Positions 1 through 42,654 of a DNA stretch of 42,654 nt are shown one piece after another. This DNA comes from Bacteroidales bacterium (GTDB lineage Bacteria > Bacteroidota > Bacteroidia > Bacteroidales > UBA932), in contig JAFYTP010000022.1 of assembly GCA_017558775.1 (NCBI GenBank), positions 1 to 42,654 on the forward strand, read 5' to 3'. The notes beneath the pieces are model-generated. The model ran no database searches. It was given only the letters and a program-made list of their open reading frames with translations, and had not been told where the DNA came from. The position numbers were made by a program, and so were the translations under genes. Position 1 is the first letter of the stretch, and each line of letters starts with the position of its first letter.

Positions 1-1
1 C

Positions 2-517
2 GACCACTTCAACCTGACGAAGGAAATCGACATCATCATGGGCACCTTCTCCAAGTCGCTCGCCTCCATCGGCGGTTTCGTCGCGGCGGACAAGGTGATC
101 ATCAACTATCTGCGGCACACGGCCCGCACCTATATCTTCAGCGCCTCTGATACGCCGGCCGCCACGGCCAGCGCCCTTGAAGCCCTGCACATCATCCAGA
201 ACGAGCCCGAGCGCATCAAGGCGCTGTGGGAAGTGACCAACTACGCCCTGATGCGGTTCCGCAACGCCGGCTTCGAGATCGGCGACACGGAAAGCCCGAT
301 CATCCCGCTCTACGTCCGCGACCTGGAGAAGACCTTCATGGTCACCAAGCGGGCCTTCGAGGAAGGCGTGTTCATCAACGCCGTCATCCCGCCGGCCTGC
401 GCCCCGCAGGACACGCTCGTGCGCTTCGCGCTGATGGCCACCCACACCAAGGAGCAGGTGGACCGCGCCGTGACCGCCCTCAGCAAAGTATTCAAGGAAC
501 TAGACATCATCCAATGA
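2..517 (+). CDS. spt: Serine palmitoyltransferase-type PLP enzyme (3' part)
   Basis: The 5' part of this gene lies outside the window; the reading frame is open from base 2. It encodes the C-terminal half of an alpha-oxoamine synthase (fold type I aminotransferase). The lysine of GTFSKS near the start is the expected Schiff-base lysine for pyridoxal phosphate, followed by LASIGGF and the YIFSAS/TPA stretch shared with bacterial serine palmitoyltransferases. That enzyme condenses serine with an acyl-CoA to 3-ketosphinganine, the first step of sphingolipid synthesis, which suits Bacteroidales. The closest alternatives are glycine C-acetyltransferase (Kbl) and 8-amino-7-oxononanoate synthase; Kbl normally has a TLGKALGG-type lysine motif, which is absent. 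The stop codon overlaps the yicC start as ATGA, so the two are probably co-translated. Confidence 0.82.
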   Translation, partial: DHFNLTKEIDIIMGTFSKSLASIGGFVAADKVIINYLRHTARTYIFSASDTPAATASALEALHIIQNEPERIKALWEVTNYALMRFRNAGFEIGDTESPIIPLYVRDLEKTFMVTKRAFEEGVFINAVIPPACAPQDTLVRFALMATHTKEQVDRAVTALSKVFKELDIIQ

Positions 518-1404
518 TCCAGTCCATGACCGGCTACGGCAAAGCCGAAGCCACGCTCAAAAACGGAAAACTCACCGTCGAAATCCGCACCCTCAACAGC
601 AAGAGTGCGGATATCAATATCAAGACCCCGCTCCTCCCCAAGGACAAGGACATTCCCGTCCGGAAGAAGCTGGCGGACCGCCTGCAGCGCGGTACCATCG
701 ACTTTTTCCTCACCTACGAGGCCGGAGCCGCCGACGCCGCCCGTCCCATCAACGGCGACGCGCTGAAGTCCTACTACCAGCAGGTCCAGGCCGTCCGCCG
801 GGAACTCCCGGGCTTCACCGCCCCCGGTGACGATGACAACAGCGCGATCCTCGCCGCCCTCCTCCGTCTCCCCGACGTGGTGGATGCGAAGAAAGCCGAT
901 GCCATCGGCGAAGAGGACTGGCCGGCCGTGGAAGCCGCCATCGACGAGGCCATCGACCATCTCCAGGCGTTCCGCGCCCAGGAGGGCGAAGCCCTGTACA
1001 AGGACGTCACCGGCCGTGTCGATATCATCCTGGGGCTGTACGACGAGGTCGAGAAGCTCGAAGGCGAGCGCATCGAGACCGTCAAGGCCCGCCTCCTGAA
1101 AAACCTGGAGGAACTGGCCCAGAAGCCCGATCCCGCCCGCTTCGAGCAGGAACTCATCTTCTACCTTGAGAAGTACGACATCAACGAGGAGAAGGTCCGC
1201 CTGCGCCAGCACTGCCGCTACTTCATGGAAACCATCGACGGCGAACCCTACCCCGGCAAGAAGCTCGGCTTTATCATCCAGGAAATGGGCCGCGAAATCA
1301 ACACGACTGGTTCCAAGGCCAATCACGCCGGCATTCAGAGGCTGGTCGTGCGGATGAAGGATGAGCTGGAGAAGATCAGGGAACAGTCGATGAATATTCT
1401 TTAA
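514..1404 (+). CDS. yicC: YicC family endoribonuclease/stress protein
   Basis: This encodes a 296-residue protein of usual YicC length. It starts with the family signature MIQSMTGYG (YicC_N domain, roughly residues 1-155) and ends with the conserved DUF1732 half, including EQELIFYLEKYDINEE and GKKLGFIIQEMGREINT. YicC of E. coli has been described as an endoribonuclease involved in small-RNA turnover; that role is carried over by family only. The start at 514 is chosen because it gives the family N-terminus and overlaps the upstream stop as ATGA. A longer in-frame reading from 226 lies inside the upstream gene in another frame and is rejected. In many bacteria yicC precedes guanylate kinase, but here it is the last gene before a terminator. 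Confidence 0.93.
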   Translation: MIQSMTGYGKAEATLKNGKLTVEIRTLNSKSADINIKTPLLPKDKDIPVRKKLADRLQRGTIDFFLTYEAGAADAARPINGDALKSYYQQVQAVRRELPGFTAPGDDDNSAILAALLRLPDVVDAKKADAIGEEDWPAVEAAIDEAIDHLQAFRAQEGEALYKDVTGRVDIILGLYDEVEKLEGERIETVKARLLKNLEELAQKPDPARFEQELIFYLEKYDINEEKVRLRQHCRYFMETIDGEPYPGKKLGFIIQEMGREINTTGSKANHAGIQRLVVRMKDELEKIREQSMNIL

Positions 1405-1409
1405 CAAAA

Positions 1410-1435
1410 GAGGCCGCCCCGCAAGGGACGGCCTC
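1410..1435. terminator. Shared intrinsic terminator between yicC and the uptake locus
   Basis: A GC-rich hairpin with a 7-bp GAGGCCG/CGGCCTC outer stem, one C-A mismatch, a 3-bp inner stem and a GCAA loop lies between convergent genes. The minus-strand reading is followed by TTTTGTTAAA and the plus-strand reading by GATTGTTT, so it can serve both directions. The minus direction has the better T-tract. Confidence 0.75.
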
Positions 1436-1454
1436 GATTGTTTCAGAGAGGGAT

Positions 1455-3305
1455 CTACTCCTTCGTCATCGTGTTCGGAAGGGCGGTCTCGTAACCTGTC
1501 CAGGACACGCCGGAACGGCCGCCGGAAGAGGTGGTGTAACGGCCATACCACTTAATGTTGTAGAAGTATGCCGGAGCGCCCGCGGAAATGACGGAGCGCG
1601 GCGTCAGTTCAGCCGTCTTTCCATCGTCAGCCATCAAGGCGCGGCAGATGGTGTTGCCCACACCCGAATTGTAGTAGGTCTTTCCTTCGACATTCGTGTA
1701 CTGACCGGACAGCAAGGCGTTCATCGTGCCACGGGTGCTGTCTTCCCAGGTGACCGCCGTGTTCTCATACACCTTGAAGACCATTTCGCCCGTACTCGCG
1801 TCATAAGGGACGACGGCGACGAATGCGCCTTCAGCGAAATCGTTGGCTTCAAAGCCGGCAATACCGCTCACCAGGAAGGACTCCTCGGCCACATTGATGG
1901 ACACGATCCAGGTATCCGCACCGTCGCCGCGAGGAACGCTCCAATTACCCAGCCACTTGTAATAGGTGGGCATCAGGTCGGCCACCGCGATTTCGGCTGC
2001 GGCATAGTCACCCGTGTAGAACTGGTCCTCACCGAAGGCGACGACGACGACATACACATCACCGATCATGTTCTCGACCGTGAGGGTGGTCTCACCGGAG
2101 GAAAGGCCTTCCTCGAAGGAGGAGAGTTCTCCGCTGGCGACCTTGGCCAGGATTTCCTCACGCTTATTCATGGCGAAGGTCGTGAAAGCGTAGTCCTCCA
2201 CATTGGAGATGCTCTCCTTCGCGACGACCGTGGCGACGTACTTGACATCCTCGTAACCGGCCTTCGGGGTGACTGTGAAGACATCCGTCTGGGTCGGATA
2301 GTTGTAGGAGCCGTCGGCATGGACGATATCCCAACCATCCACGAGCTGCTTCTTCGGGCCGCGGTCGGGGATGGTGACATCCACCAGGGCGTACTGGCCC
2401 GTCGGATAGTTCTGCTCGTCGAAGCAGATGATGACAGCCGTAGCGGTGGAAGGCAGGTTCTTGCACTCTTCCGAAGCGCTTCCCTTGGTGAAGGTGACCT
2501 CACCCGCGTTGGCCGCCGCCATCAACTGTTCAGCCTGTTCCTTGATGAGCGCGGGGACATCCTTGCCCACGAACTCGTTCGGATCCTTGACCGCCCAGTA
2601 ATAAGGCGTGGAAGCCATCTCGGAAGACGGGGTGACCTGGATCTTGTCAATCTGATCCGGGAAGACATACCGTCCATCCACATCCTCGACCGTCCATCCG
2701 GTCACCGTGCCGTAGGTCGGCTCCTGGACCACCTGGGCCGTTCCGCTGTTGGAACCGGCCTTATAGGTGACTGTCGCGAAACGGTAGCCGAAGCCCGTAT
2801 TGGGATCGACCGTCACGTTGATGATGGGGTTCTCGTCGTCGAAGACGATATGGACCCAGTCCTTATCAGCCTTGATGTCGATATCGAGGTTGGTGGTGTA
2901 AGGATAGGCGAACGTGGCGCCCTCCTTCGGGACTTCCATATCGACCAGCTCCAGTCCGGCAAACACCTCGCCGTACTGGATGACGGCGGCAGTGATGCTC
3001 TCGGAGCCGGCGGAGATCGTCAGCTTGGCATAACGGGACTGCTTGCCTTCATTGGCGGGGACGGTCACGGTGATGACGTTCCCGCTGACGGAAGCGGCGC
3101 ACCAGGACTTGTCGGCGGTCACGCTCACGTTGGAGAGATTCACCTCCAGCGTCTCGGTACCGCCGCCCGGGAAGAAGACCAGGTTGCTCTTGACAGCCTG
3201 GAGTTCGGTCTTCCACTCAATGGCCTGTTCATTCTCCTTGCGGCAGGAAACCGCCGCAAGGAGAGCCAGGGTGGATAACAATACGATGTTGATTAGTCTT
3301 TTCAT
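1455..3305 (-). CDS. BACON-domain surface lipoprotein of the uptake locus
   Basis: This encodes a 616-residue lipoprotein: a Lys/Arg start, a hydrophobic segment, and a lipobox ending at Cys21 (LLAAVSC). Residues about 35-115 and 120-195 look like two BACON beta-sandwich domains (patterns such as ADKSWCAAS and KADKDWVHI followed by VTV). After these come two related modules of about 100 residues, starting WTVEDVDGRYVFPDQ and WDIVHADGSYNYPTQ, then a C-terminal region with no family I recognise. It is the last gene of a SusC/SusD operon, so it is probably a surface-exposed glycan- or protein-binding accessory; the ligand is unknown. The start is placed at the second Met (3305) because an AGGAGG lies 7 bases upstream of it but only 1 base from the Met at 3311. 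Confidence 0.8.
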   Translation of the reverse strand: MKRLINIVLLSTLALLAAVSCRKENEQAIEWKTELQAVKSNLVFFPGGGTETLEVNLSNVSVTADKSWCAASVSGNVITVTVPANEGKQSRYAKLTISAGSESITAAVIQYGEVFAGLELVDMEVPKEGATFAYPYTTNLDIDIKADKDWVHIVFDDENPIINVTVDPNTGFGYRFATVTYKAGSNSGTAQVVQEPTYGTVTGWTVEDVDGRYVFPDQIDKIQVTPSSEMASTPYYWAVKDPNEFVGKDVPALIKEQAEQLMAAANAGEVTFTKGSASEECKNLPSTATAVIICFDEQNYPTGQYALVDVTIPDRGPKKQLVDGWDIVHADGSYNYPTQTDVFTVTPKAGYEDVKYVATVVAKESISNVEDYAFTTFAMNKREEILAKVASGELSSFEEGLSSGETTLTVENMIGDVYVVVVAFGEDQFYTGDYAAAEIAVADLMPTYYKWLGNWSVPRGDGADTWIVSINVAEESFLVSGIAGFEANDFAEGAFVAVVPYDASTGEMVFKVYENTAVTWEDSTRGTMNALLSGQYTNVEGKTYYNSGVGNTICRALMADDGKTAELTPRSVISAGAPAYFYNIKWYGRYTTSSGGRSGVSWTGYETALPNTMTKE

Positions 3306-3317
3306 GGCCATTCCTCC

Positions 3318-4709
3318 TTAAATCTTGGTCATCGTTACCCAGAAGTGGGCGTAATAACGATAATTGAACGGATACCAGTCGGAATAGGTGGCCGAGCTCA
3401 TCCAACCACCGGACGCGCCGGCAGGAGTCTGCATGATCAGGGCGAAACCGGTGATCGGCTGGGCCGCGGAGGCGCAAGGACCGGTCGTGAACTTGAACAC
3501 GTTGGTTCCGGCGGCTTCGGACAGCTCGTCATCGACATAACCCTTCATACCGTAGCTGGTGCTTCTCCAGCCGGACCAGGTCACACCCGTACCCGCGGCG
3601 TTCGAACGCGCGTAGCAAGGGGCCCAGTAGATGGAGTTGCCGTTGGCCTCCCAGGTTCCGATGATCTGGCCCATGATGAAGATGTTGCCGGAAGACAGGT
3701 CGTAATTGACCTTCAGGTCATAAAGGTCGTTGACACCCTTCATCAGCATCGTCTTCTTGAACTCGTCCTGCACCAGGGAAACGCGGACCGTGCGGGGAGC
3801 GGAATAGTAGGCCTCACCGCTGTCGTTGTACACCAGGTCATAGTCGCCCAGCAGGTCGGCGTAGGCGCGCCAGCCCGGAGGCAGCTGTCCCTTCAGGGCG
3901 ACGTTCACTTCGGCGCCGCTGGGGCTGTTCAGGCTCTGGGTATCATTGTTCCAGTCAAGGGACTCCAGGGTATAGGGGCCGATCGTGACGGGCTTGTAGA
4001 AGCGGATACCGGTGTCCGTGACGATATAAGGAGCTTTCACGGAATCTTCTTCGCCGGCCAGCGTAAGGGTGACCTGACGGCCTCCGAGATCCAGGGAAGC
4101 GGTAGCCTCCTTTCCGTCGATGGTACCGGCAAAGCTGCTGACGAAGATGTCTTCGCCGTTCTTGGCCGCCTTCTCGATGAAGGCTCCCGGATCCTCGTTC
4201 AACGGATACATGTAAATCTTGTTACCGCTCCGCTTTCCCTTCAGGACCACTTCCTCGGCCGTCGCGCTCATCACGATGAACTCGAAGTCGCCCTTGTGGG
4301 CCTGGTACAGCCCGCTCTCCCCGTACAGGTTCTTGGTAGAACCGGAAGGGGTGGCGAAATAGTGGAAAGCGTAGTTGTCCGTGTCGATGGAAAGGACCGG
4401 ACCGTCGTCGTTGGTCATCTTGTAGAGCGAGGTGGACGGTTCATCCACCAGGGTGCTCCAGACCGTCACCTGCTCGTCGGTGAACTTCAGCGCGTACATA
4501 TATCCGCCATAGCTCTTGTCCGGGTGGGGATAATAGTACATCTTCCATCCGTTCGAAGCGGAGGACAGCACTTTCTGCGCGTTATCCATCGCCTCTTTCA
4601 CGCGGAGCGAGGCGGATTTCTCGAAAATCAGGTCTTCGTCCTTGACGCAGGCGGAAAAGACGAAGGCGGAAAGGACCGCGGCAGCCAATATGGGAATTAT
4701 TCTTTTCAT
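3318..4709 (-). CDS. DUF4302 family lipoprotein
   Basis: This encodes a 463-residue lipoprotein with a signal peptide and lipobox ending at Cys21 (FVFSAC). The N-terminal part (SASLRVKEAMDNAQKVL, then NGWKMYYYPHPDKSYGGYMY) matches what I know of the DUF4302 family, which is found almost only beside SusC/SusD pairs and a zinc metallohydrolase lipoprotein, as here. Its molecular function is not established; a surface substrate-binding role is inferred from position and lipidation. The gene lies 12 bases upstream of the BACON gene (start 3305) and 18 bases downstream of the metallohydrolase. A Met two codons earlier (4715) is possible, but an AAGG sits at a better distance from 4709. Confidence 0.8.
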   Translation of the reverse strand: MKRIIPILAAAVLSAFVFSACVKDEDLIFEKSASLRVKEAMDNAQKVLSSASNGWKMYYYPHPDKSYGGYMYALKFTDEQVTVWSTLVDEPSTSLYKMTNDDGPVLSIDTDNYAFHYFATPSGSTKNLYGESGLYQAHKGDFEFIVMSATAEEVVLKGKRSGNKIYMYPLNEDPGAFIEKAAKNGEDIFVSSFAGTIDGKEATASLDLGGRQVTLTLAGEEDSVKAPYIVTDTGIRFYKPVTIGPYTLESLDWNNDTQSLNSPSGAEVNVALKGQLPPGWRAYADLLGDYDLVYNDSGEAYYSAPRTVRVSLVQDEFKKTMLMKGVNDLYDLKVNYDLSSGNIFIMGQIIGTWEANGNSIYWAPCYARSNAAGTGVTWSGWRSTSYGMKGYVDDELSEAAGTNVFKFTTGPCASAAQPITGFALIMQTPAGASGGWMSSATYSDWYPFNYRYYAHFWVTMTKI

Positions 4710-4727
4710 ACTCATAACCTTGCAGGA

Positions 4728-5720
4728 TTAGTTGACTTCAAGGGAGGTCAGATCCACTTCGCCGGCCACGACTTCCCCCTGACGGCGGAGAACCGCGTCA
4801 CGGAGCTGGGTGATGTCGATGTTGAAGGTATCTGCCATGTATCTGCGCACCTGGGCGATCTTGGCCAGGATCAGCTCGTCCCCGTTGAAATGGTCGCCAA
4901 CGCCCAGGTCGGGGAAGGAGACCTTGAATTCATCACTCTTGACATCGCTTTCGGTCACTTCACGTCCGGCCAATTCCAGCCACTCCTGGAGGGTTTCCTC
5001 CGTGTTGGTGACATAGAGGGAAAGCACCTCGGCGAAGTCTTCCCGGTCGGAATGCTGGGAATAGGTGGACAGGAAACCGCGCTGACGGTAGAAAGTGCCA
5101 TAGGCGGAAGTGTTCCAGGACTCCGTCACATAGGAGGTCGGCGTCACCTGCGTGAACTCGACGGGGAAATCCTTCGTCTGGTTCAGGATGTGCGTGAACT
5201 CGTGATGGATGGTCTTGATGTAGAAGTGGTTCAGGGCCGCGGCGGGGTCTCTGTAACCCTGGTAGCCGCCGGTCATGATCTGGGGCAGGTAGTTCAGGCC
5301 GGAAAGGAGGATCTTCTTTCCGCCCTCGGCGGTACCCAGGATGTAGGTACCGTTGTTCTTGTACTCCCACTCGCCGATATAGAAGAATTCCTTCGGGAAA
5401 TACTTCTGGGTGAACCGGACACCGCCCACCTCGTCATAGGTGTCGATGCACAGGTACTTGACCAGGTGCGCCATCTTGATGGAGCAGTCCAGGTTGGCCG
5501 GGGTGGTCCAGTAGTTCAGATCCGACTCGTTGCTCTCGAAGCGGTACTTCACCAGGATGTTGTAGGGCGTCACATAGTTGGCGTCCAGCCACTTGTCGAA
5601 GTCGTTCTGCGTCCGCTGGTCGAGGGTGATCACGCTTTCCGGATTCAGCGCGTCCTCCCGGCAGGAAGTGAGCGCGAGGGATGCCGCCAAGGCAAAAAGG
5701 ATAGGATATATTCTTTTCAT
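4728..5720 (-). CDS. Substrate import-associated zinc metallohydrolase lipoprotein
   Basis: This encodes 330 residues with a lipobox ending at Cys20 (LALTSC). A gluzincin-type motif HEFTH lies at residues 173-177, and EDFAE follows at about 227-231, a plausible source of the third zinc ligand. Together with the SusC/SusD context this fits the family named substrate import-associated zinc metallohydrolase lipoprotein (TonB-linked HExxH lipoproteins). Family knowledge suggests a peptidase-like enzyme at the cell surface that trims a protein or glycoprotein before import through SusC; the true substrate is not known. It sits 11 bases downstream of the SusD gene and is clearly in the same operon. 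All catalytic residues visible in the motif are intact. Confidence 0.87.
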   Translation of the reverse strand: MKRIYPILFALAASLALTSCREDALNPESVITLDQRTQNDFDKWLDANYVTPYNILVKYRFESNESDLNYWTTPANLDCSIKMAHLVKYLCIDTYDEVGGVRFTQKYFPKEFFYIGEWEYKNNGTYILGTAEGGKKILLSGLNYLPQIMTGGYQGYRDPAAALNHFYIKTIHHEFTHILNQTKDFPVEFTQVTPTSYVTESWNTSAYGTFYRQRGFLSTYSQHSDREDFAEVLSLYVTNTEETLQEWLELAGREVTESDVKSDEFKVSFPDLGVGDHFNGDELILAKIAQVRRYMADTFNIDITQLRDAVLRRQGEVVAGEVDLTSLEVN

Positions 5721-5731
5721 GGCAATGCGTT

Positions 5732-7318
5732 TTAACGTTTGTTGGCTTCAAAGCCCGCGTCACGGGACTTCAGGGGAATCTGGACCGCGCGACGAGGATC
5801 GTCCGGGCCCAACGTGTCGGTGATCTCCACCACGTCGCCGTTGGAATTGACCTTGCGGCGATAGACGGTGATGCCGTAGCGCTTGATGTCGAACCAGCGC
5901 ATGCCCTGACCCATGGTCTCGGTTCTGCGGAAGTTCAGCACCAGGTGGATCAGGTTCTCCTGCAGGGAGCCCTTCTCGATCACGATCGGCTTGCGGGGAG
6001 CGAGTTCCTTCTTCTGCGTGGGCTGGTCCCACTTATAGTATTCCATGGAGTTATAGAACTCGTTGATCATGTCCAGGTCCATATTGACCTTGTCCACGTA
6101 CATGTTGTCCGCCCAGAGGTTCAGGTCCGCGAGCGCCTCGTCATAGCGCTTCAGGAGGATGAGGGCCTCGGCGCGGTCCAGGAGGGCCTGGTCGGCCGTG
6201 AAGCAAGGATAGACCGTGTGACGGTAACCGATACCGGCCACCGGGTCTGTGTACTCGAACTCGTAGTCGATCTTCCAGAAGATCGGATAGCGGAGCATAC
6301 CCACCGGATAGGTGCGGGGCCTCCAGATGAAGGCGGATTCCGTCAGCATCGTCCTGTTCCAGGGAACGGGCGACAGGAAGCTCTCGGTCTGGGCGATGTA
6401 CTCCGTGAAAGCGTAATGCTTGTTGCTGCCGGAATAGTTGCCCCAGAACAGGCCCATGTTGGAATAGCCGGTCATCATCAGGAAGTTCGCTTTCTGGGCC
6501 GTGCTGTTGTAAGCGAGACGGGCGGTGCCGATTTCCGAATAGTTGGCCTGCAGGTCGGCGTAGTCGCGGAGGAAAGTCTTGGGCGAGTCGCCCAGGCACT
6601 CATTCACGTACTTGACCGTCTTCTCATACTGACCATAGAACAGATAGAAACGGGCGGCGAAAGCCAGGGCGGCCTGCGTGTTGAAATGATACTTGGGGAC
6701 ATCGTAATTGTCACCGACATACTTCAGGCCTTCCTGGATGTCCTCGTCGATCCGGCGATAGACCTCGGCGACGTTGCTCCGTTCGTACTTCGGGTTCAGG
6801 CCCTGTTCCGGCTTGTCCATGTAGGGCAGGCCCTGATCGGTGGCGCTGGTTTCCTCGTTGTACTGGAGGCAGAAGACATTGACCAGGATGAAATGGGCAT
6901 AGGCGCGGGCGAGCAGGGCCTCACCATAGGATTCGGCCAGCTCGGGGTTATCCTTGCCGCCCATCTCCTCGATGGCTTCCAGGGCCTGGTTGGCCGAACC
7001 GATGGCCATCCAGAAGGAGGACCAGATGTTCTCTTCGGAATCGTTACCGGTTTCCGAGACATCCTCCCAGTTCCAGATCTGCTGATACAGGCGGGAGGCC
7101 TCGGAGGTCACGACCGCCCGGTTGTTGTCCATGTTGTCGGAAAGGAGTTCCGTCACCATGGAGTAGATATGGTCCGAATACGCGGCGCCAAGCAGCGCCT
7201 TCACCTTCTCCGGCGAATCGATCTCGGTCCGGTTATCCGGCATCGTGTCCAGGAACTTGTCGCAGGAAACCAGACTTGCCAAAACGGCGATAGCTGTGAT
7301 AAGATATTTGTGCTTCAT
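5732..7318 (-). CDS. SusD/RagB-type nutrient-binding lipoprotein
   Basis: This encodes a 528-residue outer-membrane lipoprotein with a lipobox ending at Cys19 (LASLVSC) followed by DKFLDTMPDNRTE, the typical SusD opening. The central part has TPR-like helical segments (AEVYRRIDEDIQEGLKYV; ALAFAARFYLF), and the C-terminal part contains RRTETMGQGMRWFDIKRYG, a well conserved SusD/RagB stretch. It forms the lid over the SusC barrel and captures substrate at the surface. The substrate cannot be read from the sequence; the neighbouring metallohydrolase rather than a glycoside hydrolase hints at peptide or glycopeptide. The gene starts 17 bases after the SusC stop codon. Confidence 0.95.
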   Translation of the reverse strand: MKHKYLITAIAVLASLVSCDKFLDTMPDNRTEIDSPEKVKALLGAAYSDHIYSMVTELLSDNMDNNRAVVTSEASRLYQQIWNWEDVSETGNDSEENIWSSFWMAIGSANQALEAIEEMGGKDNPELAESYGEALLARAYAHFILVNVFCLQYNEETSATDQGLPYMDKPEQGLNPKYERSNVAEVYRRIDEDIQEGLKYVGDNYDVPKYHFNTQAALAFAARFYLFYGQYEKTVKYVNECLGDSPKTFLRDYADLQANYSEIGTARLAYNSTAQKANFLMMTGYSNMGLFWGNYSGSNKHYAFTEYIAQTESFLSPVPWNRTMLTESAFIWRPRTYPVGMLRYPIFWKIDYEFEYTDPVAGIGYRHTVYPCFTADQALLDRAEALILLKRYDEALADLNLWADNMYVDKVNMDLDMINEFYNSMEYYKWDQPTQKKELAPRKPIVIEKGSLQENLIHLVLNFRRTETMGQGMRWFDIKRYGITVYRRKVNSNGDVVEITDTLGPDDPRRAVQIPLKSRDAGFEANKR

Positions 7319-7335
7319 AAGTCAGGTCTTTTGGG

Positions 7336-10300
7336 TTAGTCGGCGTTATGGGCCGGGGTGGCCTTCTTCTGGGAACCGCCGAGACCGAGTTTCAGGGTGA
7401 GGGTGAACTGCTTCGGCACCGGGACGGCGACACCGCCGGTGTTGAAGAATTCAGGATCCTGGCCGTTCAGTTTCTTGTCGGCATAAAGGAGGCAGATGTT
7501 CGTCGCCTGCAGCTTGAGGGACATCGACGCGAAAGCGATCGCCTCGGCCCAGCGCTTGGGCAGGTCATAGCTCAAGGATACTTCCTTCAGACGGACGAAG
7601 TCGCCGCTGGCGATACGCTCCGTGGAATAGTTGTACGCGTTGTAGGCGTGGCTGAGGGAAGTGTTGTTGTTGTTCTGGACGCGGCTGGCGATGACGGGAA
7701 TCGTGGTGTAATTCTCGTCGCCCGGGACCGCCCAGCGGTTGTTGAATTCCTTAGGCATGGAGGTCAGGTCGCTGTACCGGGACTTGAAGACCGGGTCCAG
7801 ACGCACGACGTTGCCGAACGAACCGGTGATGAACACGTTCAGGCGGAGGCCCTTCCACTCGACGGTGTTGCCGATGGAAGCGACATCCGTCGGATCGGCG
7901 GTACCGGAATACTCGAGGAAGGCGACGTTCGCCATGTCGGAAGCGGACTTCTGGAAGTAGACGCCCGTGGTGGAGATGCTCTCCTTAACCAGCTGGTAGA
8001 CGCCGTTCTCGTCCTTCTCATACACCGCATCGGTGTCGCGGAAGGTCGGGAGACCTTCGTCGTTCAGGCCCATGAACGGGATGGAGAAGATGGAATGGTT
8101 CTGATAGCCTTCCAGGGCGAAGCCAGTGCCACGGACCAGGTCGATAACGCGCTTGGTGGTAAGGAGCTTCGTCACCAGGTTCTTGGAGTGGGAGTAGATG
8201 AGGTTCGTCGTCCACTTGAAGTCGCGGGTCCGGATGTTCGTCGTCGTCAGGGACAGCTCGAAACCGCTGGATTCCATCGCGGCGACGTTACCGTACTTCT
8301 GGATCTGGCCGCCGACACCCGGGGTGTTCGTGATGGCGATCAGGTCGTGGTTGTTACGCTTGTACACATCGCCCACGAAGTTGATCCGGTTGTCCAGGAA
8401 ACCGAGTTCCACGCCCAGGTTGAACTCATGCTTCTTCTCGAAGGTGAGATCCGGGTTGGCCAGGTCGTCGATGTACAGGATGGTCTCCTTGTCGAACGCG
8501 GACGGACGCCAGCGGTTCGAGGCGGCGATGACCACGTTGGAGTTGGTCACCCAGGACGGGCCGCTTTCAGCCGTCAGGGAATAGGAGGCCTTGAGGGCGG
8601 CGTGCGACAGATAAGGCTGGAGCGAACGCATCCAAGGCTCGTCGCTGATGTTCCAACGGCCGGAAACGTTCCAGGTCGGGAGCCAGCGGGCGGAACGGGA
8701 CTTACCAAGGCGGTTGGAGCCCTCGTAACGGACGGTACCGTTCAAGCTGTAACGACCCTTGTAGGCGTAAGTTCCGGTGGCGAAGAAGGCCGCGCGACGC
8801 TCGTGGGTGTTCTTCATCGTGAAGTACTGGGTGTTCTCCTCCGCGCCCTTCTTGAAGATGCGGTAGTCGTAGTTGGCGATTTCACCCATGGAGTACTGCA
8901 TGCCCCAGCCGCGGAACCAGATCTCGTGACGGTCCACGGAGTTGACCTCCATACCGCCGTACCCGTTGATCATGTGATTGCCGAAGGTTTCGGTGAAGTT
9001 GCCGGAAAGACGGAAGTCCCAGCCCTTCATCTTGTTGTCGGTACGCTGATAGATACCGCCATAGGGCAGGACCGTCTCCGGAAGGGCGAACTTGACGTCC
9101 GGGTCGGTGTACAGGAAGGAGTTGTTGTCACGGATGGTGGTCGTGTAGGCGGCGCGGTAGGCCTGGGCCTGGTTGGAACCGTCCAGGATGTAGTGCTCGC
9201 GCGAGGTGCCGGCGTACTTGTAGGCACCGAGGGCGGACAGTTCGAACTGGCGGAACACCTTCCACTTGATCTCGCCCTGCACGCGGATGTTCGTCACATC
9301 CAGGTCCAGGTAGTTGTTCTCGAGCTCGTTCATGATGTTGAACGGCGCGTAGTTACGGGTGTAGTACTCGTCCGGGTCCAGCGCGCGGGAAGTGTTCAGC
9401 GCGTAGGAGTACGGGTTGATGTCGAAGTCACGCTTGACCTCGCCGGAGACCGTATCCAGGGAGGAACCGAGGGTACCCGGCGCGCGCTGCGTACGGTAGG
9501 AGGCGTTTCCAATCACGTTGAGCGTGACGTTGTCGAACATGCGGTAGGTTGAATTGATGTTCGAGGTGAAACGGCGGACGGCGCTCTGCAGCGTCCAGCC
9601 CGGGTCATCCATCACGGACAGGGAAGCATAGTAGTTGCCCTGGTCCGAACCGCCCGCCATGGAGACGGAATGGTTGTGCTGGATATTATAGGTGAACAGC
9701 CGGTCGAACCAGTCCGTGTTGCGGTACTCGGCCGCGCGGAGATAGGCGGCCTTGGCGGCGTCGGTGTTCGGAAGGCCGAACTGGCCGTTGGTCTCGTCGA
9801 ACTGGGTGATGAGCTGATACATCTTGCCATAGACACCGCTGTCGGAGGCGTTGGCCGTACCGGCATACTGCAGGAAGCCCTTCTGCTCCAGTTCCTGATA
9901 GATGGACATCTGGTCCTGGGAGTTCATGATGTTGAACTCGGAATACATCGGCTTCAGACGGACCGTATATTCACCCGTGTAAGTGAGGCTGGTATGACCG
10001 GCCTTACCCTTCTTGGTGGTGATGACGATAACGCCCGCCATGGCGCGTGCACCGTAGATGGAGGTAGCGGAACCGTCCTTGAGGATGTCGAAGCTCTCGA
10101 TATCGTCGGAGTTCAGACCGGCGATCGCGGACGAGATCAGGGTGTTGGCGTCACCGGAGCTGAGATCTTCAGCGTCGATGTCGACCACATCCTCCATGAT
10201 GACGCCGTCCACGACCCACAACGGCTTGGAGGAGCCGTAGATGGAGGTGGCACCGCGGACGCGGATCTTCGGAGCGGTACCGAACGTACCGGAAACGTTC

Positions 10301-10767
10301 TGGACGGAGACACCGGCCACACGGCCTTCCAGTGAACGGGATATATCGGCGATACCGCTGATCTTGGTATCGTCAGCATCCAGTTTCACCGTGGAACCCG
10401 TGAACAGGCGGCGGTCCACCGAGGTCATACCGGTCACGACCGCTTGATCGAGGAGTTCCGAATCCGGCTTCAGGGCAATGCGGAGCTTGTCCTGCACCGG
10501 AACGGTCTGATCCTCGAAGCCCATGCAGGACGCCACGAGGTTCTTGGTGCTTTGGGGAACCTTGTCCAGGACAAAGTTACCGTCCAGATCTGTCATCGTC
10601 CCTACGCCGGTGACGCCTGGCGCATACACATACGCTCCCACGATCGGCTCTCCGTCATCGGCGGAGACCACCGTACCGCGGACCGTCCGTGTCTGTGCAT
10701 AAGCAGTCGTCATCCCTAAGAGGAGGGAACCGACACACAGCAGATAGGTTAGCAGTTTGGTTCTCAT
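7336..10767 (-). CDS. SusC/RagA-type TonB-dependent outer-membrane transporter
   Basis: This encodes 1143 residues with a signal peptide ending near AYAQ (about residue 25). A carboxypeptidase-regulatory-like domain follows (about 27-105, TVRGTVVSADDGEPIVGAYV), then a TonB plug (about 110-235) with the SusC signature SKPLWVVDGVI and the stretch SIYGARAMAGVIVITTKKG, then a 22-strand-type barrel. No N-terminal STN domain is present, so signalling to an anti-sigma factor is not suggested. It imports the substrate captured by the SusD partner using TonB energy. The last expected barrel strand (KQFTLTLKLGL) is followed by about 14 extra residues (GGSQKKATPAHNAD), which is odd because SusC proteins usually end at the aromatic end of that strand. 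It is the first gene of the five-gene operon. Confidence 0.95.
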   Translation of the reverse strand: MRTKLLTYLLCVGSLLLGMTTAYAQTRTVRGTVVSADDGEPIVGAYVYAPGVTGVGTMTDLDGNFVLDKVPQSTKNLVASCMGFEDQTVPVQDKLRIALKPDSELLDQAVVTGMTSVDRRLFTGSTVKLDADDTKISGIADISRSLEGRVAGVSVQNVSGTFGTAPKIRVRGATSIYGSSKPLWVVDGVIMEDVVDIDAEDLSSGDANTLISSAIAGLNSDDIESFDILKDGSATSIYGARAMAGVIVITTKKGKAGHTSLTYTGEYTVRLKPMYSEFNIMNSQDQMSIYQELEQKGFLQYAGTANASDSGVYGKMYQLITQFDETNGQFGLPNTDAAKAAYLRAAEYRNTDWFDRLFTYNIQHNHSVSMAGGSDQGNYYASLSVMDDPGWTLQSAVRRFTSNINSTYRMFDNVTLNVIGNASYRTQRAPGTLGSSLDTVSGEVKRDFDINPYSYALNTSRALDPDEYYTRNYAPFNIMNELENNYLDLDVTNIRVQGEIKWKVFRQFELSALGAYKYAGTSREHYILDGSNQAQAYRAAYTTTIRDNNSFLYTDPDVKFALPETVLPYGGIYQRTDNKMKGWDFRLSGNFTETFGNHMINGYGGMEVNSVDRHEIWFRGWGMQYSMGEIANYDYRIFKKGAEENTQYFTMKNTHERRAAFFATGTYAYKGRYSLNGTVRYEGSNRLGKSRSARWLPTWNVSGRWNISDEPWMRSLQPYLSHAALKASYSLTAESGPSWVTNSNVVIAASNRWRPSAFDKETILYIDDLANPDLTFEKKHEFNLGVELGFLDNRINFVGDVYKRNNHDLIAITNTPGVGGQIQKYGNVAAMESSGFELSLTTTNIRTRDFKWTTNLIYSHSKNLVTKLLTTKRVIDLVRGTGFALEGYQNHSIFSIPFMGLNDEGLPTFRDTDAVYEKDENGVYQLVKESISTTGVYFQKSASDMANVAFLEYSGTADPTDVASIGNTVEWKGLRLNVFITGSFGNVVRLDPVFKSRYSDLTSMPKEFNNRWAVPGDENYTTIPVIASRVQNNNNTSLSHAYNAYNYSTERIASGDFVRLKEVSLSYDLPKRWAEAIAFASMSLKLQATNICLLYADKKLNGQDPEFFNTGGVAVPVPKQFTLTLKLGLGGSQKKATPAHNAD

Positions 10768-10815
10768 GCGTTAATAGTTAGAATAATAAACGGTTTTAGG
10801 TAACATTTTAAAATG

Positions 10816-10846
10816 CAAGATAATTATATTTTTATCTAAATACAAA
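10816..10846 (-). promoter_or_regulatory. Weak candidate promoter of the SusC operon
   Basis: On the minus strand a TTTG (10843-10846) is separated by 19 bases from TTATCTTG (10816-10823), which matches TAnnTTTG at six of eight positions. It lies 49 bases before the SusC start in an AT-rich 180-base gap (10768-10949) that holds no other visible gene. The poor -7 box may mean a regulated or sigma-factor-specific promoter, or that the true one is elsewhere. Confidence 0.3.
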
Positions 10847-10884
10847 TATCTCGGGCGAATAATTATGCGTCATTTGAATAACAA

Positions 10885-10921
10885 CACAAAAAAATATCGG
10901 GAGGTAAAATCCTCCCGATAT
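10885..10921 (-). terminator. Terminator of the ABC exporter/5'-nucleotidase operon
   Basis: A perfect 11-bp stem (10894-10904 with 10911-10921, ATATCGGGAGG and its complement) encloses a 6-base loop. On the minus strand it is followed by a run of seven or eight T. It lies about 30 bases after the stop codon of the metallophosphatase gene, a textbook intrinsic terminator. Confidence 0.9.
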
Positions 10922-10949
10922 CAATCCGTATTTAAAAAATCTTATGAAC

Positions 10950-11813
10950 TTACAGTTTATAATCGATCTGTCCCATATAAACGCCCATCCAACCGTCCTG
11001 GACAATCGGAACTTTTATGCCGTCCATATTCAGATGCCAGGCGATTCCTTCCAAAAAAGTGTGGGAATGCCCGCTCACGAACAGGTCGATGTTCCGGGTT
11101 TTCGAGCACAAGATCGGGTCCGTGATATCACCGGGAGTATGCTCCTCGTAGCCGATATGGGTGAGGGCGATCACGAGGTCGCAGCCCTCATCGACCTTCA
11201 GGAGGTCGGCGTACTTCTGCACGGTTTCCACCCAGGGGAACTCCGGCACTCGCTCGGCGATGTCACCCGAGACCATCGTCTTCAGGTCGCACAGGACGCC
11301 CAGCACGCCGATCTTGAGGCCCGCGCGCTCCAGAATGACATAGGGTTTGATGTACTTCCCCGCCTCGAACGGCGAGAAATCGTAGTTGCACACGACGACC
11401 GGCATCTCCAGCGAGGAAAGCCGGCGACCCAGGTCCTCCAGGCCGTTGTCGAACTCGTGGTTGCCGAGGGTGACCACGTCGAACTTCATCGCGTTCAGGG
11501 CCTGGATCTCCAGGTTGCCGCCGAGTTCGGAAAAATAGGTCGTCCCCTGGCTGAAGTCGCCCGCGTGGAGCAGGAGCACGTTCTCCGGGCCCATCGCCGC
11601 ACGGACGCTGTCCACATAGGCGGCCCGTTCGATGATGCCACCCATCCCGACATATTCGCCGGTGCGTTCAGGCTCGAAATGGCTGTGCGTATCGTTCACA
11701 TGCAGGATGACGAGGTGATGCTCCACCTTGCTCCCCTTCTGCCAGAAATAGCCCACAGCCGCGGCCAGGGCCACGGAAAGGCAGATGAAAAGGATTCTTG
11801 CTGTCTTGTCCAT
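10950..11813 (-). CDS. Metallophosphatase half of a split 5'-nucleotidase (UshA-like)
   Basis: This encodes 287 residues with an N-terminal hydrophobic anchor (about 6-22). A calcineurin-like metallophosphoesterase domain shows all the usual motifs: NDTHSH with D41 and H43, GDF with D86, GNHEF with N118 and H119, a later THIGYEE histidine and GHSH near the end. The catalytic set is complete for a two-metal phosphoesterase acting on nucleotides or sugar nucleotides outside the inner membrane. The protein lacks the C-terminal 5'-nucleotidase domain of UshA; that domain is encoded by the gene just upstream (3 bases apart). This two-gene layout is familiar in Bacteroidales. It is the last gene of its operon. 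Confidence 0.88.
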   Translation of the reverse strand: MDKTARILFICLSVALAAAVGYFWQKGSKVEHHLVILHVNDTHSHFEPERTGEYVGMGGIIERAAYVDSVRAAMGPENVLLLHAGDFSQGTTYFSELGGNLEIQALNAMKFDVVTLGNHEFDNGLEDLGRRLSSLEMPVVVCNYDFSPFEAGKYIKPYVILERAGLKIGVLGVLCDLKTMVSGDIAERVPEFPWVETVQKYADLLKVDEGCDLVIALTHIGYEEHTPGDITDPILCSKTRNIDLFVSGHSHTFLEGIAWHLNMDGIKVPIVQDGWMGVYMGQIDYKL

Positions 11814-11816
11814 CGC

Positions 11817-12650
11817 TTAGTCCTCCATAATGACGCGTCCGTCCTTTTGTCCGTCTACGATCTTCCCTTCCGCCTCCATTTTCTGGAAATACTCCAGCAT
11901 CACGTCCTTCACCAGGACGTTCGTGAGGACCACGTCCTCCGCCAGGGCGCCGATGGCGATTCCGTCGCCGCCGGAGAGCAGGAAATCAATCGTGGCCACG
12001 TTGTACAGCCGTTTCGGGTCGATGGGTTCGCCGCCCACCTCGGCCTCCACGAGCTCATGGGCCTTGACCTTCACACGGCAGCCGCCCACGGCCTGGAAGG
12101 CCTGGGTTTTCGCGAGCTGTTCCAGGAGGCGCTGGAGGTTGTTCCCCCGCACCTTCGCATAGCACATGTAGTTCTTGAATGGGAACATCGCCTCCACGTC
12201 ATCCATCAGGATCGCCCCTTCCGGCAGCGGGTTGCGGATGCCGCCGTAGTTGGAGATGGAGAAATCCATCGGCACATTGAAATACGAGCTCGCCTTGTCC
12301 AGGAGGGCGTCCGCGACAATGTTGCCCAAGGGAAGGTCGCACTCGGTCCGGATGTTCTCCAGCAGCCGGGCGCTGTGGGCGACCACCTCCTTGAGATGGG
12401 CCATCTTGGGCTGTACATCCATCAGGAGCGCCGCCACCTCCGGCGTCGCTCCTTCTGTGAAATGCCTCCCGTTGGGGGCGATGTAATCGTCCTCGAACGT
12501 GCCGAGGGCCGTGTCCACGTTCTCGGCGGTCACCGGGACCACGCCGGTCCGGCTTCCGTCCATCGGGACGCGCTTCCACTCCACGCGCGGTCCCTGCGAA
12601 CAGGAGACCGCGGCGAGGAGACAGAGCACTGTTAACTTTGCTTTAACCAT
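11817..12650 (-). CDS. 5'-nucleotidase C-terminal domain lipoprotein
   Basis: This encodes 277 residues, a lipoprotein by its lipobox ending at Cys17 (LLAAVSC). The body matches the 5'-nucleotidase C-terminal (substrate-binding) domain: SNYGGIRNPLPEGAI, then VEAMFPFKN, then LYNVATIDFLLSGGDG. In UshA this domain binds the nucleoside; here it is a separate protein that probably pairs with the metallophosphatase encoded next. The ATG at 12650 is preferred over an in-frame TTG two codons earlier. The gene start overlaps the end of the ABC permease gene (stop 12632), so translation is probably coupled. Confidence 0.87.
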   Translation of the reverse strand: MVKAKLTVLCLLAAVSCSQGPRVEWKRVPMDGSRTGVVPVTAENVDTALGTFEDDYIAPNGRHFTEGATPEVAALLMDVQPKMAHLKEVVAHSARLLENIRTECDLPLGNIVADALLDKASSYFNVPMDFSISNYGGIRNPLPEGAILMDDVEAMFPFKNYMCYAKVRGNNLQRLLEQLAKTQAFQAVGGCRVKVKAHELVEAEVGGEPIDPKRLYNVATIDFLLSGGDGIAIGALAEDVVLTNVLVKDVMLEYFQKMEAEGKIVDGQKDGRVIMED

Positions 12651-14011
12651 TTCCAAAGGTCTTTGAAGCTAGATTTCTTACCGTACATCAGGATACCCAC
12701 CTTGTAGATCTTCGCCGACGCCCAGGCGCAGGCGAGGAAGGTCAGGATGAGCAGGCCGATGGAGAGGATCAGTTCCCAGGTCGGAACTCCGAAGGGAATG
12801 CGGGCCAGCATCACGATCGGCGAGGTGAAGGGAATCATCGAGCCCCACCACACGATGCTGCTTTCCGGCGCCCGGAACGCGTAAAAGGCGATGAAGAAGC
12901 CGATGAGCAGCGGAATCGTGATCGGAATCTGGAGCTGCTGCGTATCCGCCTCGTTCTCCACGGCCGAGCCGATGGCCGCGAATAGCGACGCATACAGCAG
13001 GTAGCCGAACAGGAAGAACAGGAGGAAGGAAACGATGAGCTGTGTGTAGTTCAGGGAGCTGAGGGTGCCCAGGACGGCCTGCATGCCGGTCGGGCCTTCG
13101 GCCACGGCAGTCGTGTCGGCGAGGGCGGTCAGGTCGATGGTAGGACCGGCGGTCATGGACATCTGCTGCATCTGCTCGATCTGGGACTGGTCCACGCCGC
13201 CCGTGATCTTGTCCATGCCGATGATGCCGCCGAGGATGCCGATGATCATCACCGTGAGGATGATCCACAGCAGGAACTGGGTGAGGGCCACGAGGGCCAC
13301 GCCGATAATCTTGCCGAACATCAGTTCCGTCGACTTGACGGAGGAGACGAGCACCTCCACCACGCGGCTGGACTTCTCCTCGATGACGCTGGACATCACC
13401 ATGCTGCTGAAGATGGCGATGAACATATAGAGGGCCATGGCCAACGCCATCGACACTACCATATAAACCTCGCTCTGGGAGATGGTCTCCTTGCCCTTTT
13501 CATCCACCGTGTAAGAGGTCAGATGGACGTTGGAATGGACATCGGCAAGGATCTGTTCCAGGTCCGGAATGCCGTAAGAGTCAATGCGATAAGCCTCAAC
13601 AGCGTCGTTGATGCGGCCTTCGATGAAGGAGGCCGTCTCCACACCCATCGGCTTATCGGCATAGGTCGTAGCGGAAACCGACTTGGTGGCGCTGTCCAAC
13701 GGCGAGATGCACAGGAGGATGTCCGCGTCGTATTCGCCCAGGCGGTTCTTCACGGCCTCGGGATCCGTCTCGTCCAGCTGCTTGAAGGTGATGCGGTCCG
13801 TGTTCTCCAGGGCGGGCATCACGATGCCGGAGTTGTCGATGACGGCGATCCGCTTGGAATCCACTTCGCTGCGGAGCATGATGAAAATCATCACGGCATA
13901 CATGCCCGCGAACAGGATCGGAACGCCGAAGGTGGTGAGCAGGAAAGACTTCTTCTTGACCTTGTTCAGGTATTCCCGCGAAATGACGATGCCTAATTTC
14001 TTGAAATCCAT
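12632..14011 (-). CDS. ABC-2 type exporter permease (NatB-like)
   Basis: This encodes 459 residues of an ABC-2 family membrane protein. One membrane helix lies near residues 22-46 (LTTFGVPILFAGMYAVMIF), then a large extracytoplasmic domain to about residue 175, then a cluster of about five helices to the C-terminus. The string SSRVVEVLVSSVKSTELMFGKIIGV in the middle is characteristic of NatB-like permeases (EKSSRIxEVLLSSV...LLxGKIxG). The NatAB system of Bacillus exports sodium, but related pairs handle other substrates, so the cargo is not assigned. The ATPase gene is directly upstream with a single base between stop and start. Confidence 0.88.
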   Translation of the reverse strand: MDFKKLGIVISREYLNKVKKKSFLLTTFGVPILFAGMYAVMIFIMLRSEVDSKRIAVIDNSGIVMPALENTDRITFKQLDETDPEAVKNRLGEYDADILLCISPLDSATKSVSATTYADKPMGVETASFIEGRINDAVEAYRIDSYGIPDLEQILADVHSNVHLTSYTVDEKGKETISQSEVYMVVSMALAMALYMFIAIFSSMVMSSVIEEKSSRVVEVLVSSVKSTELMFGKIIGVALVALTQFLLWIILTVMIIGILGGIIGMDKITGGVDQSQIEQMQQMSMTAGPTIDLTALADTTAVAEGPTGMQAVLGTLSSLNYTQLIVSFLLFFLFGYLLYASLFAAIGSAVENEADTQQLQIPITIPLLIGFFIAFYAFRAPESSIVWWGSMIPFTSPIVMLARIPFGVPTWELILSIGLLILTFLACAWASAKIYKVGILMYGKKSSFKDLWKWLKQS

Positions 14012-14012
14012 A

Positions 14013-14870
14013 CTATTTGCCCTCCCCTTCCGTTACGAGTTTGATAAAGATGTCGTTCATGCGCGGAACGAGTTCGCGGTAGGAATTGATCCGGATGCCG
14101 GCCTCGATGAGCTCGGTCAGGCGGGCGGACGCCTTCTCGCGGGAGACCACCTCCACCTTGCGTTCGTAGTCCTGCGTGTACTCGATTTCCACGTTGTCCT
14201 CGCCGAAGCGGTGACGGATGTCGTCCGTGCCGCCGGTGATGACGAGCTTCGCCTTGTCCAGGAGCGCGATTTCGTCGCAGAGCTCCTCCACCGACTCCAT
14301 GTTGTGCGTGGAGAGGATGATGGTGGCGCCTTCGTCCTTCAGGCGGAGGATCTCCTTGCGGATGAGGTCCGCATTGACAGGATCGAAGCCAGAGAAAGGC
14401 TCGTCCAGGATCATCAGGGACGGCTTGTGCACGACGGTGGTGATGAACTGGACCTTCTGGGCCATACCCTTGGAGAGTTCCTCCACCTTCTTGTTCCACC
14501 AGTCCTGGATGCCGAAACGGACGAACCAGGCCTTCAGTTCGCGCGCCGCGTCACGATAGGACATTCCGCGGAGCTGCGCGAGATACATCGCCTGGTCCCC
14601 CACCTTCATCTTGCGGTACAGGCCGCGCTCTTCCGGAAGGTAGCCGATATGGGCCACATCCGCCGCCGTGATGGGATGGCCCTGGAACAGGACCTCGCCC
14701 TTCGTGGCGATGGTGATGCGGTTGATGATGCGGATGAGGGTCGATTTACCCGCTCCGTTCGGGCCGAGCAAGCCGAAGATCTTTCCTTCGGGGATGTCGA
14801 GAGACACGTCATCCAGTGCGACTTTCTCCCCGAAGTTCTTGGATACATGTTTGACTTCTATGATTGCCAT
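14013..14870 (-). CDS. ABC transporter ATP-binding protein (NatA-like)
   Basis: This encodes 285 residues. The Walker A motif GPNGAGKS is at residues 36-43, the signature is ELSKGMAQK (a variant of LSGGQ usual in this subfamily), and Walker B is SLMILDEPFSGFDP, followed by the H-loop region LSTHNM. The C-terminal 70 residues are the extension found in NatA-like and CcmA-like ATPases of ABC-2 exporters. It powers the permease encoded one base downstream. It is the first gene of a four-gene transcript that continues into the split 5'-nucleotidase and ends at the terminator near 10894. Confidence 0.92.
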   Translation of the reverse strand: MAIIEVKHVSKNFGEKVALDDVSLDIPEGKIFGLLGPNGAGKSTLIRIINRITIATKGEVLFQGHPITAADVAHIGYLPEERGLYRKMKVGDQAMYLAQLRGMSYRDAARELKAWFVRFGIQDWWNKKVEELSKGMAQKVQFITTVVHKPSLMILDEPFSGFDPVNADLIRKEILRLKDEGATIILSTHNMESVEELCDEIALLDKAKLVITGGTDDIRHRFGEDNVEIEYTQDYERKVEVVSREKASARLTELIEAGIRINSYRELVPRMNDIFIKLVTEGEGK

Positions 14871-14887
14871 TTCTGTATTGTTTTCTG

Positions 14888-14918
14888 CAAATATAGAAAG
14901 AATTTATTGAAATGCAAT
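14888..14918 (-). promoter_or_regulatory. Promoter of the ABC exporter operon
   Basis: On the minus strand ATTG (14915-14918) is followed after 19 bases by TATATTTG (14888-14895), a perfect match to the Bacteroidota -7 box TAnnTTTG. The start codon of the ATPase is 18 bases downstream. The surrounding DNA is AT-rich in contrast to the GC-rich genes on both sides. Confidence 0.7.
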
Positions 14919-14927
14919 AAATATTTA

Positions 14928-15971
14928 CTAAATGTTTAATATTTTCGTCGTCAACTCGACGAGCAGGTCCCCCGGGGTGGCCTCCCCGACCTCACCGCCT
15001 TTTCCTTTGAAGTCATAGTCGTTCAAGAGGGAGATGACGCGCATTGTCTGCTTCAGTGAGTATTTCTTCACGGCCGCGTCGTATTCCTTGAAGAAATACG
15101 GATTCACGCCCAGCACTTTCGCCTTGGCGGCACTGTCACCCGCCTGCCCCGACTGGATCAGCGCGTGATAGCGCAGGATGCGGTTGAAATGCGTATACAG
15201 CATGCTCACCGCCATCGGCATCGCGAACTTCGGGGTTTCCCCCACGTTCCGGGCCACCTTCACGGCTCGAGGTGCCTCCCGGTAGGAAAGGGCCTTCGTG
15301 AGTTCGAAGATGCTGTACTGCCGGCTGATGCCCACGTTCTTCTCGATGTCCTCCGCCGTGATGGTCTTCACCCCTTCGGGCAGGTTCTTGAGGAGTTTCT
15401 CCGTCTCGACCGCGATCTTGCCGAGGTCGGTTCCCGCCGATTCCACCAGCAGCCGCGCGCCTTCCGGGTCAATCTTCAGGCCTCTTTCCTCGTAGAAGGA
15501 CACGACCCACTTTTCCGTCTCATAGTCCTTCAGGGGCATGGACTCCACAATGACGCCCTGCTTGAGGACGCTTTTGTAGAGGGCTTTCCGCTTGTCCAGG
15601 GTGGCGCCGTGCAGGAGAATGACCAGCACGGTGGAATCCAGCGGCTTCTGGCAATAAAGGGCGAGGTCGTCCAGCGTCTTCATCACCTGGGCCTCCTTCA
15701 CCACCACGAGCTGCCGCTCCGCCATCATCGGGAAGCGGCGGGCCGCGGTGATCACCGCGTCGGCATCGACATCCGCCCCATAGCAGATGAGCTCGTTGAA
15801 ATCCTTCTCCCAATCCTGCAGGCAATTATCGATGATGGCCGCGCATACCATCTCGGGATAGTACGGCTCCTCCCCCATCAGGAGATACACCGGCTTGAAG
15901 GAGCCGGCCTTCACCTCCTCGAGGATGCTCCGGACCTGCCGGTCCGTCTCGATATAAGATTTTCCTGCCAC
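14928..15971 (-). CDS. holA: DNA polymerase III subunit delta
   Basis: This encodes 347 residues of the clamp-loader delta subunit. The N-terminal part (FKPVYLLMGEEPYYPEMV, then a segment ending VVVKEAQVMKTLDDL) and the C-terminal part (ISRQYSIFELTKALSYREAPRAVKVARNV, then HFNRILRYHALIQSG) match HolA proteins. It opens the beta clamp during loading at replication forks. It appears to be a single-gene unit: its -7 box lies only 6 bases before the ATG, and the next gene downstream has its own promoter that overlaps the holA stop region. Confidence 0.92.
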   Translation of the reverse strand: MAGKSYIETDRQVRSILEEVKAGSFKPVYLLMGEEPYYPEMVCAAIIDNCLQDWEKDFNELICYGADVDADAVITAARRFPMMAERQLVVVKEAQVMKTLDDLALYCQKPLDSTVLVILLHGATLDKRKALYKSVLKQGVIVESMPLKDYETEKWVVSFYEERGLKIDPEGARLLVESAGTDLGKIAVETEKLLKNLPEGVKTITAEDIEKNVGISRQYSIFELTKALSYREAPRAVKVARNVGETPKFAMPMAVSMLYTHFNRILRYHALIQSGQAGDSAAKAKVLGVNPYFFKEYDAAVKKYSLKQTMRVISLLNDYDFKGKGGEVGEATPGDLLVELTTKILNI

Positions 15972-15976
15972 GATTA

Positions 15977-15984
15977 CAAAGATA
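15977..15984 (-). promoter_or_regulatory. -7 box before holA, predicting a leaderless mRNA
   Basis: On the minus strand TATCTTTG matches TAnnTTTG exactly and ends 5 bases before the holA ATG. No convincing TTTG is found 19-20 bases upstream, where the hpf terminator stem lies. If used, transcription would begin at or next to the start codon. Confidence 0.5.
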
Positions 15985-15985
15985 C

Positions 15986-16015
15986 AAAAAAAAGGCGGCC
16001 CCGGTAGGGCCGCCT
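15986..16015 (-). terminator. Terminator after hpf
   Basis: A perfect 9-bp stem AGGCGGCCC/GGGCCGCCT (15993-16001 and 16007-16015) with a 5-base loop is followed on the minus strand by eight or nine T. It ends the operon of nuclease-fold protein, cca, xer and hpf and sits directly upstream of the holA -7 box. Confidence 0.9.
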
Positions 16016-16032
16016 GCGAGATTCAACGATTT

Positions 16033-16323
16033 TTATTTTTCGAACCGTCTCTCCTTGGCGCGGACAATCTTTTCCTTCATCAGGTCTGCCGCCTCGGTGA
16101 CGGCCTCTTCGAAGGTCTTGGCTTGACGCTCGATCACGAGGTCTTCGCCGGGGAAGCGGGTTTGGAGCCGAGCAACCTTGTTTTCCGGTTCCGGGGAGAG
16201 GGAGAGAGTGACATCAATGTCGCCGAGGTTGTCGAAGAACTTCTCCACCTTGCCGACTTTCTTCTCCACGAAGTCGAGCAGTTTCTGGTCTGCATCGAAT
16301 TTCAGGGACTTCACTTTAATCAT
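16033..16323 (-). CDS. hpf: Short ribosome hibernation promoting factor (HPF/RaiA family)
   Basis: This encodes 96 residues, the length of short HPF/YfiA-type proteins. The pattern LLDFVEKKVGKVEKFF, then IDVTLSLSP, then FEEAVTEAADLMKEKIVRAKER matches the family beta-alpha fold that binds the 30S decoding region and silences ribosomes in stationary phase. It overlaps the end of the recombinase gene by 8 bases and is the last gene before a strong terminator. Confidence 0.92.
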   Translation of the reverse strand: MIKVKSLKFDADQKLLDFVEKKVGKVEKFFDNLGDIDVTLSLSPEPENKVARLQTRFPGEDLVIERQAKTFEEAVTEAADLMKEKIVRAKERRFEK

Positions 16324-17278
16324 TTGAGCCTCCGTTTTTTGCCCTGGGGTGGGCGTTGTTATACACTTTTTTCAGCCGGTCGACGGAGTTGTGCGTGTAC
16401 ACCTGCGTGGCGGCGAGGGACGCGTGTCCGAGCATCTCCTTGATGGAATTCAGGTCGGCGCCGTCATCGAGCAGGGCCGTGGCGACCGTGTGCCTGAGTA
16501 CATGGGGGGATTTCCTCCCGGTGATGCCGTACCCGTCGAGTTCCTCTTTGACCGTCCTGTCCACGTATTCCGGATACAAGGCCTTGCCTTTTTCCGTCAC
16601 GAGGAGCGGACCGTCCGCGGGGCTTGCGCCTCCTCTCATCGACTCAACTGCTTTCAAATATAAGCAAATTTCGTGACAAACTGAAGGGACGACCGGAATT
16701 TCTCGCATTTTGTCACCTTTTCCCCAAACGCGCATCACCTGCCGGGCCGGATCGAACGAATTCACTTTCAGGCCAATGAGTTCCGCCCGCCGGATGCCGA
16801 TTCCGTGCAGCAGGCTGATGATGAGCCGGCGCAGCCGGTGCCGGTAAATCTCCACCGCCGTCTTGTCCTTGGGGGCAGGTCCGTAGCTGAGGAGGATCTC
16901 CAGTTCGTCTTCCCCCGCCCAATGTTCCGTCGCCTCGTAATACGCGTCCATCGACTTTTCCTGATAGTATTCCGGCAGCCGCTTTTCCATCTTGGGGCGC
17001 TTGACGGTCCGGGCGGGATTGGATTTCAGCACGCCCTTCATCATCAGGAACCGGCAGAACCCGCTCAGCACCGACATGTGCTGATGCACTGTCCGAGGTT
17101 TCAGCCCGCGACTCATGCAGTCCGCCTCATACCGCCGCAGCATCGACGGTGTCAGCGAGGCAACTACTTCCCCCTCGGCGAACCGCGAGAAATCCGCCAG
17201 CACATCCCGATAGATGTCCTGCGTCCGCGGCGAATACCGCCGGATGTCCCGGATGTATGTGATATATGAATCAATCAT
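16316..17278 (-). CDS. Tyrosine recombinase XerC/XerD-like
   Basis: This encodes 320 residues with the SAM-like N-terminal DNA-binding domain (about 1-90) and a complete catalytic domain: R163 (GIRRAEL), K187 (GKGDK), H259 and R262 (HVLRH), H285 (LGHAS) and nucleophile Y294 (QVYTH). The size and operon position beside hpf are usual for the chromosomal Xer recombinase of Bacteroidales that resolves chromosome dimers at dif. No flanking att-like repeats or phage genes are seen, so it is not an island integrase. The start overlaps the cca stop as ATGA. Whether it is the XerC or the XerD paralogue cannot be decided here. Confidence 0.9.
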
Positions 17279-18714
17279 TTAACGGGAGTGAGTCCTAACT
17301 CCGCGGCCTTCTGGCGCATGAGGGCGTCGGCGGCTTCGAAGGTGTTGGGGATGACGCCGTCGAGGATGGCGTCCTTGATGCAATCCTTGATCTGGCCGAT
17401 GAGGTTGCAGGGGCCGATGCCGAAGACTTCCATCACGTAGTCGCCGGTGATGGGGTTCTTCCAGTTGCGGATGGCGTCTTTCTCCTCCACTTCCACCAGC
17501 TTCACCTTCACCAGTTCGAAGTTGCGGTGCAGGCGGGCCACCTTCGCGGGATTCTTGGAGGTGATGTCCGCGTGGCAGAGGAGCATAAGGTCGTCGATGT
17601 CGTCCCCGGCGTCGAACAGGAGGCGGCGGACAGCGGAGTCCGTCACTTCGTCATCGACCAGGGCGATGGGGCGCAGGTGCAGGTTCACGAGCTTCTGCAC
17701 ATACTTCATTTTCTCGTTCAGGGGCATCCGGAGGCGCTCGAAAATCTTCGGAACCATCCGGGCGCCGATGACTTCGTGTCCATGGAAGGTCCAGCCCTGA
17801 CCGGGCACATAGCGCTTGGAGGCGGGCTTGCCGATGTCGTGCAGGAGGGCGGCCCAGCGGAGCCAGAGATTCGGCTCTCCTTCCTCGCTTTCCGCCACAT
17901 TGTCAAGCACTTGCAGTGTATGGGAGAAGTTTTCCTTATGGCCCTTTCCTTCCACCGTTTCCACGCCCTTGAGCAGGGTCAGCTGCGGGAGGAACTGCTC
18001 CAGCAGGCCCGTCTCGTCCATCAGGCGGAACGCCATCGAGGGCTTCCGGGTGACGAGCATCTTGTTCACTTCCTCCACAATGCGCTCGGAGGAAAGGATC
18101 TTCATCCGGTCGGCCATCTTCTTCATCGCTTCCAAGGATTCCGGGACGATGGTGAAGGTTTGTTCAGGGGTCGATAACTGTGCGGCGAACCGGATGGCGC
18201 GGAGCATCCGCAGCGGGTCGTCGCTATAAGTCTGTTCGGGCTGGAGCGGGGTGCGGATGATGCCGGCGGCAAGGTCGCGGATACCGCCGAACGGATCGAC
18301 CAAAGCGCCGAAATCCTCCTTGCACAGGCTGAAAGCCATCGCGTTGATGGTGAAATCCCGCCGCAGCTGATCCTCTTCCAGCGTACCGTCCTCGACGATG
18401 GGTTTCCGGGAATCGCGGTTGTAGGACTCCTTGCGGGCGCCCACGAACTCCACCTCGATGCCCTTGTAATGGAGCATCGCGGTGCCGAAGTTCTTGAATA
18501 CGCTCACGTTGGTATGGACCTTGGCGGCGACGGCTTCGGCGAGGGCGATGCCGCTCCCCTCCACGACGATGTCGATGTCCGTATTGGGACGGCCCAGGAA
18601 GCAGTCGCGGACGTAACCGCCGATGACGAAGGCGCGGACGCCCAGCTCGGCCGCCACGTCGGACACCAGTTGGAAAACCGGCGCGTCCAGATAGCCACTC
18701 GTTATCGTCGGCAT
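17275..18714 (-). CDS. cca: CCA tRNA nucleotidyltransferase with HD domain
   Basis: This encodes 479 residues. The nucleotidyltransferase head shows GGYVRD (about 32-37) and the metal-binding DID (46-48). The neck has DPFGGIRDL and [17 protein letters not shown], and an HD phosphohydrolase motif ALLHDIGKP lies near residue 290. It adds or repairs the 3' CCA of tRNAs. That suits this genome, since one lysine tRNA in the window lacks an encoded CCA. The ATG at 18714 gives the family N-terminus; the extra 59 codons upstream lie inside the neighbouring gene in another frame and read as low-complexity glycine-rich sequence. The gene overlaps the HsdR-N-type gene by 13 bases and the recombinase gene by 4. 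Confidence 0.93.
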
Positions 18715-19112
18715 AACATATCCTCCCAAAGCGGGGCCTTTTCCACGAAGGTGAAACCCTCCGCGCCCCGTTCGAACATAAACGTCTTCAAACCGTTGGT
18801 AATCACGATATAACGCACGTCCAGCGCATTGTTGTACCGGATGGCCTGATCCACCACTTCCTGCGACAGCTCCACCTCCGGCCGCTTGCATTCCACGACC
18901 AGGAGCGGGTGCGCCTGCCGGTCATACACGACGATATCGGCGCGGTAATCCATCCCGTTCCACTCGAGGGAAACCTCGCTGCCCATCATGTGCTCGGGCA
19001 CCTTCATCCCCTCGTGCAGCACGGATATGAACCACTGCCTGACCTCCTCCTCGGGGGTCAGCCGGACGCTCTTTTTCCGGAGCGGGTCCCAAACCATATC
19101 GCTGTGAATCAT
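18702..19112 (-). CDS. Stand-alone HsdR-N-type PD-(D/E)XK fold protein
   Basis: This encodes 136 residues resembling the type I restriction enzyme R subunit N-terminal domain family (HSDR_N_2). An intact nuclease-like motif is visible: ADIVVYD supplies the aspartate and LLVVECKRP the E-x-K. No helicase region follows and no hsdM or hsdS gene is nearby, so it is not a restriction enzyme. Proteins like this are common in Bacteroidota beside housekeeping genes; the role is unknown. The ATG at 19112 is preferred over a TTG three codons upstream, because a TACCTTTG box covers that TTG. It is the first gene of the operon that continues into cca, xer and hpf. Confidence 0.8.
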
Positions 19113-19118
19113 ACCGTG

Positions 19119-19126
19119 CAAAGGTA
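19119..19126 (-). promoter_or_regulatory. -7 box of the HsdR-N/cca/xer/hpf operon
   Basis: On the minus strand TACCTTTG, an exact TAnnTTTG, ends 6 bases before the ATG at 19112. No good -33 TTTG is visible, as the position is taken by the palindromic repeat at 19139-19164. A leaderless or nearly leaderless transcript is predicted. Confidence 0.55.
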
Positions 19127-19138
19127 GTAAGAAAAAAC

Positions 19139-19164
19139 GTCATTCCGGGCTTGACCCGGAATCT
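19139..19164 (+). repeat. 26-base palindromic repeat, copy A (intergenic)
   Basis: This copy begins GTCAT and ends ATCT, with an 8-bp perfect stem ATTCCGGG/CCCGGAAT around a 5-base loop. Its last two bases form part of the TAG stop codon of the SGNH hydrolase gene. On the minus strand the stem is followed by GACG and six T, so it probably also acts as a terminator for the nine-gene lipid operon. It shares its ends and length with the copies at 25037-25062 and 27801-27826. Confidence 0.8.
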
Positions 19165-20245
19165 ATTTATGTGCCTTGCGCAAAGCCTTCTTTATCACCG
19201 GCAGCACCAAATCCACATACCGCTTCATTCCCAAATCCGTCAGGTGGATGGTGTCGGCGGTGGATTCCCCGTCGGGCTCCGTCATCTTGGCGGCCGGGAT
19301 GAAGTAAATCTGCTTCTCGCCCTGCTTCTTCAGGCGCTCGAACAGGGCCTTCTGCTCGATGTTCTTCTCCTCCACTTCCCTCCGGATCTCGCTATCGAAC
19401 AGCGTGTGCGGAAAGATGACATCCTCGATGAAAATGACCGGCACGTCGGGGTGCGCGTCGCGGAGGATGCGGAAGAATTCCTCACCGTGTTCCTTGATCA
19501 TCGGCGCATGGGCATTCGGTGCGTAATCCAATACGAACACGCCCGGATCGGGCACGGAGGCCATCAGGCGGGCGATTTCCAGATCCAGCAGGGCGTTCCC
19601 GCTGAATCCCAAGTTGATGACTTCGCGGTCCAGTGCGCGGGCGATCATGTTCGTATGGGCCATGCCCGGACGGCTCGCGCTGCACCCCTGCAGGATGCTT
19701 GTGCCGTACATCACGATCGGGCGCTCCTGCTTCGGGCTGTTGACGCGGGAAGGCTCCAGGGTCGCCCCCTCATCGACACCGATTTCGAGTTTGTCGATGC
19801 CGTCATACAGCGACAGATAAAGCATGTACTCACGGGGTTCGGCGGTCATGTTCTTGACCAGGCAGTCTGTCGATGTCTTCTCCCGCGAAGGCCGTCCGAC
19901 GCCAGCGGGTTTCCATTGACCATCGACCAAAATATAGAGGTCCAGCCCTCGGACGCCGGTCGGGTTCATGTTCGACAGCCAGCTCTCGTAGGTCGATGTC
20001 CACCGCGCATGGATGGAGGTGGAGTTCGACCGGAACCGGATGTACAGGCCGGCACTCTGGGTGCCCAGCCGCCACACGGGAGCGCGGGAAACGCCTTCCA
20101 GCTCCGCGGGCAGACGCTGATAGCGGGTTTTCGTGGCCTCGGAAGCCTTTCCATACACATGGAAGGCCGATGCGTCGGTGAATACCTGGGCGGAAAGCGT
20201 CTGGCCCAGCAAGGCCAGCGCGAGGAGGATGGTCAGTTTCTTCAT
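19163..20245 (-). CDS. Secreted SGNH/GDSL hydrolase with GxDLY domain
   Basis: This encodes 360 residues with a signal peptide ending near LSAQ (residue 20). An N-terminal beta domain with the GLDLY signature (100-104) is followed by an SGNH hydrolase domain: the nucleophile Ser183 in GTSILQG, a GFSGN block (213-217) with Gly and Asn, a further NAH block (244-246), and D331 with H334 in DTIHL. All catalytic residues are present. These two-domain enzymes act as carbohydrate or lipid esterases in the periplasm or outside the cell; the substrate is not known. It is the last gene of the envelope-lipid operon, its ATG sharing one base with the upstream TAA. The stop codon is partly built from palindromic repeat copy A. 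Confidence 0.87.
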   Translation of the reverse strand: MKKLTILLALALLGQTLSAQVFTDASAFHVYGKASEATKTRYQRLPAELEGVSRAPVWRLGTQSAGLYIRFRSNSTSIHARWTSTYESWLSNMNPTGVRGLDLYILVDGQWKPAGVGRPSREKTSTDCLVKNMTAEPREYMLYLSLYDGIDKLEIGVDEGATLEPSRVNSPKQERPIVMYGTSILQGCSASRPGMAHTNMIARALDREVINLGFSGNALLDLEIARLMASVPDPGVFVLDYAPNAHAPMIKEHGEEFFRILRDAHPDVPVIFIEDVIFPHTLFDSEIRREVEEKNIEQKALFERLKKQGEKQIYFIPAAKMTEPDGESTADTIHLTDLGMKRYVDLVLPVIKKALRKAHK

Positions 20246-21315
20246 TATGACAGCGGTCCTGCGTAAATCTTCAAGACAATGGGACGGATATTCTCCGGGA
20301 CGGCGTTCAGATGCGCCTCAAAGGCGGCTTTTTCCGCCTCCGTATAGCCGCCGGATTCGGTCCCGGTCAGCATATCGTAAGCAATGCGGTTGTTCGGCCA
20401 AATCTTGTACCCGGCCTGGATGCGACGGTCGATGAGGTTCGCCGTCTCGCGGCAGAACGCGTTGAGCGGAAGCTCCTTCCAAGGCGCGAGATCCTCCGGT
20501 TTCACAGGCTCGCACACCGTGTAATGCACCCGGCCCTTGGGCTGGGTGACGCCGGCGAGAATGCTGTGCAGGTCTTCGCCGGGCCGTTTCTCGTAGTGCC
20601 CGTCGCGCTCCAGGGCGGCCAGTTCCGCCGCCTTCAGCACATCGCAAGGCTCCCACTCATAGGACACGACCAGCGGGACGATATTCAGGTCCACAATGTC
20701 CCCCGCCATGGAGAACATCTTGATGATGCCCTGGTCCGTCGCGTCCACCCCGTCCTTGGTCCGCCCGTTGCGCTGGGCAATCCAGATCGACTCTCCCTTT
20801 TCCGTGATGGTCCAGCGGATATACTCCGACAGGCGGATCGAACTCCGCAGGAACTCCCGCGGGGAGGAAACGGTCGTCGGCCTTTCCACCTTAAACATCT
20901 TGTTGGACTTGCCAAAATCCACCACCAGGCCGCCCTGCATCAGGTTGGCCCCGAAGGTGATCTCGGAAGGCTTGAGCCCCGCGCGGTGCAGCAGCACCTG
21001 GAAGAAAGTGGCGTCCAGCGTGATGTCGCGGTGGTTGGAGACGAACAGGTAGCTCTTGGCCGGATCCAGCCGCTCCATGCCTTCCACGGTCACGCCGTCC
21101 GTCGATTTCTTCATCACGGACTCGACCACCGTCGTCATGAACCGGACCTGGAACTCCTCCACGGTATGGCAGGAGGTCAGCAGGGAGGCCACCGCCTCGA
21201 ACGGCTGGTCCGGGAACAGGTAGCCGCACACCACCCGGAACTCCGGATAGGAGACGATCCGCTGCATCGCGGCAGGGATCTCCGCGTCGGTATAGGGTCG
21301 GATATCGTCAAACAT
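20245..21315 (-). CDS. LPLAT-fold acyltransferase (PlsC-like)
   Basis: This encodes 356 residues with the lysophospholipid acyltransferase fold: SNHRDITLD as block I, a FGKSNKMFKVER region, and QRNGRTKDG in the place of the FPEGTRS block. The spacing in block I is H then five residues then D if the last Asp is used, or HxD if the first is, rather than the usual HX4D. Such variants occur in a Bacteroidetes family annotated as 1-acyl-sn-glycerol-3-phosphate acyltransferase-like. It probably attaches an acyl or aryl-acyl group to a lipid acceptor at the inner membrane. Its start overlaps the PaaK-like ligase gene by 8 bases. Confidence 0.82.
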   Translation of the reverse strand: MFDDIRPYTDAEIPAAMQRIVSYPEFRVVCGYLFPDQPFEAVASLLTSCHTVEEFQVRFMTTVVESVMKKSTDGVTVEGMERLDPAKSYLFVSNHRDITLDATFFQVLLHRAGLKPSEITFGANLMQGGLVVDFGKSNKMFKVERPTTVSSPREFLRSSIRLSEYIRWTITEKGESIWIAQRNGRTKDGVDATDQGIIKMFSMAGDIVDLNIVPLVVSYEWEPCDVLKAAELAALERDGHYEKRPGEDLHSILAGVTQPKGRVHYTVCEPVKPEDLAPWKELPLNAFCRETANLIDRRIQAGYKIWPNNRIAYDMLTGTESGGYTEAEKAAFEAHLNAVPENIRPIVLKIYAGPLS

Positions 21316-22606
21316 GCTTCGGTCGTTTATCGATGAATTTCACGGGCTTGCGGGATTTCGCAGGATAGAGGACGGCGGCGATTTCCGGGGCGGGATGGAT
21401 CTCGATGCGCGGCGCCACGCGGATGCGGGAGCGGAAACGGTCCTTGAGGTCCTTCACCGCGTCGAACTCGGGCTCGTACTTAAGGCTCAGCTTCACGATG
21501 ACATCGTCCGTGCCGGCGTCGCTTTCCTCCACCACGACCACATAGTTCTCGACATAATCGGTATTGTCCAGCACGTCGTTGACTGCCGGCGGATACAGGG
21601 TGGTACCCTTGAGCTTGATCATGTTGTTCTTGCGGCCCACGAGCGGAGTCAGGCGGTACGACCAGCGGCCGCACTGGCACTGCTCGGTCACCTTCGCCGC
21701 CATATCGCCCGTGCGGAAGCGCAGAAGCGGCATTCCCTCTACGCCCAGGGTGGTGATGACGATCTCGCCCACTTCCCCGTCGGGTACCGGCATATTGTCC
21801 TCGCCGATGATTTCCACGATGATGAGTTCCGGATGGACATGCCCGCCGCAGCCGTAGGGACACTCGGAGAAGGTCGCGCCCATCTCGGTGGAAGAATAGG
21901 TCGCGAAAAGGTCCACGTCCCATTTCTCCTTGATCCGCTTGCCAAGCAGGTTCAGCTCGAAATGCTGGTCCCGCATGCCCTCGCCGATGCCGATGATGCG
22001 CCGCACCGAGGAGTTCTTATAGTCGATGCCGTGCTCCTCCGCATACTGAATGAGGCGGAGAATGAAGGACGGGACGCACATGATCGTATCCGGCTTCAGA
22101 CGCAGGATGGTATCCCACTGTAATTCCGGAATACCGTTGCCCACGCGGATGATGCTGGCGCCCAACGACCTGATACCCAGGAAGTAGGCCAATCCCGCCA
22201 TGAAGCGCTTGTCGATGGTGGTCATCAGCTGGACAATGTCCCCGGGCTTCACCCCGGCGCAGGCGAACGACTTCTTCTCGTTATAAGCCAGCCGGTCCAG
22301 GTCCTTGTCCGTGCAACCGAAGGTCACGGGATCCCCGAGGGTGCCGGAGGTGGTCACGTAGTCCACGATCTTCTCCTTCGGACAGCACAGGAAATCGTCG
22401 TTGAACAGCTGCAGGTCCTTCTTCTCGGTGAAGGGGATCTTCACCAGGTCCTCCAGCGTCTTGATCTTCGTAATGTCGATATGGTAGCTGTCGAACATCC
22501 GCTGATAGTACTTCGAATGTTCCGCCAGGTACCGCAAGGCCTCCGCCAGGAGACCTTCCTGATAGGCCTTGATAACCTCGGGCCTTTCAAACTCAATGTC
22601 TGCCAT
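21308..22606 (-). CDS. Phenylacetate-CoA ligase-like AMP-forming enzyme
   Basis: This encodes 432 residues of the adenylate-forming superfamily, closest in layout to PaaK. It shows a TSGTLGDPV phosphate-binding loop near residue 86, YSSTEMGATFSECP, then the FRTGD and GRKNNMIKLKGTTLYP motifs of the hinge and C-terminal domain. A cysteine cluster (CPYGCGG and CQCGRW) is typical of PaaK-like proteins and may bind a metal. It should activate a carboxylic acid, likely aromatic, as an acyl-adenylate and pass it to CoA or a carrier protein. In aryl polyene-type clusters such ligases load the aromatic starter; here that role is inferred from neighbours. It overlaps the esterase gene by 14 bases. Confidence 0.88.
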   Translation of the reverse strand: MADIEFERPEVIKAYQEGLLAEALRYLAEHSKYYQRMFDSYHIDITKIKTLEDLVKIPFTEKKDLQLFNDDFLCCPKEKIVDYVTTSGTLGDPVTFGCTDKDLDRLAYNEKKSFACAGVKPGDIVQLMTTIDKRFMAGLAYFLGIRSLGASIIRVGNGIPELQWDTILRLKPDTIMCVPSFILRLIQYAEEHGIDYKNSSVRRIIGIGEGMRDQHFELNLLGKRIKEKWDVDLFATYSSTEMGATFSECPYGCGGHVHPELIIVEIIGEDNMPVPDGEVGEIVITTLGVEGMPLLRFRTGDMAAKVTEQCQCGRWSYRLTPLVGRKNNMIKLKGTTLYPPAVNDVLDNTDYVENYVVVVEESDAGTDDVIVKLSLKYEPEFDAVKDLKDRFRSRIRVAPRIEIHPAPEIAAVLYPAKSRKPVKFIDKRPKHV

Positions 22607-23411
22607 AATCTATCTCTTCTATCCAATCGAGGAAGGCAGCCTGCCACTGGGCCGTCTCTTCCGTAAACTTCTCTTTATCAGCGCCGAACCCGTGCCCGCC
22701 GACATGGTATCGAACATACCGGTGCGGTACGCCCTTTTCCGTGAGCGCGGCGTCCAGGAGGTCCGAATTCCGGGGATCCACCACCGGATCGTCGTCGCAG
22801 CGCAGCAGGAACACCGGCGGCGTGTCCGGCCGGACATGCCTTTCCAACGACAGCGAATCCCGCAACGCGTGGTTGCCCGTATGCCCGTCCCCCAGCAGGC
22901 CTCTCCGGGACCGCTTGTGGGTGCAGGGCTCCCGCATCGATACAACCGGATATACCGCGGCGGCAAAATCCGGGCGGAGGTCGATGCCATCGGCCTTTCC
23001 GGTGAAATCCGTCTCGAAGAACTCCGCGGCCGTCATCACCAGATGTCCGCCGGCGGAAAAGCCCATTACGCCCACCGGGCCGTCAAACTGCTCTCGGACC
23101 AGCCTGATTGCTCCTTGCAGGTCGGCGATCATATCGGGATGGCGGTTGCCGCCGAAAAGGGCCCGCAGATGGAAAGCGAAATTCCACCAGCCGCCTGTCC
23201 GGTAATGCAGCACATAAGCGGCGATTCCATTGGAAACGAGCCATTCAGCCACCAGGCTTCCCTCCCCTTCCTTGTCCAGCCAGAAATAGCTGCCGCCCGG
23301 GCACACGACCACCGCGGCCTTCGGCGTGCCTTCCGGCTGGAAGACCTTCACCGTCTGGGCCCGTAGGACCGTGCAGAGCAGCAAGAGAACTATGACTAGA
23401 AACTTCCTCAT
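22593..23411 (-). CDS. Secreted alpha/beta hydrolase (esterase, BD-FAE/AXE-like)
   Basis: This encodes 272 residues with a signal peptide ending near LRAQ (residue 19). An alpha/beta hydrolase core follows: the oxyanion segment CPGGSYFWL, nucleophile Ser119 in GFSAGG, an Asp in DDDPVVDPRNS and a His in VGGHGFG. The MREPCTHKRSRRGLLG stretch resembles secreted acetyl-ester and xylan-ester hydrolases. It is probably an esterase of the periplasm, perhaps releasing or remodelling the exported lipid. The ATG at 23411 is chosen because it overlaps the upstream stop as ATGA and gives a clean signal peptide; a TTG four codons earlier is weaker. A TATATTTG just upstream is coding in the preceding gene, and its promoter role is doubtful. 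Confidence 0.85.
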   Translation of the reverse strand: MRKFLVIVLLLLCTVLRAQTVKVFQPEGTPKAAVVVCPGGSYFWLDKEGEGSLVAEWLVSNGIAAYVLHYRTGGWWNFAFHLRALFGGNRHPDMIADLQGAIRLVREQFDGPVGVMGFSAGGHLVMTAAEFFETDFTGKADGIDLRPDFAAAVYPVVSMREPCTHKRSRRGLLGDGHTGNHALRDSLSLERHVRPDTPPVFLLRCDDDPVVDPRNSDLLDAALTEKGVPHRYVRYHVGGHGFGADKEKFTEETAQWQAAFLDWIEEIDYGRH

Positions 23412-26400
23412 CCCTTCCCGCAAATATAGGTCAAATTCTCCGGAACGCCCGCGCAGCGGCTGGCGGTCAAATACTTTTCTTCATCCTCCTCATAGGCCGT
23501 CACCTGCATCTCAGGATGCGTGAGGGCTACCAGGAGGGCGTAAACGCCGCAGCCAGCCTCCTTGATTGTCATTTCCGTACCCGTGAGGGCATCGACCTGA
23601 GCGAGGGTTTCCGGGGTCAGGACGCGGCGGCATTCCGCATCGGCATCATGGCCCTTGTACAAGTATTGGTAACGGACGTAAGTCGCTGTGTAGGCGGCGG
23701 TTTCCCGCTCCTTCCGGATACGGTCGTACTCCTTCTGATACATGTGGCGGACCTCCCGCGTGAAGGCCGCGAGGTTGTCATCGGCAGGAACCTCAAAGCG
23801 TTCCCCGACCTCCAGGTACAGCCCGGCCTTCCGGAGCAGGAAATCGTGCTTGGGCAGCGCGTAGCCGAAACCGTGGATATACAGCGGCAGGACGGGCAGT
23901 CCCAGTTCACGGGCGGTGAGGAAGGCGCCCCGGTGGAACCGCTGGATCTTGCAGTCCGGGCTCCGCGTCCCCTCCGGGAAAATGACGATGGAATACCCCC
24001 GACTCACGAGGTCCTTCATGTGATTCAGGTTCTTCTCGAGCCCGTCCATCACCGGATAGAACTCCGCCTTGCGGATCAGGTAGCCGTAGAACGGACTGTT
24101 CCAAACCCACTCGTTCGTTAGCAGAATCACCTTCGGATGCAGGGCGAGAATCGGCAATACATCAAAGTGCGACTGATGATTGCAGATGTACACCGCCTGC
24201 TTGGAGAAATCCTCCCCATGTGGGTTCGAGAAGGTGTACGGGCAGCCCGGGATGGCCTTGATGGCCAGGCGCGCGGTCTTCATCAGCGCCGTGCGATACC
24301 TCTCCCGTTTCCGCGGCGTCGAACCGCCCAGGAACAGGAAGAAGGTCCATACGGTCAATGCCAACATCGCCACGAGGAATACGATGAAGATGTAGCCGGT
24401 ACGCAGGGATCGACCCAAGGTCCAGGCCACCTTCCGCGGCTCCCCCTTCTTCCGGGTGAGGAAGCGGAACACCAGCGGCGGCAGATAATAGGCCATCACC
24501 ACGACGGTGAACATGCCGATGACGGTCACTTCCGCCAGCGACCGCAACGCCGGATGGCGGGCGACGATAAGCGCGCCGATGCCGATGAACATGATGAGGG
24601 CCGATAGCACCACGGCGTTCTTGAACGACCGTAGAATCTTCTTCCCGGTCGCATACTCGTACATCAGCCCTTCCGTCATAAAAATCGTGTAATCATCCCC
24701 CTGACCGAAGATGAAAGTCGCGAGGATGATATTGACGATATTGAACTGCATCCCAAACAACCGCATCGTCCCGAGAATCCACAACCAACCCACCGCCAGC
24801 GGCAGGAACGAAGTGAGACTCAGCTCAATGCGGCCGAACGACAGCCACAGGAAGAAGAACACAATCAGACTGCAGATCAGGCCGATCCGGTCGAAATCGT
24901 CCGACAACAGCCTTACCAGCGTCCCGGACACATCGTCCACGGTGAAGCAGAACGCCCCCTCCGGCAACGCTGCGCGAATAGATTCTATGTCATTCCGTCC
25001 TTTAGATGGCCGATCGGGGTCGGCCATGACGTTATCGTCATTCCCGGCCTGACCGGAAATCTCATTCATTTTCAAGTAATTGACCAACTGCACCTTGTCC
25101 TCGCCGGGCAGGAACATCGCCTCCCCGATCGTCTCCGTCAGCGGCGCGAAATACTCCACCTCCTGTACCGCCCAATCCGTATCCAGCACATCGAAGAACG
25201 GCTGGAAAGCATGGGCCGTGAACCCGGACTTCAGGCCGGCATCGATGATCCGGTCGTCCAGGTCGGGATGCGCCTCCAGAAAAGCGTTCCAGCGGGCGAT
25301 GCGTTCCGCCTGCGCCTTCTTGGAAGGCAGGAAGGTGCCCAGACCGGACGCATCCTTCACGAGCGGTGCGAGCGCCTCGTTGCACTGTAGCGCCTCCTCC
25401 ACCGTCGCTCCAGAAGCGACCACATACAGTGTAGAAGCCCCATCTTCAGCTGCCCCCATCCCCTCCAGGATGGCGAACCCACGGGACTGCTCCTCCGTCA
25501 TGTAGTTGATGTGGTGCATGTCCGCATCGAAGGAGATGCCCCGGCTCAGCCAGCCAAGGATGGCGGTCAGGATGAGGAAGCCGATGAAAACGTACTTCCG
25601 GGCTTTCGGGGAGAGATGGATGTTCCGATCGAGGTCCAGCTTGACCGTGTTCCGGGGCCGGTTGGCCGCCGGGACGAAGACCGGAAGGAAGATCAGCACG
25701 AAGAAGATGGTCCCCACCAGCATCATCGCGCCGATGAATCCGAAATCGTGCAGGGCCTCGGCCTTCAAAAGCAGCAGTGACAGGAAAGCGCCCACGGTGG
25801 TGATGTTGCCCACCAGCAGCGGGTTCACCTGATCCGCGAGGGCCTTGCGCTTGTCAGGCTGGTATTTCAAATGGTCCACATAGTGGAGCGGGTAGTTCAC
25901 GGCGATGCCAATGATCATCGACCCGATGCCCAGGACGATCAGGGACACCGAGCTCTTGAACAGGGCGATAATGCCGAGGGCGAACAGCGCGCCGGCGAGG
26001 ATGGACACGAGGATCCAGAAGACATCGGCAAAGCGCTTATAGCTGAACCAGAGGACGATACAGATGAGGATGGCGGCAAGGGCCAATGCCAGGAAGGCGT
26101 CTTTCTTGATGCGGGAGGCGTTCCCCACGGCCACTTCCGGGCCGCCGGTGGAGGTGATGGTCACCTCCGGGAACTGCGTCGCCGTCCGGGCCTTGACGGT
26201 ATCCAGCAGCGCCACCAGTTCCGCGTTCCGGCCCGATTCGCTGCCGCCGAAAGGAGAATGGAACAGGACCACGCCGGTACGGCCGTCTTCCGTGAACAGG
26301 AAGCCGTCCTCCACCCGGCTGCGGGAGGTGGGATTCAGGGTTTCCAGCCGCTGCAGGACCGGGGAGAAGAGCCCCAGGGGGTCGCTGCGCAGATACGGGC

Positions 26401-26899
26401 CGGAGAAGCCCGAAGCCATCGAATAGAAGCTGCGGCGGTTCTCCTCCATCTTTTCATCGACATAACCCGGGACGGCGAGGAGCGAGTCCATCCGGGCGTA
26501 ATCGGCCTCCGTCAGGAAATAAGGCCAGTTGCCGCGGATGAAGCCGAAGACCTCCTCGACGGCGCCGGCATCGGTCGATACCTGCAGGTCGGGAACGAGG
26601 GCGGCTGTGTCGGCATCGGCCCAGATGTCGCCGAAGGCCTGCATCGCGTCCATCAGCGCTTCCGGGTTGTCCTCCGCTCCCTCGAAGAAAACGACCATCC
26701 GGTCCTGTCCGAGGCGGTTGTAAACGTCGGAATACCGCTTGCTTTCCTCGCTCTGCGGCAGGAAGGCGGTAATGTCCTCCTCATAGTCCATGTGCAGAGC
26801 TGAGAGGGCGCAAAAGCCCATCAGCAGGCCCAAGATGCCCGCCGCCAGCCCCTTATGGGCCGACAGGAAATCGTAGATATGCAGGACGACCTTCTTCAT
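23408..26899 (-). CDS. MMPL/RND lipid exporter fused to an LPLAT acyltransferase and a C-terminal Rossmann-like segment
   Basis: This encodes about 1163 residues. Residues 1 to about 860 form an MMPL-type transporter: helix 1 (SAHKGLAAGILGLLMGF), a periplasmic loop, a five-helix bundle, a middle hydrophobic segment, a second loop, then another bundle. From about 890 to 1095 an acyltransferase domain has NHQSHFD (about 907-913, the HX4D motif) and FPEGTRS (about 973). The last 55 residues (EAGCGVYALLVALTHP, then YEEDEEKY) look like the SAM-binding half of a methyltransferase and stop before the fold is complete. In aryl polyene-like clusters such proteins move the lipid towards the outer membrane. 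Residues about 612-638 are encoded by two palindromic repeats (25004-25062). The ATG at 26899 overlaps the GT2 stop; the 16 codons before it are rejected. Confidence 0.87.
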   Translation of the reverse strand: MKKVVLHIYDFLSAHKGLAAGILGLLMGFCALSALHMDYEEDITAFLPQSEESKRYSDVYNRLGQDRMVVFFEGAEDNPEALMDAMQAFGDIWADADTAALVPDLQVSTDAGAVEEVFGFIRGNWPYFLTEADYARMDSLLAVPGYVDEKMEENRRSFYSMASGFSGPYLRSDPLGLFSPVLQRLETLNPTSRSRVEDGFLFTEDGRTGVVLFHSPFGGSESGRNAELVALLDTVKARTATQFPEVTITSTGGPEVAVGNASRIKKDAFLALALAAILICIVLWFSYKRFADVFWILVSILAGALFALGIIALFKSSVSLIVLGIGSMIIGIAVNYPLHYVDHLKYQPDKRKALADQVNPLLVGNITTVGAFLSLLLLKAEALHDFGFIGAMMLVGTIFFVLIFLPVFVPAANRPRNTVKLDLDRNIHLSPKARKYVFIGFLILTAILGWLSRGISFDADMHHINYMTEEQSRGFAILEGMGAAEDGASTLYVVASGATVEEALQCNEALAPLVKDASGLGTFLPSKKAQAERIARWNAFLEAHPDLDDRIIDAGLKSGFTAHAFQPFFDVLDTDWAVQEVEYFAPLTETIGEAMFLPGEDKVQLVNYLKMNEISGQAGNDDNVMADPDRPSKGRNDIESIRAALPEGAFCFTVDDVSGTLVRLLSDDFDRIGLICSLIVFFFLWLSFGRIELSLTSFLPLAVGWLWILGTMRLFGMQFNIVNIILATFIFGQGDDYTIFMTEGLMYEYATGKKILRSFKNAVVLSALIMFIGIGALIVARHPALRSLAEVTVIGMFTVVVMAYYLPPLVFRFLTRKKGEPRKVAWTLGRSLRTGYIFIVFLVAMLALTVWTFFLFLGGSTPRKRERYRTALMKTARLAIKAIPGCPYTFSNPHGEDFSKQAVYICNHQSHFDVLPILALHPKVILLTNEWVWNSPFYGYLIRKAEFYPVMDGLEKNLNHMKDLVSRGYSIVIFPEGTRSPDCKIQRFHRGAFLTARELGLPVLPLYIHGFGYALPKHDFLLRKAGLYLEVGERFEVPADDNLAAFTREVRHMYQKEYDRIRKERETAAYTATYVRYQYLYKGHDADAECRRVLTPETLAQVDALTGTEMTIKEAGCGVYALLVALTHPEMQVTAYEEDEEKYLTASRCAGVPENLTYICGKG
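25004..25030 (-). repeat. Palindromic repeat, copy D (inside the MMPL gene)
   Basis: Read on the minus strand it begins GTCAT and ends ATCT, 27 bases, with an 8-bp stem ATGGCCGA/TCGGCCAT and a 6-base loop. Its core matches copy C at 27801-27826 apart from the loop. It is read through in frame and encodes VMADPDRPS in the exporter. Confidence 0.8.
25037..25062 (+). repeat. Palindromic repeat, copy B (inside the MMPL gene)
   Basis: This is a 26-base copy beginning GTCAT and ending ATCT, with stem ATTCCCGG/CCGGAAAT carrying one mismatch and the loop CCTGA. It lies 6 bases from copy D in the opposite orientation, so the two form a composite. A further GTCATTCCG half-site at 24989-24997 suggests the composite is longer. 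In the exporter it encodes EISGQAGND. Confidence 0.8.
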
Positions 26900-27606
26900 C
26901 GGCCGAGAAGCATCCGGGGATAGCCGTACACCAGCGCCAGGACACACAGGACCGTGTTCAGGACGCTGATCCGGAAAAAGTCCGCGAAGGGACGGAAATG
27001 GGTGACGCGGTCCTCGGGATAATACACCCGGACCGGCACGGGAACGAGCCGCAGGCCCTTCCAGGCGGAGAAGACGAGGAGGGTCAATTCTGCCTCGTAG
27101 CGAGCCGTCAACAGCTTCAGGGAAGGGAGGTTTTCCAGCGGATAGACGCGGAAACCCGTCTGGGTATCAGGGAGTTTCCGCCCGGTCTGGACGGTGAACC
27201 AGAAGTTCGAAAACTTGTTCGCGAAGGTGCTGCCGGAGGACATTCCGTCCGCCGCGATATTTCTGCTGCCGATGACGAGCGTCTTCTCCCCCGCCGCGGC
27301 CACAAGGGCCGGGATATCGTCGGGATTGTGCTGTCCGTCCGCGTCGATGGTCAAGGCAAATTTGTAACCCAGGTGACGGGCTTCTTCAAATCCGGTCTTG
27401 AGGGCGATCCCCTTCCCGCGATTCTTCGGATGGCGGACAAGGTGGATATCAAGCCCTTCAAGCGATTGGGCGGTCTCATCCGTGCTTCCGTCATCCACGA
27501 CGATGACGGGAAGGCCGTTGCGCAGCACGCCGCGGACCACGTCCGCGACGGTCCTTCCGTTGTTATACGTCGGAATTACGGCACAGATATGACGGGGATC
27601 GGTCAT
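26896..27606 (-). CDS. GT2 family glycosyltransferase (DPM/ApeJ-like)
   Basis: This encodes 236 residues of a GT-A fold family 2 enzyme: CAVIPTYNNG at the N-terminus, VVDDGSTDET for nucleotide binding, DADGQHNPDD as the metal-binding DxD region, and TGFRVYP further on. The C-terminal 35 residues (RISVLNTVLCVLALVYGYPRML) form a membrane segment. It resembles dolichol-phosphate-mannose-synthase-like enzymes and the glycosyltransferases found in aryl polyene clusters. It probably transfers a sugar onto a lipid at the cytoplasmic face of the inner membrane. It overlaps both neighbours by 4 bases as ATGA, which indicates tight translational coupling. Confidence 0.87.
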   Translation of the reverse strand: MTDPRHICAVIPTYNNGRTVADVVRGVLRNGLPVIVVDDGSTDETAQSLEGLDIHLVRHPKNRGKGIALKTGFEEARHLGYKFALTIDADGQHNPDDIPALVAAAGEKTLVIGSRNIAADGMSSGSTFANKFSNFWFTVQTGRKLPDTQTGFRVYPLENLPSLKLLTARYEAELTLLVFSAWKGLRLVPVPVRVYYPEDRVTHFRPFADFFRISVLNTVLCVLALVYGYPRMLLGR

Positions 27607-27983
27607 GCTTCCACAGTGAGGCTCATCTTGGCGCAGAGCACTTCCCCATTCAAGACCTCCACCGCCCAGCTCTCCCCCTCTCCGGAGATGTTGAACCGCA
27701 GTTCCATTCCCTCCTCGGGAATCACCGGACTGGTGAACTTGATATTCTTCGCCGCCACGAGTTTGACGGGCACGTCATGGCCGAGCTCCTCCTTTTTTCC
27801 GTCATGGCCGACCTGATCGGCCATCTGCCCGATCGCCTCCAGCGCCATCTCCACCAGACACACCCCCGGCGTAATGGGATACCCCGGGAAATGCCCCTTG
27901 TACACAGGGCTTTCCGGAAGGAGGCGGAGCGTCACGCCCGACCCATCGACAGAAACGGTCTCGTAGAGGATTCCTCGCAGCAT
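27603..27983 (-). CDS. Hotdog-fold 3-hydroxyacyl-ACP dehydratase-like protein
   Basis: This encodes 126 residues. The stretch YKGHFPGYPITPGVCLVE carries the FabZ/FabA-type active-site pattern HFPxxPxxPGV with its histidine. The later KNIKFTSPVIP matches the strand pattern of FabZ/ApeI-like hotdog proteins. It should dehydrate 3-hydroxyacyl-ACP intermediates or act as a related thioesterase in the lipid pathway. Residues about 52-70 (reading QMADQVGHD, then ELGHD) are encoded by palindromic repeat copy C and a half-copy, and are hydrophilic at a position where relatives have a short helix. ATG 27983 is chosen because it follows the LolA-like stop by one base; a TTG five codons earlier would overlap that gene. 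Confidence 0.85.
   Translation of the reverse strand: MLRGILYETVSVDGSGVTLRLLPESPVYKGHFPGYPITPGVCLVEMALEAIGQMADQVGHDGKKEELGHDVPVKLVAAKNIKFTSPVIPEEGMELRFNISGEGESWAVEVLNGEVLCAKMSLTVEA
27801..27826 (+). repeat. Palindromic repeat, copy C (inside the dehydratase gene)
   Basis: This 26-base copy begins GTCAT and ends ATCT, with a perfect 8-bp stem ATGGCCGA/TCGGCCAT and the loop CCTGA. A half-copy GTCATGGCCGAG starts at 27774. Both are translated in frame within the dehydratase gene. The coding strand is the complement, the opposite relative orientation to copy D in the exporter gene. Confidence 0.8.
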
Positions 27984-27984
27984 C

Positions 27985-28506
27985 TTATTTCTTTTCAAAG
28001 AGTTTGGGGTCCACCGGCAGGTTCGTCTTGATGTCCTTGAATTCCAGCAGCGTCCAGTCGCCGTCGGGCGAGATCAGAAGGGCGGAGCGGATCTGGAGGG
28101 ACTTTTTATCGGCATGGACGATGATTTCGCGGAAAAGGGACTTGAGGTCCCGGCGGACCGGCACCAACTTCACGGCGAGGTCGTCCCCTTCCAGGGCCGT
28201 CGCGGTGAAATCCTTGTCCGTCGGCATGCGGAAACGGCGGCCGCGGATGGCCAGTTCCCCTTCGGAGACGAAAACGCTGCTGAAAGGCTTTTGAACCTCC
28301 CAGCGAAGGCGGTCCGGCGAAGCAAGAACCATCCGACCCTCGCTCACGAGGTCCTTCGTCATCATCGCGCTGTGGCGGGTCTGGACAAAGGAAAGCTGCA
28401 CCGTCTCATAGGTGTTCGCCGCCTTGAGCCGGGCCAGGATATCGTTCTGGGCCGACGCGGAAAGGGCCAGCAGGGAGCAGGCCAATATGAGGATCCAGCG
28501 CTTCAT
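27985..28506 (-). CDS. LolA-like outer-membrane lipoprotein carrier homologue
   Basis: This encodes 173 residues with a signal peptide ending near ALSASAQ (residue 19). The body has the LolA/LppX-like half-barrel pattern: YETVQLSFVQTRHSAMM, then SEGRMVLASPDRLRWEVQKPF, then a C-terminal LISPDGDWTLLEFKDIKTNLPV. It is a periplasmic carrier; in aryl polyene-type clusters the LolA-like protein is thought to take the lipid product across the periplasm rather than lipoproteins. The operon context supports that reading. The ATG at 28506 overlaps the upstream stop as ATGA; the 16 codons before it lie inside that gene. Confidence 0.87.
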   Translation of the reverse strand: MKRWILILACSLLALSASAQNDILARLKAANTYETVQLSFVQTRHSAMMTKDLVSEGRMVLASPDRLRWEVQKPFSSVFVSEGELAIRGRRFRMPTDKDFTATALEGDDLAVKLVPVRRDLKSLFREIIVHADKKSLQIRSALLISPDGDWTLLEFKDIKTNLPVDPKLFEKK

Positions 28507-28856
28507 CGGGCAATCAATACACAACCGGTCATCACCAGGAACACGCCCAGCCATTGGACCCAGTTCACCTGTTCATGGAAAACCAGGATAGCCGCCACCA
28601 TCCCGAACGCATAGCTCAGGCAGGAAAGCGGATAGGCGATGCTGAACGGGAAATGCTTCAGGATATACAGCCACAGCACCGTCGCCACGGCGAAGGAGAT
28701 GCCGCAGAAGAGGAACCACCAGTTAGTCAGCTGGCTCTTGAAGAAGGACCAGGACCAGCTGAAAGGCCCCGAGGCGGCGAGCCCCAGTTTCAGCAGCACC
28801 TGTCCCCCGCAGAGGAAGGCGCTTTGCGTGACGGCAAGGATGACGAGTTTCCACAT
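28503..28856 (-). CDS. Small four-helix EamA/ArnE-like membrane protein
   Basis: This encodes 117 residues made almost wholly of four hydrophobic helices: LVILAVTQSAFLCGGQVLL, WWFLFCGISFAVATVLWLYIL, FSIAYPLSCLSYAFGMVAAIL and WLGVFLVMTGCVLIA. The length and the PLSCLSY and FHEQ motifs fit the half-size drug/metabolite transporter group that includes SMR proteins and the ArnE/ArnF lipid flippase. Being first in a lipid operon, it may flip a lipid or lipid-linked sugar, an inference from context. ATG 28856 is preferred over start codons further upstream because the -7 box ends 8 bases before it. Confidence 0.78.
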   Translation of the reverse strand: MWKLVILAVTQSAFLCGGQVLLKLGLAASGPFSWSWSFFKSQLTNWWFLFCGISFAVATVLWLYILKHFPFSIAYPLSCLSYAFGMVAAILVFHEQVNWVQWLGVFLVMTGCVLIAR

Positions 28857-28864
28857 ATAGTCTA

Positions 28865-28896
28865 CAAAAATACGGATTCCCTGCCACATATGCAAA
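28865..28896 (-). promoter_or_regulatory. Promoter of the envelope-lipid operon
   Basis: On the minus strand TTTG (28893-28896), a 20-base spacer and TATTTTTG (28865-28872) match both boxes of the Bacteroidota consensus. The start codon of the first gene lies 9 bases after the -7 box, so the mRNA is predicted to be leaderless or nearly so. The -33 box lies within the T-tract of the preceding terminator. Confidence 0.78.
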
Positions 28897-28923
28897 AAAC
28901 GGGCAGCCCCGAAGGACTGCCCG
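28893..28923 (-). terminator. Terminator after the glycine-rich EF-hand protein gene
   Basis: A stem of 7 bp (CGGGCAG/CTGCCCG), one mismatch, 2 bp and a CGAA loop (28900-28923) is followed by six T on the minus strand. The design, including the single C-A mismatch, resembles the terminator at 1410-1435. Its T-tract overlaps the -33 box of the next operon. Confidence 0.82.
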
Positions 28924-28945
28924 CATAATTCCACGAAGGCGGGAT

Positions 28946-29467
28946 TTATTTCTTTCCGCCGAGGATGCTGCCGAGCGCACCGCCGAGGATGCCGCCCAGG
29001 CCGCTGCTGGCCTTCTTCTGCGTGCCGCCGCCAAGGGCGCTGCCCAGCACGCTGCCGAGGATGCTGCCAGAACCACCCTTCAGGGTGAGGAGGATGTCGT
29101 TCAGGTCGACATCACCGTCGCCGTCCTGGTCCTTGATGATGCCCTTGAGGCCGCCGAAGATCTTCGGGATGAGCGCGATGAGGGAACCGCCGAGCACGCT
29201 GCCGAGGTTGAGCTTGGACAGGATGTTCTTCGTGAACAGGTTGCCGGCCAGCGCGGTGACAGGGCTGGAAGCCGCATCCGCCTTACCGGTGAGAAGGTTC
29301 TTGATCAGGTCGATGCCACCAGGGGTGGTCGCCGTCTTGGTGAGGGAGCCGAGGATGGACTCGGAAAGGCCGCCGAGGACCTGCTCCTGCACGTTGGAAG
29401 GGATCTGGATGTTGCTGCCGGTCACGTTCTTGGTCACCTGCTGCAGAATGATGTCGCTGAGATTCAT
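28946..29467 (-). CDS. Glycine-rich protein with one EF-hand/dockerin-like calcium loop
   Basis: This encodes 173 residues without a signal peptide or obvious membrane segment. The first half is a helical region (MNLSDIILQQVTKNV, LGGLSESILGSL). A single calcium-binding loop lies at residues 113-124, with Asp at 113, 115 and 117, Gly at 118, Val at 120 and Asp at 124, followed by LNDILLTL. The C-terminal 45 residues are a low-complexity GSxLGSxLG/GGxLGG repeat. The N-terminal part distantly recalls DUF937-like proteins. The function is not recognised; the glycine zipper could mediate self-association or membrane contact. It has its own promoter and terminator and is divergent from manC. Confidence 0.72.
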   Translation of the reverse strand: MNLSDIILQQVTKNVTGSNIQIPSNVQEQVLGGLSESILGSLTKTATTPGGIDLIKNLLTGKADAASSPVTALAGNLFTKNILSKLNLGSVLGGSLIALIPKIFGGLKGIIKDQDGDGDVDLNDILLTLKGGSGSILGSVLGSALGGGTQKKASSGLGGILGGALGSILGGKK

Positions 29468-29506
29468 AGTGTGGAAGTATTAAGTGTTTTAGTGTTTTCG
29501 CAAAGG

Positions 29507-29537
29507 CAAATATAATGAAAAAAGAAATCGGTGCACA
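29507..29537 (-). promoter_or_regulatory. Promoter of the glycine-rich protein gene
   Basis: On the minus strand TGTG (29534-29537, three of four bases of TTTG), a 19-base spacer and a perfect TATATTTG (29507-29514) precede the ATG at 29467 by about 40 bases. Confidence 0.6.
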
Positions 29538-29595
29538 CACAAACACGAGGAATTTCGCACAAATTTGCGTATTATTGCGTACTTTTTTGGAAAAT

Positions 29596-30636
29596 ATGAA
29601 TACGCACGTTGTCATCATGGCCGGGGGCATCGGCAGCCGCCTGTGGCCGCTCAGTACGCCGGAAACCCCCAAGCAGTTCATCGACATCCTCGGGGTGGGA
29701 CAGTCGCTTATCCAGCTCACGGTGGAGCGTTTTCTCCCCGTGTGCCCGCCGGACCGCTTCTGGGTGGTCACGTCGGAAAAGTATGTCGACATTGTCCGGA
29801 AGCAGCTTCCGACGGTGCCCGACGACCAGATCCTGGCGGAGCCGGAAGCCCGGAACACGGCCCCCTGCATCGCCTACGCCTGCTGGAAGATTGCCCGGAA
29901 GGACCCGGACGCCAACATCGTCGTCACCCCGGCGGACGCCCTCGTGCTGAAGACATCGGCCTTTGCGGAAACCATCTATAAGGCGCTCACCTTCACGGAG
30001 GTATATGACGCCATCGTCACCGTGGGCATCACCCCCACCCGCCCGGAAACCGGTTACGGCTATATCCATGCCGCCGAGGCCGTCGAGGGCAAGGTCGTCA
30101 AGGTGTCGGAATTCAAGGAAAAGCCCGATCTGCCCACGGCGGAAGCCTATCTGGCCGACGGCCACTACTTCTGGAACGCCGGCATTTTCGTGTGGAAGGC
30201 ATCGACCATCATGGAGGAACTGCGCGCCTACGCCCCGCAGATTGCGGGGGTGATGGACCGCCTCGCTCCCTCCTTCGGGACGGACGGAGAAACCGCGGCC
30301 CTGAAGGAACTCTTCCCGACCTGCGAGAAGGTTTCCATCGACTATGCCGTGATGGAAAAATCCGCCCTCATCCATGTGATTGCCGCGGACCTGGGCTGGA
30401 GCGACCTCGGCAGCTGGGGCTCCGTCAAGAGCCATCTCGAGCCCGATGAGAACAGCAACACCGTCGTCGGCGGGGATATAAGACTCTTCGGCTGCAAGGA
30501 CTGTTTCGTCCATGCAGCCGAAGAAAAGACGGTCGTCGTGGAAGGCCTGGAAGGCTACATCGTTGCGGAATCGAACGGCCGCCTGCTGGTTTGCCGTCTC
30601 TCCGAAGAGCAGCGCATCAAGGAATTCTCTTCCTAG
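29596..30636 (+). CDS. manC: Mannose-1-phosphate guanylyltransferase
   Basis: This encodes 346 residues. It opens with the nucleotidyltransferase signature MAGGIGSRLWPLS, followed by PKQF, a TPADALV segment in the usual position of the metal-binding Asp, GYGYI, and FKEKPD, the lysine-bearing sugar-phosphate site. It makes GDP-mannose from mannose-1-phosphate and GTP, feeding surface glycan synthesis and possibly the GT2 enzyme nearby. The C-terminal cupin/isomerase domain of bifunctional ManC-PMI proteins is absent, as in many Bacteroidales. ATG 29596 gives the family N-terminus; 27 upstream in-frame codons lie in the AT-rich promoter region. No clear consensus promoter is visible; TACTTTTTTG at 29580-29589 is only an approximate -7 box. 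The stop TAG shares CTAG with the convergent gene. Confidence 0.92.
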   Translation: MNTHVVIMAGGIGSRLWPLSTPETPKQFIDILGVGQSLIQLTVERFLPVCPPDRFWVVTSEKYVDIVRKQLPTVPDDQILAEPEARNTAPCIAYACWKIARKDPDANIVVTPADALVLKTSAFAETIYKALTFTEVYDAIVTVGITPTRPETGYGYIHAAEAVEGKVVKVSEFKEKPDLPTAEAYLADGHYFWNAGIFVWKASTIMEELRAYAPQIAGVMDRLAPSFGTDGETAALKELFPTCEKVSIDYAVMEKSALIHVIAADLGWSDLGSWGSVKSHLEPDENSNTVVGGDIRLFGCKDCFVHAAEEKTVVVEGLEGYIVAESNGRLLVCRLSEEQRIKEFSS

Positions 30637-31109
30637 TTGTATTTCAGCTCGAACTCGTAATTCTTCAAAAATTCCGAAGGATGAGCTTCGCGTCCTCTGC
30701 GTAAGAGGAACTTGACTTTGATCCGGAAAGAGACCCCGTCCACCTCGTCGAGGTCCTCGATCCGGTCTCTGTATTTATCCTCAATGCCCTTAATTTCAGG
30801 AAGATAGTTGTTAAACTTCTCGATCATCTTTTCATCCTCTTCCGGAAGTTTCTCAGGATCGATATCGACGCCCACCTGGTCTTTGATCACACTGATGTTT
30901 TTAGTGTTAGAAAAGAGATACCCGGGAGCGAGGTCGCCAAGGATATTGTTCAGAATCGTAGTATATTCATCACGCATTCCTGTATCCGCGATCTCGCTGG
31001 GATCCGTGCAATCCACCACCACTCCGTAAACATAAAAGTAACTGATCGGTCCTTTGTTGCACGCAACAAGACTCAAAAGACAAACGAGTCCTAATAAAAT
31101 TTTCTTCAT
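30633..31109 (-). CDS. Orphan lipoprotein of unknown function
   Basis: This encodes 158 residues with a lipobox ending at Cys17 (LLSLVAC). The mature part is acidic and highly charged, with EKLPEEDEKMIEKF, then KGIEDKYRDRIEDLDEVDGV, then a basic KVKFLLRRGREAHPS. It recalls small Bacteroidales lipoproteins but no named family is recognised. The gene has lower GC than its neighbours and lies alone between its own promoter and the convergent manC, with which it shares the four bases CTAG as overlapping stops. ATG 31109 is chosen because it starts a clean lipoprotein signal; the 15 codons upstream contain the leader region. Confidence 0.7.
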   Translation of the reverse strand: MKKILLGLVCLLSLVACNKGPISYFYVYGVVVDCTDPSEIADTGMRDEYTTILNNILGDLAPGYLFSNTKNISVIKDQVGVDIDPEKLPEEDEKMIEKFNNYLPEIKGIEDKYRDRIEDLDEVDGVSFRIKVKFLLRRGREAHPSEFLKNYEFELKYN

Positions 31110-31151
31110 TCTTCTATCTGTTTGAATACACTTTATTATCGTAATCTTAAA

Positions 31152-31183
31152 CAAAGGTACTATGAGATTTCGGATTATGCAAT
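31152..31183 (-). promoter_or_regulatory. Promoter of the orphan lipoprotein gene
   Basis: On the minus strand ATTG (31180-31183), a 20-base spacer and TACCTTTG (31152-31159) match the consensus with one mismatch in the -33 box. The ATG at 31109 is 42 bases downstream. Confidence 0.65.
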
Positions 31184-31226
31184 AGGTGGGGCGAAAAAGG
31201 AAAATGATAAAAAAACTTAAAAAATC

Positions 31227-31257
31227 CTTGCGGATTCAAAAATAATGACTACCTTTG
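31227..31257 (+). promoter_or_regulatory. Promoter of the lysine tRNA operon
   Basis: CTTG (31227-31230), a 19-base spacer and a perfect TACCTTTG (31250-31257) precede the first tRNA by 39 bases. The flanks are AT-rich. Confidence 0.75.
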
Positions 31258-31296
31258 CAATCCCGTTTGGGAGAACAGCCAAAACGAGGAACGGAA

Positions 31297-31369
31297 GACT
31301 CGTTAGCTCAGTTGGTAGAGCACAACACTTTTAATGTTGGGGTCTCGGGTTCGAGCCCCGAACGGGTCA
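31297..31369 (+). tRNA. tRNA-Lys (anticodon UUU)
   Basis: A complete cloverleaf can be drawn. The acceptor stem is GACTCGT with ACGGGTC (one G-U pair), the D arm GCTC/GAGC, the anticodon stem CAACA/TGTTG with loop CTTTTAA giving anticodon TTT, and the T arm TCGGG/CCCGA around TTCGAGC. The discriminator is A. The CCA end is not encoded (CAAA follows), so it must be added by the cca product. Confidence 0.96.
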
Positions 31370-31404
31370 CAAAAGGGAAGCGGGTCTTCCACAACAAGTT
31401 ACCT

Positions 31405-31480
<76 letters not shown>

Positions 31481-31483
31481 AGA

Positions 31484-31510
31484 AAGGACAGCCGAAAGGT
31501 TGTCCTTTTT
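31484..31510 (+). terminator. Terminator of the tRNA operon
   Basis: A 10-bp stem AAGGACAGCC with GGTTGTCCTT (one G-T wobble) around a GAAA loop is followed by TTT. It begins 4 bases after the second tRNA. Confidence 0.85.
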
Positions 31511-31542
31511 CGTATCTGGTTGGCATTCAGCCAACTAAACGC

Positions 31543-31572
31543 AGAGAGGTGCACCAGCCGGTGCACCTCTCT
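31543..31572. repeat. Perfect 13-bp inverted repeat between tRNA operon and kinase gene
   Basis: AGAGAGGTGCACC and its exact complement enclose an AGCC loop. There is no T-tract on either side, so it is not a classical intrinsic terminator, though it lies 29 bases after the stop codon of the minus-strand kinase gene and may protect or end that transcript. A second small hairpin (GTTGGC/GCCAAC) lies at about 31519-31534. Confidence 0.6.
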
Positions 31573-31600
31573 AACGTTAAAGTATTGACAATCAGTCAGA

Positions 31601-32686
31601 TTACAAACTCTCGATGTAGGCCTTCATCTGCGGCACCTTGGCGTAGGCGGCGTGGAAGAGGGCGACCTGGTTCCGGGTGCGGACGAGGTTGTGCTCCGGA
31701 TACTTGATCTTGTAGTAGGTGTCACCGTTGATGTAGTCGGCGAAGAAGCGGACGGCCTGCATGTACGGGAAGAGGCAGGCGGCGTACGGGAGGTTCTCCT
31801 TCTCGATGGGGGTCAGGAAGACCTTAGCGGACTCCACATAACCCTTGGCGAAAGCCTCGAAGATGTCCATCTTGAAATCGACCTTCTCCACGGCAGGATC
31901 GTCCTCGGCGACGGTGTTGGCCGCGGTGCGAAGGAAATCGCCGAAATCGGAGAAGACGAACGACGGCATCAGGGTGTCCAGGTCGATGACGCAGAGGATG
32001 TTGCCGTCCTTGTCGAACATCATGTTGTTCACCTTCGTGTCGCAGTGGCAGATGCGCTTGGGGAGCACGCCCTCGCGATAGAGACGCTCGGCCTTGCACA
32101 TTTCCTCCTCGAACGGCTTCAGGTCCGCGAGGATGGCCTGCACCTCGGGTTCCGCCATGCGGCCGACCTTATCGGCAGCGACGGCTTCCTTCAGCTGACG
32201 GGCGCGGAGCTCCATGTTGTGGAAATCCGGAATGGTCTCCCCCAGCGTGTCGGGAATGTCGGCGAGCATCGCCTCGAACTGACCGAAGGCCTTGCCGGCA
32301 TAGTAGGAATACTCCGGATTCACGGTCTCGTAGGTATAGGCGTCCTTGATGAACACGGACACGCGCCAGAAGGTCTCGCCGTCGGTCCAATAGGTCTTGC
32401 CCGTGGCCTTACAAGGGATGAAGGTCAGAACCTTTCTGTCGATGTCAGGGTCTCCCGCCAGCTTCTTCCGGATGTGCCGGGTGGCGCAGTCGATATTGTG
32501 CTGCAGGAGTTCCACGTCCTGGAAGATGGCGTTGTTCACGCGCTGGAGCACATAGTTGTCAGGGCCGTCGGTCTTGACCAGGAGGGTGTCGTTGATAAGG
32601 CCGTTGCCAAGCGGCTTGATTTCCAGGATATTGCCCTGGATGGCGAACTGTCCGGTAATGGACTTGAGTTCTTCAATGGATTTCAT
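31601..32686 (-). CDS. N-acetylhexosamine 1-kinase-like APH-family sugar kinase
   Basis: This encodes 361 residues of the aminoglycoside-phosphotransferase kinase fold. It has a glycine-containing N-terminal loop (PLGNGLINDTLLV), an ATP-contact region NYVLQRVN, the catalytic segment HCDTKVNNMMFD near residue 215 with its Asp, and IDLDTLMPS near 235 supplying the Mg-binding Asp. These motifs resemble NahK, which phosphorylates GlcNAc or GalNAc at C1 in host-glycan use, more than antibiotic-resistance enzymes. The exact sugar cannot be read. It follows a GH3 glycosidase gene by 2 bases and probably acts on the sugar that enzyme releases. Confidence 0.8.
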   Translation of the reverse strand: MKSIEELKSITGQFAIQGNILEIKPLGNGLINDTLLVKTDGPDNYVLQRVNNAIFQDVELLQHNIDCATRHIRKKLAGDPDIDRKVLTFIPCKATGKTYWTDGETFWRVSVFIKDAYTYETVNPEYSYYAGKAFGQFEAMLADIPDTLGETIPDFHNMELRARQLKEAVAADKVGRMAEPEVQAILADLKPFEEEMCKAERLYREGVLPKRICHCDTKVNNMMFDKDGNILCVIDLDTLMPSFVFSDFGDFLRTAANTVAEDDPAVEKVDFKMDIFEAFAKGYVESAKVFLTPIEKENLPYAACLFPYMQAVRFFADYINGDTYYKIKYPEHNLVRTRNQVALFHAAYAKVPQMKAYIESL

Positions 32687-32688
32687 AT

Positions 32689-35019
32689 TCAGATGTTAGG
32701 ATTTTCCCAGATTTTGGTTTCAGTGCAGTTGGCCATCACGCCCAGGCCGCCACAGGAGAGGCGGAAATCGCCCTTTTCCAGGCGCCATTTACCATCGGCA
32801 CCCACGAACGCGAGTTCCTTAGCAGGAACCTCGAAGGTGACGGTCTTGCTCTCCCCCGGTTCCAGGACGATCTTCTCGAAGCCGCGGAGGCGCTTGACGT
32901 CCGGAATGAGGGACGCCACGAGGTCGGAGCTGTACAGCAGGACGGCTTCCTTGCCGGCGCGCTCGCCGGTGTTAGTCACTTTCACGGACACCTTCAGGAC
33001 ATCGCCGGCCTTGAATTCCGCAGGGCTATCCAGTTTGAGGTCGCTGTACTCGAACGAGGTGTAGCTGAGACCGTAGCCAAACGGCCACTGGACGTCCATC
33101 ACGGCATCGTAGTTATAGGATCCGTCCATCACCTCGCGGTGTTCGGACACCTTGTAGTCGTAGGTATGGAGAGCGTTGATGTGCTTGGGATAGGTGAACG
33201 GCAGCTTGCCGGAGAAGTTCTCGTCGCCGGCGAGGAGGGCGGCCAGGGCGTCGCCACCATAGTTGGACGGAAGCATCACGTCCACGACCGCTTTCACGAG
33301 CGGCTCGATGTCGCCGATGATGCGGGGACGGCCCTCGTTCAGCACGAGGATGACCGGCTTCCCGGTGGCGGCGACTTTCCGGACCAGTTCCTTCTGGTTC
33401 TTGGAGAGGTTCAGGTCGTCCATGTTGCCGGGCGTCTCGCAATAGGAGTTCTCGCCCACGCAGACGACAACGACATCGGCCAGGTAGGCGTAAGCGGCGG
33501 CCAACGAGATGCCGGAAGCGTTCTCGCTCTGCCAGCTTCCGCCTTCATTGTCATACTCCACGCCGGGGACATAGTGCACACGCGGGAACCGCGCCTGCAG
33601 AGCCTCCAGAATGGTGTTGTACTGCGGGGCGAACGCATCGGCATTGCCCTGCCAGGTATAGCTCCAGCCGCCGTTCAGGGTGCGGAGGGAGTTCGCGTTC
33701 GGGCCGGTCACGAGGATGCGCTCGGTGCCCTTGAGCGGCAGGATACCTTCATTCTTGAGGAGCACCTCGGATTCGATGGCGGCGGCCAGGGACTGCTTGG
33801 CGAACGTGGCGGAGGCGAACGCCGGATAGTCGTGCTCCCAGGTCGGATTCTCGAACAGGCCCAGGCGGACCTTCAACCGCAGGATGCGGCGCACGGCATC
33901 GTCGATGCGCTCCATCGGGATATCCCCGGACTTCGCCAGGTCCACGATGACGTTGCAGCACTCGGGATCGTACGGGTCCATGATCATGTCGATGCCGGCG
34001 TTGATGCCCATGGCGACAGCCTCGCGCTTGTCGGCGGCCACATGGTCGCGGGAGAAGAGATTGTCGATATCGGCCCAGTCGGTCACCAGCATGCCGTCCC
34101 AACCCAGCTGTTCCTTCACCCAGCCGGTGAGGAGTTCCTTGTTCGCGTGCGTCGGGATACCGTTGATGGAGGCGGAATTGACCATCGCCGTGAGGGCGCC
34201 GGCCTCGAAGCACTCCTTGAACGGGCGGAAATATTTCTCGCGAAGGTCGTTTTCAGCGATATAGGCCGGGGTGCGGTCCTTGCCGGTATGCGGCACGCCA
34301 TAACCCATGAAATGCTTGATGCTCACGGCCGCGTGTTCCAGGTCGATGTGATTGGGATCCTCGCCCTGGATGGCCACGGTCTCGGTGCGGGCCATCTCGG
34401 CCTGCAGATACGGGTCCTCGCCGTAGCTCTCCCACTGGCGCGGCCAGCGCGGGTCGCGGCCCAGGTCCATGACCGGAGAGAACACCCACGGGCACTGCGC
34501 GGCGCGGGTCTCGTAAGCCATCGCCTTGCCCATCATCGCGGCGTATTCCCGGTTGAAGGTGGCGCCGAGGTTGATCTCCTGCGGATAGAAGGTACCATCG
34601 ACAAGATAGGAAGCGCCGTGGATCATGTCCAGACCGTAGATGCAGGGAATGCCGATGTGCTTCATCGAACTTTCCTGGATCTTGGTGATGAATTCGGCCG
34701 TCTTCTCGCGGTCGAGGGCGCGGTCGTTCATTACGTTCAGGATGGAACCCACCTTGTATTTCCCGAAGATGACGTCCATCTTCGCCGGATCCACGTCGTC
34801 CTTGCCTTCTGCGGTGATGATGCCGATGGACAGCTGGACCATCTGGCCGGCCTTCTCCTCGAGGGTCATTCCCTTGAGGACCTGCTCCACTTTCGCCTCC
34901 ACTTTGGCGTCCGGAATAATGGTGGGAAGGATGCCGGGGGCTTTATTTCCACAGGCCACGGCGGCCGCGGCGGCCAGGGTGAAGGCAGCGGCCTTCAGGG
35001 CGTTTTTGACGAGATTCAT
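32689..35019 (-). CDS. GH3 family glycoside hydrolase lipoprotein (beta-glucosidase type)
   Basis: This encodes 776 residues, a lipoprotein with lipobox ending at Cys23 (AAAVAC). The GH3 TIM-barrel domain (about 45-390) shows GLDMIHGASY, DPRWPRQWESYGEDP, KHFMGYG and the nucleophile region LVTDWADID with the Asp near residue 313. The second alpha/beta domain (about 400-620) and a fibronectin-III-like C-terminal domain (FKAGDVLKVSVKVTNTGERAGKE) complete the BglX/ExoI-like layout. It removes terminal beta-linked glucose or a related sugar from oligosaccharides at the outer membrane or in the periplasm. ATG 35019 replaces a TTG nine codons earlier. It leads a two-gene operon with the kinase. Confidence 0.92.
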   Translation of the reverse strand: MNLVKNALKAAAFTLAAAAAVACGNKAPGILPTIIPDAKVEAKVEQVLKGMTLEEKAGQMVQLSIGIITAEGKDDVDPAKMDVIFGKYKVGSILNVMNDRALDREKTAEFITKIQESSMKHIGIPCIYGLDMIHGASYLVDGTFYPQEINLGATFNREYAAMMGKAMAYETRAAQCPWVFSPVMDLGRDPRWPRQWESYGEDPYLQAEMARTETVAIQGEDPNHIDLEHAAVSIKHFMGYGVPHTGKDRTPAYIAENDLREKYFRPFKECFEAGALTAMVNSASINGIPTHANKELLTGWVKEQLGWDGMLVTDWADIDNLFSRDHVAADKREAVAMGINAGIDMIMDPYDPECCNVIVDLAKSGDIPMERIDDAVRRILRLKVRLGLFENPTWEHDYPAFASATFAKQSLAAAIESEVLLKNEGILPLKGTERILVTGPNANSLRTLNGGWSYTWQGNADAFAPQYNTILEALQARFPRVHYVPGVEYDNEGGSWQSENASGISLAAAYAYLADVVVVCVGENSYCETPGNMDDLNLSKNQKELVRKVAATGKPVILVLNEGRPRIIGDIEPLVKAVVDVMLPSNYGGDALAALLAGDENFSGKLPFTYPKHINALHTYDYKVSEHREVMDGSYNYDAVMDVQWPFGYGLSYTSFEYSDLKLDSPAEFKAGDVLKVSVKVTNTGERAGKEAVLLYSSDLVASLIPDVKRLRGFEKIVLEPGESKTVTFEVPAKELAFVGADGKWRLEKGDFRLSCGGLGVMANCTETKIWENPNI

Positions 35020-35050
35020 AACCGGTGAGATAGTGTTATTTTCCAATCTT

Positions 35051-35082
35051 CAAAGATAGTGATTATTTGTTTTTCGTCCAAA
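35051..35082 (-). promoter_or_regulatory. Promoter of the GH3/kinase operon
   Basis: On the minus strand TTTG (35079-35082), a 20-base spacer and TATCTTTG (35051-35058) match both consensus boxes perfectly. Its spacer contains the -33 box of the divergent promoter. Confidence 0.8.
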
Positions 35083-35097
35083 AAGGGGCTACATTTG
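35066..35097 (+). promoter_or_regulatory. Promoter of the CyuA-like gene, interleaved with the divergent one
   Basis: TTTG (35066-35069), a 20-base spacer and TACATTTG (35090-35097) match both consensus boxes perfectly. The start codon is 24 bases downstream. Its spacer contains the -33 box of the minus-strand promoter. Confidence 0.8.
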
Positions 35098-35121
35098 TAT
35101 TTCGATACATTCCGACCATTC

Positions 35122-36465
35122 ATGACCGACCGCCAAGCCGAACTTATCGAACTGATCCATAAGGAAGTGAAGCCCGCCCTGGGCTGCACCGAGCCCATCG
35201 CCGTCGCCCTGGCCGTCGCCAAGGCCGTGGACATCATCTCCGAGAACTGCTCCCACTGCGGCGACTGCCCCCTCTGGCGGCAGACCGCCGATTTCCGCAT
35301 CACCGTGGAGGTGAGCGGCAACATCCTCAAGAACGGGATGGGCGTGGGCATTCCCGGCACCGGCATGGTGGGCCTTCCCATCGCGGCCGCCCTCGGCGCC
35401 GTCTGCGGGGACCCGAACCTCGGCCTGGAGGTCCTGCACGGGGTTTCGGAGAGCGCCGTCGCCCGCGCGAAGGAGCTGGTGGATGCCAAGCGCGTGACGA
35501 TTTCCGTCGCGGACATCGACAGGCTCCTGTACGTCAAGGCGACTGTTTCAATGGGTCATGGGCTGGAAGCATCGGCGGAGGTCAATCCCCACGCCTATGC
35601 CGTCATTGAGGACGACCACGACAAGATCGTGGAAACGAGCTTCGCGGACCGCATCCTGATGAGCTCCGAATCCGGCGCCGCGGCGAAAGACCGATCCACC
35701 CTGGATTACGGCCTGACGGTGCGGGAAATCTTCGATTTCGCCCAGACGGCTGATTATAAGGACATTGCCTTTATCCTGGAGGACCGGACGCTGAATCTGG
35801 TGCTCGCTCGCGAAGGCCTGGAGGGCGATTACGGCCTCCGCGTAGGCAAGGCCATCCGCGAGAACCAGCTGGAAGTGTTCGGCGACGATTTGATGAGCTT
35901 CGCGATGGGCATGACCGCCGCGGCCTCGGACGCCCGTATGGCCGGCTGCACCCTTCCTGCGATGTCCAACAGCGGCAGCGGTAACCAGGGCATCACCGTG
36001 AGCGTTCCTATTATCGCCTATGCGCTTAAATACGGCATCGGCGACGAGCCCCTCGCCCGCGCCCTCATCCTGTCCAACCTCGTGGCTATCCATATCAAGG
36101 GCTTCCTGGGCAAACTGTCCGCCCTCTGCGGCTGCGTGGTGGCTTCCACCGGCTCCGCCTGCGGCATCGTCTATCTCCAGGGAGGCACTTACGAGCAGGT
36201 ATGCGCCGCCATCAAGAACATGGTGGGCAACATCACCGGAATGGTCTGCGACGGAGCCAAGGTTGGCTGCGCGATGAAAGTCGCCTCCGGCGTCTCCAGC
36301 GCCGTCCAATCCGCCGTCCTCGCCCTCCGCGGCACCTGCATCCCCTCCACCGACGGCATCATCGAAGACGACATAGAAAAAACCATCCGGAATCTCGGCG
36401 CCATTGGCTCGGTAGGCATGCAGGCGACGGACCGGATGATTTTGGATATTATGCTCTGTAAGTAG
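35122..36465 (+). CDS. UPF0597/CyuA-like L-cysteine desulfidase or serine-dehydratase-related protein
   Basis: This encodes 447 residues. It starts with the family pattern IHKEVKPALGCTEPIAVALA (Cys22) and contains NILKNGMGVGIPGTGM, SNSGSGNQGI, and a C-terminal CGCVVASTGSACGI cluster. These cysteines are the likely iron-sulfur ligands of the CyuA (YhaM) and L-serine-dehydratase-alpha-related family. CyuA breaks cysteine down to pyruvate, ammonia and sulfide; that activity is inferred by family. An additional CSHCGDC motif near residue 45 is notable, though I cannot say how common it is in the family. ATG 35122 gives the family N-terminus; 21 codons upstream run through the promoter. The stop TAG directly abuts the convergent GH3 stop. 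Confidence 0.85.
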   Translation: MTDRQAELIELIHKEVKPALGCTEPIAVALAVAKAVDIISENCSHCGDCPLWRQTADFRITVEVSGNILKNGMGVGIPGTGMVGLPIAAALGAVCGDPNLGLEVLHGVSESAVARAKELVDAKRVTISVADIDRLLYVKATVSMGHGLEASAEVNPHAYAVIEDDHDKIVETSFADRILMSSESGAAAKDRSTLDYGLTVREIFDFAQTADYKDIAFILEDRTLNLVLAREGLEGDYGLRVGKAIRENQLEVFGDDLMSFAMGMTAAASDARMAGCTLPAMSNSGSGNQGITVSVPIIAYALKYGIGDEPLARALILSNLVAIHIKGFLGKLSALCGCVVASTGSACGIVYLQGGTYEQVCAAIKNMVGNITGMVCDGAKVGCAMKVASGVSSAVQSAVLALRGTCIPSTDGIIEDDIEKTIRNLGAIGSVGMQATDRMILDIMLCK

Positions 36466-38730
36466 CTAGAAGGTATATTTCTTCTTCCGCAGGTCGGCGG
36501 AGTTTCCTCCGTACAGCAACTCGTATTTTCCGTGGAGCGGGACCATGTCCTGCTTTTCTTCGTCCCACCAGAGGAAGGTTTCGTCCTCGAGGGGGATGCA
36601 GACTTTGATGGTCTTGCCGGCGGGGATGGTGACGCGGCGGAAGGCACGGAGGGTCTTGGAGGGACCGTCCGGATCGCCTTTGCGGCGGACGTACACCTGG
36701 ACCACCTCGGTGGCTTCCCGCTTGCCGGTATTCTTCACCGGGATGATCAGCGAGTTGTTCCGAATCTTCGCTCTCTTATAGCGGAACGTCGTGTAGCTGA
36801 GGCCATAACCGAACGGATACAGGGGCTTGCCCGTGAAGTAGCGGTAGGTATGGCCCTTCATGTCGTAGTTCTCGAAGTCGGGCAGGTCGTCGATGTCTCG
36901 GTAGAAGGTGACCGGAAGCTTGCCGGAAGGGGCCACGTCGCCGAAGAGGACTTCCGCAATGGCGGCGCCGCCTTCCTGGCCGGGATACCAGGCCTGGAGG
37001 ATAGCGTCGCAGGATTCCGTTTCGGGAACCAGGCCGATGGCGCAGCCAGAGAAGTTCACGAGGACGACCTTCTTGCCGGCGTCGTGCAGGGCCTTCATCA
37101 GGTCACGCTGCACCTGCGGCAGCTGGATGTCCGTGCGGTCGCCACCCTTGAAGCCGGGCAGTTCCACGGGCATCTCCTCACCCTCGAATCGCGGAGAAAT
37201 ACCGCCGGCGAAAATGACAATGTCGATGCCTTCCAGCTCATCCAGAACAGCCTGGACGTCCAGTTCGGGCAGGAAGCTCGACGCCATCCGCTCCTGACGG
37301 CGGACATAGTTCATGATATCGCGAAGGCCGATGGCATACTGCTTCGCGATGGCCTCCAACTCTTCCTGGCTCTTGCCGAGCGCCTGGGTCAACGGGTTGT
37401 TCGGATCGGGATTGGGAGCATATTCAGCCCCGACGATACCGCAGCCGCGGACATACTTGAGGCCGGGGATGCGCTCCTTGAGCGCCTCATACAGGGTAAT
37501 GGTCCCGTTCGGAACGGGGTTGTAGTTACCCCACTGCATCTCAGCGTCATCACCGTTCGGGCCGACGAGGGCGATGTTCGCACCCGCCTGAAACGGCAGG
37601 ATGCCACCCTTGTTCTGCAGCAGTACCATCGTCTCCTGCGCCATCTTGCGGGACAGGGCGCGGTGCTCCGGACCCTCCACGATGGACTCCGGCAGGTCGT
37701 CCCACAGGGAGACGTCGTCCATCTCACCCAGCTGGAAGCGGGCGGTAAACAGGCGGATGAGGTTCCTGTCCAGATCGGCCTCGTCCAGCAAGCCCTGCTC
37801 CACCGCCTCGGGGATGTGCCGATAGGCGTCGCCACATTCGGTATCGACACCGGCATGCACCGCCGCGGCGGCCGCGGCAACCACATCCGGCGAATAGCCG
37901 TGACGGCCCGGAACGTAGAAGTCCTCCACCGCCCAGCAGTCGGAAGTGATCAGGCCCTGGAAGCCCCATTCACCCCGCAGGATTGTGTCGATAAGATACT
38001 CGCTTGCGCCGCAAGGAATGCCACGGAAGCGGTTGTAGGCGGTCATCACCTCCTGCACATCGGCCTTGGTCACTAGGTCCTTGAAGGCGGGCAGGTAGGT
38101 CTCGCGGAGGTCGCGCTCGGAGACCTCGGCGTCATAGCTGTGGCGGTTCCACTCCGGGCCGGAATGGACGGCATAATGCTTCGCGCAGGCATGGGCCTTC
38201 AAAACCGGGGAATCCGACGGACCCTGCAGTCCGCGGACCACGGCCATACCCAGCTGGCCGGTCAGGTACGGATCCTCGCCGTAGGTCTCCATTCCCCGTC
38301 CCCAGCGCGGGTCGCGGAAGATGTTGATGTTCGGCGTCCAGAATGTAACGCCCTGATATTGGCCGATATGTCCCGCCTCTTTGGCGATGCGGTACTTCAC
38401 CCGCGCCTCGTCACTGACGGCCGTGAACACCTCGTACAGGAGGGGTTCGTCGAAGGAGGCGGCCATGCCGATGGGCTGCGGGAACACGGTCGCGGAACCG
38501 TTGCGGGCTACGCCATGAAGCGCCTCGCTCCACCAGTTGTACGCCTTGATGCCCAGGGCCTCCACCGGGGCGGAAGGATGCCTGGACAGAGAGGCCTTCT
38601 CCTCCAGGGTCAGGCGGGACACAAGGTCCTTCGCCCGCTCTTCGGGAGGCAGGGAACGGTCTTTATACGGTTGGGCGGATAAGGTTAAGGTCAGGGCGCA
38701 AAGCGCCAGGAGGGTGGTCAATCGCTTCAT
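36466..38730 (-). CDS. GH3 family glycoside hydrolase (xylosidase/glucosidase type)
   Basis: This encodes 754 residues with a signal peptide ending near LTLSAQ (residue 20) and no lipobox. The catalytic barrel has NWWSEALHGVARNG, TFWTPNINIFRDPRWGRGMETYGEDP, CAKHYAVHSGPEWNRH and the nucleophile Asp264 in LITSDCWAV. This set is typical of the Xyl3A-like GH3 group that contains beta-xylosidases, arabinofuranosidases and beta-glucosidases. A C-terminal fibronectin-III-like domain (VPVKNTGKREATEVVQVYV) is present. It is periplasmic by its signal. ATG 38730 starts the signal peptide; the 30 codons before it cross the promoter. It forms a single-gene unit convergent with the CyuA-like gene. Confidence 0.92.
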   Translation of the reverse strand: MKRLTTLLALCALTLTLSAQPYKDRSLPPEERAKDLVSRLTLEEKASLSRHPSAPVEALGIKAYNWWSEALHGVARNGSATVFPQPIGMAASFDEPLLYEVFTAVSDEARVKYRIAKEAGHIGQYQGVTFWTPNINIFRDPRWGRGMETYGEDPYLTGQLGMAVVRGLQGPSDSPVLKAHACAKHYAVHSGPEWNRHSYDAEVSERDLRETYLPAFKDLVTKADVQEVMTAYNRFRGIPCGASEYLIDTILRGEWGFQGLITSDCWAVEDFYVPGRHGYSPDVVAAAAAAVHAGVDTECGDAYRHIPEAVEQGLLDEADLDRNLIRLFTARFQLGEMDDVSLWDDLPESIVEGPEHRALSRKMAQETMVLLQNKGGILPFQAGANIALVGPNGDDAEMQWGNYNPVPNGTITLYEALKERIPGLKYVRGCGIVGAEYAPNPDPNNPLTQALGKSQEELEAIAKQYAIGLRDIMNYVRRQERMASSFLPELDVQAVLDELEGIDIVIFAGGISPRFEGEEMPVELPGFKGGDRTDIQLPQVQRDLMKALHDAGKKVVLVNFSGCAIGLVPETESCDAILQAWYPGQEGGAAIAEVLFGDVAPSGKLPVTFYRDIDDLPDFENYDMKGHTYRYFTGKPLYPFGYGLSYTTFRYKRAKIRNNSLIIPVKNTGKREATEVVQVYVRRKGDPDGPSKTLRAFRRVTIPAGKTIKVCIPLEDETFLWWDEEKQDMVPLHGKYELLYGGNSADLRKKKYTF

Positions 38731-38746
38731 CTGAAAAGTGTTTTCA

Positions 38747-38754
38747 CAAAAATA
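38747..38754 (-). promoter_or_regulatory. -7 box of the second GH3 gene
   Basis: On the minus strand TATTTTTG matches TAnnTTTG exactly, 16 bases before the ATG at 38730. No convincing TTTG is seen 19-20 bases upstream. Confidence 0.5.
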
Positions 38755-38807
38755 AGGATTTGGACGGAAATATACTTTGGCTTTCCGAACAAATCCTTTC
38801 GTTTTTG

Positions 38808-39509
38808 TTACCGGACCCAATCCGGGTACTTCACTTTCGGGATGAGCGCACGGATCTGGGCCTGCCGCTTGGTCAGATATGGCCCTGGAGCTACCGGACT
38901 GTACCTAAGTGGATTAGGAAGGCAAACGGCGATAGCGACGGCCTGAGAACGGTTGAGGTTGGCGGCGTGACTGCCGAAGTATTGCAGGGCGGCCGCCTCC
39001 GCGCCATAGATTCCCTTGCCCATCTCCGCTACGTTCAGATAGACTTCCATAATGCGCTCCTTACCCCAGATCTTTTCAATAAGGAACGTAAAGTATGCCT
39101 CGAAGATCTTGCGGGCCCATGTGGACGAACCCCAGGTGAAGACATTCTTCGCCGTCTGCTGGGAGATGGTGCTGCAGCCGCGGATCTTCTTACCCCGTTC
39201 GATATGGTCCTTCCTCATCTTCTGGATTTCCTCCCAAGCAAATCCGTTGTGTTCGTCGAACAGGTTGTCCTCGCAGGCGATGACGGCCTTCATCATCTCC
39301 GGGGAAATTTCCTCCAGCGGTTTCCAGTACTGGCGGGTATGGAAACCATCGACCTTGGCGTATTCGACAGACCGCCGGATCATCAGCGGCGTAATCCGCA
39401 CAGGCACCCATTTGAGCAGGGTCACCCACACGAGACTTGCCACGACGAACCAGAATGGGATCCGGACAAATATCCAATACCAAAAACTTCTTCTCCTCTT
39501 CTTGCGCAT
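38808..39509 (-). CDS. mtgA: Monofunctional peptidoglycan transglycosylase
   Basis: This encodes 233 residues, the normal MtgA length. A basic N-terminus (MRKKRRRS) and one membrane anchor (about 11-30, WIFVRIPFWFVVASLVWV) precede a GT51 domain. Block 1 is ACEDNLFDEHNGFAW with the catalytic Glu, and block 2 is RGCSTISQQTAKNVFTW, where the more usual first residues are GGSTISQQ. Further on come EKIWGKERIMEVYLN and the AEMGKGIYGAEAAALQYF block. It polymerises lipid II into glycan strands at the periplasmic face. ATG 39509 is preferred; the frame stays open upstream to 39620. A small hairpin (39513-39527) sits just before the ATG. Confidence 0.92.
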   Translation of the reverse strand: MRKKRRRSFWYWIFVRIPFWFVVASLVWVTLLKWVPVRITPLMIRRSVEYAKVDGFHTRQYWKPLEEISPEMMKAVIACEDNLFDEHNGFAWEEIQKMRKDHIERGKKIRGCSTISQQTAKNVFTWGSSTWARKIFEAYFTFLIEKIWGKERIMEVYLNVAEMGKGIYGAEAAALQYFGSHAANLNRSQAVAIAVCLPNPLRYSPVAPGPYLTKRQAQIRALIPKVKYPDWVR

Positions 39510-39512
39510 ACG

Positions 39513-39527
39513 TGCGGCTTCGCCGCA
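39513..39527 (-). promoter_or_regulatory. Small hairpin covering the mtgA ribosome-binding region
   Basis: A 6-bp stem TGCGGC/GCCGCA with a 3-base loop lies 3 bases upstream of the mtgA ATG. It could lower translation initiation, or be a chance feature of GC-rich DNA; it also lies in frame if a start further upstream is used. Confidence 0.3.
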
Positions 39528-39543
39528 AAACCCGTGCCCATGG

Positions 39544-39574
39544 TTTGAAAATTGCAGGCTTTTCGTTACATTTG
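39544..39574 (+). promoter_or_regulatory. Promoter of the flippase gene
   Basis: TTTG (39544-39547), a 19-base spacer and TACATTTG (39567-39574) match both consensus boxes perfectly. The ATG at 39583 lies 8 bases after the -7 box, so a leaderless mRNA is predicted. Confidence 0.78.
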
Positions 39575-39582
39575 TGGTTACT

Positions 39583-41076
39583 ATGGCAGACATGAAAACC
39601 CTGGCCAAGGATACGGCCATCTATGGACTCAGCAGCATCATCGGAAGGTTCCTGAACTACCTGCTTGTTCCGCTTTATACATACCGGATTCCCGCGGCCA
39701 GCGGCGGTTACGGCATCTATACGAACATCTATGCCTACACGGGGCTTTTCTTTGCCATCCTGACCTACGGCATGGAGACCACCTTCTTCCGCTTTGCCAA
39801 CAAGGAAGAAGAGGACCCCAAGCTCGTCTTTTCGACGATCCTCAGGATGGTGGGCTGCACGTCGCTCCTTTTCATCGGCCTGGTTTTCGCCTTCCTGGGC
39901 CCTATTTCCTCCTGGATGGGGTATCCGGACCACGCTCCCTATATCTGGACCATGGCCATTGTCGTGGCGCTGGACGCCTTCCAGGCCATCCTGTTCTCCT
40001 ACCTGCGTTATCAGAAACGGCCCATTAAATTCGCCTCACTGAAACTGCTGTTCATCGGCCTGAACATCGCCTTGAACCTGATCTTCTTCGCCCTCCTCCC
40101 CTATCTGTACAAGCAGAATCCGGGGATGGTCAGCGGCATCTACAATCCGGAGGTCGGGGTCGGATACGCCTTCTATATCAATCTGTTCTGTACGTCCATC
40201 ATCACTTTCTTCTTCGCCAAGGAACTGAAGGGCATCACCTATGGTTTCGACATGAAACTGTGCAAACGGCTGCTCTCCTACAGCTGGCCCATCCTGATCC
40301 TGAGCGTGGCGGGCGTGCTGAACCAGACGGCGGACAAGATCCTCTTCCCGAAGGTTTATCCCGGGGAGGACGCCAATGTCCAGCTGGGCATCTACGGAGC
40401 CGTCGTGAAGATCGCAATGATCATGGCGCTCATCACGCAGGCGTTCCGGTATGCCTATGAGCCGTTCGTGTTCGGCAGTGCCCAGGAAAAGGACAGCAAG
40501 GAGACCTATGCCAAGGGAATGAAGTATTACATCATCTTCACCCTGCTGGCCTACCTGGCGGTGATGGGCTACATCAATATCCTGCGCCACTTCATCCACA
40601 GCGATTATTGGGACGCGCGCATCGTCCCCATCGTGATGGCGGCCGAACTGATGATGGGCATCTATTTCAACCTGTCCTTCTGGTACAAACTCACGGACAG
40701 GACCTACTGGGGGGCCATTTTCGCCGGCATCGGCTGCGCCGTCCTCATCGCCATCAACGTCCTCCTAGTCCCGAAGTATGGCTACATCGCCTGCGCCTGG
40801 GGCGGTTTCGCCGGATATGGCATCTCGATGATCCTGTCCTATCTGTTGGAGCGGAAATATTATCCCATCAAGTACCCGATGAAGGAAATCGGCCTGTACA
40901 CCCTGCTGGCGGCCGTCCTCTTCGTCGGCATCACCTTCTCCAACAAGTATCTGAGCTTCTGGCCCTCCATCCTGGTGAACACGGTGCTCGTACTCATCTT
41001 CTGCGCCTACATCGTGAAGAAGGACCTGCCGCTGGCGGAGATTCCGGTGGTTGGCAAATATTTCAAACGGAAATAG
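39583..41076 (+). CDS. Polysaccharide/lipid-linked oligosaccharide flippase (Wzx/MATE-like)
   Basis: This encodes 497 residues with about 14 membrane helices. The N-terminus LAKDTAIYGLSSIIGRFLNYLLVPLYTYRI is the standard opening of polysaccharide biosynthesis (RfbX/Wzx, MurJ-MATE-like) proteins, and LLSYSWPILILSVAGVLNQTADKILF marks the start of the second half. It should move a lipid-linked sugar or lipid II-like precursor across the inner membrane. Linked mtgA leaves open a cell-wall role, but no other capsule genes are adjacent. An open frame runs back to 39052, but that part is antisense to mtgA and is rejected. ATG 39583 (or 39592) follows a perfect promoter. Confidence 0.88.
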   Translation: MADMKTLAKDTAIYGLSSIIGRFLNYLLVPLYTYRIPAASGGYGIYTNIYAYTGLFFAILTYGMETTFFRFANKEEEDPKLVFSTILRMVGCTSLLFIGLVFAFLGPISSWMGYPDHAPYIWTMAIVVALDAFQAILFSYLRYQKRPIKFASLKLLFIGLNIALNLIFFALLPYLYKQNPGMVSGIYNPEVGVGYAFYINLFCTSIITFFFAKELKGITYGFDMKLCKRLLSYSWPILILSVAGVLNQTADKILFPKVYPGEDANVQLGIYGAVVKIAMIMALITQAFRYAYEPFVFGSAQEKDSKETYAKGMKYYIIFTLLAYLAVMGYINILRHFIHSDYWDARIVPIVMAAELMMGIYFNLSFWYKLTDRTYWGAIFAGIGCAVLIAINVLLVPKYGYIACAWGGFAGYGISMILSYLLERKYYPIKYPMKEIGLYTLLAAVLFVGITFSNKYLSFWPSILVNTVLVLIFCAYIVKKDLPLAEIPVVGKYFKRK

Positions 41077-41086
41077 CCTGTTTTAC

Positions 41087-41116
41087 TTTCGATTTGAAAA
41101 CAAATCGTTATCTTTG
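41087..41116 (+). promoter_or_regulatory. Candidate promoter of ftcD
   Basis: A perfect -7 box TATCTTTG (41109-41116) is preceded at an 18-base spacing by TTTC, a one-base mismatch to TTTG. The ATG is 23 bases downstream. It begins 11 bases after the flippase stop codon. Confidence 0.5.
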
Positions 41117-41139
41117 AATGTAAAACTGATAACCTTTCT

Positions 41140-42654
41140 ATGAAAAGAATCATTGAATGCGTCCCCAATTACAGCGAGGGACGTGATCAGGGTATCATCG
41201 ACGCCATCGTGGCGGCCATCGCCTCGGTCGAGGGCGTGAAAGTGCTGAACGTGGACCCCGGCGAGGCGACGAACCGGACGGTCGTGACGTTCGTGGGCGC
41301 GCCGGAGCCGGTCGTCGAGGCGGCCTTCAAGGGAGCGGAGAAAGCCAAGGAGCTGATTGATATGCGGATCCATCACGGGGCGCACCCCCGGAGCGGCGCG
41401 ACGGACGTTCTGCCGCTGATTCCCGTCTCGGGCATCACGCTGGAAGAATGCGCCGTGCTCGCCCGCGGACTCGCGGAGCGGATGTATAAGGAGCTGGGTA
41501 TCCCCTGCTACTGCTACGAGGCGGCGGCGTTCAAGCCGGAACGGAAAAACCTCGCCGTGTGCCGGGCGGGCGAATACGAGGCCCTGCCCGAGAAGATGGC
41601 GGATCCGGCCCGGAAGCCGGACTTCGGCGGAGAATACAATGACATCGTCGCCCGTACCGGCGCCACCAATGTCGGCGCCCGCAACTTCCTGATTGCTGTC
41701 AATTACAACCTCAATACAACCTCCACCCGCCGCGCGATGGCCATCGCCTTCGACGTGCGGGAGAAGGGCCGCAAAGCCCGGGAGGGCGGCTCGCTCACCG
41801 GCAAGCTCCTCAAGGACGAGAACGGCGAGCAGATCTGGATTCCCGGCACGCTGAAGGGCTGCAAGGCCATCGGCTGGTACATCGACGAATACGGCATCGC
41901 CCAGGTGTCGATGAATATCACCGACATCGACACGGTCCCCCTGCATGTCGCTTACGAGGAAGTCTGCCACGCCGCCGCGGCCCGCGGGCTCAAGGTCACG
42001 GGTGTGGAAATCGTGGGACTGGTTCCGAAGCGGGTGCTCATCGACGCGGGCAAATTCTATCTGGAAAAGCAGCAGCGGTCGATGGGTGTTTCCGAGGAAG
42101 AAATCATGAAGATTGCCGTCAAGTCGATGTCCCTGGACGACCTCAAACCCTTCGATCCGAAGGAGAAGGTCATCGAATACCTGATGGAGGACGAGGCGGA
42201 ACTCGCTGTCCGCGAACGCCTTGTGCGGATGTCCGTCAAGGGCTTCGCCGCCGAGACGGCCTCCGAGTCCCCCGCCCCGGGCGGCGGGTCGATATCGGCC
42301 TATATGGGCGCCCTCGGCGCCGCGCTCGCCACGATGGTCGCGAACCTTTCCGCCCACAAGCGTGGCTGGGACGACCGCTGGAAGGAGTTCTCCGACGTCG
42401 CCGAAAAGGGCCAGGCCCTGATGGCCGAACTCCTTGCCCTGGTCGATGAGGATACGGCCGCCTTCAACCGCATCATGGACGTCTTTTCGATGCCCAAGGG
42501 AACGGCCGAGGAGAAGGCCGCCCGTGCCGCGGCTCTCGAGGAAGCGACGCTCTACGCCGCCTCCGTGCCGCTCCGCACGATGGAAGCATCCCTGAAGGCG
42601 CTGCCGCTGGCGCTCGAGATGGCGCGGAAGGGCAACCCGGCGTCGGCCTCCGAC
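41140..42654 (+). CDS. ftcD: Glutamate formimidoyltransferase/formimidoyl-THF cyclodeaminase (5' part)
   Basis: The gene starts at 41140 (MKRIIECVPNYSEGRD) and runs off the window after 505 codons. The formiminotransferase N-subdomain contains IHHGAHPRSGATD with His82, the position of the catalytic histidine in the mammalian enzyme. The C-subdomain follows (GATNVGARNFLIAVNYNLNTT). The cyclodeaminase domain begins near residue 370 with SPAPGGGSISAY. The bifunctional enzyme moves the formimino group from formiminoglutamate to tetrahydrofolate and closes it to methenyl-THF, the end of histidine breakdown. Other hut genes are not within the window but may follow downstream. Confidence 0.94.
   Translation, partial: MKRIIECVPNYSEGRDQGIIDAIVAAIASVEGVKVLNVDPGEATNRTVVTFVGAPEPVVEAAFKGAEKAKELIDMRIHHGAHPRSGATDVLPLIPVSGITLEECAVLARGLAERMYKELGIPCYCYEAAAFKPERKNLAVCRAGEYEALPEKMADPARKPDFGGEYNDIVARTGATNVGARNFLIAVNYNLNTTSTRRAMAIAFDVREKGRKAREGGSLTGKLLKDENGEQIWIPGTLKGCKAIGWYIDEYGIAQVSMNITDIDTVPLHVAYEEVCHAAAARGLKVTGVEIVGLVPKRVLIDAGKFYLEKQQRSMGVSEEEIMKIAVKSMSLDDLKPFDPKEKVIEYLMEDEAELAVRERLVRMSVKGFAAETASESPAPGGGSISAYMGALGAALATMVANLSAHKRGWDDRWKEFSDVAEKGQALMAELLALVDEDTAAFNRIMDVFSMPKGTAEEKAARAAALEEATLYAASVPLRTMEASLKALPLALEMARKGNPASASD

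Follow-up and report, generated by a model that had tools for sequence, protein, structure and literature searches.

Dozens of short mobile hairpin copies, many of them in frame inside conserved genes, in a Bacteroidales genome

Short hairpin repeats that carry at one end an unpaired tag, CGTC or in some cases TGTC or CCTC, were grouped as the CGTC REP superfamily by Di Nocera, De Gregorio and Rocco (2013; PMC3733652), who list Bacteroidetes as one of five phyla in which they occur. In the sections of that survey drawn on here, the elements have a stem of 8 to 9 bp with A-T and T-A as its first pairs, a loop of 4 to 5 nt and a three-base unpaired tail that is mostly, but not always, CCA. They are described there as mostly intergenic and without a linked transposase, and as forming pairs predominantly in the HH arrangement (tags outside), the TT arrangement (tags inside) being rare. 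The same sections include in the superfamily Rickettsia RPE-4 and RPE-6 and Neisseria dRS3, the latter being CGTC-1 elements located mostly in large clusters. A guanylate kinase of R. conorii carrying an RPE insert stays active, according to the part of PMC2229807 used here; the RPE of that paper is a different element and longer, at 105-146 bp.

In the window (the whole stretch of 42,654 nucleotides analysed), the sequence-only reading had reported four palindromic copies with ends GTCAT...ATCT, at the positions listed below and with lengths of 26 (A, B and C) and 27 bases (D), and all four were recovered there:

Copy A: 19139-19164 (tag C at 19138), plus strand, 26-mer CGTC-REP at the 3' end of a GDSL lipase-like gene
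Gene ended by A: 19163..20245, minus strand, GxDLY and GDSL lipase-like, 360 aa (Pfam PF14606, PF14607)
Host gene of B and D: 23408..26947, minus strand, MMPL-type with C-terminal acyltransferase domain (Pfam PF03176, PF01553)
Entire insert in the MMPL-type gene: 24980..25062, B, spacer, D and a broken half-element; outer limits approximate
Broken half-element GTCATTCCGTCC: 24989-25000, part of the D/B insert
Copy D: 25004-25030 (tag base 25031), minus strand, 27-mer with a 6-nt loop, half of the D/B pair
Copy B: 25037-25062 (tag base 25036), plus strand, 26-mer with one stem mismatch, other half of the D/B pair
Host gene of C: 27603..27998, minus strand, FabA-like domain protein, 131 aa (Pfam PF07977)
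Copy C: 27801-27826 (tag C at 27800), plus strand, within the FabA-like gene

A C precedes GTCAT in all four copies, so that the tag reads CGTC. The stems pair in spite of their differing sequences (8/8 pairs in A, C and D, and 7/8 in B, with the single mismatch noted earlier), and three of the four copies (B, C and D) lie in frame within ORFs, both as had been claimed; A is not within a gene and abuts a stop codon, its terminal AG finishing the TAG of the minus-strand lipase-like gene. Single-strand DNA folding gave z scores against shuffles of -4.8 for both A and C, -3.6 for D and a weaker -2.3 for B. Copies D and B are separated by a 6-base spacer (GTTATC) with their tags facing inward, and their insert amounts to a net 60 nt, in frame, relative to the corresponding loci of three related genomes (L002 in G085, L003 in G003 and L004 in G080). 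Copy C, read on the minus strand, contributes to the stretch ..QMADQVGHD.. of the FabA-like protein. An Rfam search of the window returned two tRNAs only. The ends pattern had six matches in the window against a mean of 1.96 expected, six being reached by one of 100 shuffles; two of the six (19414 and 27602) are non-palindromic and were missed by the strict scan, which demanded GTCAT/ATCT ends and tolerated one mismatch at most among the eight stem pairs. Within the window alone this pattern is weak evidence, and the genome-wide count is decisive.

Across the whole genome the loose ends pattern gave 127 matches and the reversed control none, and at least 84 copies were verified as true palindromes, so the elements are not confined to the few copies first seen, and the earlier proposal of a copied, folded element held up. 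A hundred of the 127 matches were listed, 91 of which were examined as stretches (the other nine resembled chance matches or another repeat); the remaining 27 comprise the four window copies and 23 others. Among the 100 matches listed, 80 were judged to belong to the CGTC family, the rest being other repeats or chance. In the 84 copies the base ahead of GTCAT is C in 70, T in nine and A in five, the GTC itself being fixed by the scan; the 8-bp stem begins with the pairs A-T and T-A in 84/84, which is largely built into the scan; and the tail is CT (likewise fixed) followed by C (32), A (28), G (23) or T (1). The loop measures 5 nt in 68 copies and 6 nt in 16, and a minority loop, CTCGA, occurs in six. 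The repeats are CGTC-tagged REPs, with a CGTC tag, an 8-bp stem starting with AT and a loop of 5-6 nt. A named superfamily exists, with Bacteroidetes among its phyla in the sections of PMC3733652 used here, where the sequence-only reading had been aware of none.

The comparison of coding and intergenic copies that the sequence-only reading had proposed placed 50 of the 84 copies wholly inside predicted genes, 18 across a gene edge and 16 in intergenic DNA, the genes having been called with an in-house, unvalidated script into which the open frame of inside copies is built; some inside copies near a called gene end (L053 starts eight residues in) may fall outside the true gene. The host proteins of intragenic copies are mutually unrelated, and 32 of 34 contain Pfam domains, among them tRNA synthetases, DHFR, MurB and ATP synthase gamma; CysS and superoxide dismutase also carry inserts. 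One in-gene copy adds about nine residues (for example VIPGLTRNL, SHSGLDPES or EIPGQARND), copies occurring in both orientations and several reading frames. They cluster at the 3' ends of genes and in alignment-variable protein stretches, and, judged from alignments, the in-gene inserts probably lie in surface loops. Of the edge copies, 13/18 are antisense at the 3' end with the terminal AG finishing a TAG. Short mobile hairpins are present in this Bacteroidales genome in dozens of copies, many of them in frame within conserved genes, as has been described for a few Rickettsia elements.

In species at 74-85% protein identity some sites are empty, some copies are shared and some of the same places hold another REP class. 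The latter, here called class-2 repeats and for which we know of no name, reads GTCATT(T/C)CGA...ATCT, with the same GTCAT...ATCT ends and a longer, imperfect core, and likewise occurs at the same sites and in tags-inside pairs (at a junction in G080). Empty orthologous sites, which the sequence-only reading had suggested looking for, were found for copy A in all three relatives' junctions (G003, G085 and G080), and the D/B pair was seen in this genome alone among the rows compared. Copy C is common to five (L233 and L235-L238) of ten close relatives with 74-84% identity in the neighbouring gene, is missing in the others (L230-L232, L234 and L246), and was not seen in five more distant aligned homologues; its distribution would consequently reflect inheritance or reuse among near relatives and not deep conservation. 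The possibility raised at the outset, that distant relatives carry the same residues at the same places, was not borne out: sites vary between close species. Beyond the window, 34 intragenic sites were compared with G085, G003 and G080: one or more of the three carried a CGTC copy at 16 of them, a class-2 repeat instead of the CGTC type at seven, and at 20 a stretch shorter by 15 nt or more with neither class, where 'neither' means no REP by two scans and some cases (AtpG in G085 and G080) resemble decayed REPs; orthologues of at least 55% identity were required, which kept 87 of 102 site-genome windows. Target duplication was looked for by eye at the sites compared with relatives and none was established, and the limits of the inserts are blurred because native residues were replaced as well. 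A 26-mer of the commonest form has at least one copy in 42 of 81 congeners (reversed control, 0 in all 81), which likewise speaks against there being only the few copies first seen, and copies of this form range from 0 to 72 among close species, this genome being the richest.

Neighbouring copies less than 150 bp apart in this genome have their tags inside in 15 of 16 cases, the remaining one being tandem. In other species, such neighbours among the matches listed, assessed by eye, comprised five with tags inside, seven in tandem and one with tags outside, and tags-inside pairing is accordingly less strict there. In 50 kb of pSymB one pair was found, and its tags are outside.

The CGTC elements could be mobilised in trans by the genome's own RAYT (Y1/HUH) transposases, a proposal that we regard as tentative and, on balance, rather doubtful. 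A RAYT profile match was present in 41 of the 42 repeat-bearing genomes and in 27 of the 39 without repeats (81 congeners), or, seen from the other side, the 26-mer was present in 41/68 congeners with a match and 1/13 without (Fisher p 0.0005, relatedness ignored); with PF01797 instead, the match frequencies were 38/42 and 22/39. Against these figures, an independent-pairs test of little power on the IleS tree was not significant (a mean of 2.5 pairs in the same direction and 1.0 in the other; median p 1), and none of 39 loci scanned, all of the Y1/RAYT type, had elements on both sides of the gene. One copy lies about 170 nt from the Y1 match at L102, and one about 1.35 kb away at L103. The apparent absence of Y1 genes from this genome by Pfam PF01797 (E 0.001) was a false negative, as a genus-specific profile found four; three of these four were examined, and other inverted repeats adjoin them. 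Also against the proposal, this richest genome has no close member of the alignment-A3 RAYT subclade (best E 4e-37), whereas G085, with ten RAYT matches and no copies of the commonest form, has one (E 2.5e-171). A single RAYT subclade as mobiliser was rejected as either necessary or sufficient across the 81 genomes (two of 39 Y1 rows were excluded as short).

Several other explanations were weighed. That the palindromes arose by chance or reflect a conserved protein motif has next to no probability: such readings could appeal only to the weak in-window statistic, and are contradicted by the 127-to-0 genome count, the unrelated hosts, and the use of both orientations and several frames. That the elements spread because selection favoured them for terminating transcription or stabilising mRNA is very improbable. 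Copy A does look terminator-like on the minus strand, with a hairpin followed by GACGTTTTTT, a T-run on the mRNA strand, and 15/18 edge copies, in antisense, share 1-2 nt with a stop codon; however, most copies (50/84) are inside genes, and by eye A and L041 are the only two among the 18 edge copies with an A-run ahead of the tag, equivalent to a T-run on the mRNA of the ended gene. Homologous allele exchange between species, in place of inheritance or repeated insertion, could account for site C, where at least four changes are needed on the neighbouring-gene tree and the close pair L232/L237 differs, but it leaves unexplained the different REP classes at one site and is improbable as a general account of same-site presence.

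Two other processes concern the stems, in which compensation is seen within one locus compared across species as well as between unrelated copies. In 26 comparisons covering 20 copies (same-orientation pairs plus site C with G003, G080 being excluded at site C for its altered end), 184 stem pairs were unchanged, 21 were changed on both sides and three were one-sided or broken. The excess of two-sided changes (21/24 changed pairs) is what hairpin-templated (quasi-palindrome) correction would give, a one-sided mutation being copied to the other arm in replication, and loop CTCGA was kept at L046+ and L065 while a stem pair flipped; yet stem and loop both differ at L049, L081, L046- and the first MurB site, which is more like replacement, and we put this correction at a little short of an even chance. 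Cassette exchange, in which an active process replaces the hairpin at an occupied site without fresh insertion (for example by cleavage with a REP-specific nuclease and repair from another REP, so that class or stem type is swapped), fits the swapped stems at shared loci, the 48-fold enrichment of class-2 seeds (14 in 6.5 kb of site windows and 10 in 222 kb of flank) and the varying junction before a sufE-like gene, with a single CGTC copy in this genome, a CGTC pair in G003, an other-class pair in G080 and nothing in G085. The loop was retained in 6/13 comparisons with swapped stem pairs, contrary to whole-unit replacement, and independent insertion into few tolerant sites would give the same enrichment; cassette exchange is unlikely. 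Slightly more doubtful still is an extended form, in which protein loops and gene junctions in the genus are hairpin exchange sites where a trans-acting single-strand enzyme recognises GTCAT...ATCT and swaps cores, so that REP classes compete for sites and each lineage rewrites parts of its proteome, hairpin pairing being conserved and not the peptide.

The repeats are, very probably, short single-hairpin mobile CGTC-tagged REPs spread by an enzyme encoded elsewhere. Under this explanation elements would insert more or less at random and selection would keep the harmless events, those right beside a stop codon and those forming a linker in a tolerant loop, which would make tolerant sites look like hot spots. 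Pairing may outlast sequence change through repair of one arm templated by the other during replication or, alternatively, through copies being overwritten by relatives. Least certain among these steps, mobilisation in trans might be the work of a RAYT-group HUH/Y1 tyrosine transposase. Protein-coding palindromes are extended from Rickettsia to a species-rich Bacteroidales genus, with dozens of conserved genes carrying selfish-DNA linkers, and insertion-tolerant places are marked in DHFR, ATP synthase gamma, tRNA synthetases and others. Since close species hold 0-72 copies of the commonest form and share or lack single insertions, natural with/without comparisons are available in the genus for two questions left open in the sections of PMC3733652 used here, namely which enzyme moves CGTC repeats and whether copies continue to form.

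Compared with the CGTC superfamily as those sections describe it, the elements agree in the unpaired CGTC/TGTC tag, the 8-bp stem beginning AT, stems varying by complementary changes, intragenic copies and no linked transposase (at the 39 Y1 loci here). The loop agrees in part, with 5 nt in 68/84 copies and 6 nt in 16/84. They differ in the CT tail instead of the usual CCA, in pairs with tags inside (15/16) where HH predominates in PMC3733652, and in the mostly intragenic position of the examined copies, as opposed to mostly intergenic. The likeness to Rickettsia palindromic elements drawn at the outset was apt, because the same source places RPE-4 and RPE-6 in the superfamily; in-frame insertion in unrelated, conserved genes that lack the insert in relatives is common to both, although the host here is a Bacteroidales and not an intracellular alphaproteobacterium. 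GTAG REPs and REPINs with their RAYTs are similar in being tagged hairpins, often paired, of very uneven copy number between species, but the tag here is CGTC and not GTAG or GTGG, no RAYT is flanked by the elements, and the Y1-like genes here adjoin other hairpins.

Re-reading the sequence confirmed the positions, ends and lengths that the sequence-only reading had given for four palindromic copies, of which D and B form one pair:

Copy A, 19139-19164, plus strand, at the end of a GDSL lipase-like gene
Copy D, 25004-25030, minus strand, in an MMPL-type gene
Copy B, 25037-25062, plus strand, in the same MMPL-type gene
Copy C, 27801-27826, plus strand, in a FabA-like gene

By tag, stem and habit, these elements are CGTC REPs, single-hairpin repeats with an unpaired CGTC tag. 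In the window alone, the pattern of ends would not by itself convince (6 matches against a shuffle mean of 1.96, two of the six without a palindrome). The genome-wide count proposed in the sequence-only reading bore the family out, as GTCATNNC..GNNATCT matched 127 times in the genome (2.63 Mb in 128 contigs, 87.7% complete) and its reversed control 0 times. This pattern is loose: among 100 places listed, 80 belonged to the CGTC family (by scan and reading), the remainder being another repeat or chance. A second multi-copy repeat with the same ends and an imperfect core (for example, GTCATTCCGAGCGAAGCGAAGGAATCT) was seen in the same genome (among other contig sites, at C14:7955, C42:7652, C73:20684 and C98:15330).

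Sixty stretches around listed places, together with the window (289,777 nt in total), contained 84 strict copies. The stem is 8 bp long and the loop 5 nt (68 copies) or 6 nt (16 copies); 14 different stem sequences were found, ATTCCGGG being the most frequent (30 of 84). GTCAT was preceded by C in 70 copies, T in 9 and A in 5. In 15 of 16 neighbour pairs less than 150 bp apart, D/B included, the tags faced each other (minus-then-plus), with spacers of 0 to 82 nt. Immediately after the element, T stood in only one copy, against C in 32, A in 28 and G in 23, and position -2 was G in only 2 of the 84, a flanking skew that possibly reflects a target preference. A half C-type element (CGTCATGGCCGA) adjoins copy C at 27773-27784, and in locus L238 a similar half-unit is tandemly repeated within the same gene.

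Genes were called with a codon-usage caller written for this analysis, by which 50 of the 84 copies lay entirely within genes, 18 across a gene edge and 16 between genes. Most copies are therefore intragenic, yet genes hold fewer of them than chance would place there, since 92% of the examined DNA was called coding. The stop-free frame of the 50 intragenic copies (36 sites in 34 genes) is inherent in the caller; independent support for in-frame copies is that the same reading frame continues into known domains. Pfam domains were found in 32 of the 34 host proteins, among them Mur ligase, MurB, cysteinyl-tRNA synthetase, isoleucyl-type class I synthetase, DHFR, ATP synthase, rRNA adenine dimethylase, Fe/Mn superoxide dismutase, TruB, SufE and RNA methyltransferase. 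Antisense copies favoured frame 1 over frame 0 (17 versus 3 where both were open, p 0.003), and the preference of sense copies for frame 0 over frame 1 was not significant (17 versus 8, p 0.11). Thirteen of the 18 edge copies were antisense at a gene 3' end and overlapped it by exactly two bases, the AG of the element completing a TAG stop; two further edge copies overlapped by one base.

The nearest named relatives were MAGs of Bacteroidales, several of which have titles that refer to ruminant forestomach samples. Empty orthologous sites, which the sequence-only reading had proposed to look for, were found for copy A at three of three junctions, with a TAA stop in place of the element. At 20 of 34 intragenic sites outside the window, at least one of three relatives had a stretch that was at least 15 nt shorter and in which two scans detected no REP. 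These 34 sites were searched using joined fragments (102 site-genome cells, 15 without a usable window); 16 had a CGTC copy in at least one relative, and 7 a REP of another class (same ends, longer imperfect core). Seeds of this other class numbered 14 in 6.5 kb of site windows against 10 in 222 kb of flanks (48-fold), the 14 falling in 7 sites, so that a Poisson value overstates their independence. The relative G085 had a CGTC copy in 0 of 29 site windows, in agreement with its genome containing zero copies of the commonest 26-mer form. The junction before a sufE-like gene showed four states in four species, and a decayed-looking remnant was present at the insertion site in the alpha-2-macroglobulin-like gene of G085 (L127), a single case. 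At the second MurB site, G085 (L146) and G080 (L147) both contain an in-frame palindrome of a third, longer type (roughly 100 nt, arms near GGGTATAGGGTCTGAAACC), inserted in apparently opposite orientations; a peptide at a glycosyltransferase site (L185) is putatively somewhat similar to it.

The D/B insert amounts to a net +60 nt relative to G085, G003 and G080. Among the loci of relatives compared, this site held one antisense-type REP in L237, L238 and L232, another class in L233, and no REP in L230, L231, L234-L236 and L246; the REP of L232 has extra in-frame sequence inside its loop (about CATCCTTCGACAAGCTCAGGAA). Copy C was present in L233 and L235-L238 and missing from L230, L231, L232, L234 and L246, which required at least four changes on the neighbouring-gene tree; the close pair L232/L237 differs.

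Stem changes at one locus were followed in 26 comparisons at the same site and orientation (20 copies). A total of 184 stem pairs were unchanged, 21 had changed on both sides and still paired, and 3 were one-sided or broken. At least one double change occurred in 9 of the 20 copies; 13 comparisons contained such changes, and 6 of these kept the loop. The double changes fit arm-to-arm templated repair or, equally, overwriting by other family members.

Forty-two of 81 congeners carried the commonest 26-mer, in 1 to 72 copies, and none of the 81 matched its reversed control. On the best IleS tree (75 of the 81, many branches weak), presence changed at least 18 times, and one supported clade comprised the source genome (72 copies), G003 (69), G080 (45) and G085 (0). 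A sensitive profile for Y1/RAYT, the HUH tyrosine transposase group, matched in 68 of the 81 genomes; 41 of these carried the 26-mer, as did 1 of the 13 genomes with no match, and phylogenetically independent pairs gave no significance. None of 39 Y1/RAYT loci examined had CGTC elements flanking both sides; L102 has a single element some 170 nt away from its Y1 match, and L103 one at a distance of about 1.35 kb. The source genome has four Y1-like genes, and all three that were inspected for neighbouring repeats adjoin other inverted repeats. Its Y1-like ORFs in L206 (1088-2592) and L208 (1325-2495) are bordered by inverted repeats of their own (CCAACCCGACATTCGCAGCGCAA and TGAGGATGA type). An HUH/Y1 enzyme acting in trans is therefore a possible mobiliser.

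A literature search that covered few subscription journals returned, among the titles and abstract openings listed, no report of protein-coding palindromes in Bacteroidales. PMC6006769 describes a Bacteroidetes Y1 subclass with atypical flanking hairpins, and in-frame REPs inside some Y1 genes. In PMC3733652, CGTC repeats are described as lacking a dedicated transposase and as usually paired with tags outside; the first 50 kb of pSymB, used to check orientation, yielded one pair, likewise with tags outside. Compared with those CGTC REPs, the elements described here differ in their inward-facing pairs, their CT tail and their large intragenic share.
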